NCBI GenBank assembly: GCA_027315225.1
Contig: DAHUYJ010000006.1
Location: forward strand, 1-44,923
Reading direction: 5' to 3'
DNA from: Candidatus Saccharimonadota bacterium
GTDB taxonomy: Bacteria > Patescibacteriota > Saccharimonadia > Saccharimonadales > UBA4665
Length of the DNA stretch: 44,923 nucleotides
Under the pieces are notes generated by a model, which had not been told where the DNA came from, made no database searches, and saw nothing but the letters and a program-made list of their open reading frames with translations. Of the stretch, positions 1 to 44,923 are shown piece by piece (the stretch's first letter is position 1; each line of letters starts with the position of its first letter). The position numbers and the translations under genes were made by a program.

Positions 1-267
1 GATGGCTCGTGGCTCTAATGGTTCCTGCCCTGAGTCAGCATTTAAAGCAGGCAGGTCAAGCATGGATAAACCAAGCACTATAGAGTCCCAATTGGACCGA
101 TGGTTTGGCGCTAGAATGTAGCTCTGGCCGTCGAGCGGACGGAGCGCCTCAGCATTGTGGACGGTGTAACCGCCAAAAGTGTCAACTAGTGGCCGCAGAA
201 CTCTTTCGCCTAATTCATAGGTCCCGTAGCTAGGCAGTACCGCAGCGTCGGCCTCACGAACAATCAT
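1..267 (-). CDS. PlsC-like 1-acyl-glycerol-3-phosphate acyltransferase, N-terminal part
   Basis: Partial gene running off the left edge; 89 residues from an ATG at 267 are visible. Residues of the form NHRSNWDS match the catalytic NH-x4-D block (motif I) of the PlsC/LPAAT family, which transfers an acyl chain from acyl-ACP or acyl-CoA to a lyso-lipid at the inner membrane face. The substrate cannot be read from the fragment. It lies 37 nt downstream of a second acyltransferase-like gene on the same strand, so the two probably form an operon. A TATATT box just upstream could also give it its own promoter. Confidence 0.8.
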   Translation of the reverse strand, partial: MIVREADAAVLPSYGTYELGERVLRPLVDTFGGYTVHNAEALRPLDGQSYILAPNHRSNWDSIVLGLSMLDLPALNADSGQEPLEPRAI

Positions 268-304
268 GACGCATAATATATCATTAAGCTTGACATATTA
301 CAAA

Positions 305-1321
305 TTATGCAGTTCCTGCTGCAAACGGTTCCTGAGCGATATATAGCCGCCGCAGCAAGGGCACATCACTACGACCGGGCCGCCCTTCATAGACGTGATA
401 GGGGTTGCAGCCTGCCTGCTCCGTATTACGTTTGTTCAAAGCTTTCGCCATCTCCCGTGCAATACGGTGCGCTCCTTGCCGTCTTTTAACGTGATACAAG
501 ACGTTTCCGGCAATCTGCATAAAGGGCCTGTTGGCATCAAGGTCCATAATGAGTGGCAATACACGGATATTTTCATGGGCCATCATTTCTGCAGTGCCAT
601 TAGTTATCTTGGGCAGTGTGCTTCTTTTGCCCTTCTCGTCCAGCTTATGGGTGGAGCCGGAAGGAGCAACGCCCAAGGCCACCCCACCCTTTGATAACCA
701 GGAAGTGATTTCTTCTTTAATCTTTCCGTTGTGTGCTTGTATGTGGCCCTCGGGCAGAACCTTAGCGGCTTCTGAGTCGCGAAAGGTTTTACTCTGCGGA
801 AAGCTCATATACGTCCTGCCGCACAGCCACTGCAAAACCTGCATGCAGGGCAGCCATTGGTCTTCCTGCTCATCTACCAAGTACTTTATTACACCGATCA
901 TCTTGTTTATGATAATGCCCGTCTGCAAGTCATCCTGCTGGCTCTCTTCACGGCGCAACGGGTTAGTTATCGCGGCCAAAGCAATGGCGGGGTCAATCAG
1001 ATTGCTATGGCTGGTTGCTATATACAGGCTTTTTTCGTCTCGAAGTACGTCACGAGTCTGCTGACGACGCTCTTCGGTCATAAGCTCGTCTGACATCTCA
1101 ACGAAGCCGTGCACCACGCGACCTCCGATAAAGTCCAGGAGTGCGACGTCGGCTACTTCGCCCTGTGCACAATAATAATCATAGGCCTGCCATTCGTATT
1201 TTTGTGTGTCGTAATCGAGAATGCCTAGCCGAGGGTCCCCTTCAACATGAGGCCTGGCCAGTTCAACCAGCTCATGATATAGCGCCTCATCGATCTTGGC
1301 GTGCGGTGTCTGCGCGTTCAT
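305..1321 (-). CDS. Acyltransferase-like protein (glycerolipid acyltransferase superfamily)
   Basis: The 338-residue product has HSNLID near residue 105, the H-x4-D catalytic signature of glycerolipid acyltransferases, and a later GVAPSGSTH segment placed like the family's FPEG motif III. It probably esterifies a glycerol- or lyso-lipid. The N-terminal 90 residues before motif I are longer than in PlsC proteins and look closer to glycerol-3-phosphate acyltransferases, but I cannot name the acceptor. I chose the ATG at 1321 over upstream in-frame ATGs because a TACAAT box ends about 9 nt before it, fitting the leaderless pattern of this window. It is followed by the partial PlsC-like gene. Confidence 0.65.
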   Translation of the reverse strand: MNAQTPHAKIDEALYHELVELARPHVEGDPRLGILDYDTQKYEWQAYDYYCAQGEVADVALLDFIGGRVVHGFVEMSDELMTEERRQQTRDVLRDEKSLYIATSHSNLIDPAIALAAITNPLRREESQQDDLQTGIIINKMIGVIKYLVDEQEDQWLPCMQVLQWLCGRTYMSFPQSKTFRDSEAAKVLPEGHIQAHNGKIKEEITSWLSKGGVALGVAPSGSTHKLDEKGKRSTLPKITNGTAEMMAHENIRVLPLIMDLDANRPFMQIAGNVLYHVKRRQGAHRIAREMAKALNKRNTEQAGCNPYHVYEGRPGRSDVPLLRRLYIAQEPFAAGTA

Positions 1322-1407
1322 AATTTGAAACATTGTAAAATAAATATACGTTAAATACAAGAGTTATGTTTGACTGGCCTATCTGTTGCGCCATATACTA
1401 GGTTGGA

Positions 1408-2355
1408 ATGAACAAGCCTCAATTGGTCATATGCGGCTCGATCGCGATTGATCGGATTATGAATTTCTCGGGTCGCTACCGCGACCTGATCCAGCCCGAC
1501 AAGCTGCATGTCTTGTCTATCAGTACGCTGCTGGACACCTTGGAGGACTCTCCGGGCGGTACCGGCGCCAATATCGCTTACTGCCTGGCCAAACTGGGTG
1601 AAGAGCCGTTACTCATCGGTTCGGTCGGCCACGATGCCGAAACCTACATCAAGAAGCTTGACCAGGCCGGTGTGGACACTTCCGGCGTGCACTTCAGTGA
1701 CCTGCCTACGGCTTCCTTCAACGTGTTTACCGACAGCGAGGACAGCCAGGTCGGCGGCTTTTACCAAGGGGCTATGGCCGACAGCGAACAGGTCAGTTTC
1801 AGCCCCTGGGCTCACAAGGATGTACTGGCCGTTGTGGCGGTGCACAATCCTGAGGCCATGAACCGGCAAGTGCAAGAGTGCCGGCGGGCCGGTTTACGAC
1901 TTGTCTACGACCCGGGACAACAGATAGCCAACGACTCCGTAGACCTGGCTGCCGGCGTGGACACGGCTGAGTTGTTGTTCGTCAACGATTACGAGCAATC
2001 ACTGATGCGCCGCCGGCTTAACCGGGAGCCGGAGCAGCTCAAGAAGCAGGTACCGATAATAGTCACGACCCTGGGCAAGGAAGGCTCCATAATCGAGGGT
2101 ACCGGGCTGCCTGAGCCCATCCGTATCGGCATTGCCAAGCCCGATGCAGTCAAGGACCCGACTGGCGCCGGCGACGGCTACCGGGCTGGATTTTTGTACG
2201 GCTACTTGCGACAATGGGAGTTGAAAGCGTGCGGACAGCTGGGAGCTGTCGTAGCATCATTTATCGTTGAACGGCACGGGACACAGGTGCCTTTTGAAAA
2301 AGCGGACGTTATAAAACGGTACCGGGATAACTTTAATGAGGAGATCGAGTTGTAA
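1408..2355 (+). CDS. adoK: Adenosine kinase (PfkB/ribokinase family)
   Basis: 315 residues. GSIAIDRIM at the N terminus, the GGTGANIA substrate loop near residue 51 and the [13 protein letters not shown] anion-hole/catalytic motif (D250 to catalytic D256) define a PfkB sugar kinase. The overall pattern ([27 protein letters not shown]) follows the mycobacterial adenosine kinase AdoK closely. The enzyme would phosphorylate adenosine to AMP. Its stop codon overlaps the start of ahcY (TAATG), so the pair is translationally coupled; SahH releases adenosine and this kinase would pull that reversible reaction forward. A TATACT box ends 8 nt before the ATG. Confidence 0.85.
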
Positions 2356-3650
2356 TGGCGTATACGGATTACAAAGTCAAGGATATAGAGCTGGCTGGCT
2401 GGGGCCGAACCGAAATAACATTGGCAGAGAAAGAAATGCCGGGTCTCATGGCGCTACGCCGCGAGTATGGACAATCCAAACTGCTGAAGGGTGCCCGTAT
2501 AGCAGGGTCTATCCATATGACTGTCCAGACGGCAGTGTTAGTAGAGACCTTGCAAGAACTTGGCGCCGAAGTCCGCTGGTCATCTTGCAATATCTTCTCA
2601 ACCCAGGACCAGGCCGCAGCCGCTATCGCCAAGAACGGCACACCGGTATTTGCCTGGAAAGGTGAGACCGAGGAAGAATATTGGTGGTGCGTGGAGCAGA
2701 CGCTCAAGTTCCCAGGCGGCCAAGGGCCCAATATGCTACTGGACGACGGCGGCGACCTGACGGCGCTCGTGCACGATAAGCATCCGCAGCTGCTCAAAGA
2801 CATTAAAGGTGTTAGCGAAGAGACAACTACCGGGGTCAAGCAGCTTGACAAATACATGTCCGAGGGCGCGCTTAAGATCCCGGCCATCAATGTGAACGAT
2901 AGTGTTACCAAATCAAAATTCGATAACCTGTATGGCTGCCGCGAGTCGCTAATGGACGGCGTCAAACGGGCTACAGACATCATGATCGCCGGCAAAGTTG
3001 CCGTGGTGGCCGGTTACGGCGATGTTGGCAAGGGCAGCGCCCAGTCTCTGCGCGCCTTCGGCGCGCGCGTCCTGATTACGGAGGTTGACCCGATCTGCGC
3101 CTTGCAAGCCATGATGGAAGGCTACGAGGTTGTGACCATGGAAGAGGCCGCCCCGCTAGCTGATATCTTTGTGACTGCAACCGGCTGTAAGGACATCATC
3201 ACCCTGGAACACATGCAGGCAATGAAAGACACGGCGATCGTATGCAACATCGGCCACTTTGACCACGAGATCCAGATAGCCCGGCTCAACGGCTTGTCCG
3301 GCGTCAAGCGCGAGACCATCAAGCCATTGGTCGACCTGTATACCTTGCCCAGCGGCCGGCGGCTGATTGTCTTGTCGGAGGGTCGCCTGGTAAACTTAGG
3401 CAACGCAACAGGCCACCCCTCATTCGTCATGTCCAACTCGTTCTCTAACCAGGTGCTGGCCCAGATCGAACTGTACACCAAGCCGCATAAGGTCGGCGTG
3501 TATCGCCTACCCAAGGAATTGGACGAAAAAGTCGCCGCTATCCATGTAGAGGCCTTGGGCGGCCACCTCAGCCAGCTGACTAACGAACAGGCTCAATATC
3601 TGGGCCTATCCGTCAAAGGACCGTTTAAAGCTGAGCATTACCGCTACTAA
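2355..3650 (+). CDS. ahcY: S-adenosylhomocysteine hydrolase
   Basis: 431 residues, the compact length without the roughly 40-residue insert seen in many bacterial enzymes. It splits S-adenosylhomocysteine into homocysteine and adenosine. The [11 protein letters not shown]-binding glycine loop sits near residue 220, substrate-domain landmarks such as HMTVQTAVL and NIFSTQDQ are present, and it ends in the family-typical KAEHYRY tail. It overlaps adoK by one base. Its 3' end overlaps the convergent ribH by 26 bp. Confidence 0.96.
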
Positions 3651-4104
3651 TCGCCGCGCAGGCTTGTGTCTGCTGCATGACGGCGTCCAAATGGTCAGCC
3701 CCCAGATTAGCGCGGGCCTGGGCCTGCGCTTCGTCATCACAAGTTAATACACCGAAACCTATCGGCATGTCATATGTAAGCTGCACTTTGAGTACACCCT
3801 CTGTTACAAACTTGCTCACATAGTCAAAGTGGGGTGTTTCGCCTCGTATGACGCAGCCAATGGCCAGCAGCGCGTCATACCGGCCGGTTTTGGCAAGAGT
3901 TTGAAGAATTAGAGGAATTTCTACTGCGCCAGCGACTTCGACGGAGTCGATGCTGTCTTCCTGTAGGTTATAATCAGCTGCCCGCCCAATAGCTGACTGG
4001 TAGAGTTTGTCAGTAATGTGATGATTGAACCGAGCCACGACAATACCCAGCCGCCAGGTGCCGGCATTGAATGGTTGATTGTCAGTTTGTTTAGCCTGTG
4101 GCAT
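3625..4104 (-). CDS. ribH: 6,7-dimethyl-8-ribityllumazine synthase
   Basis: 159 residues. It condenses 5-amino-6-ribitylaminouracil with 3,4-dihydroxy-2-butanone-4-phosphate. Visible landmarks are GIVVARFN near the N terminus, [24 protein letters not shown] with the catalytic histidine, and PIGFGVLT. It begins 14 nt inside the end of ribE, so the two are coupled. The C-terminal end overlaps ahcY on the opposite strand. Confidence 0.94.
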
Positions 4105-4693
4105 GATTCTCCCTCGCTTTCATATTGCTACGCACGTACTTACCGATCACATCGAACTCCAGATTCACTACGTCACCCGCCTTGAGCGAACCTAAGGTGG
4201 TTGACTTGAGCGTATGCGGCACTAATGCTACCTCAAAACAGTCGCTCTTAGCATCAGATACAGTCAGCGACACGCCGTCAACGGTAATGGAGCCTTTGTA
4301 AACAACGAGTCCTTGATTATCAGGGTCAAACCGTACGCCCAGGCGATACCCGTCGGACTGGCCAACAGCGACGACCGTGCCGGTGCTGTCGACATGTCCC
4401 TGGACAAAGTGCCCGCCGAAGCGGTCCTGCATAGTCAGCGGGCGCTCCAGGTTGACTTTCTGCGGCAACGAAGCGCCGAAAGACGTCCTGGCTAGCGTTT
4501 CCGGCGTAACCAGACAGTCATATTCGTGACCACGAACAGCCGCTACGGTCAAACACGCGCCATTCGTAGCAACTGACTCGCCGGTGCGAAGATCGTTCCA
4601 GTCCGAAGGCCTGGCAAACGTCATAACCAAACCGTCATTGGTCTTCCTTGTTTTCTTAATAGGCACCACGTGCGTAATAATCCCGGTGAACAT
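4091..4693 (-). CDS. ribE: Riboflavin synthase, alpha-chain type
   Basis: 200 residues starting MFTGIIT, the diagnostic start of the family, with two lumazine-binding repeats (GHFVQGHVDSTG near residue 95 and SITVDGVSLTV near 135). It dismutates two 6,7-dimethyl-8-ribityllumazine molecules to riboflavin plus the pyrimidine precursor. It is first in a ribE-ribH pair. A GATACT box ends 8 nt before the ATG, so the mRNA may be leaderless. No FMN riboswitch can be seen or would fit upstream, because the gap to the next gene is only 45 nt. Confidence 0.95.
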   Translation of the reverse strand: MFTGIITHVVPIKKTRKTNDGLVMTFARPSDWNDLRTGESVATNGACLTVAAVRGHEYDCLVTPETLARTSFGASLPQKVNLERPLTMQDRFGGHFVQGHVDSTGTVVAVGQSDGYRLGVRFDPDNQGLVVYKGSITVDGVSLTVSDAKSDCFEVALVPHTLKSTTLGSLKAGDVVNLEFDVIGKYVRSNMKARENHATG

Positions 4694-4738
4694 ATATATA
4701 AAGTATCATCCAAAACCGGCCTCAAATGCAAACACTTC

Positions 4739-5122
4739 TTATAAGGAGGCGAACCATTGCCGGGCCGCCGACTCATCGCCGTGCATGGCCTTGAGCAACT
4801 CATCGACGCTATCAAAGACTCGATTGGGACGGTGGTAGTGCCTGATATCCAGGCTCAATTTTTGGCCATAGTAGTCCTGGTCGGGGATATCCAGCAGGTG
4901 GGCTTCGATCCGGCGTCCGCTATCACCCACTGTCTCCGGCACACCTACAAAGATCATGGCCGGCTGATGGGACCAGCCGTCTAAATCGGCAAAGCCGAAG
5001 TATACGCCGTCGGATAAATCCGTCTTGATTGTCAGATTGGCGGTCGGGTACCCCAGCCGACGGCCATTACCCTGGAACCGGGTCACCGTACCGCTCAGTG
5101 TAGCAAGTAGCTGCTTCGTCAT
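4739..5122 (-). CDS. Monofunctional riboflavin kinase (RibF C-terminal domain only)
   Basis: 127 residues, about 40 percent of a bifunctional RibF. The GRRLGYPTANL motif near residue 20 and the IEAHLLD segment near 70 are the ATP/Mg and flavin sites of the flavokinase domain. The FAD synthetase (nucleotidyltransferase) half is absent, so this protein would convert riboflavin to FMN only. The start is supported by TATAAT ending 9 nt upstream. It sits directly upstream of ribE on the same strand, consistent with one flavin gene group. Confidence 0.9.
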   Translation of the reverse strand: MTKQLLATLSGTVTRFQGNGRRLGYPTANLTIKTDLSDGVYFGFADLDGWSHQPAMIFVGVPETVGDSGRRIEAHLLDIPDQDYYGQKLSLDIRHYHRPNRVFDSVDELLKAMHGDESAARQWFASL

Positions 5123-5182
5123 ATTTCATCTATTATAGCGTGATCACTGTAAGCCGAAAATTAAGCTGTCATAATATGGGAC

Positions 5183-5815
5183 ATGGCCGATCAAGCGCAT
5201 AAGACTACGGATAGTACAGGAGAGCCTCTCCTCAGCGAGGTTTTGCAGCGGTGGCTCAACGGCAAGCAATCCAAAACCCTGGCTGACCTGAGCGAAGCTT
5301 TTGGCGAAAAGTCTTTTGCGATTATCTTCTTGGTGCTGATGATCTTAGCGGCGCTGCCGCTGCCCACCGGCGGCGTTACCCACGTTACGGAGTTGATTAC
5401 CATGCTTATCAGTTTGGAGCTGGTTGCCGGACGGCGGACTGTCTGGCTGCCGCGCCGTTGGCTAAAGTTGGAGGCTGGCAAGCTTCTGGCAGGCAAGGGA
5501 GGCCAACGCCTGATCGCAGTTATCAAGTGGTTCGAGCGTCTCTCGCGGCGGCGCTGGAGCAGTCTGCTGGTGCGCCGCGGTGTGGTCTCGGTTACGGGGC
5601 TGCTGGTATTCATCCTGACTCTCGCAGCATTCGTAGCGCCACCGTTCTCCGGGCTGGATACCCTGCCGGCACTCGGCGTCGTCATTATCTCGTTAGCCAT
5701 TATTTTGGAAGATGCTCTTATCGCTGTAATCGGCGTAACGGTTGGCGCAGCAGGAATTGGCCTGGAAGTCGCGGCTGGCGCCGCAATATATAACGGGCTC
5801 AATAGCTTGTTTTGA
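5183..5815 (+). CDS. ExoD-family membrane protein
   Basis: 210 residues. The sequence fits the exopolysaccharide synthesis ExoD family (named for a Rhizobium protein): an N-terminal cytoplasmic helix, AFGEKSFAIIFLVLMIL..LPLPTGG with an early membrane hairpin, a basic segment (FERLSRRRWSSLLVRR) and two C-terminal membrane helices. The biochemical role is not established for the family. A CATAAT box ends 7 nt upstream of the ATG. Confidence 0.8.
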   Translation: MADQAHKTTDSTGEPLLSEVLQRWLNGKQSKTLADLSEAFGEKSFAIIFLVLMILAALPLPTGGVTHVTELITMLISLELVAGRRTVWLPRRWLKLEAGKLLAGKGGQRLIAVIKWFERLSRRRWSSLLVRRGVVSVTGLLVFILTLAAFVAPPFSGLDTLPALGVVIISLAIILEDALIAVIGVTVGAAGIGLEVAAGAAIYNGLNSLF

Positions 5816-5824
5816 CCATTTTTA

Positions 5825-6454
5825 TCAGGTGACAAGTAAGTCGTTAGGTAATGACATGTAGATGCGGGTATCGGGCGCTCCCTCACTGCCCGCCGTCAGG
5901 CGCTCTCCGGGCTCTTTGGCGGCATCCTGAAAACCAAGTTTGTGATACACGTGAACTGCGCCGCCGTTGGAGGCCCACGTTTCCAGCCAGAAGTTTTTAA
6001 CGTCAAAGGTTGCGGCCGTCGCCGCGATGATCAGCCACGAGAACGGTGCTGCCAGGCCTTTTCCTTGATGAGATTCGCCAACCCTAACAGCAAAAGTTAT
6101 CTCGCCGCCTGGCACATGCGAACTGGAACCGGGTCCTGCCCAGCCATAACCAGCCAATTCTTGCGCGTCGCCGTCATTTTTAAGCAGCACGAAGACAGCT
6201 CTCCTCTTTTGCTGCAGCCAGTGCTTAGTAGCCGCCTGGTCCACAAACCGCTGTTTGGAATCACGGTAGCAATATTCCATGATGCCGGGCTCGTGCGACA
6301 TTGTAAGAATCTGGTCAGCCAGCCCCGGTGTCAGCCCGCTCCGAACCTCATACCCGCGACCAGCCAGCTTGTTCACGGCTTCATTACCGGATTGGCCCAG
6401 ACTCTTAGGCAACGGACTGACGGCATCGCTGAAGTCGTTGGGAAAAGCCCTCAC
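5825..6454 (-). CDS. GNAT-family N-acetyltransferase
   Basis: 209 residues from a GTG start that overlaps the glmM stop (GTGA). The central ITFAVRVGESHQGKGLA segment is the GNAT motif A with a Q-x-G-K-G-like acetyl-CoA pyrophosphate loop, followed by NFWLETWASNGGAVHVYHKLGF, the motif B region ending in the usual Y-x-K-x-G-F. The substrate is unknown. Coupling to glmM suggests co-expression but not a shared pathway. Confidence 0.8.
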   Translation of the reverse strand: MRAFPNDFSDAVSPLPKSLGQSGNEAVNKLAGRGYEVRSGLTPGLADQILTMSHEPGIMEYCYRDSKQRFVDQAATKHWLQQKRRAVFVLLKNDGDAQELAGYGWAGPGSSSHVPGGEITFAVRVGESHQGKGLAAPFSWLIIAATAATFDVKNFWLETWASNGGAVHVYHKLGFQDAAKEPGERLTAGSEGAPDTRIYMSLPNDLLVT

Positions 6455-7767
6455 TTAACTAACTCCGTTAATTCTTTGGCAATGCGCTCGGCGTGCTGCT
6501 GGGCATCTGATGCCTCTACCATTACTCTGGCCAACGGCTCAGTGCCGGAAGGACGGATCAGTAAACGCCCCTCGCCTGACAATTTATCGGCCTGTTCAGC
6601 TATGAATACTTTGACTTCAGAACGGTCTAACAGCGCTCTGTCCCGGAGCGGAATGTTGACCAGTGCTTGCGGCAATATTTCGACTTGATCACGCCACTCA
6701 GCCAGCGTTTTATCACCGGCAGCCAGCGCTTTGATAACCTGAACTGCAGACAAGAGACCGTCGCCGGTCTTTAAAAGTTTAGGAAAAACAATGTGCCCGG
6801 ATTGTTCGCCGCCCAGCTCAAATCCGGTTCGCGCCAAACCCTCCAGAACATAGCGGTCGCCGACTTTGGTCCGCTCCACCTTTATACCCTTCTTCTGCAA
6901 AGACTGTTCAAAGCCTATGTTGCTCATCACGGTCGTCACCACTCCTTTCAGCCGGTTGGTTACTGCCAGCAGGTAGAGCAGGTGATCGCCGTTCACTTCC
7001 CGACCCTGGTTATCAACCATAACCAGGCGATCAGCATCACCGTCCAGGGCAATACCTAGATCCAGGCCATTATCAAGCACTTCCTGGCACAAGGCCCTGA
7101 CGTCAGTCGCGCCGCAACCCTGGTTGATGTTGCGCCCCGCGGGACTGTCAAAGATCGGTGTGACCTTCGCGCCCAGGCGCTTAAACACGCGCTCCGCCAG
7201 ACCGCTGGCAGCGCCGTTGGCAGAATCAACAGCTATCCTCAGGTTGTCTGCATTCAAATCCCCGGCGCTCCCGACCAGAAAATCTTCGTAGCGGCCTGTC
7301 CGGTCCCGGTCAACCGCGGCGCGACCGGTTGTGCTATGCGCAGTGACACCTTTTTTGATCAAACCATTAAGCGCCGCTTCGCTGGCGTCCGACAGCTTGT
7401 CACCACGCCGGTCAAAGACTTTTACGCCGTTGTACTGGTAAGGATTGTGGCTGGCAGTTATCATGACGCCGGCTGCAAATTCATCGCCTTCGCGCGTTAA
7501 ATAGGCCAACCCCGGCGTTGGTATGACACCGATTGATGTCACGTTAGCGCCTACAGCTGTCAAGCCGTGCGTAACCGCCTCGACTAAACCGGCCGATGAC
7601 TCACGCGGATCAGAAGCGATGATAATTCGCTGTCCGGGTTTGGCAAATTGCGTACCCACGGACATGCCGATCTGCTCCGCTCCGATATCATCCAAAGGAT
7701 ACTGTCCAGCCAGCCCGCGCAAGCCGTCAGTGCCGAAGAGATCTCTATCCATGTTCAATATCCTCAT
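6451..7767 (-). CDS. glmM: Phosphoglucosamine mutase
   Basis: 438 residues. It converts glucosamine-6-phosphate to glucosamine-1-phosphate for UDP-GlcNAc synthesis. FGTDGLRG opens the protein, ITASHNP carries the phosphoserine (S106), DGDADRL is the Mg site and RPSGTEPLARV the phosphate-binding loop. The ATG at 7767 overlaps the aclA stop (ATGA). An internal ATG at 7752, preceded by GAGG, matches the usual family N terminus better and may be the true start. Confidence 0.93.
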   Translation of the reverse strand: MRILNMDRDLFGTDGLRGLAGQYPLDDIGAEQIGMSVGTQFAKPGQRIIIASDPRESSAGLVEAVTHGLTAVGANVTSIGVIPTPGLAYLTREGDEFAAGVMITASHNPYQYNGVKVFDRRGDKLSDASEAALNGLIKKGVTAHSTTGRAAVDRDRTGRYEDFLVGSAGDLNADNLRIAVDSANGAASGLAERVFKRLGAKVTPIFDSPAGRNINQGCGATDVRALCQEVLDNGLDLGIALDGDADRLVMVDNQGREVNGDHLLYLLAVTNRLKGVVTTVMSNIGFEQSLQKKGIKVERTKVGDRYVLEGLARTGFELGGEQSGHIVFPKLLKTGDGLLSAVQVIKALAAGDKTLAEWRDQVEILPQALVNIPLRDRALLDRSEVKVFIAEQADKLSGEGRLLIRPSGTEPLARVMVEASDAQQHAERIAKELTELVK

Positions 7768-9542
7768 TCAGGTATGTATGTAATGTCGTTGCTGCCGAGA
7801 CGTAGCAGACCCTCGTCATTGCGGCGTTGATCCAGGTAGTGGGCCGCCAAGCCGGCTGAACGGCTTAAGATAAAGATCGCGTTAAAGAATTCGATGCTAA
7901 CCAGTTCCTGGAGCTGCTCCTGGCCATAGTCAAGTTCTGATTCCAGCAGGTCAAGCATGATGGCCGCGATTGTTCCGTCGACATTAAGGATAAGGTTGCC
8001 TTTCTTGGCAGTTGTGACGTCTTCGACACCTCTGGCAAAGGCAAGGTACCGGTCGTCATTGCGATTACCGGCAAACTGTTCTGTAAGCGCTTTGACTCGC
8101 GGGTCAGGCATATCAATGCGGTATTTCTTATGACCGATACCCGGTATGATGCCGCCGTCGGTTGTAAAGCTTGCGACAAAATCTTTCGGCTTGGATGATC
8201 CACGCACGCCTTGCAGCCAGGCCCCGGCGGCGGCGTTGACCGCTCCGCCGAAGCGGGGACCGATAGTCAACAACCCGGCAGCCATGCTGGATGCCAAGTC
8301 CCGGCCGGCCCGGGCGGCCACTATGGTGTTCATCGCACCAGAGGTATACGGGCCATGGTCACTAAGCAGACGCAACACATAGTCCGTAAACTGGATAATC
8401 TTGGATGATTCCACGCGGTGTCCTAATAATAATGAGATAGTCAGTCCGGCCAAGGTGTTTTCGTTAACTGTCTCCAGCAAGTCTTTACCCAAAAGATGCA
8501 CGTCGTCTTGGATGTCACCGGAAACATGGCTAACGATCAGGCTTTTGCGGCGCTGTTTTATAGGCCGGTGATCTTGCGGCAACAGCTCGGCACCTACGCG
8601 TTCCAACTCAATTCTCAGCTCCGCGAATACGTCCGGGACCTTAGCGCCGGCGGCCCGCAGGGCGTTCTTTTTAGCTTGGGCTGTTTCATCCTGCCGGCTG
8701 GCCATAGCTTTGGCATGGCCGAATTGTGGCGGTTCGTCGAATAGCTCAGCGACTGTTCCGGCAATATATGCTATAACCGGCTTAGCAATTTTGCCGTCGG
8801 AGATCAGCTTGGCGATGGCGTATTCATCGTCGCCACCCAGCTCGCCGAAGTAGACGATACGCTCGGTCTGTTCGTCGGCTTCAGCCAGCAGAAAAGCTTG
8901 GGCCGGTGTGGTAATCGGGTTACGGTCGCCGCCCAATGCTACCGCGAAGGATACGCCAAGACCGGCGCCGGTAACGATATGTATTAGTTCATTGACCATG
9001 CCGCCGGAAGTCGACACGACCGCCGCCCTGCCCGGCGCGAAGATACCGGCCGCCACAATCTGCGCGTATTGCGTGCCGCCGATGGCGCCAAGCTTGAAGA
9101 GTCCCGGAACAAGCACGCCGACAGAGGCCGGACCGGCCACCAATATGTCTTTTTTGGCGGCTTCGGCGGCCACTTCCAGAGCATGGGCCTCGGGCACCTG
9201 TTCTGCAAAAATATTCGCTACGCGGAGTTTGGGAAGCAAGGCAAAAGCCTCTTTCATGCCGGCCAAAACCCGGCGGGCGGACTGTACGTTAAGCAGCGCC
9301 GTAGCTTCATCCCGGTATTTTTTGGGCACCGCCTGGAGTTGTGGGTACACCGGAACCATCACTTCGCTCTGGCCCCAAAAGTACCGTTCCTGCTTACGCC
9401 CGCCGCCGACTATGGCGACAACGCTGGGTTTATCGCGACCCAGGCAATAATCATAATCGATCATGGACTGTATGATGCCGGGGTGCGAGCCCAGGCATAT
9501 GGTAATCGGCTGGAGACCGCGCAAATCCGTACCTTTACTCAT
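7764..9542 (-). CDS. aclA: ATP-citrate lyase, large subunit (CoA-ligase plus citrate-synthase-like domains)
   Basis: 592 residues aligning from memory with the C-terminal part of human ACLY and with AclA of green sulfur bacteria. The N-terminal half is the succinyl-CoA-synthetase-like region; QFGHAKA holds the phosphorylated histidine, H276. The C-terminal half is citrate-synthase-like, with SDHGPYTSGA (H396) and GIGHKKYRI (H471), and it ends with the family-typical ITYIPE. With AclB it would cleave citrate using ATP and CoA to acetyl-CoA and oxaloacetate. It starts 8 nt inside aclB. Succinyl-CoA synthetase is excluded by the citrate-synthase half; citryl-CoA synthetase likewise lacks that half. 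Confidence 0.92.
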   Translation of the reverse strand: MSKGTDLRGLQPITICLGSHPGIIQSMIDYDYCLGRDKPSVVAIVGGGRKQERYFWGQSEVMVPVYPQLQAVPKKYRDEATALLNVQSARRVLAGMKEAFALLPKLRVANIFAEQVPEAHALEVAAEAAKKDILVAGPASVGVLVPGLFKLGAIGGTQYAQIVAAGIFAPGRAAVVSTSGGMVNELIHIVTGAGLGVSFAVALGGDRNPITTPAQAFLLAEADEQTERIVYFGELGGDDEYAIAKLISDGKIAKPVIAYIAGTVAELFDEPPQFGHAKAMASRQDETAQAKKNALRAAGAKVPDVFAELRIELERVGAELLPQDHRPIKQRRKSLIVSHVSGDIQDDVHLLGKDLLETVNENTLAGLTISLLLGHRVESSKIIQFTDYVLRLLSDHGPYTSGAMNTIVAARAGRDLASSMAAGLLTIGPRFGGAVNAAAGAWLQGVRGSSKPKDFVASFTTDGGIIPGIGHKKYRIDMPDPRVKALTEQFAGNRNDDRYLAFARGVEDVTTAKKGNLILNVDGTIAAIMLDLLESELDYGQEQLQELVSIEFFNAIFILSRSAGLAAHYLDQRRNDEGLLRLGSNDITYIPE

Positions 9543-10725
9543 GACCCACTCCCTGCAATGCCTCCGTAACGGCCGCGGTCAACGGTGTTTCCGGACTATG
9601 GACGGCTCCCAGCAAGCCGTGCTTATTAAGCACGGCCTCCATTTGGGCGAGACCCTCTTCCTGGTTGGGGCCGCCGCGGCGAACAAAGACCTTTACCTGT
9701 TGCGCACGCAGCTTATCGGCAACTTCTTCAATAGCCTGTAGTACGCCAGCAAACGTCTTAGCAATGTCCGTAAAGTTCGCTACTGCGCCACCTATGAATA
9801 GCACCTTCTGTTTGGCTGATGATTTAAGCAAAAGCTTAAGCACAGCTTCTGTGTATAAGTACGTCTCTTCGGTGTTGGGGTTTCCGCTATACTCGCCGTA
9901 GTTGGCAAGCTGCTTGCCATATCCCTGGTTGTAGACCTCGTCGGCCACCACTACGCTGGCGCCGCCGCCGGAAAGCAGCAAAAAGATGCTCCCGTCCGGT
10001 TCTAGAACGCTCAGCTTAAGCGAAGCCGGAGAGTTGGCGTCCAGCTCCTGGACATTGAGCTCTTCCTGCGTAAGATTATGCCCGGTATGACGACGCAAGT
10101 CATCCGCGTCCCAATTATCAACAAAAAACGCTGCCGTGTCATCAACTTCCACCGCGGCATCCAGCATTTTAAGGCCAGCGTCGCTTATCAAGTACGGGTT
10201 GATTTCTGTAAAGACAAAATAGTTGCCGGCAAAAACCGCTGCCAGTTGCTGCAACTGCTTGTCACTAATACCCGTTTCTGCCGCCAGATGTCCCCAATCG
10301 GTTTCGCTGTTCAGGCGTACTCTCTTGAGGCTTTCGGCGTGCTGCTCAATGTCCACGCCGCCAATCGTTGAATACTGCAGGGTCAGCCCCTCCCGGTCAG
10401 ACAGTAGACCCAGATAGCGCTCATCAGTTGGAACATGGCTATCCATAGGCTCAACGATCAGCCAACGGTACCCTTTGTCACTCAGGATTTTAACGGCTTT
10501 GGCCAGGTCGCCGTGTTGCACATCCAAAAGTACCAGTCCCTTTTTGAACCGGCCTTTTACGCCTTCGTCTACCTTGACGACAAAGCTGCTATCCGCCGAA
10601 GCTGCCTCTTGCAGCTGAGAGTTCAGGGACAAACTTGAGTCAACCGACCATCCTTTGTACGGCAAACCCAGGGCTTTGGAAATAATAATCTTAGCCCTAT
10701 ACTCGGACAATTTCTGACGCGGCAT
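9535..10725 (-). CDS. aclB: ATP-citrate lyase, ATP-grasp subunit
   Basis: 396 residues, the usual length of AclB. It has an N-terminal ATP-grasp fold (VVKVDEGVKGRFKKGLV near residue 48; FTEINPYLI near 180) and a C-terminal citrate-binding region with LSGGGAS and the family-typical RRGGPNQEEGL near residue 348, which matches the corresponding part of ACLY. It phosphorylates the catalytic histidine of AclA. Gene order aclB-aclA is that of Chlorobium. A TATGAT box ends 6 nt before the ATG. Confidence 0.9.
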   Translation of the reverse strand: MPRQKLSEYRAKIIISKALGLPYKGWSVDSSLSLNSQLQEAASADSSFVVKVDEGVKGRFKKGLVLLDVQHGDLAKAVKILSDKGYRWLIVEPMDSHVPTDERYLGLLSDREGLTLQYSTIGGVDIEQHAESLKRVRLNSETDWGHLAAETGISDKQLQQLAAVFAGNYFVFTEINPYLISDAGLKMLDAAVEVDDTAAFFVDNWDADDLRRHTGHNLTQEELNVQELDANSPASLKLSVLEPDGSIFLLLSGGGASVVVADEVYNQGYGKQLANYGEYSGNPNTEETYLYTEAVLKLLLKSSAKQKVLFIGGAVANFTDIAKTFAGVLQAIEEVADKLRAQQVKVFVRRGGPNQEEGLAQMEAVLNKHGLLGAVHSPETPLTAAVTEALQGVGHE

Positions 10726-10731
10726 ATCTAC

Positions 10732-10737
10732 ATCATA
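10732..10737 (-). promoter_or_regulatory. -10 box of the acl operon
   Basis: TATGAT ends 6 nt before the aclB ATG, which would place the transcription start at or within a base or two of the start codon. It is read as a leaderless promoter by comparison with at least ten similar cases in the window. Confidence 0.5.
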
Positions 10738-10778
10738 TCAGAATTACGGACATGCAATGATGAGAATTCGGGAAGTTT

Positions 10779-11045
10779 TTACGCGGCCGGTTCCAGCGGG
10801 GGCGGCCCGCCGTCATCCTCAAACTTCGATAGGTCTACAGCCTCCGGACCGGAGAGTCTAAACCCTCTCGGCACCCGGCCGGCTCTGGGCGTCAGGGATG
10901 TTAGTTCTCTGGGTTGCTCAACTGTATCTGCCGGAGCATCAATTGGACAACCTTCATTCATCATCCTTGTGACCTCGTGATCGTGTCCAGTAGAGCCGCC
11001 AAGAGGGGGCTCTGGAAGGCCTGGAATTTCACTTCTCATATGCAT
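10779..11045 (-). CDS. Small acidic proline-rich hypothetical protein
   Basis: 88 residues, no recognised family, no membrane segment; rich in Pro, Gly, Glu and Asp, so probably largely disordered. It is treated as real because a perfect AGGAGG lies 10 nt before the ATG and a TACAAT box lies further upstream, on the side divergent from sodA. No function is proposed. Confidence 0.55.
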   Translation of the reverse strand: MHMRSEIPGLPEPPLGGSTGHDHEVTRMMNEGCPIDAPADTVEQPRELTSLTPRAGRVPRGFRLSGPEAVDLSKFEDDGGPPPLEPAA

Positions 11046-11055
11046 AATACGTATT

Positions 11056-11061
11056 CCTCCT
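11056..11061 (-). promoter_or_regulatory. Strong Shine-Dalgarno AGGAGG
   Basis: AGGAGG upstream of the 88-residue ORF decides its start at 11045. Such a strong site stands out against the leaderless starts around it. Confidence 0.7.
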
Positions 11062-11193
11062 TTGCGCCTTAATGAAAAGGTATTTTATTGTAGCACCAGA
11101 CGGCGCCGGCTGCAATGTGATGCTGGTCTTAAATTACCGCGGTGCCACTACGCGCTTAGGCCGAACCCATTTCGACACGGATCAAATAGGGTT

Positions 11194-11199
11194 TACAAT
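11194..11199 (+). promoter_or_regulatory. -10 box of sodA
   Basis: TACAAT lies 34 nt before the sodA ATG, leaving a leader that contains the GGGAGG ribosome binding site at 11224-11229. Confidence 0.5.
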
Positions 11200-11233
11200 A
11201 GAACTATTAGAAAAGAATATTACGGGAGGGCCT

Positions 11234-11836
11234 ATGTTTACGCTACCGGATCTGCCATACGCTTATGACGCACTTGGCAAGTACATCAGCAAAGACATCA
11301 TGGAGCTACACCACAGCAAGCACCATCAAAGCTATGTCGACAAACTCAACGCCGCGCTGGAAAAAGCGCCCGAATTACAGAGTAGGTCTGTCGAAGACCT
11401 GATCAGCGACCTCGACAGTGTACCCGAAGAGATTCGCACCGCTGTCCGCAACCATGGTGGCGGCCATTATAACCACACGCACTTCTGGACTTGGATGTCG
11501 CCAGAGGGCGGCCAGGAACCAAACGGCCAGTTGGCCAAAGCTATAAAGGCCAAGTATGGCAGCTTCCAGGAGTTTATGGACGTCTTTGGCGCCAAGGCGC
11601 TTGGCGTTTTCGGCAGTGGCTGGGCCTGGCTGCAGCCCGACCTCTCTATCGTTACCACCCCCAACCAGGATTCCCCGCTCAATAGCGGCCAACCGGAACC
11701 GATCCTGGGCCTGGACGTCTGGGAGCACGCCTACTACCTGGACTACACCTACAAGCGCGGCGATTACATCAAGGCCTGGTGGAATGTCGTCAACTGGCAG
11801 GAAGTCGAACGCCGCTTCGCGGAAATTTCAGACTAG
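11234..11836 (+). CDS. sodA: Superoxide dismutase, Mn/Fe type
   Basis: 200 residues from the ATG at 11234, chosen because GGGAGG precedes it and the protein then begins at the family N terminus ([17 protein letters not shown]). Metal ligands are visible: H in [12 protein letters not shown] in [10 protein letters not shown], and D and H in [13 protein letters not shown]. The GGHxNH form and NQD before the LGLDVWEH block suggest manganese or cambialistic use rather than strict iron. It converts superoxide to hydrogen peroxide and oxygen. No signal peptide. Confidence 0.95.
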
Positions 11837-12052
11837 TTGTTAAATAATCCTTAAAGAGGCAAGCCGATAGCCTACCAAAAAACGGCACGCTATTCTCTGC
11901 ATTGGGCTCTAGGTTCGCAACAAATGTAGGTCTTTCAATCTGGTTTAGCTGAGATATTGTTTTAAAGTTTACTATTTAATAACACTAAATACCTTTTTAT
12001 AAAATTATGTTATTTAATATTTTTTTAATCATTATGCGCAATAATACGTGTC

Positions 12053-12763
12053 ATGCAACACCCGCAAAAAGTCCTGTTGGTGGAGGACGACCGTAACATT
12101 GCCAACGCCTTAAGGTACGCGCTGCAAAAGACATACGATCTTGACATGGTGACAACCGGAAAGGCGGCATTATATAAGGTTGACGGGGTGCAGTATGACA
12201 TCGTCATGCTTGACCTTAACCTGCCCGACATGTCCGGAGCGATGGTATGCCAGCTGTTGCGTGAGCAGGGATTGAGGGTGCCGATCCTTATATTGACTGC
12301 CGAGAGTAGCACCCTGACCAAGATACGCCTGCTGGATGAGGGTGCTAACGATTACTTGACTAAGCCCTTCAGCTTGGGCGAGCTCAAAGCACGCATGAGG
12401 GCGTTAACGCGCACTGCCCATCAACCAGCAAAACCTGCCAGACGGCTGACTGTTGGCGATGTGGAGCTTGACCGTCAAACATACGAGTTCAGGCGGGAGG
12501 GGGCCGTAATTACGTTACGTCGAAAGGAATACGCCATACTGGAGTACTTAATGGAGCATGCCGGTTCGGTCGTGGGGCGCCGGGCATTGAGTCGTTATGC
12601 CTGGCACGGTGCCGAAGATTTGTGGACGAATACCATAGATGTACACATTAAACACCTGCGCGACAAGGTTGACCGTCCATTTGGACGGCCGCTTATCAAA
12701 ACCGTACACGGTATCGGTTATAAATTCGACCCGTCCCAAATCATAACCACGAACAGAGACTAA
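12053..12763 (+). CDS. OmpR/PhoB-family response regulator
   Basis: 236 residues. The receiver domain (residues 5-118) has the acidic pair EDD at 11-13, phospho-acceptor D54 in VMLDLNLPD and the conserved lysine in LTKPFS. The C-terminal winged helix (about 145-232) has the typical LRRKEYAILEYL, TNTIDVHIKHLRDKVD and VHGIGYKF segments. It is a DNA-binding transcription factor paired with the histidine kinase starting 12 nt after it. The AT-rich 200 bp upstream holds several TTATTTAA-like elements that could be its own binding sites. Confidence 0.93.
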   Translation: MQHPQKVLLVEDDRNIANALRYALQKTYDLDMVTTGKAALYKVDGVQYDIVMLDLNLPDMSGAMVCQLLREQGLRVPILILTAESSTLTKIRLLDEGANDYLTKPFSLGELKARMRALTRTAHQPAKPARRLTVGDVELDRQTYEFRREGAVITLRRKEYAILEYLMEHAGSVVGRRALSRYAWHGAEDLWTNTIDVHIKHLRDKVDRPFGRPLIKTVHGIGYKFDPSQIITTNRD

Positions 12764-12774
12764 GGACGTCGCAA

Positions 12775-13512
12775 TTGGTTACCCACGAGCAACTTAGGGA
12801 GCTACAGCATTTCGCACGGCTCGGGCGAATGAGCGCCAGCCTGTTGCATGAAATAAGCCACCCCCTCACGGCAGCCTTGCTTAATCTGGAGATGAGTGAC
12901 CAGCAATCACAGGGCGTTAAGCGAGCCCGTAATAATATCCATGTGCTCAGGCGATACGTGGAGGCTGCCAGGCAGCAGGTCCGCCATAACGGAAGACCGA
13001 CAAGTTTTTATGTGCAAACGCAACTGAACCAGTTGCAACAAATTGTCCAACCGCTAGCCGATCGGGCTGGTGTACGGCTTGACATACGGTCCGTACCTAA
13101 CTGTCAGCTGCGCGGCGACCCGGTTAAGTTCCAACACATTATTACCAACCTGATAGTTAATGCCATTGAAGCCTACCCCGACAATGCGCCTGGGCCGGCA
13201 CTAGTTCAGGTAACAACGGTCCGCAGCTGTGGCTGGATTACGATTCGAGTAAACGACTGGGGCAAAGGCATTCCCGCCAAAATGGTGCCTCGTATTTTTG
13301 AAACATTCTATACAACGAAGAACCAGCCGGGACGCGGCCTGGGTATAGGCCTGTCGACCGTCAAGCATTACGTAACGGTTGACTTTCAGGGCTCTATAAA
13401 GGTCAGCAGTTCTCCGGAGCAAGGTACCAAGTTCACCGTCAAACTGCAGACAACTACTGCTAAACTAGGAAAATCGGCAAGTAGGCGGTCCCGGCTGCTC
13501 TCAGAGCACTGA
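12775..13512 (+). CDS. Soluble histidine kinase without sensor domain
   Basis: 245 residues from a TTG start preceded by AAGGA. The dimerisation H-box LLHEISHPL carries the phosphorylated H25 almost at the N terminus. The HATPase domain follows with the N box (NLIVNAIEAY), G1 (VNDWGKGIP), the F box (IFETFYTTK) and G2 (GRGLGIGLSTVKHYV). There is no transmembrane, PAS or HAMP segment, so signal input must come from another protein or through the short N terminus. It is cotranscribed with the response regulator. Confidence 0.9.
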   Translation: MVTHEQLRELQHFARLGRMSASLLHEISHPLTAALLNLEMSDQQSQGVKRARNNIHVLRRYVEAARQQVRHNGRPTSFYVQTQLNQLQQIVQPLADRAGVRLDIRSVPNCQLRGDPVKFQHIITNLIVNAIEAYPDNAPGPALVQVTTVRSCGWITIRVNDWGKGIPAKMVPRIFETFYTTKNQPGRGLGIGLSTVKHYVTVDFQGSIKVSSSPEQGTKFTVKLQTTTAKLGKSASRRSRLLSEH

Positions 13513-13555
13513 ACCGCGCTGTCGGAATTCTTACATGAGGTGCTCTGGGCGATGC

Positions 13556-13561
13556 TATAAT
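13556..13561 (+). promoter_or_regulatory. -10 box upstream of the Ser/Thr-rich membrane protein
   Basis: A consensus TATAAT about 56 nt before the TTG start at 13618, with GAGGAG as ribosome binding site in the leader. A long-loop hairpin with arms AGAGCAC and GTGCTCT spans the region just upstream (about 13502-13547) and may separate this unit from the kinase gene. Confidence 0.55.
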
Positions 13562-13617
13562 ACCCTGCATACACAAAAGGGACCACAGTTAAAAAGTTTG
13601 ATACAGAGGAGAAAAAC

Positions 13618-14103
13618 TTGCAACAATATTCGCTAACCAGCTCCGGCCAAGTGCAAAGCTCGCACCGTTTCTTGATAGGGCCGCCGCTGTTAGCCGTATT
13701 GCTCTTCGGATTCGGTTTCGTGCTGTACCAATCCCATCAAACTACACAGAGCCAGTCCGTCTCCAGACAGGCCACCGCTCGCACCAGCAGCATATCAACT
13801 AAAAAAGCTTCGGGGTTACACACATTGCCTACTAAACCTCAAGTAGCCGCTGCCGCGGTAACACCTCAACAGCTACCCACTGGATCTGCCGATGGACCGG
13901 CCAAAATATCTTCCATATCAAGCGGGGACTACGCCCCTCATTCAACAGCCAATCCGCAATCAGCCCATTCGACTATGAATAATCCGCAACCAGCCATGTC
14001 CAGCCCTGCCGTCACCAACAATTCCAGCCCCTTCGGCCCACCCGTCAACCCATCCAATACGATCAATTCCCTGGAAAGCAGCACCGATAGCCTGCTTAGG
14101 TAA
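13618..14103 (+). CDS. Membrane-anchored Ser/Thr/Pro/Gln-rich protein
   Basis: 161 residues from a TTG start after GAGGAG. One transmembrane helix at about residues 20-38 (PPLLAVLLFGFGFVLY) is followed by about 120 residues of low-complexity Ser, Thr, Pro, Gln and Asn with no cysteine, probably an extended extracytoplasmic stalk. No family recognised. The 3' end overlaps the convergent trmD by 8 bp. Confidence 0.65.
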   Translation: MQQYSLTSSGQVQSSHRFLIGPPLLAVLLFGFGFVLYQSHQTTQSQSVSRQATARTSSISTKKASGLHTLPTKPQVAAAAVTPQQLPTGSADGPAKISSISSGDYAPHSTANPQSAHSTMNNPQPAMSSPAVTNNSSPFGPPVNPSNTINSLESSTDSLLR

Positions 14104-14758
14104 CCACCGGTGGGCCGCCGCTGTTTGCCTGGCGCCAGGCCTCTATATCGGCATGGTGTCCGCTCAATAAAACCTCCGGCACGCGCATTCCCTGGAATAC
14201 CTCTGGCCTGGTATACTGCGGAAACTCGATAGTCTTATCATCATCCTGGAACGACTCGATTTCAGCTGACCTTTCGCCGCCCAAAACGCCGGGTAGCAGG
14301 CGTACAATCGAGTCAATAATAACCATCGCCGGCAGTTCCCCTCCGGTCAGGACATAGCTGCCGATGCAAAAACTTTCATCGACCCATTTGGTGATCCGCT
14401 CATCGTAACCTTCGTAACGCGGACAGATTATGATCAGCCCCGGGCTTTCGGCTGCCAGACGCTTGGCGGCCGATTGCCGGTACAATTCTCCGCGCGGCGT
14501 CGGCAATATTACTTTAGCGGAAGGGTTGGCCTGCTTGGCTTGCTCGATTGCCGCTACCAGCGGTTCGGGTTTGAGCAACATCCCGTCGCCGCCGCCATAT
14601 GGCGTGTCATCAACCTGCTTGCGCGGCCCTAGGCCGAAATCTCTCAAATTGATCATCTCATATGACACAATGCCCCGGTCCTGCGCCTTCCACAGCATGC
14701 TGCTCGCCAGCACGCCGGCAAACATGTCCGGAAACAGCGTAATAACCTGGATTTTCAT
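14096..14758 (-). CDS. trmD: tRNA (guanine-37-N1)-methyltransferase
   Basis: 220 residues. It methylates G37 next to the anticodon using SAM, preventing frameshifts. The start MKIQVITLFPDMF, DDTPYGGGDGMLL, and the trefoil-knot SAM site (CPRYEGYDERI, IGSYVLTGGELPAMV) are family hallmarks. Its ATG overlaps the khpA stop by one base (TAATG). Confidence 0.96.
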   Translation of the reverse strand: MKIQVITLFPDMFAGVLASSMLWKAQDRGIVSYEMINLRDFGLGPRKQVDDTPYGGGDGMLLKPEPLVAAIEQAKQANPSAKVILPTPRGELYRQSAAKRLAAESPGLIIICPRYEGYDERITKWVDESFCIGSYVLTGGELPAMVIIDSIVRLLPGVLGGERSAEIESFQDDDKTIEFPQYTRPEVFQGMRVPEVLLSGHHADIEAWRQANSGGPPVVT

Positions 14759-15300
14759 TAGACGTCGAGATCGTCGAGATCGGCTAGTTCCCGTCGTGTT
14801 TGCGCCAGGCGGTCACTAGTTTGCCCCTCGGCAGACTGGGATGCATCGGCTGCTGGCTCAGGCTCATCAGGTTTAACCGTGGGTCCTTCTGCGGTATCGG
14901 AAGCCTCTGATGCCTGCTGTTGGCCGGCGTTATTGCCGTCATCCCCATTGCTGTCGTTGGCGGCAACGGTGGCCATGGAATCATCCGCGTTAGTTGCATT
15001 GTCGGTGGGTGTTTGGGTTGAAGCGGTAGCGTTTTCTGTCCTATAGCCCGACGGACCGTTATCTATAATTTTTAAATTGTAGCGGGCATCGTTTTTGGTA
15101 CCCAGGGCGCGCAAGAGTGTGCGCAGTGATTGGGCGGTAGCGCCGCGTTTGCCGATAACCCGGCCCAGGTCCTCAGGGTCAACGGTCAACTCCAACAGAA
15201 CACCCTTTTCGTCGATCCGACGGTCAATCTTTACGGCGTCAGGCTTGCCCACTAAAGATTTAACAACGTACTCGATAAACTGTTTATCAATATCGCTCAT
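14758..15300 (-). CDS. khpA: KhpA-like KH-domain RNA-binding protein with a long acidic tail
   Basis: The first 80 of 180 residues form the small bacterial KH protein (KhpA/YlqC): LGRVIGKRGATAQSLRTLL carries the G-x-x-G loop (GKRG) for single-stranded RNA. Residues from about 85 are a low-complexity extension rich in Asn, Asp, Thr, Gln and Glu, absent from typical 75-80 residue homologues. In other bacteria KhpA pairs with KhpB in cell elongation and RNA control. AGGAG precedes the ATG, and it sits between rpsP and trmD as in many bacteria. Confidence 0.88.
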   Translation of the reverse strand: MSDIDKQFIEYVVKSLVGKPDAVKIDRRIDEKGVLLELTVDPEDLGRVIGKRGATAQSLRTLLRALGTKNDARYNLKIIDNGPSGYRTENATASTQTPTDNATNADDSMATVAANDSNGDDGNNAGQQQASEASDTAEGPTVKPDEPEPAADASQSAEGQTSDRLAQTRRELADLDDLDV

Positions 15301-15363
15301 GTGACAGACTCCTGCAGGTTAGTTGATGTAAGGTAGCACTCCACGCGGCGGGTACTTGGTCTC

Positions 15364-15369
15364 ATTATA
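15364..15369 (-). promoter_or_regulatory. -10 box upstream of khpA-trmD
   Basis: TATAAT about 65 nt before the khpA ATG, giving a leader with AGGAG. It would let khpA-trmD be transcribed apart from rpsP. Confidence 0.5.
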
Positions 15370-15409
15370 GCAAACCGGCTTTTTGCACAAGTATGAATTT
15401 TCGCTGAGA

Positions 15410-15844
15410 TTACTCGGCGGGTTCGTCTTTTTTGGAAGTTTCGTCAGATGCTTCGGCGTCAGGTTTTTCTTCGGCGGGTTCTTTGGCGGCGGCCGGTTCT
15501 TCAGCCGCTTGTTGTTCCGCTTCGGGTTCAGGCGGCCTGGTGCTTCGGCGCTTGTCGGGGTTGCGGACGGTTCGTTTCCTGTCGGACGGCAGTTTGACCC
15601 AGTCCGGTAGCTTGACACCTTCACTCTTAAATAAACGGGCTATGCGGTCTGAGGGTTGGGCACCATGTTCAAGGTAAAAAGCAGCTTTTTCCTTATCCAG
15701 AATGGTGGACTTGGCATGCGGATCATAACTACCCAAGCGGGCCACAACCTTGCCACTGGTTGGCGTCAGGCGTGAATCCTGTACCACGACACGGAACATG
15801 GCGTGGCCGCGGCGGCCGGTGCGTTGCATACGAATAGCTAACAT
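15410..15844 (-). CDS. rpsP: Ribosomal protein bS16 with acidic extension
   Basis: 144 residues. The first 85 are bS16 (MLAIRMQRTGRRGHAMFRVVV start, LGSYDPHAK, GAQPSDRIARLF), which supports 30S assembly. The rest is a Glu/Ala/Pro/Lys-rich tail that roughly doubles the region beyond the usual 80-90 residues. It resembles the acidic tail on the neighbouring khpA product in character but not in sequence. Confidence 0.94.
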   Translation of the reverse strand: MLAIRMQRTGRRGHAMFRVVVQDSRLTPTSGKVVARLGSYDPHAKSTILDKEKAAFYLEHGAQPSDRIARLFKSEGVKLPDWVKLPSDRKRTVRNPDKRRSTRPPEPEAEQQAAEEPAAAKEPAEEKPDAEASDETSKKDEPAE

Positions 15845-15926
15845 TTACTTACTAAGCTCTCTTCTTCATTGTAATTAGCGTTATTAGAGACAATCCTTGC
15901 TATTCTACAGATAACCTTCCCTGTTG

Positions 15927-16643
15927 TCAATCGTTTGATGCGTTGCCGGTTATCCTGTAATGTTCCAAGGCAACTTCGGCGGCCTTTTGTTGTGCGGCTT
16001 GTTTGCTGGGACCGGTGCCGCGGCCACGCAATTTGCCGCTTACGTACACCCCGACAACAAATGTCTTGTCATGGTCGGGGCCTTGTTCGTCCATGACCTT
16101 GTATACCGGCGTGGCGGTTTCCCGGCTCTGCGCCAGTTCTTGCAGGTGGGATTTGGAATCCATCCAGGAGCCACTCTCCAGAATATCCTTAAAGGTACTC
16201 AAGATGCTTTTTGTAATGAAACGCCTGGCGGCCTCATACCCCTGATCCAGGTACAGCGCGCCGATAACAGCCTCAAAACTATTCGCTAGGATCTGAGCCC
16301 GGGCCCTTTCTGTGCCGCGCTTTTCGCCGCGGCTGAGGCGTAACAGCGATTCGAAGTCGTACCTGGCAGCCGCAGCACCTATACTCTCCGTCCGGACCAA
16401 GCTGCTACGCCAATTAGTAAGGATACCCTCCGGCTCGGCATAGTTTGTATAGAGATACTCGGTAACTACTAGCTCCAGTACGGCATCGCCGAGAAACTCC
16501 AAGCGCTCGTTATGTTCATGCACCGTCTTTTTGTGCTCGTTTAGATAGGAGCGGTGCGTGAAAGCCGTCAGCAGCAGGTCAATATTATTGAATGTTACGC
16601 CCAGTTTCTCTTTAGCAAACGTCCGATAGGCCGAGATATCCAT
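15927..16643 (-). CDS. rnc: Ribonuclease III
   Basis: 238 residues. The catalytic domain has ERLEFLGDAVLELVV near residue 45 (signature with acidic metal ligands) and SFEAVIGALYLDQG near 120; the C-terminal dsRNA-binding domain spans about 165-232 (GTGPSKQAAQQKAAEVALEHY). It cuts double-stranded rRNA and mRNA precursors. It lies between rpsP and the NUDIX gene on the same strand. Confidence 0.96.
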   Translation of the reverse strand: MDISAYRTFAKEKLGVTFNNIDLLLTAFTHRSYLNEHKKTVHEHNERLEFLGDAVLELVVTEYLYTNYAEPEGILTNWRSSLVRTESIGAAAARYDFESLLRLSRGEKRGTERARAQILANSFEAVIGALYLDQGYEAARRFITKSILSTFKDILESGSWMDSKSHLQELAQSRETATPVYKVMDEQGPDHDKTFVVGVYVSGKLRGRGTGPSKQAAQQKAAEVALEHYRITGNASND

Positions 16644-16664
16644 AATAGTTAGCTTGTTAAGCTT

Positions 16665-17165
16665 TTATACTTTTCCTTCTCTAATCTTTTTCATTCCGAT
16701 AAGAATGAGCTTGCCTATGTCATCGTAGGCGATCTTATCTACCGCTTCGCTGGCCGGTAACCACTTGATGTCATTCAACCAGTCTTCAGGATCAAGTTCA
16801 TTGGTGTTGCCCTGGCCTTCGACTAGATATATATGCATTGTCATGAGCACCAAGGTGTGATTGCGGCGATAGCGAAAATTAACTTTGCCCAACTGGCTGA
16901 ATACCTCCATGTCCTGAAGGCCAGTCTCCTCGCGAATTTCGCGTTCTGCCGTAGCACCCGGGTCTTCGCCCGGCTCAACGTGCCCCTTGGGAATGGTCCA
17001 GCGATTCTTGGCATCCTGCATAAGCAGAATTTGAACCTTACCCGTTTCGGAATCCTTGCGAAAGACCACGCCGCCGGAAGTAGTCTCTCGAACTACTTCG
17101 TCGATAACCGGCCGGCGACGCAAGCTAAATTTTCGGAAGCCGCGAATGGGTTTTGGTCGTTTCAT
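16665..17165 (-). CDS. NUDIX hydrolase
   Basis: 166 residues. The NUDIX box GHVEPGEDPGATAEREIREE plus TGL fits G-x5-E-x7-REUxEExGU exactly. A basic N terminus (MKRPKPIRGFRKFSLRRRPV) precedes it. Candidate substrates are nucleoside diphosphate derivatives or diadenosine polyphosphates; the sequence does not decide. It is placed between nusB and rnc with short gaps. Confidence 0.88.
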   Translation of the reverse strand: MKRPKPIRGFRKFSLRRRPVIDEVVRETTSGGVVFRKDSETGKVQILLMQDAKNRWTIPKGHVEPGEDPGATAEREIREETGLQDMEVFSQLGKVNFRYRRNHTLVLMTMHIYLVEGQGNTNELDPEDWLNDIKWLPASEAVDKIAYDDIGKLILIGMKKIREGKV

Positions 17166-17179
17166 ATGATTCCTTTAAC

Positions 17180-17716
17180 CTACTTCTTTTTATCTGTTGT
17201 CTTAGGCGATGGCTTGGCCTTGGTTTTTGCCTTGGTTTTTGCCTTGGTTTTTGCCTTGGTCCGCGGCTTCGGTTGCGGCTTGGATGCCAGTGCTTCGCGT
17301 TCCCGCAGCAACGTACCGAGTACGCCGTTGACAAACCGCGAAGAATTATCGCCGCCAAAAGCTTTGGCCAGTTCCACGGCCTCGTTGATAACAACTTTTG
17401 GCGGTACGTCAGCCTCATTCTCCAATTCGTACAAACCCATGCGGAGAATGATCCGGTCCATCCGCGCAATCTGGTCTATGGGCCATTCCGGTGCTACAGG
17501 CTGGAGCTTCACGTCAAGCTTGGAGGCGTGTTTACTGACACCGATAACCAATTGCTTAACAAACGTGACATCGCTGAGCATCTCCTTGTAGCGCCGGGTA
17601 TTGCGCTCCAGCACCTCAGTAAGACTCAACTTGTCATCGTGCGCTTCCTGACGCAACTCTTGTTCATAGAGCGTTTGGAGGGCTATGATGCGGCCGAGGT
17701 GACGATTCGATGCCAT
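17180..17716 (-). CDS. nusB: Transcription antitermination factor NusB with lysine-rich tail
   Basis: 178 residues. The all-helical NusB core (about 1-142) includes RIIALQTLYEQE, RMDRIILRMGLYEL and PPKVVINEAVELAKAFGGDNSSRFVNGVLG, the conserved C-terminal block. A 35-residue basic tail follows, made largely of a tandem Lys-Thr-Lys-Ala repeat. NusB binds boxA RNA with S10 during rRNA transcription; the added positive charge may increase RNA affinity (inference). Confidence 0.94.
   Translation of the reverse strand: MASNRHLGRIIALQTLYEQELRQEAHDDKLSLTEVLERNTRRYKEMLSDVTFVKQLVIGVSKHASKLDVKLQPVAPEWPIDQIARMDRIILRMGLYELENEADVPPKVVINEAVELAKAFGGDNSSRFVNGVLGTLLREREALASKPQPKPRTKAKTKAKTKAKTKAKPSPKTTDKKK
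17217..17260 (-). repeat. 12-bp tandem repeat inside nusB
   Basis: About 3.7 perfect copies of a 12-mer (GCCTTGGTTTTT on the plus strand) encode the KTKA repeats of the NusB tail. The unit is a multiple of three, so copy-number change keeps the frame. Confidence 0.9.
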
Positions 17717-17749
17717 ATTGTTAAAACTTCCTTTCTCAGGAACGGGGAC

Positions 17750-17899
17750 CTAGGCCGCTTTGGCCTTGGCAGATTCGCGTTTGCTGACGTGAACCTTGAC
17801 CGGCGAGCGTCCATTGACCTGGCGTGCCAACTTCAGCACCAGGTGGCTACGGCGAGTGCCGGTTTTGCGCGGACTGGTTCGTTTCTTGGGCTGACCCAT
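17750..17899 (-). CDS. rpmF: Ribosomal protein bL32, short form without zinc ribbon
   Basis: 49 residues. MGQPKKRTSPRKTGTRRSHL is the bL32 N terminus (compare M-x-x-PKK-x-x-S...RRSH). The following KLARQVNGRSPVKVHV replaces the part that in many homologues carries four zinc-binding cysteines; none is present. The short Lys/Ala tail ends the protein. GGGGA precedes the ATG. The placement between leuS and nusB among translation genes supports the call. A different small basic ribosomal protein is the alternative. Confidence 0.75.
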   Translation of the reverse strand: MGQPKKRTSPRKTGTRRSHLVLKLARQVNGRSPVKVHVSKRESAKAKAA

Positions 17900-17977
17900 A
17901 GGTACTACTTCCCCTTTGCTGTATTAACTTGCCCTTTATTTTAACGAATTCTGCCATTTTTCTCAAGGGGATAACAA

Positions 17978-20440
17978 CTACGCCACAAAATTGACAAGCT
18001 TACCGGCCACGTAAATCGTCTTACGAACCGGCTTGCCGTCCAGGTAGCGGGCGATTTTGCTGTCGCTCCTGGCGGCTTCGACAATGGTCTCTTTAGAGGC
18101 GCCGCTCGCCACCCGCACTTGACCGCGCAGTTTGCCATTCACTTGAACAACAACAATTACAGTGTCCTCTGACAGGTACTTCTCCTCGTGGGTTGGCCAA
18201 GTGCTTACGTGAATCGAGTCTTCGTGGCCAAGTTGCCGCCACAACTCTTCACTAATATGCGGTGCGAACGGTGCCAGGAGCTGTAAAAGACTGCTGAGGG
18301 CGAACTGCCAGGCTTCCGGCGCCGCGAACTCATAGTCAGCCTTGATTTTATAAAGATCGTTAATTAACTCCATCAAGCTGGCGATAGCAGTATTGAATCC
18401 CAGATCATGCACATCTTCAGTAACCTTTTTGATGGATCGGTGAGCGGATTTCCTGATAGGCAGGTCGGATTCCAAAGATTCCGAAGTCGAGCCATCCTTA
18501 GCATGTCCAGATTGTCGGCTGCCCAGGTACTCCTGGACCAGCGTCCAAGTCCGTTGCAAGAACCGAAAACAGCCGCCCATACCTTCGACGCTCCAGTTGG
18601 CTGACTGGTTCCACGGACCTATGAACAGCTCCATGATGCGGATGCTATCGGCGCCGTAACCCTGGTCGATGAGACTGTCCGGCTCAATGGTATTGTTCTT
18701 GCTCTTGCTCATTTTTTGTCCGTCCGGCGCCAGGATCATGCCTTGGTTACGGAGCGTGGTAAACGGCTCCTCGAATTCAATCAGCCCCTCGTCATACATA
18801 ACCTTTGTCCAAAAACGGGCATACAACAGGTGCATCACGGCATGCTCGGCGCCGCCGATGTAGTCGTCTACCGGCAACCAGAAATCCGCTTTGTCTCTGG
18901 CAAAAGGTTCTTTATCATTATGCGGGTCAGCGAAGCGCAAAAAATACCAACTACTGCAGGCAAAACCGTCCATAGTATCGGTCTCGCGTTCAGCCGGGCC
19001 GCCACATCTGGGGCAGGTTGTATTGACAAACTCCTTAACCTTGGCCAGTGGGCTGCGGCCGTCGCCACTCGGTTCATAACTTTCTACCTCCGGCAGCTCG
19101 ATGGGCAATTGATCGTCCGGAACTGCCACGGCACCATCCTTGGGACAATGAATAATCGGGATCGGCGCCCCCCAATACCGCTGGCGGCTGATCAGCCAAT
19201 CGCGGATTTTATAGTTCACCACCTCTTTGGCAACGCCGGCCTTCACGAAGTCAGTCAGAATTTTCTCGCGCATTGCTTCACTTCGCATGCCGTTATATTT
19301 CCCAGAGTTAATAACGACTCCCTCGGAGTGGAAGTTTGAATCTTCATCAGTCTCAAGGACCTGACGAATCTCAATGTCATATTTTTTGGCAAAAACATGG
19401 TCGCGATCGTCGTGTGCCGGTACGCCCATAACGGCACCTGTGCCATACCCCATTAGCACATAGTCAGCAATCCAGATCGGAATCGCCTCGTTGTTAGCAG
19501 GATTGATAGCATAGGACCCGGTAAATACACCCGTCTTGTCTTTGTCGGCATTAGCCTGACGCTCAATGTCGGACTTACTTTGTGCTTCCTTCACATATGC
19601 TTCAACGACAGACTTTTGCTCGGGCGTAGTGATTGTTTTGACTAAAGGATGCTCAGGCGACAACACTACAAATGTTACGCCATATTGCGTATCGTGCCGC
19701 GTGGTAAAAATACTGATTGTCTCTTCTTGGTCTTTGGCTCTGAAAGCGATTTCGGCGCCGATGCTGCGGCCGATCCAGTTGCGCTGCATGGTCTTGATGG
19801 ATTCGGACCAGTTGAGGTCTTCCAGGTCATCCAGCAAACGGTCGGCATATTCAGTGATCTTGAAGAACCACTGCTTGAGCGCTTTCTTCTCTACCGGGTT
19901 ACCGCAACGCCAGCATTTGCCGTCTTCGACTTGCTCATTAGCCAGCACGGTTTTATCGACTGGGCACCACCACTGCAGGCTCTCCTGTTGATACGCCAGT
20001 CCACGTCGGAACAGCAGCAAGAAAAACCACTGCGTCCACTTGTAGTACTTAGGATCAGTACTATCGATTTCGCGCGACCAGTCGTAACTGAAGCCCATTT
20101 GCATGAGCTGCTGCTTAAAGCGCTTGGTGTTCTCGTCAATTGCTACCCGCGGGCTGACTTTGTTCTTGATGGCATAATTCTCGGCTGGCAGGCCGAACGC
20201 GTCCCAGCCCATAGGGTGCAGGACGTTGTGCCCATTCATACGGTTAAAGCGAGCGACCACGTCGCCAATGGTGTAATTGCGGACGTGGCCCACGTGCATG
20301 GCCGCCCCGCTGGGGTACGGGAAGTATTCCAGCACGTAACGCTTCGGCTTAGAAGGGTTCTCGCTGGCTTGGTAAATCCTATCGGCCTCCCACTTGGCCT
20401 GCCACTTAGGCTCTATATCCTTGGGCTTATATCTCTGCAT
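17978..20440 (-). CDS. leuS: Leucyl-tRNA synthetase
   Basis: 820 residues, normal length. Class I signatures are the HIGH-type site YPSGAAMHVGHVRNY near residue 45 and the KMSKS loop QKMSKSKNN near 580. The CP1 editing domain lies between (GTGAVMGVPAHDDRDH is its conserved core), with a zinc-type CPRCGG segment. It charges tRNA-Leu; a tRNA-Leu(TAA) is encoded in this window. TACAAT ends 10 nt before the ATG. Confidence 0.97.
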   Translation of the reverse strand: MQRYKPKDIEPKWQAKWEADRIYQASENPSKPKRYVLEYFPYPSGAAMHVGHVRNYTIGDVVARFNRMNGHNVLHPMGWDAFGLPAENYAIKNKVSPRVAIDENTKRFKQQLMQMGFSYDWSREIDSTDPKYYKWTQWFFLLLFRRGLAYQQESLQWWCPVDKTVLANEQVEDGKCWRCGNPVEKKALKQWFFKITEYADRLLDDLEDLNWSESIKTMQRNWIGRSIGAEIAFRAKDQEETISIFTTRHDTQYGVTFVVLSPEHPLVKTITTPEQKSVVEAYVKEAQSKSDIERQANADKDKTGVFTGSYAINPANNEAIPIWIADYVLMGYGTGAVMGVPAHDDRDHVFAKKYDIEIRQVLETDEDSNFHSEGVVINSGKYNGMRSEAMREKILTDFVKAGVAKEVVNYKIRDWLISRQRYWGAPIPIIHCPKDGAVAVPDDQLPIELPEVESYEPSGDGRSPLAKVKEFVNTTCPRCGGPAERETDTMDGFACSSWYFLRFADPHNDKEPFARDKADFWLPVDDYIGGAEHAVMHLLYARFWTKVMYDEGLIEFEEPFTTLRNQGMILAPDGQKMSKSKNNTIEPDSLIDQGYGADSIRIMELFIGPWNQSANWSVEGMGGCFRFLQRTWTLVQEYLGSRQSGHAKDGSTSESLESDLPIRKSAHRSIKKVTEDVHDLGFNTAIASLMELINDLYKIKADYEFAAPEAWQFALSSLLQLLAPFAPHISEELWRQLGHEDSIHVSTWPTHEEKYLSEDTVIVVVQVNGKLRGQVRVASGASKETIVEAARSDSKIARYLDGKPVRKTIYVAGKLVNFVA

Positions 20441-20491
20441 AACAGATTACATTGTAGCAAACTGTTGCCGTAGTCGGTTCTTTTTAAGAGA

Positions 20492-21238
20492 CTATGCGGA
20501 TTCCGGAGGGGCTGGTGGTTCCTCAGCAGCAACTATGGCAACCGACTCTATAAGTACGCAGTTGACGCTTTTGCGCCGGCTTGAGTTGTCATCCCGTCCG
20601 ATTTCCAGGAAGACTTTGCCCTCCCTGTCCATGTTTAGTCCTATAAGGCGGCCTGATACTTCGCTTGAGCCCCCTTTAACCTCTACTCTGGCTTGTGGGG
20701 AATCCTGCTTTGCATGCCGGGCTTTCAGCAAGCCGCCCACGGCTGTAAATAAAGCCAGGTCCAGATGATAAAACAGGCCTCTGCGCATGGCCTCGTCATA
20801 GGCGGCTTGGTCTTTGCCCTCCCGTTTTAAGATGCGCTCCATCAGAGTGGACGTGGGCCGCTCGCCGGAGTACAGCTCCAAAATGGCAGGCACCACATCC
20901 TCTCGACTATCAAACCCGGAACTACTGATGGCGTCGGTTAATTCTTTATCCGGGTTGCCAAAGAAAGCTACAGCCTGCCTAAACGCGGGATTGCTTGCAG
21001 CAATAACGGCATCGACTGCCTTTTTACGATTCTCCAGTTGCTGCAGTGTTTCTAACCCAACGGCTATACGAGTCTCTTCAGGACCTTCCGCGTAGCCGCT
21101 AATAAGCCCGTTGGCGTGATTAATCAGTACTAAATCGTCGGCCGAAACCAGCGGTGACCGCCAATCAATGACGTGCTCGGGCGGGCATATCTTTGGATCT
21201 ACCTGCTGCTCAAGCTGTGCCATATAAGGGGCTGCCAT
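20492..21238 (-). CDS. Hypothetical protein, 248 residues
   Basis: No family recognised. Mostly helical in the middle (LETLQQLENRKKAVDAVIAA; DEAMRRGLFYHLDLALFTAVGGLL), followed by a beta-rich stretch (ARVEVKGGSSEVSGRLIGLNM) and a Pro/Glu/Ala tail. No membrane helix or signal peptide. The ATG at 21238 was preferred over an upstream TTG. Same strand as guaA and leuS on either side. Confidence 0.55.
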   Translation of the reverse strand: MAAPYMAQLEQQVDPKICPPEHVIDWRSPLVSADDLVLINHANGLISGYAEGPEETRIAVGLETLQQLENRKKAVDAVIAASNPAFRQAVAFFGNPDKELTDAISSSGFDSREDVVPAILELYSGERPTSTLMERILKREGKDQAAYDEAMRRGLFYHLDLALFTAVGGLLKARHAKQDSPQARVEVKGGSSEVSGRLIGLNMDREGKVFLEIGRDDNSSRRKSVNCVLIESVAIVAAEEPPAPPESA

Positions 21239-21289
21239 AATACCCTGTATCTTATTCCTCTTGTACAACGGATAGCAAGCTTAAGCAAA

Positions 21290-23185
21290 TTATTCCCACT
21301 CGGTGGTGGCTGGCGGTTTGTTGGTCAGATCAAGGAAAACTTGCGAGATACCAGGGACCTCACTGAGGATGCGTTCAGCAATGGTTTTAAAGAAACCCTC
21401 CGGCAAATCGCGGCCGGGCAGCATAGCTTGAACAGTCATGAAGGTGCTGGTAACCACCGGCCTGAGCACGATGGAGCGCTGTCCGGGCTTACCGAACGAC
21501 ACCGGCAGTAGCACAACCGGGAACTGCTTGATCTTGTCGAGCAGGTCAGCGGACCTCATAGCCTCGAAGACTATCCTATCGGCGCGGCGCAGTTGTGTGC
21601 GAACGTCGGCCGTCAATAACGTCTCGGTCACGGAATGCTTGCCGAGCGGTTCAGGTCCGAGTGCGTATACCACGCGGTTGAGCTGCTCACGAAAATGAGC
21701 CGGTAAGTCCGCCCCCAATTTAGTCAGTTCGGCGGCATCCAGCCGACCATGCTCGACCGCGGCTACCGACAGGTGAGAGCGCTCATCCCCGCCAACGCCT
21801 ACGCTGCGGATCGGCAACAAATGCACCAGCGCACCCGGAGTGTGATCGTCAATGAATCGCTGCAACATAGCGCGGTCGGACGGTTCCGGCAAATTTTTTC
21901 GCGACTCAGTAGCACAGATAATACGGATGGCCAGGCCTGGTCCGGGAAACGGCTGACGCTCGACCAGCTCATCCGGTAAGCCCAGCTCCCGGCCGAGTTC
22001 ACGGACTTCGTCCTTGAATAAATCATCAAGCGGTTCTATCAGCCGGCCCAGCTCTTTTAGCTCCCTTACTTCCTGAACCTGGTTATGGTGCGTCTTGATG
22101 GTCATGGTGTGCGTATCGCCGATGCTGTGGCCGCTTTCAATGCGGTCGGCAGCATTGGTTCCCTGCAGCAGCATAGCGTCCGTGAGCTTCAGGCCGGCTA
22201 GCAAGCGGTTCTGGACATCGATAAATGCCTTGCCGATGATTTTGCGTTTGATTTCGGGGTCGATAGCATGTATCAGCGGGCCGAACTGCTGCTGCCCGAT
22301 CTTGAGTGTGGTTTGCTCGAAGTCGGCAACCGCGTCAATGTGTTGCACCGGCAAACCGGCTGATTCCAGCGACTCAATCACCAGGTCGTCTTCGTCCCTC
22401 ATAAAACCATTATCTATAAAGAACGCGTGCAGCCGTTCGGCCGGAACAACGGCAGCCGCCAGGGTCGCAGCCACGCTGGAGTCCACGCCGCCGCTGACGA
22501 AAGCCACTACGTGGCGGTCTCCGGCCTGCTCGGCAATTCGCTGTTTTTTGGTTGCGATAATCTTATGAAGCCGTTTTTCGCGGAATCCCTTGTCAGCTTT
22601 CAGGTCGGCCACCAGACCCAGAAAGTTCTTGAACAGCTGATAACCTTCGGGTGTGTCGTCAAAGACTTCGGGGTGGAATTGAACGCCCAGTTTTTTGCCC
22701 AGAGCTACTGCCGAGTAGGCGACCGAGCCATCGCTCAAAGTGTGCGACCCGAGTGTTTCAAAGTCAGGCGGCAGAGTTTTTACAAAGTCTCCGTGCGTAA
22801 AAAGCCCCATGAAGTTCTTCTTGATGCCGCGGAACAGCGGATGCGTGGTGTCTACTTCTGTAACTATCCGGCCGTCTTCGCGGATAGCGTTCCTGGCAAC
22901 CTGGCCGCCATGGGCCATGACCATGGCCTGCATGCCGTAACATATACCAAGCAGCGGCAATTTGCTGGCCCAAACGCTAGGGTCGGGTTGCGGCGCCCGC
23001 TCCTCGTGCGAACTGGCCGGACTTCCGGAGATAATGATCGCTCCGTAGGCGCCTTCTATGCTTCGAGCAGTAGTATGGAGCGGCAGCACGTCGGCCGGTA
23101 TGCCCTGGCGCTCGACGGCCTTGCGCACGAGATCCACGTATTGTCCACCGGCATCGAGAATCGCTACACGATTTGGCATTTTCAT
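21290..23185 (-). CDS. guaA: GMP synthase, glutamine-hydrolysing, with extended dimerisation region
   Basis: About 631 residues against about 515-525 for most bacterial enzymes. The GATase class I domain has GICYGMQAM with the nucleophilic cysteine; the ATP pyrophosphatase domain has FVSGGVDSSVAA (P loop); the end PPATTEWE is the family terminus. The extra ~100 residues lie between RQPFPGPGLAIRI and the RADRIVFEAMRSADL block, the same region where human GMPS carries its insertion. It aminates XMP to GMP. A TACAAT box ends 5 nt before the chosen ATG; 23179 and 23200 are alternative starts. Confidence 0.94.
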   Translation of the reverse strand: MKMPNRVAILDAGGQYVDLVRKAVERQGIPADVLPLHTTARSIEGAYGAIIISGSPASSHEERAPQPDPSVWASKLPLLGICYGMQAMVMAHGGQVARNAIREDGRIVTEVDTTHPLFRGIKKNFMGLFTHGDFVKTLPPDFETLGSHTLSDGSVAYSAVALGKKLGVQFHPEVFDDTPEGYQLFKNFLGLVADLKADKGFREKRLHKIIATKKQRIAEQAGDRHVVAFVSGGVDSSVAATLAAAVVPAERLHAFFIDNGFMRDEDDLVIESLESAGLPVQHIDAVADFEQTTLKIGQQQFGPLIHAIDPEIKRKIIGKAFIDVQNRLLAGLKLTDAMLLQGTNAADRIESGHSIGDTHTMTIKTHHNQVQEVRELKELGRLIEPLDDLFKDEVRELGRELGLPDELVERQPFPGPGLAIRIICATESRKNLPEPSDRAMLQRFIDDHTPGALVHLLPIRSVGVGGDERSHLSVAAVEHGRLDAAELTKLGADLPAHFREQLNRVVYALGPEPLGKHSVTETLLTADVRTQLRRADRIVFEAMRSADLLDKIKQFPVVLLPVSFGKPGQRSIVLRPVVTSTFMTVQAMLPGRDLPEGFFKTIAERILSEVPGISQVFLDLTNKPPATTEWE

Positions 23186-23224
23186 AGTTAATTGTAGCAT
23201 GAACCCCCGTTGCTTGGTCCGAAT

Positions 23225-24520
23225 CTAAGCACAAAATTCTTTGATCGTTTGTAGCGTACGGGCAAATGCCGCGTCGTCCGGCTCTAAAAGCGTCATTCGA
23301 AATCCGGGCGCCGAACTGTTGAAACCAGTACTGAGCGGCACCACGCAGATGCCGGTCGCAGCCATCAGCTGATAACAAAAACGTTTGTCGTAATTGTCGG
23401 CTGGCATGCTTGCCAGGGCCGCATCAAGCAGTTTTTGCGCTACCGGATTGGCGGCAGGTCTAGCTACCGGCTGTTTCATGAAATCTTCACTAAAAGTAAC
23501 CGATAAGTAAAACGCCCCTTGAGGCGGCACGGTACGGAGCGCTTCGCAACCGTCCAGCAGCTTCAGCGCTTGGTTAGCCCTGGCAGCATAGCGTTCGCGC
23601 CGCTTTTGCAGGTGCTTTTCATAGCGTTTGTCGCCTAAGAGAGCTGGCAGAACCGTCTGCGGCAGTGTCGTGGAGCAGACTTCGGTCATCTTCGCTTCCT
23701 CAATGGATTGGCGGTAACGGGCGAAAATGGGATCCGCACTGTTATAGAATTCTACCCAGCCGCACCGCGCTCCCGGCCAGGGGACTTCCTTAGACAGGCC
23801 GCGCAGCACCATGGTAGGCACGCCGCCGGCTACGGCAGCCAGGGATGTAAAACCCCGCGGATCATATACCAGGTTGGCATACACTTCGTCGGCTATGAGG
23901 AACAATTGGTACTCCCGGGCAATGGTGACAAATTCTTCAAGCATACCTTGAGGGATAATCGTGCTTGTAGGGTTACCAGGATTGATAACAAGCAGGCCGG
24001 CAATATTCTGATCGGCGGCAACCTGCTTGCGGACCTCGGCCATGTCAGGCAACCAGTTATTGTCGGGGTTAAGCTTGTAAACAGGGTGGACCGAACCATT
24101 ATGGGCCGCCTCCAGTGATGAATGCGTCGGGTACGCAGGATCCGGCCCCAGTACCCGGACAGCCGGATTGAGCCATTGGTAGATGTTGGCTATGGCATCG
24201 CCCAGTCCGTTAAAAAACAGTATGTCATCAGGAGACAGGGTCGTATTGGCCTGCCGATTGCGCTGTCCAGCCAGAAACGTCCGGGCGCTCAGCAGCCCTT
24301 TGGTCGGTGAGTAGGCGTAGCTGGCCAGGTCGTGTTTTGCCGCGTCAGCCACAATGTCGCGGATCCAGGACGGAATCTCTTCCCCCTTGGCGACAGGATC
24401 ACCGATGTTCTCCCATGTGATACCGATACCGGCTTTTTCAAGTTGATCAGCGAAGTCAACTATGCCGCGGATTTCATATTTGAGTTCGCCGGCTCTAGGA
24501 TGGACGAGATTACGCCTCAT
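23225..24520 (-). CDS. Class I/II PLP-dependent aminotransferase
   Basis: 431 residues. Fold-type I landmarks: YSPTKGLLSARTFLA near residue 65, NGLGDAI, VINPGNPTS (PLP-binding Asn), FLIADEVYANLVYD (Asp to the pyridine nitrogen) and GLSKEVPWPGARCGW with the Schiff-base lysine. This resembles alanine/aspartate transaminases of the AlaA type. The specific amino acid cannot be fixed. It follows ddl by 11 nt, so a link to D-Ala/peptidoglycan supply through alanine is possible but inferred. Confidence 0.88.
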   Translation of the reverse strand: MRRNLVHPRAGELKYEIRGIVDFADQLEKAGIGITWENIGDPVAKGEEIPSWIRDIVADAAKHDLASYAYSPTKGLLSARTFLAGQRNRQANTTLSPDDILFFNGLGDAIANIYQWLNPAVRVLGPDPAYPTHSSLEAAHNGSVHPVYKLNPDNNWLPDMAEVRKQVAADQNIAGLLVINPGNPTSTIIPQGMLEEFVTIAREYQLFLIADEVYANLVYDPRGFTSLAAVAGGVPTMVLRGLSKEVPWPGARCGWVEFYNSADPIFARYRQSIEEAKMTEVCSTTLPQTVLPALLGDKRYEKHLQKRRERYAARANQALKLLDGCEALRTVPPQGAFYLSVTFSEDFMKQPVARPAANPVAQKLLDAALASMPADNYDKRFCYQLMAATGICVVPLSTGFNSSAPGFRMTLLEPDDAAFARTLQTIKEFCA

Positions 24521-24531
24521 AAACCGGCCGC

Positions 24532-25692
24532 CTAAAACTGCTGCAGATAGTTGGTGCTGAAGCTGGTGGCCAGCGACTGCCGCTGAGCATGGCGTTCCTT
24601 GGCGAAACTGATCAGCCGCTCCACTAACTCCACATTGCTAACCCCTGCTTTGTTCCAGTTGTGGGCATAGAGGCCGCCCGGCAACGGGTTAACCTCATTG
24701 AAGTACGCTTTCTTGGCCTTGGAATCGATCAGCATGTCCACGCGGGCGATGCCGCTGCAGCCCATTACTCGATACACGTTAAGCCCCAGCTCTTCAGCTT
24801 GCTTGTAGAGGTCTTTTGGCAGGTCTGCGGGAATCTGGCTGTAGCCCTGGGCGCCCTTGGCAGTGCCCTTGCCTTTCTTCCCTCCCTGCAAGTACTTGGT
24901 GTCGAAGTCGAAGAAATCCTCCGGCTTGGTCATCGGTTGCTCCAGCAAAGCCGGTTTTGGCTGGTCATTGCCCATAATCGGCAGGGTTACCTCAATGAGG
25001 TTCGGCACTTCTTCCTCAACGATTACTTCGTCGTCATAGTGAGCGGCAACTTCGAGCGCGTTGCGTAGCTCTGTCTCGCTAGTAGCGCGGGTGATACCGA
25101 TACTGGAACCGAGGTGTGCCGGTTTTACGAACAACGGCAACGTCAGCCTTTTGAGAATCGTTTTCAGGAGCGTACTGGCATCGCGCTCTATAAAGCTTTT
25201 ATGAAACGACATGTAGTCCGAAACCGGCAAGCCGCAACCAAGTGCAACCTTCTTGGCAAGCACTTTGTTCATGCAGACTGCCGACGCACTCACGCCGCAG
25301 CCGACATACGGAATGCCTGTCATGTCGAGCAGGCCCATGAGGGCGCCGTCTTCGCCATAGGTGCCGTGCATAGCCGGAAACACCAGGTCGACTTTGCGCG
25401 TTTGCTTGCGTCCGGCGATGCCGCTGGCCTTAACAAGCATCATGCCGCCGTCAAACTGCACGCTGGCCGGCTGAGCGCGATGTAGATAATCCTGAATTCC
25501 GCCGGAAGTGAACAGCTTGATATCTTTGAGCTTGTCGTCCCAGTACCAGGCACCGTCTTTGGCGATATAGACCGCTTCGACCCGATATTTTTTGGTCAGC
25601 TCCAGTGGTTTTATAATGCTGGCCAGCGCGGTCACAATTGATACGTCATGCTCGGCCGACCGTCCGCCGAAAATTACTGCTACAGTCTCCAT
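24532..25692 (-). CDS. ddl: D-alanine--D-alanine ligase
   Basis: 386 residues from ATG 25692 (METVAVIFGGRSAEHDVSI, the family N terminus). The ATP-grasp core has FPAMHGTYGEDGALMGLLD, PLFVKPAHLGSSIGI and ARVDMLIDSKAKKAYFNEVNPLPGG with the Mg ligands. It makes the D-Ala-D-Ala dipeptide used by MurF, whose homologue lies just upstream. A roughly 15-residue extension follows the usual C terminus. The upstream gap holds repeated TATGCAAT elements. Confidence 0.94.
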   Translation of the reverse strand: METVAVIFGGRSAEHDVSIVTALASIIKPLELTKKYRVEAVYIAKDGAWYWDDKLKDIKLFTSGGIQDYLHRAQPASVQFDGGMMLVKASGIAGRKQTRKVDLVFPAMHGTYGEDGALMGLLDMTGIPYVGCGVSASAVCMNKVLAKKVALGCGLPVSDYMSFHKSFIERDASTLLKTILKRLTLPLFVKPAHLGSSIGITRATSETELRNALEVAAHYDDEVIVEEEVPNLIEVTLPIMGNDQPKPALLEQPMTKPEDFFDFDTKYLQGGKKGKGTAKGAQGYSQIPADLPKDLYKQAEELGLNVYRVMGCSGIARVDMLIDSKAKKAYFNEVNPLPGGLYAHNWNKAGVSNVELVERLISFAKERHAQRQSLATSFSTNYLQQF

Positions 25693-25703
25693 GTATACCA
25701 TTA

Positions 25704-25811
25704 TTGCAATTTAGCTATGCAATTTCAATATGCAATTAAAGTATTTGCCCTCTACCTGGCGGTGAGCCGCAACTATGCAATTGGTTATGCAATATAACAT
25801 ATATGTTATAT
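25704..25811. promoter_or_regulatory. TATGCAAT repeat array with 20-bp palindrome upstream of ddl
   Basis: Four exact TATGCAAT copies at 25716-25723, 25729-25736, 25774-25781 and 25786-25793 form two pairs spaced 13 and 12 nt start to start, plus a partial TTGCAAT at 25704-25710. A perfect palindrome ATATAACATATATGTTATAT follows at 25792-25811. It occupies the 177-nt gap between the MurF-like gene and ddl and reads like an operator array for a dimeric regulator. Confidence 0.5.
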
Positions 25812-25869
25812 ATCAAAATGCGGTAATTAGAGAGAGCTTGGGAAGCCTCGCCCTTAGCACGGTAAATGG

Positions 25870-27309
25870 TTAGGCGTAGTTATCGGGCCAGTCGTTTTGC
25901 ATGACGACAAGGTCACCGGCCGCCACGAAGTGCTTAAGGTTGGTATAAAAGTCAAGGGGGTCGGATTCGATTCGGAGTTCGCCCTTGAAGTCACCGGCTT
26001 TCAGGCCATTTTTAATGAAATCAGTAGTGGAGTTTTTCATCAAAACAACTATGCCAGGGTGGGCAGCAGCGATCAACCGGCCTATTTCCTGGTGGACGCG
26101 CTCGGTTTCTTCTCCCTGATCAACGAGACCTGGGGTAATGTAGATTTTGCGCTTGGCCTTGAGCTCTTTGAGCAGTTCCGTGCCGGCGCGGATGCCTTCC
26201 AGATTGCCGTTGTAGGTGTCATCGACCACCCAGGCTCCGCCTAATTCGTATGGCTGCATGCGATGTTCAAACGGTTTGGTCTTGGCAATGCCATGCTGCA
26301 CCTGTTCACTGCTCAATCCAAGTTCAAGAGCAAGAGCAGCCACGAAAGCCAGATAGCCAACCTGGTGTCGGCCAATGAGGTTGCTATGCAGCTCCAGCTC
26401 CTGACTGGCCTTGGTCATCACAAAACCAATGCCGCTCAAGCTGACATGGGCTCTCTCCACTTTCCATCCCAACGCATTGTGCCGGTCGAATACGTTATAG
26501 GACGACTTGATAAACGGCTTAGCCGCATTGGCTTCGCCATTGACGTACACGTGCTTGCCCTTTAGATAGTCGGCCACGGCGAATATATCTTCCCCAGCAG
26601 CCTGGAGCGTCTTGTAGTGGTCCAAGTGCGCCGGCGCCAAACCGGTGATAACTGCGTGGGTCGGATGAGTTGTACGAGCAAACCGAGCCACATCGCCAGG
26701 CGCACCTTCGCCGTATTCGATAACCAGGACCTGCTCATCACCTTCCAGATTGGCGGCAAACCGGGCGTGGCTAATGCTGACGTTCTTGTTGGCAGGTGTA
26801 GCAGCGACTTTCAGGCCTTCGTCCAAGACAGTGGTCAACAGTTCTTTCATGGTGGTCTTGCCGTAGCTTCCGGCGACCGCGATCTTGATTCCCGAATGTT
26901 TGGCAAATATGGCGTCCGATTCGTTAAGCAACATCTGCTCCTTGGGTCTGGCAATCAATTCCCGACCCAATACCAAAGGCAGGACTATCAGATATGCCCA
27001 AATAAACGGATAAGAAATCAGTACCGCCAGGCCAAAGGCTATGCCGCCGGTAAGATTGTGCCAGATACCAAGGTAGACAAGCAGAAGCCCCGCGGCAATT
27101 TGCACTAGCATTCCCAGACTGAGAGCTGCCAGCAACAGCTTTGCCGGCCTGGTCCGCTCTAAAGTACGGCGATGCATGACCCCGCTGAAATCATCAGTCC
27201 GCCAGACCCATCTCAGGTACGGCCGGATCTGATATTCAGTGCTTTGCAACATGTATATAAGTGCTGCTGCGTAACTTGGCCGGTAGAGACTCGTAAGCTT
27301 AGAGATCAT
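25870..27309 (-). CDS. MurF-like Mur ligase with N-terminal membrane domain
   Basis: 479 residues. Residues about 60-120 form two or three membrane helices (LLLAALSLGMLVQIAAGLLLV; FGLAVLISYPFIWAYLIVL). The Mur ligase core follows: AVAGSYGKTTMKELL (P loop), VIEYGEGAPGDVA, VITGLAPAHLDHY, then HRMQPYELGGAWVVDDTYNGN. This fits UDP-MurNAc-tripeptide:D-Ala-D-Ala ligase relatives. The membrane-anchored form is unlike the soluble E. coli enzyme. Its ATG/TGA junction with the upstream hydrolase overlaps by 4 nt. Confidence 0.85.
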   Translation of the reverse strand: MISKLTSLYRPSYAAALIYMLQSTEYQIRPYLRWVWRTDDFSGVMHRRTLERTRPAKLLLAALSLGMLVQIAAGLLLVYLGIWHNLTGGIAFGLAVLISYPFIWAYLIVLPLVLGRELIARPKEQMLLNESDAIFAKHSGIKIAVAGSYGKTTMKELLTTVLDEGLKVAATPANKNVSISHARFAANLEGDEQVLVIEYGEGAPGDVARFARTTHPTHAVITGLAPAHLDHYKTLQAAGEDIFAVADYLKGKHVYVNGEANAAKPFIKSSYNVFDRHNALGWKVERAHVSLSGIGFVMTKASQELELHSNLIGRHQVGYLAFVAALALELGLSSEQVQHGIAKTKPFEHRMQPYELGGAWVVDDTYNGNLEGIRAGTELLKELKAKRKIYITPGLVDQGEETERVHQEIGRLIAAAHPGIVVLMKNSTTDFIKNGLKAGDFKGELRIESDPLDFYTNLKHFVAAGDLVVMQNDWPDNYA

Positions 27310-28058
27310 GCCAGAAACTCCTTGATTAAGGCAACGGTTTTATCTGGTTGGTCCAAATGCACAAAGTGCCCCGCATTCTTGACCACCTCCAGACGGGAGC
27401 CTTTGATAAGGCTGTGGTACTGCCGGCCGTCGGCAACGGGCACGGCGTCGTCGCTGGCGGCATAGATTAAAAGGGTCGGTACATCAATAGCTGCGGCGTC
27501 ACCTTGCACGTCCTGGCGAACAGTCTTCTTGAAGGTATCCTCCAGCTCCGGCACCACCAGCATGTCCGAACCTGTGGCGCCATAGAGATGCTTACGCAGT
27601 GCCTGGCGGCGGCGGCGAGGCAACCAAAGAGTAACAGCATTCCCTGTTTTGGCGATGATTTTTATGATGAGACGTCTGGTGGGGTTATTCGTCCGGACCC
27701 CAGAAGCCGCTAACAGCACCAGACGCTGAGGCTGCAGACACTCCAGACTAACGGCGCGTATTGCCAGGGCACCGCCGTTGCTGTGGCCGATTACAGCGTA
27801 CGGCTGCTGAAACTCGAGCTTGCGCAACAGATGCTCCACAAAACGGGCATAGTCATCCAGATCCCACGCCGTCTTTGGCATCTGGGTACTGCCGAACCCC
27901 GGCAAGTCGACTGATAACACACGGTATTGTACGGTAAGCTCTTTTTGCAGACCGGCCAGGCCCTTGGCGCTATCCCCCCATCCGTGCAACAGCACCACCA
28001 GTTTTCCTTTTCCGTGCAGATCATAGTGCGTCAGCAGGTCGTCAACAATAACTTGCAT
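27306..28058 (-). CDS. Alpha/beta hydrolase
   Basis: 250 residues. Oxyanion segment VVLLHGWGDSAKG, nucleophile elbow VIGHSNGGALAI, acid in LIYAASDDAVPVADG and base in NAGHFVHLDQP make a complete Ser-Asp-His triad. The substrate is unknown. It is coupled to the MurF-like gene (ATGA), which may point to an envelope precursor, but that is only context. TATAAT ends 7 nt before the ATG. Confidence 0.87.
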   Translation of the reverse strand: MQVIVDDLLTHYDLHGKGKLVVLLHGWGDSAKGLAGLQKELTVQYRVLSVDLPGFGSTQMPKTAWDLDDYARFVEHLLRKLEFQQPYAVIGHSNGGALAIRAVSLECLQPQRLVLLAASGVRTNNPTRRLIIKIIAKTGNAVTLWLPRRRRQALRKHLYGATGSDMLVVPELEDTFKKTVRQDVQGDAAAIDVPTLLIYAASDDAVPVADGRQYHSLIKGSRLEVVKNAGHFVHLDQPDKTVALIKEFLA

Positions 28059-28065
28059 GAGCTTA

Positions 28066-28071
28066 ATTATA
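28066..28071 (-). promoter_or_regulatory. -10 box of the hydrolase-murF unit
   Basis: TATAAT with 7 nt to the ATG at 28058; one of the clearest leaderless-type promoters in the window. Confidence 0.6.
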
Positions 28072-28075
28072 GCGC

Positions 28076-29422
28076 TTAGGGGGTGGAACCGGTCGTACTA
28101 CTGCCGCTCCCCAGCATGTTTAGCAGGCTGGAGCCTGATGGCGTGTTCTCTATCTGGGAGAGAGCCTGCAGCGCCGGTGTAGCATTGGCGGGAGCCTTGA
28201 TGGAGACGTTGCCGTAACTCAGCGTAACGGTCACGGAGCCGGACAAGTTGCTCTTCTTGGCTTCCTGGGCGGTGGTCTGGGCAGCTACCTTTACGATGCG
28301 CTTGGTACCCTTATCTACCCATACTGTCAGTGGCGTCTGGCCTTGGCTGGAAGAGGAACTCTTTGAGATATTTAAGGCTCCGGAGCACTTGCTGAGATTC
28401 TTCGCGACGGAGAGGCTTCTCAGGCCGTTGCCAAAGCTATTGAACTTGCTATTGTCAATATTAATATCAAATTTCTCAGCGGCCTGCCCGTTGACTGTGT
28501 CGCTGCTGGTGCTTTGGATAGTTACGAAGGGGTCTTTGGCGTACTGGCTTTCTACAAGGCTGAGATCCGAATTGGAAAGCGACCAGCTGGTATTAAGCAG
28601 GCACTTGGCTGTGCCGCTCTCATCCAGTAATGTGCTGTCAAAGACAATCCACTTGTTCGCAAGTATGCTGTTGAATGATTGGGCCATACTGCCGGAGCCA
28701 GGAAGAAAGGTATCCAGCAAGTTGGCAATGGTGCTAAGGTCACCAACCTTGACATACAGATTCTGGTTAACCAGTCGGGCTTCGACAGGAAATGTGATGC
28801 CCGAAACGCTCAGGTTAAGCTGGGCGTCGGCAGCCTTGGTGTTGGTATCTGCTGCAGTCTTGAACCCTACTTTGTAGTCGATGCCGCTGCCGGAAGCCTG
28901 GCCGCCCTGCACTGTCCCGTCAGTGCTGACCTGTTGTTGCTGCAGGCTGTTGATAAATGATTCCTTGAGTACGTTAATCGGTTTGTTTGGAAGAATTATT
29001 CCCACGTATGCAAAAGCCGCTCCTCCTCCGATTACCAGGATCGCTATGAGTGCTACCAAAAACGGCTTGAGTGAACGACGGCCCCTACCCGGCTGCGGAC
29101 TGATTGGCGCATAAGGGTCAACGCCGCCAATGACAGGTCCGGACTGGCCGGCAGCAGGATTAAGCGGTGGCTGTTGCCAGGCTGGCTGGACTGGAGGCAC
29201 TTGATTGACCCCGTTAGCCGGTCCTGCCGGCGCCGCAGGCTCAAATCCTCCTTGTATGACCGTGCCGGGCGTAACTACCGAGCCGGGAGTAGCAACTTCT
29301 TGACCTGGTACCGTCGGCGGGGACGGAGTCGAAGCCGGAAAAGGTTGCGGCACCTCTTGCGGATTAGGGTTAGAGGGCGTCATATCCGGGTTAGTATTGG
29401 GGTTGATGTCGTTTGGCTGCAT
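28076..29422 (-). CDS. Membrane-anchored secreted protein with Pro-rich cytoplasmic segment
   Basis: 448 residues. Residues 1-115 are Pro/Asn/Gly-rich and probably cytoplasmic; one helix at about 119-141 (LKPFLVALIAILVIGGGAAF); the rest is extracytoplasmic, with alternating beta-type sequence, two isolated cysteines (in TAKCLLN and LSKCSGA) that could form a disulphide, and WVDKGTKRIVKV. This shape recalls LppX/LprG-like lipid-carrier folds, but that is a guess. GAGGAG precedes the ATG. Confidence 0.7.
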   Translation of the reverse strand: MQPNDINPNTNPDMTPSNPNPQEVPQPFPASTPSPPTVPGQEVATPGSVVTPGTVIQGGFEPAAPAGPANGVNQVPPVQPAWQQPPLNPAAGQSGPVIGGVDPYAPISPQPGRGRRSLKPFLVALIAILVIGGGAAFAYVGIILPNKPINVLKESFINSLQQQQVSTDGTVQGGQASGSGIDYKVGFKTAADTNTKAADAQLNLSVSGITFPVEARLVNQNLYVKVGDLSTIANLLDTFLPGSGSMAQSFNSILANKWIVFDSTLLDESGTAKCLLNTSWSLSNSDLSLVESQYAKDPFVTIQSTSSDTVNGQAAEKFDINIDNSKFNSFGNGLRSLSVAKNLSKCSGALNISKSSSSSQGQTPLTVWVDKGTKRIVKVAAQTTAQEAKKSNLSGSVTVTLSYGNVSIKAPANATPALQALSQIENTPSGSSLLNMLGSGSSTTGSTP

Positions 29423-29522
29423 GAATAAGAGCTCCTCTATACGGGCTGAAAATTTGCTTACCTATTGATTATACATAAGCATGTTTGTTGTACAAAGCGC
29501 TATGCTCAAACACTGTCGACAC

Positions 29523-29598
29523 TGGTGGAGATGCGGGGAGTCGAACCCCGGACCTCGGCAATGCGAATGCCGCGCTCTACCAACTGAGCTACATCCCC
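29523..29598 (-). tRNA. tRNA-Ala(CGC)
   Basis: 76 nt including encoded CCA. A complete cloverleaf was read by eye: acceptor GGGGATG with CATCTCC (one G-U), D stem GCTC/GAGC, anticodon stem CGGCA/TGCCG with loop TTCGCAT (anticodon CGC), T arm CGGGG/CCCCG with TTCGACT. Last of three tRNAs on this strand. Confidence 0.95.
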
Positions 29599-29606
29599 AG
29601 CCTATC

Positions 29607-29695
29607 TGGTGGGCGAGGTGGGACTCGAACCCACAAGGCTTATTCAGCCAGCGGATTTTAAGTCCGCCGCGTATACCAAGTTCCGCCACTCGCCC
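29607..29695 (-). tRNA. tRNA-Leu(TAA)
   Basis: 89 nt including encoded CCA. Class II tRNA with a long variable arm (CTGGCTGAATAAGCC region); anticodon stem GCGGA/TCCGC with loop CTTAAAA (anticodon TAA, reads UUA/UUG); acceptor GGGCGAG with CTCGCCC; T loop TTCGAGT. Confidence 0.95.
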
Positions 29696-29705
29696 TGCCC
29701 TAAAA

Positions 29706-29779
29706 TGGAGGCGCCGACCGGAATCGCACCGGCGTAAAAGGTTTTGCAGACCTCTGCGTAACTACTCCGCCACGGCGCC
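29706..29779 (-). tRNA. tRNA-Cys(GCA)
   Basis: 74 nt including encoded CCA. The acceptor GGCGCCG pairs perfectly with CGGCGCC; discriminator U73 as in tRNA-Cys; anticodon loop CTGCAAA (anticodon GCA). First of the three-tRNA cluster. Confidence 0.95.
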
Positions 29780-29796
29780 AGAACTCTAACAGGGCT

Positions 29797-29802
29797 ATTA
29801 TA
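29797..29802 (-). promoter_or_regulatory. -10 box of the tRNA cluster
   Basis: TATAAT 17 nt upstream of the tRNA-Cys 5' end, in the right orientation for transcription of Cys-Leu-Ala as one precursor. No clear -35. Confidence 0.55.
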
Positions 29803-29816
29803 GCGTATGATTTATT

Positions 29817-30614
29817 TTAGCTTATATCACGGCGTCGAAAACCGATATATGACACCGCCCCGAATAGTATAACGACCACAAGGATAATAATGGCCTCGTT
29901 CCAATTGCCCTTTCCGGCAAGGACGTCGGTAGGATGGTAATAATTGTACGGTAAAAGTTTGGCCGGCCAGCTTAGCCAGTGTACGGTTCCGCTAAGCGAA
30001 GTGAACAAGTAACTGGCAAACAGCAACAGCGTGGCAATACCGACACTGGCCGCGCGGGCACCCCTGCCGAGAGCAGTGAACATAAAGGCCAGTGCTCCGA
30101 AAATCAGTGCCAGGCCTGCCGACATAACCGTTGCTTCCGCGAGCCAGGCAAGGGGGATATGGAGCTTCACCAGCCAGGCGAGAACCATAGTCGCGGCTGA
30201 AGTTGACAGGGCAATCACCGCCAGAATGCACAATCCCGCGAGAGCCCGCGCCACCAGCACTCTTCCGCGCGAGACAGGCCGGCTCAGAAGCAGTTCCAGC
30301 GTATGGTCCTGTTCGTCCCGTGCCAACAGCGAACTACCCAGGCCGATACACACGATGCCAAAGATAATTGGCAGCATCAGGTAATAGGCGTTGGCGCTTA
30401 AGTACCCCTCTGGCGAGAAGAAGTTATTGGTGTCGGCGATTAGCGACTTGGCAGCTTGGGGCAAGCTGCTGAAGGTGTGGTTCAGCGTTGCGGCCTGGTC
30501 GCGGAATGGCGGGTAGACACCGACTACGAGCGCCATGTAAGCAGCCACGCCTACCGACCACCAAAGGATATACCATCGCCGCTGCCAGAGTGTCCGGGTA
30601 AGGATCGGTATCAT
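29817..30614 (-). CDS. ABC-2 type transporter permease
   Basis: 265 residues with six predicted membrane helices (for example YILWWSVGVAAYMALVV, YLMLPIIFGIVCIGLG, IIILVVVILFGAVSYIGF) and LARDEQDHTLELLLSRPVSRGRVLVARAL, the cytoplasmic coupling region typical of ABC-2 exporters. It forms an exporter with the upstream ATPase, to which it is coupled by a 4-nt ATGA overlap. The cargo is unknown. Confidence 0.87.
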   Translation of the reverse strand: MIPILTRTLWQRRWYILWWSVGVAAYMALVVGVYPPFRDQAATLNHTFSSLPQAAKSLIADTNNFFSPEGYLSANAYYLMLPIIFGIVCIGLGSSLLARDEQDHTLELLLSRPVSRGRVLVARALAGLCILAVIALSTSAATMVLAWLVKLHIPLAWLAEATVMSAGLALIFGALAFMFTALGRGARAASVGIATLLLFASYLFTSLSGTVHWLSWPAKLLPYNYYHPTDVLAGKGNWNEAIIILVVVILFGAVSYIGFRRRDIS

Positions 30615-31519
30615 TTGGCTGCCTTCCGATAAAATCGCAGGAACTGCTGCTCCAGATTGACTTCCTGCTGCTCAAACTGGAGCACACGGTGACGAGCCAG
30701 TATGGCAAACAGCGGCTGTAGCTCTCCCCTGATGGAAATAGTCAGGTGATGCTCGCTATGAGCAGTAATTTTGGCAGAATCCAGCTTCTTTAGATCAGCA
30801 AGCGGTGCCGCGTCATGAAATGTAATTTTGAAGGTATGGGACGCCTGGTCGGCTAGGTCGGCAAGCGTTTGCTCAGCCACCAGTTTGCCTTCACGAATGA
30901 AGCCGATGCGGTCGCACATACGCTGTACTTCGCTGAAGTTATGGCTGCTTATGAACATGCAGGCCTTGCGCTCGCGCGTCTCGTTGACCAACTTGAAGAA
31001 CTCTTCCTGCATGAGCGGGTCGAGGCCGGAAGTCGGCTCGTCGAGAATAAGCACTCCCGGCTCGTGCATGAACGCTTGTATGAGTGCGATCTTTTGACGG
31101 TTGCCTTTGGAGAGCTCTTTGATCGGCGCTTGCAGATTGGCGTCAAAGCGCCGCGCGAGACCTTCTGCATAGTCTTTATGCTTCAGCGGCTGCAGCTCCG
31201 CCATATAGTCCAGGAATTGTTTGCCGGTCATGTTGCCGTAGAGCGCAACTTCGCCGGCCAGGTAACCAACGTGTCTTTTAACAACAACGGTGTCTTGTAC
31301 GATATCGTGCCCCATAATAGTGGCGCTGCCCCCGGTCGGCTGGATGAAGTTGAGCAGCGTGCGGATAGTGGTGGACTTACCAGCACCATTGGCGCCCAGG
31401 AAGCCATAGACTTCGCCTTCATGGACTTGTAGCGAAACCTTGTTAAGCGCCAGTTGCGGCGCGCGGCCGTAACGCTTACTGAGTTTATCAAGTGCGATCA
31501 TCGCATTGGCTGTATTCAT
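30611..31519 (-). CDS. ABC transporter ATP-binding protein
   Basis: 302 residues from ATG 31519; a longer frame upstream lies antisense-like over the desaturase gene and was dropped. Walker A GANGAGKSTT, signature LSKGNRQK, Walker B VLILDEPTSGLDPL, switch ISSHNFSEVQ, plus a C-terminal extension of the DrrA/YhaQ kind. It lies 10 nt after the desaturase gene. Confidence 0.93.
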   Translation of the reverse strand: MNTANAMIALDKLSKRYGRAPQLALNKVSLQVHEGEVYGFLGANGAGKSTTIRTLLNFIQPTGGSATIMGHDIVQDTVVVKRHVGYLAGEVALYGNMTGKQFLDYMAELQPLKHKDYAEGLARRFDANLQAPIKELSKGNRQKIALIQAFMHEPGVLILDEPTSGLDPLMQEEFFKLVNETRERKACMFISSHNFSEVQRMCDRIGFIREGKLVAEQTLADLADQASHTFKITFHDAAPLADLKKLDSAKITAHSEHHLTISIRGELQPLFAILARHRVLQFEQQEVNLEQQFLRFYRKAAK

Positions 31520-31529
31520 AATCAAGCGG

Positions 31530-32723
31530 TTACACAGCAAGCGCAGGTTTACCCACCCATATAATGCTTGGGTCATCAGCTGCTGCTGCACGTCTCTCAT
31601 CCCGTTGTTCTGCGTATCGGGCCGCTGTCTTCTTGAGGCCGCCCATGAAAGCCAAAGTACGCTCGCGTGCCCTCTCGGCCTCATCATCAAGGCCTTCCAG
31701 TGAGACAAACCCCAGCCGTTTGAGTACCGGGCTGAGGATTTTGTCATGGTGAATCTCAAGGTCGTAGACCCCGGCTTCGGCCACAATGCCAGCATGCGTC
31801 CAAAAATCCCTGATACCGGTTCCGGGCATCTGGAAGCCGCGGATCTGCTTTTCAAGCGCCTTCACGACTGTTGATGGGTCAATCTGCGTTGCGGCTTCGG
31901 TCAAATCACGATAAAAGGCGAAGTGCTTGTTCTCGTCACCGGCGATGCGGGTCATGATAGTACGGGCAACCTGGCGCACATATGACTCCCTATGTTCCGG
32001 ATCCAGGCTATCGGCTTTTACGGGCTCTACACTGGCCAGGGCCGTACCGTCTTTGCTTAAGCGCACAATCGCCTCGTCCTGCTCTACAGTGTCAGCAATT
32101 AGTTTTCCGGTATTCATGTGGCTGATGCGCGTAGCCAATTCCTGAATTGTGACGTACACGAAAGCTTCGGTTGCAGAGGGAGGCTCAGGAACTTCTGCAG
32201 TAATAATTTGGGCCATCCTGTCGCGATCCAGTTGCACTGGATCGACCAGACGACCTGTCGTCATGTACGCACGCATAACTTCGGAATGCCGATCTTCTTC
32301 GCCTGTCCAGATCCTGTTCCAAAAGTTCAAGGCCTCATTCCCCCCGAACTTCCTGTTGATAGTCTCGGAGTACCAAGGCAAGTTGTCTTCGGTTAAGAGG
32401 CCGAGTAAGAGGGCGCTGACGGCCGCCTGCGGCAGGGTGGCTTTGTCCTGATCTTTATGCCAGTCATAATTAGGGGCGAAGTTTTGGCCAACCGTCCATG
32501 GCACCATCAAAGCCGGGGTCCACTGGTCTGAGTTATCGCCCATATATGTAGTCACGGTTGGGAACTCATCCCTAAGTGCAGGATCCCTGAACCGTGCAGG
32601 ATTAATGTGGCGGTTGATCAGCGGAATAGCCACGTCTGTCAGTTGCGGCAGTAACGCTTTATCGACCTCGGGATTAATGGGAGGGACTTCGTCCAAGGGG
32701 GTTAGTTCTGCTCGTTCTGTCAT
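31530..32723 (-). CDS. Acyl-ACP desaturase (soluble diiron)
   Basis: 397 residues from ATG 32723. Both diiron half-sites are present and spaced as in plant stearoyl-ACP delta-9 desaturase: E112 (LLTEDNLP), E143-x2-H146 (GEEDRH), E195 (TIQELATR) and E264-x2-H267 (GDENKH). It would insert a double bond into ACP-bound fatty acid using O2 and reduced ferredoxin. It lies 4 nt after the pilin-like gene and before an ABC exporter. No ferredoxin or fatty acid synthesis gene is in the window. Confidence 0.9.
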   Translation of the reverse strand: MTERAELTPLDEVPPINPEVDKALLPQLTDVAIPLINRHINPARFRDPALRDEFPTVTTYMGDNSDQWTPALMVPWTVGQNFAPNYDWHKDQDKATLPQAAVSALLLGLLTEDNLPWYSETINRKFGGNEALNFWNRIWTGEEDRHSEVMRAYMTTGRLVDPVQLDRDRMAQIITAEVPEPPSATEAFVYVTIQELATRISHMNTGKLIADTVEQDEAIVRLSKDGTALASVEPVKADSLDPEHRESYVRQVARTIMTRIAGDENKHFAFYRDLTEAATQIDPSTVVKALEKQIRGFQMPGTGIRDFWTHAGIVAEAGVYDLEIHHDKILSPVLKRLGFVSLEGLDDEAERARERTLAFMGGLKKTAARYAEQRDERRAAAADDPSIIWVGKPALAV

Positions 32724-32727
32724 GAAG

Positions 32728-32889
32728 TCAATTTTTATGGTTAGCCGTCCTGTTGTCAACTATATTATTCTTGACATGCTTATTGGCGTTGTACACGTAC
32801 CAGCCCACGAACGCTATCATGGCTATGATGATAACTACCAACAAACTTTCGATAATTAAACCGCTCTGATTTTTGCTGAGCTTATTCAT
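32728..32889 (-). CDS. Pilin-like small membrane protein, 53 residues
   Basis: A short gene found by translating the gap: it starts MNKLSKNQSG, then LIIESLLVVIIIAMIAFVGW and YVYNANK. A basic N terminus, a Gly followed by a hydrophobic stretch with Glu at position four, and one membrane helix are the features of type IV prepilin N termini, here without a globular domain. The Glu is one position off the usual +5. Its ATG lies inside the palindromic promoter at 32887-32910. It stops 4 nt before the desaturase start, so the two are probably one operon. Confidence 0.7.
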   Translation of the reverse strand: MNKLSKNQSGLIIESLLVVIIIAMIAFVGWYVYNANKHVKNNIVDNRTANHKN

Positions 32890-32910
32890 GTACACTGTCT
32901 AGTGTACATG
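32887..32910. promoter_or_regulatory. Palindromic divergent promoter containing both start codons
   Basis: Perfect 10-bp arms CATGTACACT and AGTGTACATG around GTCT. Each strand has a TACACT -10-like box followed 11 nt later by ATG: minus strand into the pilin-like gene (ATG at 32889), plus strand into the 588-residue membrane protein (ATG at 32908). No -35 is visible on either side. Confidence 0.6.
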
Positions 32911-34674
32911 AGAGGGCTTATCACTCGGGCGCTAAAACGGTTCACGTACAGCAGCAAAAAGTACGCGGATCGGCAGACGCTACTAGTGAAACTGGTAGTC
33001 GTACTGTCGCCTTTAATCATTTACCTGATTTTTTCCTTGATATTCTTTGGGCCGAATAGTTTTGGAGAATTATCCAAAGATATATTTTCGAACAGCGGCG
33101 ACCCGCAGCAGTTTATATGGTTCTATAACTGGTGGCCGTTCAGCCTGGCCCACCACCTTAACCCATTTGTCACCCGGTTCCCATGGTATCCGCTCGGGTA
33201 CAACCTGGCCTGGCCTACTTCCATACCGACGCTTTCCTTGCTCCTGGCGCCAGTGACGCTGCTGGGCAACGCAGTCCTGTCTTTTAACCTGGCAGCCCTA
33301 CTCTCGCCGGTACTGGCCGCGACGACCTGTTTTTATCTCGTCCGCCACATTACCAAGCAATACCTGCCATCTCTCATTGCCGGATATATTTACGGCTTTT
33401 CGAGCTTTGAGATCACCGAACTGCTCGGACATCCGCAGGTCTACGCGGACTTTTTAATCCCTGTGGTCGTGCTGCTGTTTTTGCTCAGGTTTGAGGATAA
33501 GCTTAAAACTATTCCCTACGTAATCCTGACCGGCCTGTTGCTCGCCCTGCAGTTCGGCATTTCGACGGAGGTATTCGCGACTTTTATTGTATTTTCCTGT
33601 GTCGCTTTGGTGGTTTTTTACCTTTCCCTACACCGCGCCAGAAAGGCGCTGGTGTCGGCGACCCGCCAGTCCGGTCTAGCGCTTGCGCTTGCCATTGTAC
33701 TATTGTCGCCGTACCTGTACTTTATGGCGATCGGCCATAAAGAGGTGCCGAACACGATACATCCGATCATTCCCTTCTCTGCCAACGCGGCCAATTATTT
33801 TATCCCTTCGCCGGTGACACTGGTGGGCGGAAGCTCGCTCATGGTATTGTCCCGACATTTTACGGCGAACCTGAGCGAAAACGGAGCTTATCTGGGCCTG
33901 CCGCTACTGATCATCCTGGCGTACATCGCCATAAAATACTGGCGCAAAAAAGCGGTCAGGGCCACTATCATACTGCTGGCCATCATCATGCTGGCATCGC
34001 TGGGCCCAAGGTTACACATCATAGGCCAAGTAGGTACTGCCGTACCCCTGCCATGGGCCCTGGTTTCGTGGCTGCCTCTGCTTAAATCCGCGCAGCCGGA
34101 CCGATTCACGCTCTATGTTTTTCTCGTGGTAGCGGTAATTGTCGGCGTGTGGCTCGCTATGGGGACTACCCGGAAAAACCCGCGCCTGAAGTACGCGGCC
34201 GTAGTGTTGGGCATGATCTGCATCATGCCCAACCCGGCGCAGTACACGTGGAGTAGTGTCCCGGTTCCGCCCGTGTTCAAAAAGCCTTTGATCAGCCGGT
34301 ACATCCCCAAAGGCAGCAACATTATTATCCTGCCCTTCGAAAGATACGGAAGCAGCAACTATTACCAATACGCTTCGGGCATGTATTTCACGCAAACCGG
34401 CGCGTACGTCGGGTTCGTACCTGCCGATTACGCGAGCAACCCCGTTGTCGAGTCATTCTTCGGCGGCGCGCCGGAGCTTCATTTTGCCCAGGACCTAAAG
34501 GGTTTTTGCGCAAACAACCATGTCACGAGAATCATTTATTTACCGCAGACCCCCGCCGCACTGGTTAAGGCCATCAACTCGCTGGGCTGGCCAACGCGGC
34601 ACGCCTACGGGGCTGTCATAGTAACCACCCCGGAGTATGCCGCATCACATAAAACTGCGGCGTATCCCGCTTAA
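32908..34674 (+). CDS. Large multi-pass membrane protein, GT-C glycosyltransferase-like
   Basis: 588 residues from ATG 32908 (a GTG two codons earlier is possible). About 11 membrane helices fill residues 25-450, with an early loop SNSGDPQQFIWFYNWWPFSLAHHLNPF. This acidic/aromatic first loop and helix layout recall GT-C polyprenyl-phosphate-dependent glycosyltransferases and YfhO-like proteins. The C-terminal 120 residues look extracytoplasmic (IPKGSNIIILPFERYGSSNYYQY). The exact activity is unknown. The 3' end meets the convergent glycosidase gene with a 4-bp overlap. Confidence 0.65.
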   Translation: MRGLITRALKRFTYSSKKYADRQTLLVKLVVVLSPLIIYLIFSLIFFGPNSFGELSKDIFSNSGDPQQFIWFYNWWPFSLAHHLNPFVTRFPWYPLGYNLAWPTSIPTLSLLLAPVTLLGNAVLSFNLAALLSPVLAATTCFYLVRHITKQYLPSLIAGYIYGFSSFEITELLGHPQVYADFLIPVVVLLFLLRFEDKLKTIPYVILTGLLLALQFGISTEVFATFIVFSCVALVVFYLSLHRARKALVSATRQSGLALALAIVLLSPYLYFMAIGHKEVPNTIHPIIPFSANAANYFIPSPVTLVGGSSLMVLSRHFTANLSENGAYLGLPLLIILAYIAIKYWRKKAVRATIILLAIIMLASLGPRLHIIGQVGTAVPLPWALVSWLPLLKSAQPDRFTLYVFLVVAVIVGVWLAMGTTRKNPRLKYAAVVLGMICIMPNPAQYTWSSVPVPPVFKKPLISRYIPKGSNIIILPFERYGSSNYYQYASGMYFTQTGAYVGFVPADYASNPVVESFFGGAPELHFAQDLKGFCANNHVTRIIYLPQTPAALVKAINSLGWPTRHAYGAVIVTTPEYAASHKTAAYPA

Positions 34675-35951
34675 ATCGGCTTGCTGTTTTTGGCAAAGTA
34701 CGCCTGTATCAATTGGCCCGCTCCTTGACCAAACGTATGGCTGCACTTATAGCTGGGCAATAGCCTGCTGGGTTTCCTGAGTTTGACGGCCCTTCTGGGA
34801 TCCCTGGCCTTGTTTACGTTAGAAGGGATCGTCAGGTGGTTCCCGCGCACCAGTGAACCAGCCTGCAATGACCAGGCAATGAGACCAATGTGGTGTTTAA
34901 GAAGATACCCCAAATACAGAGGGGCATTCGTATACGCCTTGGAATAGCATTCGGCCCAGGGCGATTGGTACTGGGACCACTCCCCATCCACAACCGGGTG
35001 AACATCAGATAGTTTTCCTAGCTGGTTCCAGCTGCCAGGGCTGTTGAGGTTGGGGTGATGGATTGAGTACACGATATTCGACCCTTTTATCAGGCGGCTG
35101 TTGGCCGGCAGTTCCCTTGCCTCACGAGGCCCCTCTATCCAGATCAGATTATTGACGCCGCGGTTTCTTATTTGGTCAACCAGGGTCTGCATGCCAAGAT
35201 AACGGACGCCATAGACCTTGCCTCCGTATTCCCATAGCCTCCACATTTGCGCAGAAGTTAACTGATTTTTGGAGCTCTTGCGGTTTTTACGATACACATG
35301 CCTTTTGCTTATATGGATTAAAAACCTGTTGAATATAATGCCGCTATGCCTGGGCTTTGCGACCGCATGCGGTGCCTTCGGTTCATTAAATATGTCGAAT
35401 ATCACGAATGGTTGGTTGCCAAATGTCCGGGACATAACCTTCCAGAACCTGGATGTTACCGCGGTCGGATCCGGGATTTTACTGGTAAATTCCGTTTGGT
35501 CATTGATAACAACCGCCATTCCCAGCTTGCGTGCGAAAGCAACCTGGGCGACTACGTGCTGCAGAAACTCCTTATTGTATGCCTCACCGCGCTTAAGGCC
35601 CGAGAATAAGTTGCTCTCCGCGACTTGCAGCCGGATAGTATTGGCGTGCCAATACCTGGACGCGGCGATCATCTGGGCTCTGTCGTTTGCGGTATATCTG
35701 GAGTAGTCGGAGTCTTCCAGGCCGCCGTACACCGATATCCCTTCCGGGATGTACTCCTGCCCGTTGGCCAATAAAACCTGGTTCCCTACCACCCGTAATT
35801 CCGGGCCGGACCCGGGTACCGTATTGCTCGTAGATTGGGCAAACGCATAACCCGAGGAGAGTAGTTGGCTCGACACAAACACAGCCACCGTCAGCATCGT
35901 TAGCCAGCCGGCCAAAGAAGTAGTTGGAATGAAGAAGTATCTTGCGCGCAA
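34671..35951 (-). CDS. Secreted GH5-type glycoside hydrolase
   Basis: 426 residues from a TTG start preceded by AGAGG and, further up, TATAAT. The signal peptide covers about residues 1-38 (LTMLTVAVFVSSQLLSSGYAFA). The cellulase-like (beta/alpha)8 core shows NTIRLQV, VIFDIFNEPK (acid/base Glu), NLIWIEG, YSIHHPN and HPVVDGEWSQ (nucleophile Glu), matching clan GH-A family 5. It probably cuts beta-1,4-glucan or a related glycan outside the cell. A basic insert lies between the two glutamates. Confidence 0.85.
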   Translation of the reverse strand: MRARYFFIPTTSLAGWLTMLTVAVFVSSQLLSSGYAFAQSTSNTVPGSGPELRVVGNQVLLANGQEYIPEGISVYGGLEDSDYSRYTANDRAQMIAASRYWHANTIRLQVAESNLFSGLKRGEAYNKEFLQHVVAQVAFARKLGMAVVINDQTEFTSKIPDPTAVTSRFWKVMSRTFGNQPFVIFDIFNEPKAPHAVAKPRHSGIIFNRFLIHISKRHVYRKNRKSSKNQLTSAQMWRLWEYGGKVYGVRYLGMQTLVDQIRNRGVNNLIWIEGPREARELPANSRLIKGSNIVYSIHHPNLNSPGSWNQLGKLSDVHPVVDGEWSQYQSPWAECYSKAYTNAPLYLGYLLKHHIGLIAWSLQAGSLVRGNHLTIPSNVNKARDPRRAVKLRKPSRLLPSYKCSHTFGQGAGQLIQAYFAKNSKPI

Positions 35952-36027
35952 AAATTTTAACCTCTAGTGTAGCATTTGATTATAGCAAAAGTTACGGAAA
36001 GACTGTGGGAAGTTGTATTATCTCGAA

Positions 36028-36420
36028 TTACTGGATGGCTTGCAACAAACCTTTGATGTCCAGCCACTCAAAATGTTGGTCTGCCACCGCCGGAATGTGA
36101 CTACCTTGGATGCCGGTTTTGACGGCCGCGACAATTGGAATACCCTTTGCCAGGCAGTAGCCGATCTCCATCAGCATGCCTTCGCTCTTGTTGTCTGAGG
36201 TCAGTAGCACGAACAGAAAGTCGACTTTATCAATTTCCGTAAAAGCATGCTCGATAATCTGGCGCTGATCTAGCTTCTTGTCCTTGATCATCTGCTCGTC
36301 AAAGAACGTGCAATATGCTTCAATACCCCTGCTCTTGAGGGTGTCCTGCAAGGCAGTCAGCAATGGCTCTAGCTGTTGAGGATCTTCGCCGGTTGATCGG
36401 TATGCAATAAAAGTTTTCAT
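36028..36420 (-). CDS. Nucleoside 2-deoxyribosyltransferase-like protein
   Basis: 130 residues from ATG 36420, supported by a TACTAT box ending 9 nt upstream. FIAYRSTGED at the start, a middle helix, and VLLTSDNKSEGMLMEIGYCLAKGIPIVAAV fit the flavodoxin-like fold shared by nucleoside 2-deoxyribosyltransferases and related nucleotide-processing or TIR/SLOG-like proteins, with the Glu of MEIGYC in the catalytic position. Which branch it belongs to is not decidable here. Confidence 0.6.
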   Translation of the reverse strand: MKTFIAYRSTGEDPQQLEPLLTALQDTLKSRGIEAYCTFFDEQMIKDKKLDQRQIIEHAFTEIDKVDFLFVLLTSDNKSEGMLMEIGYCLAKGIPIVAAVKTGIQGSHIPAVADQHFEWLDIKGLLQAIQ

Positions 36421-36451
36421 TCCAGATACATAGTAGCAAAAGATCGTCGAA

Positions 36452-37354
36452 TCAATGTCCGAACGATGTGATGAGTTTTCGCGCGATAGGCGTGAGTACT
36501 CTTTGTGTTGCCATATATGCCGGAACGGCTTGCGTGCGGAGCAGGAAGGGCAGATGTCCATATGTGTTACGCATCATGTAGTCGATGCCTGCCGATATGC
36601 GCTTGTCCGACGGGGTCGGGCGCAGGCCCGACCGCTCCAAAAGGCGCGGATCCAGGGACATAATTGAGATTGATTGGCTGATTTTTCCTAAGGGCGACAA
36701 CACTTTGGGAGTTTGAAAGCGAAAGACGGCCCGGGACATCTCACGGCTGGCTTTTGTCCGAAGTAGTTGGTCACCGCCCAGCCTGTCCTCCCAGTAGCGC
36801 TTGAAGTCCTTCAGGGTAGGGGGAAGTACGTCCGGATGTATGCCGAAAAACGTTCCAAAAACTTTAACGTCACGGTAAAGTCCCTGCTCTTCCTGGGCCG
36901 TGAACGCTGGCGGGTTCCAGCGCCGTTTCGCTTCACACGCCCCCTGAAAAACCGCGGCTAGCACCCAGGTTTGGGCCTCAGCGTTATTGGCATGATAGGA
37001 TATGTCGTCTTTTTTGCCGCGCACCGTCCCATGAAAAGAATGTATGCGCCGCGCCATGTCATAGGCTTCCTGCTCGTTGCCGAAGACGAGCACTATGGAC
37101 GCGTGAATCGTCCCGAGCAAGCGGCTCCAGGCATGACTTTGGAAATTACTGTGCTTGCTGACCGCCGCCGCAATACGATCGTCCATGACGGTCAGGCCGG
37201 CGATATACGGAAAAAACGCGAAAGCCGCAGGTTCAACAAGCCGGCGGATAGCGCTCTCCCGTGTAAACGGGAAATCCGCTGCCTGCCGCGTCGGGCCTAC
37301 GTTGACCGAGGCGGGGTTGTCCGCGTGTCTTGCGGAATCAGTTGCTGCTACCAT
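36452..37354 (-). CDS. DUF2236 oxygenase-like protein (MpaB/latex-clearing-protein type)
   Basis: 300 residues. SAIRRLVEPAAFAFFPYIAG, then RIHSFHGTVRGKKDDISYHANNAEAQTWVLAAVF and the acidic region with LYRDVKVFGTFFGIHPDVLPPTLKDFKRYW follow the DUF2236 pattern (b-type haem proteins including rubber oxygenase Lcp and fungal MpaB). Candidate haem ligands are the histidines in this segment. The physiological substrate is unknown. TATTAA ends 6 nt before the ATG. Confidence 0.75.
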   Translation of the reverse strand: MVAATDSARHADNPASVNVGPTRQAADFPFTRESAIRRLVEPAAFAFFPYIAGLTVMDDRIAAAVSKHSNFQSHAWSRLLGTIHASIVLVFGNEQEAYDMARRIHSFHGTVRGKKDDISYHANNAEAQTWVLAAVFQGACEAKRRWNPPAFTAQEEQGLYRDVKVFGTFFGIHPDVLPPTLKDFKRYWEDRLGGDQLLRTKASREMSRAVFRFQTPKVLSPLGKISQSISIMSLDPRLLERSGLRPTPSDKRISAGIDYMMRNTYGHLPFLLRTQAVPAYMATQRVLTPIARKLITSFGH

Positions 37355-37436
37355 AAGCCATTAATAACACTGTGGCCGCTTCCTCGCAAGAAGATAAGAA
37401 GCGTTTCTTACATTTCTAGCGTATATACTATACGTG

Positions 37437-37904
37437 ATGGAAAAGCAGAGCCTTAAGGCGAAGCGAAAAGAATGGCTCGGCCGGTACATACCGGCCGAAG
37501 TCTTAGGCACCATAACCGCGCTAATAGGCGCGTGGACGGTCTACGCGCAGACCAACTCCTTTGTGGCCGCTACCGCCGCGGGTTGGTTTGGCGAAGGCAT
37601 CGGCTTTTACGGTTATTTCATAGTGACCGAACTGGCGTCCAATACCAAGCGGTACAGCCAACACGGCATCGTTAGGCGCGTATCCCTAGCCATAGCGGCC
37701 GCCAGCACTAACCTGCTGGTCGAGTTTATGCCAGCAGAGGTAGTGGATAGCTTTATAATCCGGCCCTTCCTGATGTACCTGGTCCCGCATTATATCCACC
37801 CCTACCCTGTCGGCTTCCTGGCCGGTAAGTTCAGCGCGGACATAATCTTTTACGCGCTGGCAATCACGGGATACGAAGCCAGGAAGCACTGGCTGCACCG
37901 CTAG
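37437..37904 (+). CDS. Small multi-pass membrane protein
   Basis: 155 residues from ATG 37437 after a TATACT box (gap 7 nt). Three or four helices: AEVLGTITALIGAWTVYA, AATAAGWFGEGIGFYGYFIV, VSLAIAAASTNLLVEF and a C-terminal one. The RYIPAEVLGT opening and GEGIGFYGY motif look conserved, but no function is known to me. Divergent from the DUF2236 gene. Confidence 0.6.
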   Translation: MEKQSLKAKRKEWLGRYIPAEVLGTITALIGAWTVYAQTNSFVAATAAGWFGEGIGFYGYFIVTELASNTKRYSQHGIVRRVSLAIAAASTNLLVEFMPAEVVDSFIIRPFLMYLVPHYIHPYPVGFLAGKFSADIIFYALAITGYEARKHWLHR

Positions 37905-37939
37905 ACGGGGAGCCTGCCGGGAAAGTCCTGACGAGGAAG

Positions 37940-38701
37940 TTACGCGCGCCTGGCTATTACGTGGGTCAGGGCAGTTAATTGTTTGTACGGTTCTCTGCTC
38001 CCCGCTTGGAACTCCGCTTCGACTAGCTGTTCAAAATTATCGGGTACGGGCCGGTCTTTCCAATGGTCGGTGAATAGCCTGACGCCGTACCAGGCGACAA
38101 GTTCCGCGTTATTTACCTGGAAAGCTGCGATAACCTCATCTGGCTTGTCGGCCCTGACGTTATTGATACCCACGCTGTTCTTATAATATTGTTCGTCAAA
38201 TCCCTTGATAGCCGCCGGCCAATCTTCGCGCATGCCGGCCCTCATCGCAATGCCTGCTTGATTACGCGTGAGCACCGACAGCAGCCCCCCGGTGCGGGCC
38301 AAAGAAACAAGTTTCTTGATTGATAGCTTGAGGTCCGGCAAGTACATTAAGACGCCGTGGCAACAAACAAGGTCAAAATCGCCCCCGGCTTCGTCGGGTA
38401 TATCCTCTAACGTGCCTTTCAGGAATTTCGCGGAATTCTTGCTCTTGCGAGAGGCCCGCACCGCTATTTCTAGTAATTCTTCAGACGGCTCAATACCCAC
38501 CACGCTATAGCCTAAATCGGCCAGGCGATTCGCCTGGGTCCCCTGGCCCGAGCCCACATCAAGAATTCTGATGCTCGCCGGCGGCGGCAGATGTTCCCTG
38601 AGTTGTCTTGTCACAAGTTCCTGCCTGACAGCGTCCCGAACCAGGCCAAGCTTTCCTTGCCATTTACTAACGCCCTTTGAAAACTTCCCTTCCATAGCCA
38701 T
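37940..38701 (-). CDS. SAM-dependent class I methyltransferase
   Basis: 253 residues. Motif I RILDVGSGQGTQANRLADLG, acidic end of strand 2 in VVGIEPSEELLEIA, and DLVCCHGVLMYLPDL as motif IV region. This resembles the small-molecule or tRNA-uridine CmoM/SmtA branch. TATGCT ends 6 nt before the ATG. Confidence 0.85.
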   Translation of the reverse strand: MAMEGKFSKGVSKWQGKLGLVRDAVRQELVTRQLREHLPPPASIRILDVGSGQGTQANRLADLGYSVVGIEPSEELLEIAVRASRKSKNSAKFLKGTLEDIPDEAGGDFDLVCCHGVLMYLPDLKLSIKKLVSLARTGGLLSVLTRNQAGIAMRAGMREDWPAAIKGFDEQYYKNSVGINNVRADKPDEVIAAFQVNNAELVAWYGVRLFTDHWKDRPVPDNFEQLVEAEFQAGSREPYKQLTALTHVIARRA

Positions 38702-38785
38702 ACCTAAAGCATAGCAAATTGGCCTTGGAGCAAACCTGCGCTTTATCGACCATATATACGTGGCAGCTGAAAGCCAAGAGTTATA

Positions 38786-39496
38786 CTATCGTTTTTGGAA
38801 TACGGCCCAGATGTGATGGGCATCATATTCTTTGCCGAAGAACACGTCCTTCTTCTCTATCCGCTCAAAAACCTGGAGCTTTAATTGGCCATAGAAATCT
38901 TTAACCTCATTTTCCGTAAAGGTCTTCTCGTATTTACCGTTTTTCGGATGGATAAAGCTGCCCTCGTCCGGGCCCGGGCTTTTGGCAATCATTTCTTTCT
39001 GGAACTCGTCATCAGCGGACAATAAGTAGACCATCAAATAGCCCCTGGGTTTCAAAGCTTTAATAGCATTGTCCAATGCGGCCTTGCGGCCTTCGGCGCT
39101 TTCTATATCTGTTGAGCCAAAACAATCATAAACAAAGTCTAAGCTACCGCGTTCTACAGAAAATGGTTTAGTTACATCCTGAATGAAAAACTGGGTTTTA
39201 TTTGCAACTCCAGCGGCTTTGGCCCGTTTTTTGGCCTCGGCGATAGCGTTTGGCGAAAAATCCAGGCCAATCATATTGACCCCCTCGGCAGCTAATCCAA
39301 TAACATTACGCCCTTTACCGCAGCATATTTCTAGACCCTTGAGTGCGCTTGGCGTTTTACCCTGACCTTTTAGCCATTCTAAAAATTTAATAACCCCGCT
39401 TGATGCTTTTGTTTTGTCCATCTGCGGCAGAACATGAGGGTTTTTATGTTCTTTATCCCATTTCTTGAATTGTTCTTCGTGAGTTATTGCGGCCAT
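38786..39496 (-). CDS. SAM-dependent class I methyltransferase
   Basis: 236 residues from ATG 39496 (TATCAT ends 6 nt upstream). Motif I is LEICCGKGRNVIGLAAEGV, followed by MIGLDFSPNAIAEA and DFVYDCFGSTDI. It is related in fold, not closely in sequence, to the neighbouring methyltransferase. The substrate is unknown. It is the last gene before the accessory region. Confidence 0.85.
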   Translation of the reverse strand: MAAITHEEQFKKWDKEHKNPHVLPQMDKTKASSGVIKFLEWLKGQGKTPSALKGLEICCGKGRNVIGLAAEGVNMIGLDFSPNAIAEAKKRAKAAGVANKTQFFIQDVTKPFSVERGSLDFVYDCFGSTDIESAEGRKAALDNAIKALKPRGYLMVYLLSADDEFQKEMIAKSPGPDEGSFIHPKNGKYEKTFTENEVKDFYGQLKLQVFERIEKKDVFFGKEYDAHHIWAVFQKR

Positions 39497-39541
39497 GGCT
39501 AAATGATAGCAAAGCAATCCAAATATCAACCTATTTTTTTG

Positions 39542-39598
39542 CAATAAACAAAAAGCTCCCTGTCAAGGGAGCATATCTCATGTGTCATCTTGGTGCAG
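39542..39598 (-). repeat. Repeat R, copy 1 (terminator plus TTGGTGCA core)
   Basis: 57 nt, about 48 of 57 positions identical to copy 2 at 42291-42346. It contains the terminator stem and, 18 nt further, the core TTGGTGCA (39590-39597). Confidence 0.85.
39550..39572 (-). terminator. Intrinsic terminator of the three-gene HEPN operon
   Basis: Stem GCTCCC/GGGAGC with a 6-nt loop followed, on the minus strand, by TTTTT. It lies 85 nt after the last stop codon of the operon, so it ends that transcript. Confidence 0.8.
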
Positions 39599-39600
39599 CA

Positions 39601-39660
39601 TTATTCGCCAAAGTGTAACGTTACTCCAAAGTTATTGACTATGGTAGTTCTAGGAATCAT
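39601..39660 (-). CDS. Possible 19-residue peptide coupled to the HEPN gene
   Basis: The ATG overlaps the stop codon of the HEPN gene (ATGA), and the frame MIPRTTIVNNFGVTLHFGE ends before the terminator. The composition is protein-like, but 19 codons can arise by chance. No homologue known to me. Confidence 0.25.
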   Translation of the reverse strand: MIPRTTIVNNFGVTLHFGE

Positions 39661-40418
39661 TTCGTATCGCTAAGCAATTTCTCGGCTTCAGCAACACCAA
39701 TAGCTGATAACGTCACCAGGCCCGTAGTTCGATCATATTCCCACAGGCGTTGCTTATGGCCAGGGGCAAGCACCTTTTTTTTGTAGACGCTGAAATTGCT
39801 GTACTCTACCCAAGCAAATAACTCTTCGTCTTTCGCTACGACTGACTGATGTAGAAGCAGAAGTGTTTGTGCTGACTTACTTATGTTTGAATTTAGCACG
39901 CGTTTTCTACCATTAACATCCCAAATCAACGGCAGTTCACGTTCCGTCAGGAATTCAACAGCCTTTTGCGCTGACACTGGACTTACGTCATGAAACAACC
40001 TTATTAGTTCTGCCATGATCCACTTGGTGGCGGTTACGATGTAGGTAGCGTCCATGTGGTTCGGTGCAACATCTCCACCCGCATGACCGACGCCACGGTT
40101 ATTCCGGAGCTCGTATACACCGATCATGACGCGCGGTATTTGAATTCGTGCCGGCCTGCCAAGCGAGGCAGGGTAATCTTTTTCCAAACTGTCTAGCGCG
40201 GTCCTTAGATCACGAGGACCGTGCTCATGCCTATCAGGTATAGACCCGTTTAAATGACCCAGTAGAATTGTATAAACGATTTCGCACAGCTTACCACCAC
40301 TCATTTCTGAACTTTCCCAACGTGCCTCACGATAATTAATGATGAGCTTATTGAACTCATCAAGCAACTGGTTGCGGATTGTAGCAGGCAAGGCTGCTAG
40401 TAAGGCATTATTCTCCAC
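39657..40418 (-). CDS. HEPN-like protein with R-x6-H motif (gene C of the three-gene operon)
   Basis: 253 residues from a GTG start. Residues about 30-140 are helical and contain ELRNNRGVGHAGGD: R105-x6-H112 fits the HEPN ribonuclease signature (R-x4-6-H) and resembles Abi-C type abortive infection proteins. ARWESSEMSGGKLCEIVY upstream looks like the other core helix. The C-terminal 60 residues end TTGLVTLSAIGVAEAEKLL, a wing-plus-helix motif shared with the other two products. It overlaps gene B by 11 nt. Likely an RNase toxin or effector; that role is inferred from motif and context. Confidence 0.65.
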   Translation of the reverse strand: MENNALLAALPATIRNQLLDEFNKLIINYREARWESSEMSGGKLCEIVYTILLGHLNGSIPDRHEHGPRDLRTALDSLEKDYPASLGRPARIQIPRVMIGVYELRNNRGVGHAGGDVAPNHMDATYIVTATKWIMAELIRLFHDVSPVSAQKAVEFLTERELPLIWDVNGRKRVLNSNISKSAQTLLLLHQSVVAKDEELFAWVEYSNFSVYKKKVLAPGHKQRLWEYDRTTGLVTLSAIGVAEAEKLLSDTK

Positions 40419-40935
40419 CTAATCGATCCTTGACCCACTTAATGCCGATGTCCGTAATTTTCAGTTGTCGGTGCCCTTGGCCAACTGCGCTCTTATTTTT
40501 TGCCACCTGTATTAAACGCTTCGGTTTCTCGCCAAGAACTTTTGGCAAGAGATTATCCATGCGATCAATGCCGAGACCGGTCGGTTTCAAAGTATTATTT
40601 GCTTCCCGGGTCGTCCACTGTGCAGCACCTTTGACAATTTGTAGCCAGTAACCAGCAACTACTAACAAGTCGGCCGGCGCCTCTGCACCGGTTGCTTCGA
40701 GCAACTCTGCAAAATTGTCATATATCTGTGTATCCGTGCCATTGATGTTAGCTGTAGCCTCGATAACCCCAGGGGCTGGATTAGCAATCGTTGGTCCGGC
40801 TAATTTTATCGGGGTAGTATTCTGAACATACTTGTTGGCAACCCACTGAATTACGCGGTACCGCTCTTCTTCCGACAAATCCTTAAGGGCGGCATTTACT
40901 TTTGATATTGCTAGAATTTCCTTGTCATCATCCAT
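40408..40935 (-). CDS. Unknown protein with C-terminal winged-helix-like domain (gene B)
   Basis: 175 residues. An N-terminal helical motif ALKDLSEEERYRVIQWVANKY is followed by a Pro/Ala-rich linker and then, from about residue 86, a domain that aligns by eye with residues 91-170 of the gene A product: hydrophobic helix ending YWL, GLG, NLLPKVLGEKPK, and the ending KITDIGIKWVKDRL. GGGGAG precedes the ATG. The family is unrecognised; a DNA/RNA-binding or adaptor role is a guess from the fold pattern. Confidence 0.6.
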   Translation of the reverse strand: MDDDKEILAISKVNAALKDLSEEERYRVIQWVANKYVQNTTPIKLAGPTIANPAPGVIEATANINGTDTQIYDNFAELLEATGAEAPADLLVVAGYWLQIVKGAAQWTTREANNTLKPTGLGIDRMDNLLPKVLGEKPKRLIQVAKNKSAVGQGHRQLKITDIGIKWVKDRLGGE

Positions 40936-40937
40936 GG

Positions 40938-41474
40938 TTATTTACTCCCCTTTGCCGGTGCAGGCAGGTCATGGTCTACGAATGTCTCGCCATACGAGGT
41001 AATAAAGTATCTACCCCCGTCGGACGACTCGAAGTAACTTTTTTTAGATTTACCGTCTCGGAATGTTTGGATCAAATTCTTTGGCTGGCGTAAGCCGAGT
41101 ACTTTATAGAGCGTCCACATCTCATCTACCGACGCGCTCGCCATATCCTTGTTTGTTTTCAGCCATAGCGTTAATACCGCGAAGATCTCGATTTGAGTAG
41201 TTGGTTTTTTCGCATCATAATAAGCACGCAGGCTATCAACCTCCTCTTTGCTGGTTAGCAAGGTAGCTAGCATTTTAGGCTGTGACGCTGAACGCTTACC
41301 TGAAGATGAACGTTTCTTTTGACTGACGCTGGATGAGGGTTCTACCGGTGAAATCGGTGCAGCACTTGGCATTGTCGATGAAATAGACAGTACCGCCGAT
41401 ATCTGTTTTTCGACGGCGTCATCATCGCCTTCGAACTCGAAAGTGCCTGCATTGGTCGTAATTTTTGCTTTCAT
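40938..41474 (-). CDS. Unknown protein with C-terminal winged-helix-like domain (gene A)
   Basis: 178 residues, first gene of the operon. Residues 1-30 form a beta-hairpin plus helix (ITTNAGTFEFEGDDDAVEKQI); 31-66 is a Ser/Pro/Lys linker; 67-170 is the domain shared with gene B (IEIFAVLTLWL, KVLGLRQPKNLIQTFRDGKSK, GRYFITSYGETFVDHDL). AGGAG lies before the ATG and a sigma-70-type promoter further up. Ends 2 nt before gene B. No known family. Confidence 0.6.
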   Translation of the reverse strand: MKAKITTNAGTFEFEGDDDAVEKQISAVLSISSTMPSAAPISPVEPSSSVSQKKRSSSGKRSASQPKMLATLLTSKEEVDSLRAYYDAKKPTTQIEIFAVLTLWLKTNKDMASASVDEMWTLYKVLGLRQPKNLIQTFRDGKSKKSYFESSDGGRYFITSYGETFVDHDLPAPAKGSK

Positions 41475-41504
41475 ATTTACTCCTCTTTCCCCTTAATTGC
41501 TGAT

Positions 41505-41534
41505 AGTTTAGCTCTGGCTCGGCCGTTCTGTCAA
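41505..41534 (-). promoter_or_regulatory. Sigma-70-type promoter of the HEPN operon
   Basis: TTGACA (41529-41534) and TAAACT (41505-41510) with an 18-nt spacer, about 30 nt before the gene A ATG. This classical arrangement with a leader and AGGAG differs from the leaderless promoters of the core genes. Confidence 0.65.
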
Positions 41535-41568
41535 GCTATGATATTAAATTTATTCTGATAACAGAGAT

Positions 41569-41706
41569 TTAGGAAGTTATGCGCTTTTCTTGTACTATCC
41601 GTCTATTACGGTAATGCTTATTTCTAAACAAACATGTGCTAGTTGCCTGAATTTTGAAATAATCCGAATACATAATGTGTTTGCCCCTGTTAACGTCTAT
41701 ACGCAT
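41569..41706 (-). CDS. Doubtful 45-residue ORF
   Basis: ATG at 41706 with AGGA about 10 nt upstream; basic product ending in NRRIVQEKRITS. No family. It may be chance or a remnant in the degraded stretch between the HEPN operon and the polymerase fragment. Confidence 0.2.
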   Translation of the reverse strand: MRIDVNRGKHIMYSDYFKIQATSTCLFRNKHYRNRRIVQEKRITS

Positions 41707-41754
41707 CTCTTGCGTTCCTGCTCTAACTAATGTTAAGTTTGATTTTGCCGAGAT

Positions 41755-41946
41755 TCACCGGCGCGTGTCGGTCACCAAGCCAAGCTTATTGTAACGAAAT
41801 TTCATTTCCACACCTTTGGACATTGACATATTTCCAGTTAAACTTGAGTTAGCTTGCCACCGCCGAAGTTTGGCCAAAGCTCTAACAGATGATGTACACA
41901 GCTTCAATGCAACACCTAGTTCTGCAAGCCCAGATACACTCAACAA
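41755..41946 (-). CDS. Doubtful 63-residue ORF with HTH-like start
   Basis: TTG start, no clear ribosome binding site. LAELGVALKLCTSSVRALAKL could form a helix-turn-helix like small excisionases, but the rest is not conserved in any family I know. It lies beside a degraded gene. Confidence 0.25.
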   Translation of the reverse strand: MLSVSGLAELGVALKLCTSSVRALAKLRRWQANSSLTGNMSMSKGVEMKFRYNKLGLVTDTRR

Positions 41947-41969
41947 TCATATATACGTTTATGATTAAA

Positions 41970-42184
41970 TTAAGCCCTCTTTAGGGGTAACTCAAAATAT
42001 TCCGTACGACCAAACGGGTTTTTTCGTTTAACGGTCTTAGTTCCTTTGAGCGTATCGGTATAGAACATCGTGAAAGAGCCCAGAAGTCATTGATCTCATC
42101 GACAGCCTGACATAACTGTTCTTTCTTCAGGACATCGTCAAACATACCTTGATGAGGAGTGAGCTTACACAGACATGAACCTAA
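41970..42184 (-). pseudogene. C-terminal remnant of a Y-family DNA polymerase (DinB/ImpB type)
   Basis: One frame reads LTPHQGMFDDVLKKEQL then CQAVDEINDF, and a shifted frame continues GSFTMFYTDTLKGTKTVK then NPFGRTEYFELPLKRA to a stop at 41970-41972. Together this follows the end of DinB/UmuC-like polymerases (short acidic FDD motif, helix ending INDRFG, then the terminal beta segment with PFGR). The frameshift after INDF and stops upstream show decay. Confidence 0.6.
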
Positions 42185-42290
42185 CTACGTGGGTTAGCTA
42201 AGTTATAACCTTCATTCCAATCTGTAAAATGGCACTTTTTGTCTCGTGAGGTCTACCTGACCGGACTAAAGTTGAAACCGTGCGGCCGAT

Positions 42291-42346
42291 CAATAAACAA
42301 AAAGCTCCCGAACAAGGGAGCTTTTCTAAGTGTCATCTTGGTGCAG
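42291..42346 (-). repeat. Repeat R, copy 2 (terminator plus TTGGTGCA core)
   Basis: 56 nt, direct repeat of 39542-39598, 2,749 bp away. Core TTGGTGCA at 42338-42345. Confidence 0.85.
42299..42325. terminator. Bidirectional intrinsic terminator
   Basis: AAAAAGCTCCC, 6-nt loop, GGGAGCTTTTC. On the minus strand it would end transcription from the 42467-43003 gene. Confidence 0.75.
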
Positions 42347-42466
42347 ACCGATGGACCTTCTGCAAACGGTCAAGCCGAGGTCGAGACTTTGATCGAACTC
42401 TTGTTCGAGCCGGTGCGTCGAAAGGCTCGGCAGACCCTACTGCGGTATCTGAAGTCCAAGTAAAAG

Positions 42467-43003
42467 TTAACCCTTGGTCGAGCCCTCGTTATGTTGCTTC
42501 TGGAACTCACTTAGTACTTTGGCATAGGTTGTGTCGGCCAGCCACCGCTTGTAGTCCTCAACATTCTCACGAGTTTTATCGTCCTGTGGCGTGTCTAACC
42601 CTAATTTCTGCCGGGCGCTCATGATGCAAGCGAGGGCCAACTTGTCATAGTCAATTTGGGGTCGGACAATACCGCGCACTCGTATGGTTCTGGCACGGCC
42701 TCTACCTGATGCAGGTACTTTCAGTTCCGTCACGCCTCGGGGTTTGGCTTTGCCACGCATAACTTGGCCGAACTCTTTGATAGTCCTGCCTACCTGATGC
42801 GGGAGACTGGGCCGTTTGGCTGCAATGTCTTTTCGATGCTGGAGTAATTGCTCGGTGGTTAGTTCTTCTGAAGGGCGAAAGTAATCATGGATTTGCCATT
42901 GCTGGGTTGGGGTCAGGTAGCTATAGGCTTCTTGGCGGTGTAGCCATAAGCGACGCAAAAACTTGCGGTACTCCAAATACTGTTTGTCCGTGAGGCGGGG
43001 CAT
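42467..43003 (-). CDS. Hypothetical basic protein, 178 residues
   Basis: From ATG 43003 (MPRLTDKQYLEYRKFLRRLW). Very basic and aromatic, with a helical N-terminal half (TPTQQWQIHDYFRPSEELTTEQLLQHRKDIA), then GRARTIRVRGIVRPQIDYDKLALA and a helical end. No family recognised; a nucleic-acid-binding role is possible from charge. An in-frame start at 43048 would read through the G9 tract and is less likely. Confidence 0.6.
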   Translation of the reverse strand: MPRLTDKQYLEYRKFLRRLWLHRQEAYSYLTPTQQWQIHDYFRPSEELTTEQLLQHRKDIAAKRPSLPHQVGRTIKEFGQVMRGKAKPRGVTELKVPASGRGRARTIRVRGIVRPQIDYDKLALACIMSARQKLGLDTPQDDKTRENVEDYKRWLADTTYAKVLSEFQKQHNEGSTKG

Positions 43004-43019
43004 GTTATTAAGACTACCA

Positions 43020-43028
43020 CCCCCCCCC
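43020..43028 (-). repeat. G9 homopolymer tract upstream of the 178-residue gene
   Basis: Nine consecutive G on the minus strand, 16 nt before the ATG at 43003 (plus strand C9). Runs this long are unusual in the window and are slippage-prone. Confidence 0.9.
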
Positions 43029-43080
43029 GAAAGCAAGAGGGATACCACCTTGAAGTACTCGCTTGAAAGCAGATCGAGGA

Positions 43081-43545
43081 CTAACGAGGATTCTGCTCAG
43101 GCAAGATTTGCTCGGCAGAAGATATCATCTTACCTGCTTGTTCAAGCTCCACCAGTCCGTCTAGAATAGTAGATATAATTGTCGGTTCCGGATTTCTCAG
43201 TATCCCCTTGTCTCCAGTAAAAATATCGAAGCCGTCACTAGAGCCATAGCCAAGTTCATGGTACACACTCACTACGCGAATCCTGCCAAGATAAAATGTG
43301 ATCTGGTCCTTCTGTTTAGTGTCGTCAAAGAATATGCCGCCAATACGAGAATCCTCAAAAAGAACCTGCGTGAATGGGACAATCCGCCAACCATCAGGCA
43401 CATCATAAAGGTGGCTTGCGGTACTTGGGCCGAACTCTTTATTGCCGTATTCTCCCTGCCTTGCATGATCATTGACATAATCGACAAATCGTCTTGGGAC
43501 GGCGGGCAAAGCCTCATATCCTATACCTGACTTTAGCTCGGACAT
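43081..43545 (-). CDS. Hypothetical protein, 154 residues
   Basis: Soluble, no family recognised. RFVDYVNDHARQGEYGNKEFGPSTASHLYDVPDGWRIVPF contains two short repeats of Asp/Tyr-rich loops, and LVELEQAGKMI ends a terminal helix. TAAAAT ends 6 nt before the ATG. Transcribed towards the 178-residue gene and repeat R copy 2. Confidence 0.55.
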   Translation of the reverse strand: MSELKSGIGYEALPAVPRRFVDYVNDHARQGEYGNKEFGPSTASHLYDVPDGWRIVPFTQVLFEDSRIGGIFFDDTKQKDQITFYLGRIRVVSVYHELGYGSSDGFDIFTGDKGILRNPEPTIISTILDGLVELEQAGKMISSAEQILPEQNPR

Positions 43546-44104
43546 GATGCTATTTTAACACTTATGCATATATTTATCAAATAATCGCGGGTCGGTACAC
43601 GCCATCTCAAGAAACCGACGTGCCAAAACCATGTACCGAGCGGCCAGCGCGGCTGGTGGACTCTAACCCGTAACAGGGGCAGTGAGAATCTTTTCTAGGC
43701 CATGAATGCGCCTGAAACGCAAAATCGCCCCAATTCCGGGGTGATTCTACCTCTGTAAGACTGTGCGGATTGTTACAAATTGGTGCAACACCCTTACTGA
43801 CCTGCTAACCTCTGCCGCAACCGAGCTTGAGGGTGATGTACTGTTCCAAGAATTAGCCGACAGCTTACACTTGAACGGCCAGCTACTAGCCGGATAACCA
43901 TCTATATAGGATAGCTATAGTATATAGATATATAGATATCCTATACGATTACTACTATGTAGATAACTATTAACTATATAGATGACACTCCACCGTGCTC
44001 TAAGCTGTGCAATTTCGATAGGTTATGTAAAGAAAATATATTGACCCTCGTAAAAAACAAAAATGGCCCCAACATGAGGCCAAGTTTGCGGTGTTTAAAG
44101 TATT
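43546..44104. other. Gene-poor structured stretch
   Basis: No convincing gene. Contents: inverted repeat TCGGTACA/TGTACCGA (43592-43599 and 43632-43639); a 25-codon minus-strand frame at 43555-43632 (MVLARRFLEMACTDPR then LFDKYMHKC) that looks like a gene tail; a hairpin AATCGCCCC/GGGGTGATT (43723-43746) followed by a third TTGGTGCA core at 43780-43787; an AT-rich block (about 43898-43982) with inverted repeat TATAGGATA/TATCCTATA; and the left arm of the terminal inverted repeat. Confidence 0.5.
43999..44060 (+). repeat. 62-bp inverted repeat, left arm
   Basis: Perfect reverse complement of 44862-44923. The first mismatch is immediately inside the arms. Confidence 0.97.
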
Positions 44105-44497
44105 TTAGAAAGGAATATCGTCCAAGCTAATGGGCTTATCTTCCTCATGGTTATTTGCGAGCTTAATGTCCGGCGCAATCCGTGGATACTGCTTTATTCC
44201 TTCAAGGTAACTGTCTACTGCCTGTCTTGCTTTTCTTTCAACAATTTCAAGAAAAGGTGAGCCACCCTCGCACTCAATAGTTTTTTTCCATTGCCAGCCT
44301 ATTTTCACCGCCGGCATTTGTACCCACCAGCCATCTTCCGGCCTCTTTGGGGACTCCTGTACCCTAATACCGCTGATGTATACTCCTATTTCTAGAAGTT
44401 TGGCTTTTACTAGGTACACAGGGACACTACCTGAAACCGTCTCGTGATATACCTCTGCCTCTACGTACTCCTCATTTACTGTAAAGTTTGTTGCCAC
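44105..44497 (-). CDS. Unknown protein with SSB-like C-terminal tail
   Basis: 130 residues from a GTG start after GGGAG. YISGIRVQESPKRPEDGWWVQMP recalls the SpoVG-type beta fold, and FLEIVERKARQAVDSYL is a helix. The last residues, EEDKPISLDDIPF, match the acidic DDIPF tip with which single-stranded DNA-binding proteins recruit partners. It is not an OB-fold SSB by eye. It is the only gene between the 62-bp inverted repeats. Role in replication or repair of a mobile element is an inference. Confidence 0.6.
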   Translation of the reverse strand: MATNFTVNEEYVEAEVYHETVSGSVPVYLVKAKLLEIGVYISGIRVQESPKRPEDGWWVQMPAVKIGWQWKKTIECEGGSPFLEIVERKARQAVDSYLEGIKQYPRIAPDIKLANNHEEDKPISLDDIPF

Positions 44498-44861
44498 TTT
44501 TTAATCTCCCATTTATTTTGGCGTTCTGTTGTGGCGTTTTGTTGTATGGAGACGACCGTAATCGCACAGTGAGTGTACATCACGGTGCAATATGATTACG
44601 GCCGCCGAAAATTTTTGTTTTAGGGTGCAAAATTAAAAACAGTAAAAATTGCACCCAGCCTCATTTGTTAAGGTACGAGACATCAAGTCTATTTTTAGAT
44701 GAGGCTTTGAAGGGAGTTTTTGTTTTTGGATAAAGTTCGTAAACCTTATCGGTGTCTTGTTGTACTAACTATTGTAGCAATGAGCCATAAAAATGCAATA
44801 CAATATTAGTGTATTATTTACATAAATATTATTAAATAGGCTTCAGCTATAGGTTTCGGAC
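44498..44861. other. Noncoding, hairpin-rich stretch at the contig end
   Basis: No gene seen. Three successive inverted repeats: CCGTAATC/GATTACGG (about 44549-44608), GGGTGCAA/TTGCACCC (about 44623-44657) and GCCTCAT/ATGAGGC (about 44659-44707). It could be a structured leader RNA of the minus-strand gene, or part of an origin. Confidence 0.45.
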
Positions 44862-44923
44862 TTGTTTTTTACGAGGGTCAATATATTTTCTTTACATAAC
44901 CTATCGAAATTGCACAGCTTAGA
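44862..44923 (-). repeat. 62-bp inverted repeat, right arm, ending at the last base
   Basis: Perfect reverse complement of 43999-44060; the contig stops at the outer edge of the arm. Confidence 0.97.

Follow-up and report, generated by a model that had tools for sequence, protein, structure and literature searches.

The window, by which we mean the whole stretch of 44,923 nucleotides analyzed here, encodes a two-subunit ATP-citrate lyase (ACL) whose genes overlap a gene for phosphoglucosamine mutase (glmM), which in turn overlaps a gene for a GNAT acetyltransferase. We propose, with a probability of roughly 0.57, that ACL cleaves imported citrate and supplies acetyl-CoA for amino-sugar (UDP-GlcNAc) synthesis. 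An ultrasmall epibiont without a TCA cycle, pyruvate dehydrogenase (PDH) or fatty-acid synthesis still has to obtain acetyl-CoA, which is spent on each GlcNAc and MurNAc of the wall that it builds for itself. The bacterium of the window is probably host-dependent. A route from citrate to amino sugars would, if true, identify one specific nutrient that the cell takes from its host or the environment and account for the patchy occurrence of ACL in Patescibacteria without carbon fixation, and it gives a directly testable prediction. ACL is often used as a marker of carbon fixation in metagenome surveys.

ACL in Patescibacteria/CPR bacteria is already known and not new in itself. Passages of two published papers describe an enrichment of aclAB in Saccharimonadia (PMC12577380) and a two-subunit ACL in a Gracilibacterium, with citrate scavenging as its proposed role (PMC6851277). 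What is new is that enzymes of citrate cleavage recur in operons for amino sugars and that, at one site, phosphotransacetylase (PTA) stands in their place. No mention of a link between citrate cleavage and amino-sugar operons was found in the openly licensed papers that were searched. The genes of the cluster, and a small open reading frame (ORF) directly upstream of it, are the following:

10779-11045, - strand: small ORF of 88 aa directly upstream of aclB, of uncertain nature
9535-10725, - strand: aclB-type small subunit (ATP-grasp and citrate-binding domain), 396 aa; assigned from Pfam Citrate_bind (PF16114, E = 9e-60), PDB matches and alignment
7764-9542, - strand: aclA-type large subunit (CoA-binding, phospho-His CoA-ligase and citryl-CoA lyase domains), 592 aa; assigned from PF00285/PF00549, PDB matches, alignment and motifs
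6451-7767, - strand: glmM, phosphoglucosamine mutase, 438 aa; TIGR01455 at 449.4 bits against an equivalog cut-off of 447.55
5825-6454, - strand: GNAT acetyltransferase, 209 aa; assigned from Pfam Acetyltransf_3/Acetyltransf_1, its place next to GlmM in relatives and an AF2 model

The sequence-only reading had described a complete two-subunit ACL with all catalytic blocks in both subunits and an 8-nt gene overlap. Both ORFs were found on the - strand with the full domain set, and their coordinates agree with that overlap. AclB matched the ATP-grasp model PF24948 at 5e-20, which is under the cut-off of that model, and in the PDB it matched the ACL of Methanosaeta concilii (6hxi_A, 5e-64) and human ACLY (4e-53), the alignment to the solved structures starting at residue 46. 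AclA carries the Citrate_synt C-domain (PF00285), Ligase_CoA (PF00549) and Succ_CoA_lig, and aligned over nearly its full length with 6hxi_B (2e-106) and human ACLY (6e-106). Its lyase domain is fused within the 7764-9542 reading frame and is not, as in the split citryl-CoA synthetase/lyase system, the product of a separate gene of approximately 240-260 aa. All 62 AclA sequences collected have the phospho-His motif QFGHA as well as the GIGH[KR] block of the lyase, and 61 of them have N[VI]DG; the window AclA has QFGHA, GIGHK, and NVDG. Among 73 AclB-type sequences the citrate-binding motifs ANFT and RRGG were found in 71 and 70, respectively; the window AclB has both, together with the YSG and ExNP motifs. 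Judged by domains, alignments and motifs, AclA and AclB are almost certainly a genuine two-subunit ATP-citrate lyase.

The patescibacterial AclA and AclB are divergent and share a long stem, and to our knowledge no member has been assayed. They might for this reason be a CoA ligase that acts on a different acid, for instance succinate or another tricarboxylate, in which case the linkage to glm genes would reflect a different product. We consider this very improbable, as the citrate-binding domain, the phospho-His and the active-site motifs of citryl-CoA lyase are nearly invariant, and succinyl-CoA synthetase has no lyase domain.

The genome that contains the window is 966 kb in size, 97.2% complete and 1.3% contaminated, and the nearest named ACL loci belong to Candidatus Saccharibacteria MAGs, in line with the earlier assignment to a Patescibacterium. 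A block running from PfkB-SAHH through GNAT-GlmM-ACL-SOD-response regulator-histidine kinase to TrmD is common to three other independent Saccharibacteria MAGs. A binning error, which would have undone that assignment, was ruled out because the locus is syntenic in these MAGs; approximately 60 patescibacterial ACL loci were collected in total. PF16114 was found in 10 of 99 relatives; in a phylum-wide set, 25 of 380 genomes had it. The named carriers of ACL include Saccharibacteria, Levyibacteria, Woesebacteria, Roizmanbacteria, Magasanikbacteria, one Parcubacterium, and one Desulfofervidaceae MAG. The aclA gene was frameshifted in UBA6040 (L017/L042, 9716-11478) and split into two ORFs in a Magasanikbacterium (L075), from either sequencing error or decay.

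A phylogeny of AclA had been suggested as a way to find the donor of the genes. In our tree, a quick one without bootstrap, most patescibacterial AclA fell into one strongly supported, long-stemmed clade that contains neither the M. concilii nor the human enzyme. Four divergent patescibacterial ACL (L099-L102), one with a very long branch, were placed outside this clade and nearer to the outgroups. No donor outside Patescibacteria was visible in a limited sample that consisted of the PDB sequences and one Desulfofervidaceae locus; no viral source was found among viral contigs. In G030 (L005) and G050 (L007), two genomes of one genus, the ACL genes belong to different clades and occupy different loci, a pattern suggestive of horizontal exchange within Patescibacteria.

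Metabolism was assessed by targeted profile searches. Among the 99 relatives the citrate synthase fold was found only as the domain of ACL itself, in the same ten genomes, and no aconitase (PF00330) was found in the 97.2% complete window genome. This bears out the earlier statement that the bacterium has no full TCA cycle. Since no citrate-forming enzymes were detected, the citrate is most likely external and cleavage is the sensible direction, as the sequence-only reading had also held in deriving acetyl-CoA from scavenged citrate. The searches for a source of acetyl-CoA covered PDH E2, PF02775, and PTA. Neither PDH E2, nor enzymes with PF02775 (pyruvate:ferredoxin oxidoreductase, pyruvate oxidase), nor PTA was found in the window genome; PTA exceeded the cut-off in two of the 99 relatives. 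ACL is the marker enzyme of the reductive TCA cycle, and a role in CO2 fixation had to be considered. With both aconitase and the PF02775 oxidoreductase subunit absent from the window genome and no internal route to citrate found, this role was rejected, and we give it next to no chance.

The acetyl-CoA might instead feed lipid acylation through nearby acyltransferases and a desaturase, as had been proposed from the sequence. The window does contain an FA_desaturase_2 (PF03405) gene at 31530-32759, and genes with Acyl_transf_3 adjoin ACL in L047 and L036. A search for fatty acid synthesis genes found no beta-ketoacyl synthase in the window genome and a match in only one of the 99 relatives, and a flow of acetyl-CoA into new fatty acids is for that reason not expected. 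The desaturase gene belongs to a different cluster, at a distance of approximately 21 kb, and with no beta-ketoacyl synthase detected in the genome its product would have acquired lipids as substrates. Proteins with Acyl_transf_3 frequently O-acetylate sugars, which favors an envelope role over a lipid role. The lipid proposal was rejected on the missing beta-ketoacyl synthase, and we regard it as highly unlikely.

The arrangement of the genes argues for a role in amino-sugar synthesis. The aclB, aclA, glmM, and GNAT genes overlap by 8, 4, and 4 nt and form one cluster, by gene arrangement an apparent operon. With glmM and a GNAT in the cluster, the acetyl-CoA is most likely meant for N-acetylation of glucosamine phosphate. 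Terminator-like sites were no more frequent in the region than in shuffled sequences; promoter-like sites numbered 10 against 3.7 (sd 2.4) in shuffles and were mostly located within genes, and were therefore uninformative. The 88-aa ORF upstream of aclB has a strong Shine-Dalgarno sequence, and at its C-terminus it weakly resembles an 87-aa ORF in the corresponding position of L014. The window also encodes Ddl and a Mur-ligase-like protein, and the glmS gene of the genome is found on contig C32. A Fe/Mn superoxide dismutase (11072-11836; with approximately 54 additional N-terminal residues, the annotated start probably being wrong) and an MPAB/Lcp-type, rubber oxygenase-like protein (36452-37354) were also found in the window and suggest an oxygen-exposed lifestyle.

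The GNAT gene adjoins glmM in all relatives seen (L012, L013, L014, L149, and L150), and the pair is kept both with and without ACL, the latter in G019 (L149). Not one of the 99 relatives has a canonical GlmU above the cut-off. A replacement acetyltransferase is therefore needed, which fits the role proposed for GNAT, and we regard it as a candidate glucosamine-phosphate N-acetyltransferase. The same absence leaves uridylyl transfer in the window genome without an assigned enzyme, which counts against the model. So does the GNAT itself: its AF2 model (pLDDT 71, a modest model) has a GNAT fold that is like GNAT proteins at large (SpeG, AAC(6')) and not specifically like a GlcN-phosphate acetyltransferase, and neither sequence nor fold searches gave a substrate-specific match, only general GNAT relatives. 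In G005 (L150), glmM-GNAT and ACL were found on different contigs, which we also counted against an amino-sugar role.

The ACL-negative genome G019 (L149) has the same syntenic block, and there glmM-GNAT is preceded by PTA genes. These are in tandem (L149, 7276-9014), an intact copy of 279 aa and a second copy broken over assembly Ns. G088 has a single short PTA-like copy (L170, 1438-2337). The PTA-like proteins of both genomes are short (279-299 aa) and lack the N-terminus of known PTA, and are putative enzymes. As far as the sequences tell, two unrelated enzymes predicted to make acetyl-CoA hold the same site in front of glmM-GNAT. GlmM orthologs were present in four of seven genomes with ACL against one of 53 without; the sole exception was the PTA genome G019. 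The association of GlmM with ACL had a hypergeometric P of 3e-4, uncorrected for kinship.

Linkage to genes of amino-sugar synthesis was found in other Patescibacteria as well. In a sister clade of ACL the glmS gene directly follows ACL in L024-L026 and L028, with one gene between in L047, and in another clade it lies two genes downstream of ACL (L036). In L025 and L026 ACL is located between a ManC-like gene and glmS, and in G000:C32 (L159) a ManC-like gene and glmS are near each other without ACL. Next to ACL in L025 lies a 348-aa nucleotidyltransferase that was considered as a GlmU-like enzyme; it proved to be ManC-like and was left out of the counts. A split citryl-CoA synthetase (two genes) with a separate citryl-CoA lyase was found in approximately 11 of 380 Patescibacteria genomes (L108-L118). 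The set of L109 (7177-8406, 8409-9326, and 9331-10071) matched 6hxq_B at 3e-72 and 6hxp at 1e-42; the PDB confirmation applies to L109 only. In five split-set loci (L108, L110, L114, L115, and L116) the run also contains glmS; in L114, L115, and L116 it is the next gene upstream, in the same orientation. The runs of L108, L110, and L114 include yvcK, of a UDP-GlcNAc-binding protein family, and those of L108 and L114 a GNAT gene; the gene order in L114 is glmS-ccsA-ccsB-ccl-GNAT-yvcK-archaeal-type glmU.

We collapsed the loci by hand into 34 lineages. A same-strand glmS or glmM gene at a distance of no more than two genes was found in four of these against 0.16 expected (P approximately 2e-5), a value that is only indicative since the target genes were picked after the window had been seen. 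The adjacency could be incidental, a product of operon shuffling in small genomes, with a GNAT that has nothing to do with GlmM and acetylates proteins or small molecules. In favor of this explanation are the manual count of lineages, made once the pattern had been noticed, and the lack of a specific match for GNAT. We nevertheless find it quite improbable, given four separate arrangements against 0.16 expected and two non-homologous acetyl-CoA-forming enzymes at one glmM-GNAT site.

Most ACL lineages had no glm neighbor, which we counted against an amino-sugar role. ACL may accordingly be a general scavenging enzyme for carbon and amino-acid supply: the acetyl-CoA from imported citrate would serve acetylations of every kind and the oxaloacetate would yield aspartate or pyruvate, the linkage to glm genes being one outcome of several. 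General scavenging has been proposed for a Gracilibacterium in a passage of PMC6851277, and citrate cross-feeding has been published (PMC13014828). A class I/II aminotransferase gene, a possible oxaloacetate sink, adjoins ACL in Levyibacteria L034 (5576-6778) and lies two genes downstream in L041 (10767-11960), which also fits general scavenging. This explanation leaves the repeated linkage to glmM, glmS, yvcK, and GNAT and the exchange of ACL for PTA unexplained, and we consider it rather unlikely. The neighborhood differs again in one group of Saccharibacteria (L054-L058, L063, L068, L071, and L074), in which conserved genes follow aclA and RNase Y is located upstream; in L055 the genes after aclA are homologs of type IV pilus pilB, pilC, and pilM, with no evident metabolic link.

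In the amino-sugar model that we prefer, AclAB would use CoA and ATP to cleave imported citrate to acetyl-CoA and oxaloacetate. GNAT would use the acetyl-CoA to acetylate the glucosamine phosphate formed by GlmS and GlmM, and the product would be turned into UDP-GlcNAc and further into cell-envelope glycans, while oxaloacetate would probably leave by transamination to aspartate. Citrate import, the direction of flux, the substrate of GNAT, co-transcription of the cluster and the fate of oxaloacetate are parts of the model that we infer. A wider proposal, which we put forward tentatively, is that host-dependent Patescibacteria have more than once turned citrate cleavage, by ACL and independently by citryl-CoA synthetase/lyase, into a dedicated source of acetyl-CoA for UDP-GlcNAc and the cell wall, that GNAT replaces the acetyltransferase of GlmU in the lineage of the window, and that the envelope would thereby depend on citrate drawn from the host or its surroundings.

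Compared to the ACL of M. concilii (PDB 6hxi/6znw) and the fused human ACLY, the window ACL has the same domain order and the same catalytic and citrate-binding motifs. It differs from both in belonging to a separate, long-stemmed patescibacterial clade and in its setting, an amino-sugar cluster of a genome in which neither citrate synthase nor aconitase was detected. The Gracilibacterium BD1-5 (PMC6851277) and Saccharimonadia (PMC12577380) have a two-subunit ACL as found here; the passages on ACL in these two papers mention neither a link to glmM, glmS, yvcK, or GNAT nor an exchange with PTA. The passage on the Gracilibacterium calls its ACL archaeal-like (PMC6851277), whereas most of the ACL that we collected form a clade of their own. 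The citryl-CoA synthetase and lyase of Hydrogenobacter (PDB 6hxq, 6hxp) carry out the same net reaction as the window ACL. The Hydrogenobacter system is split, while the window ACL is the fused two-gene form; three-gene homologs of the Hydrogenobacter system are found in other Patescibacteria, five of them linked to glmS.
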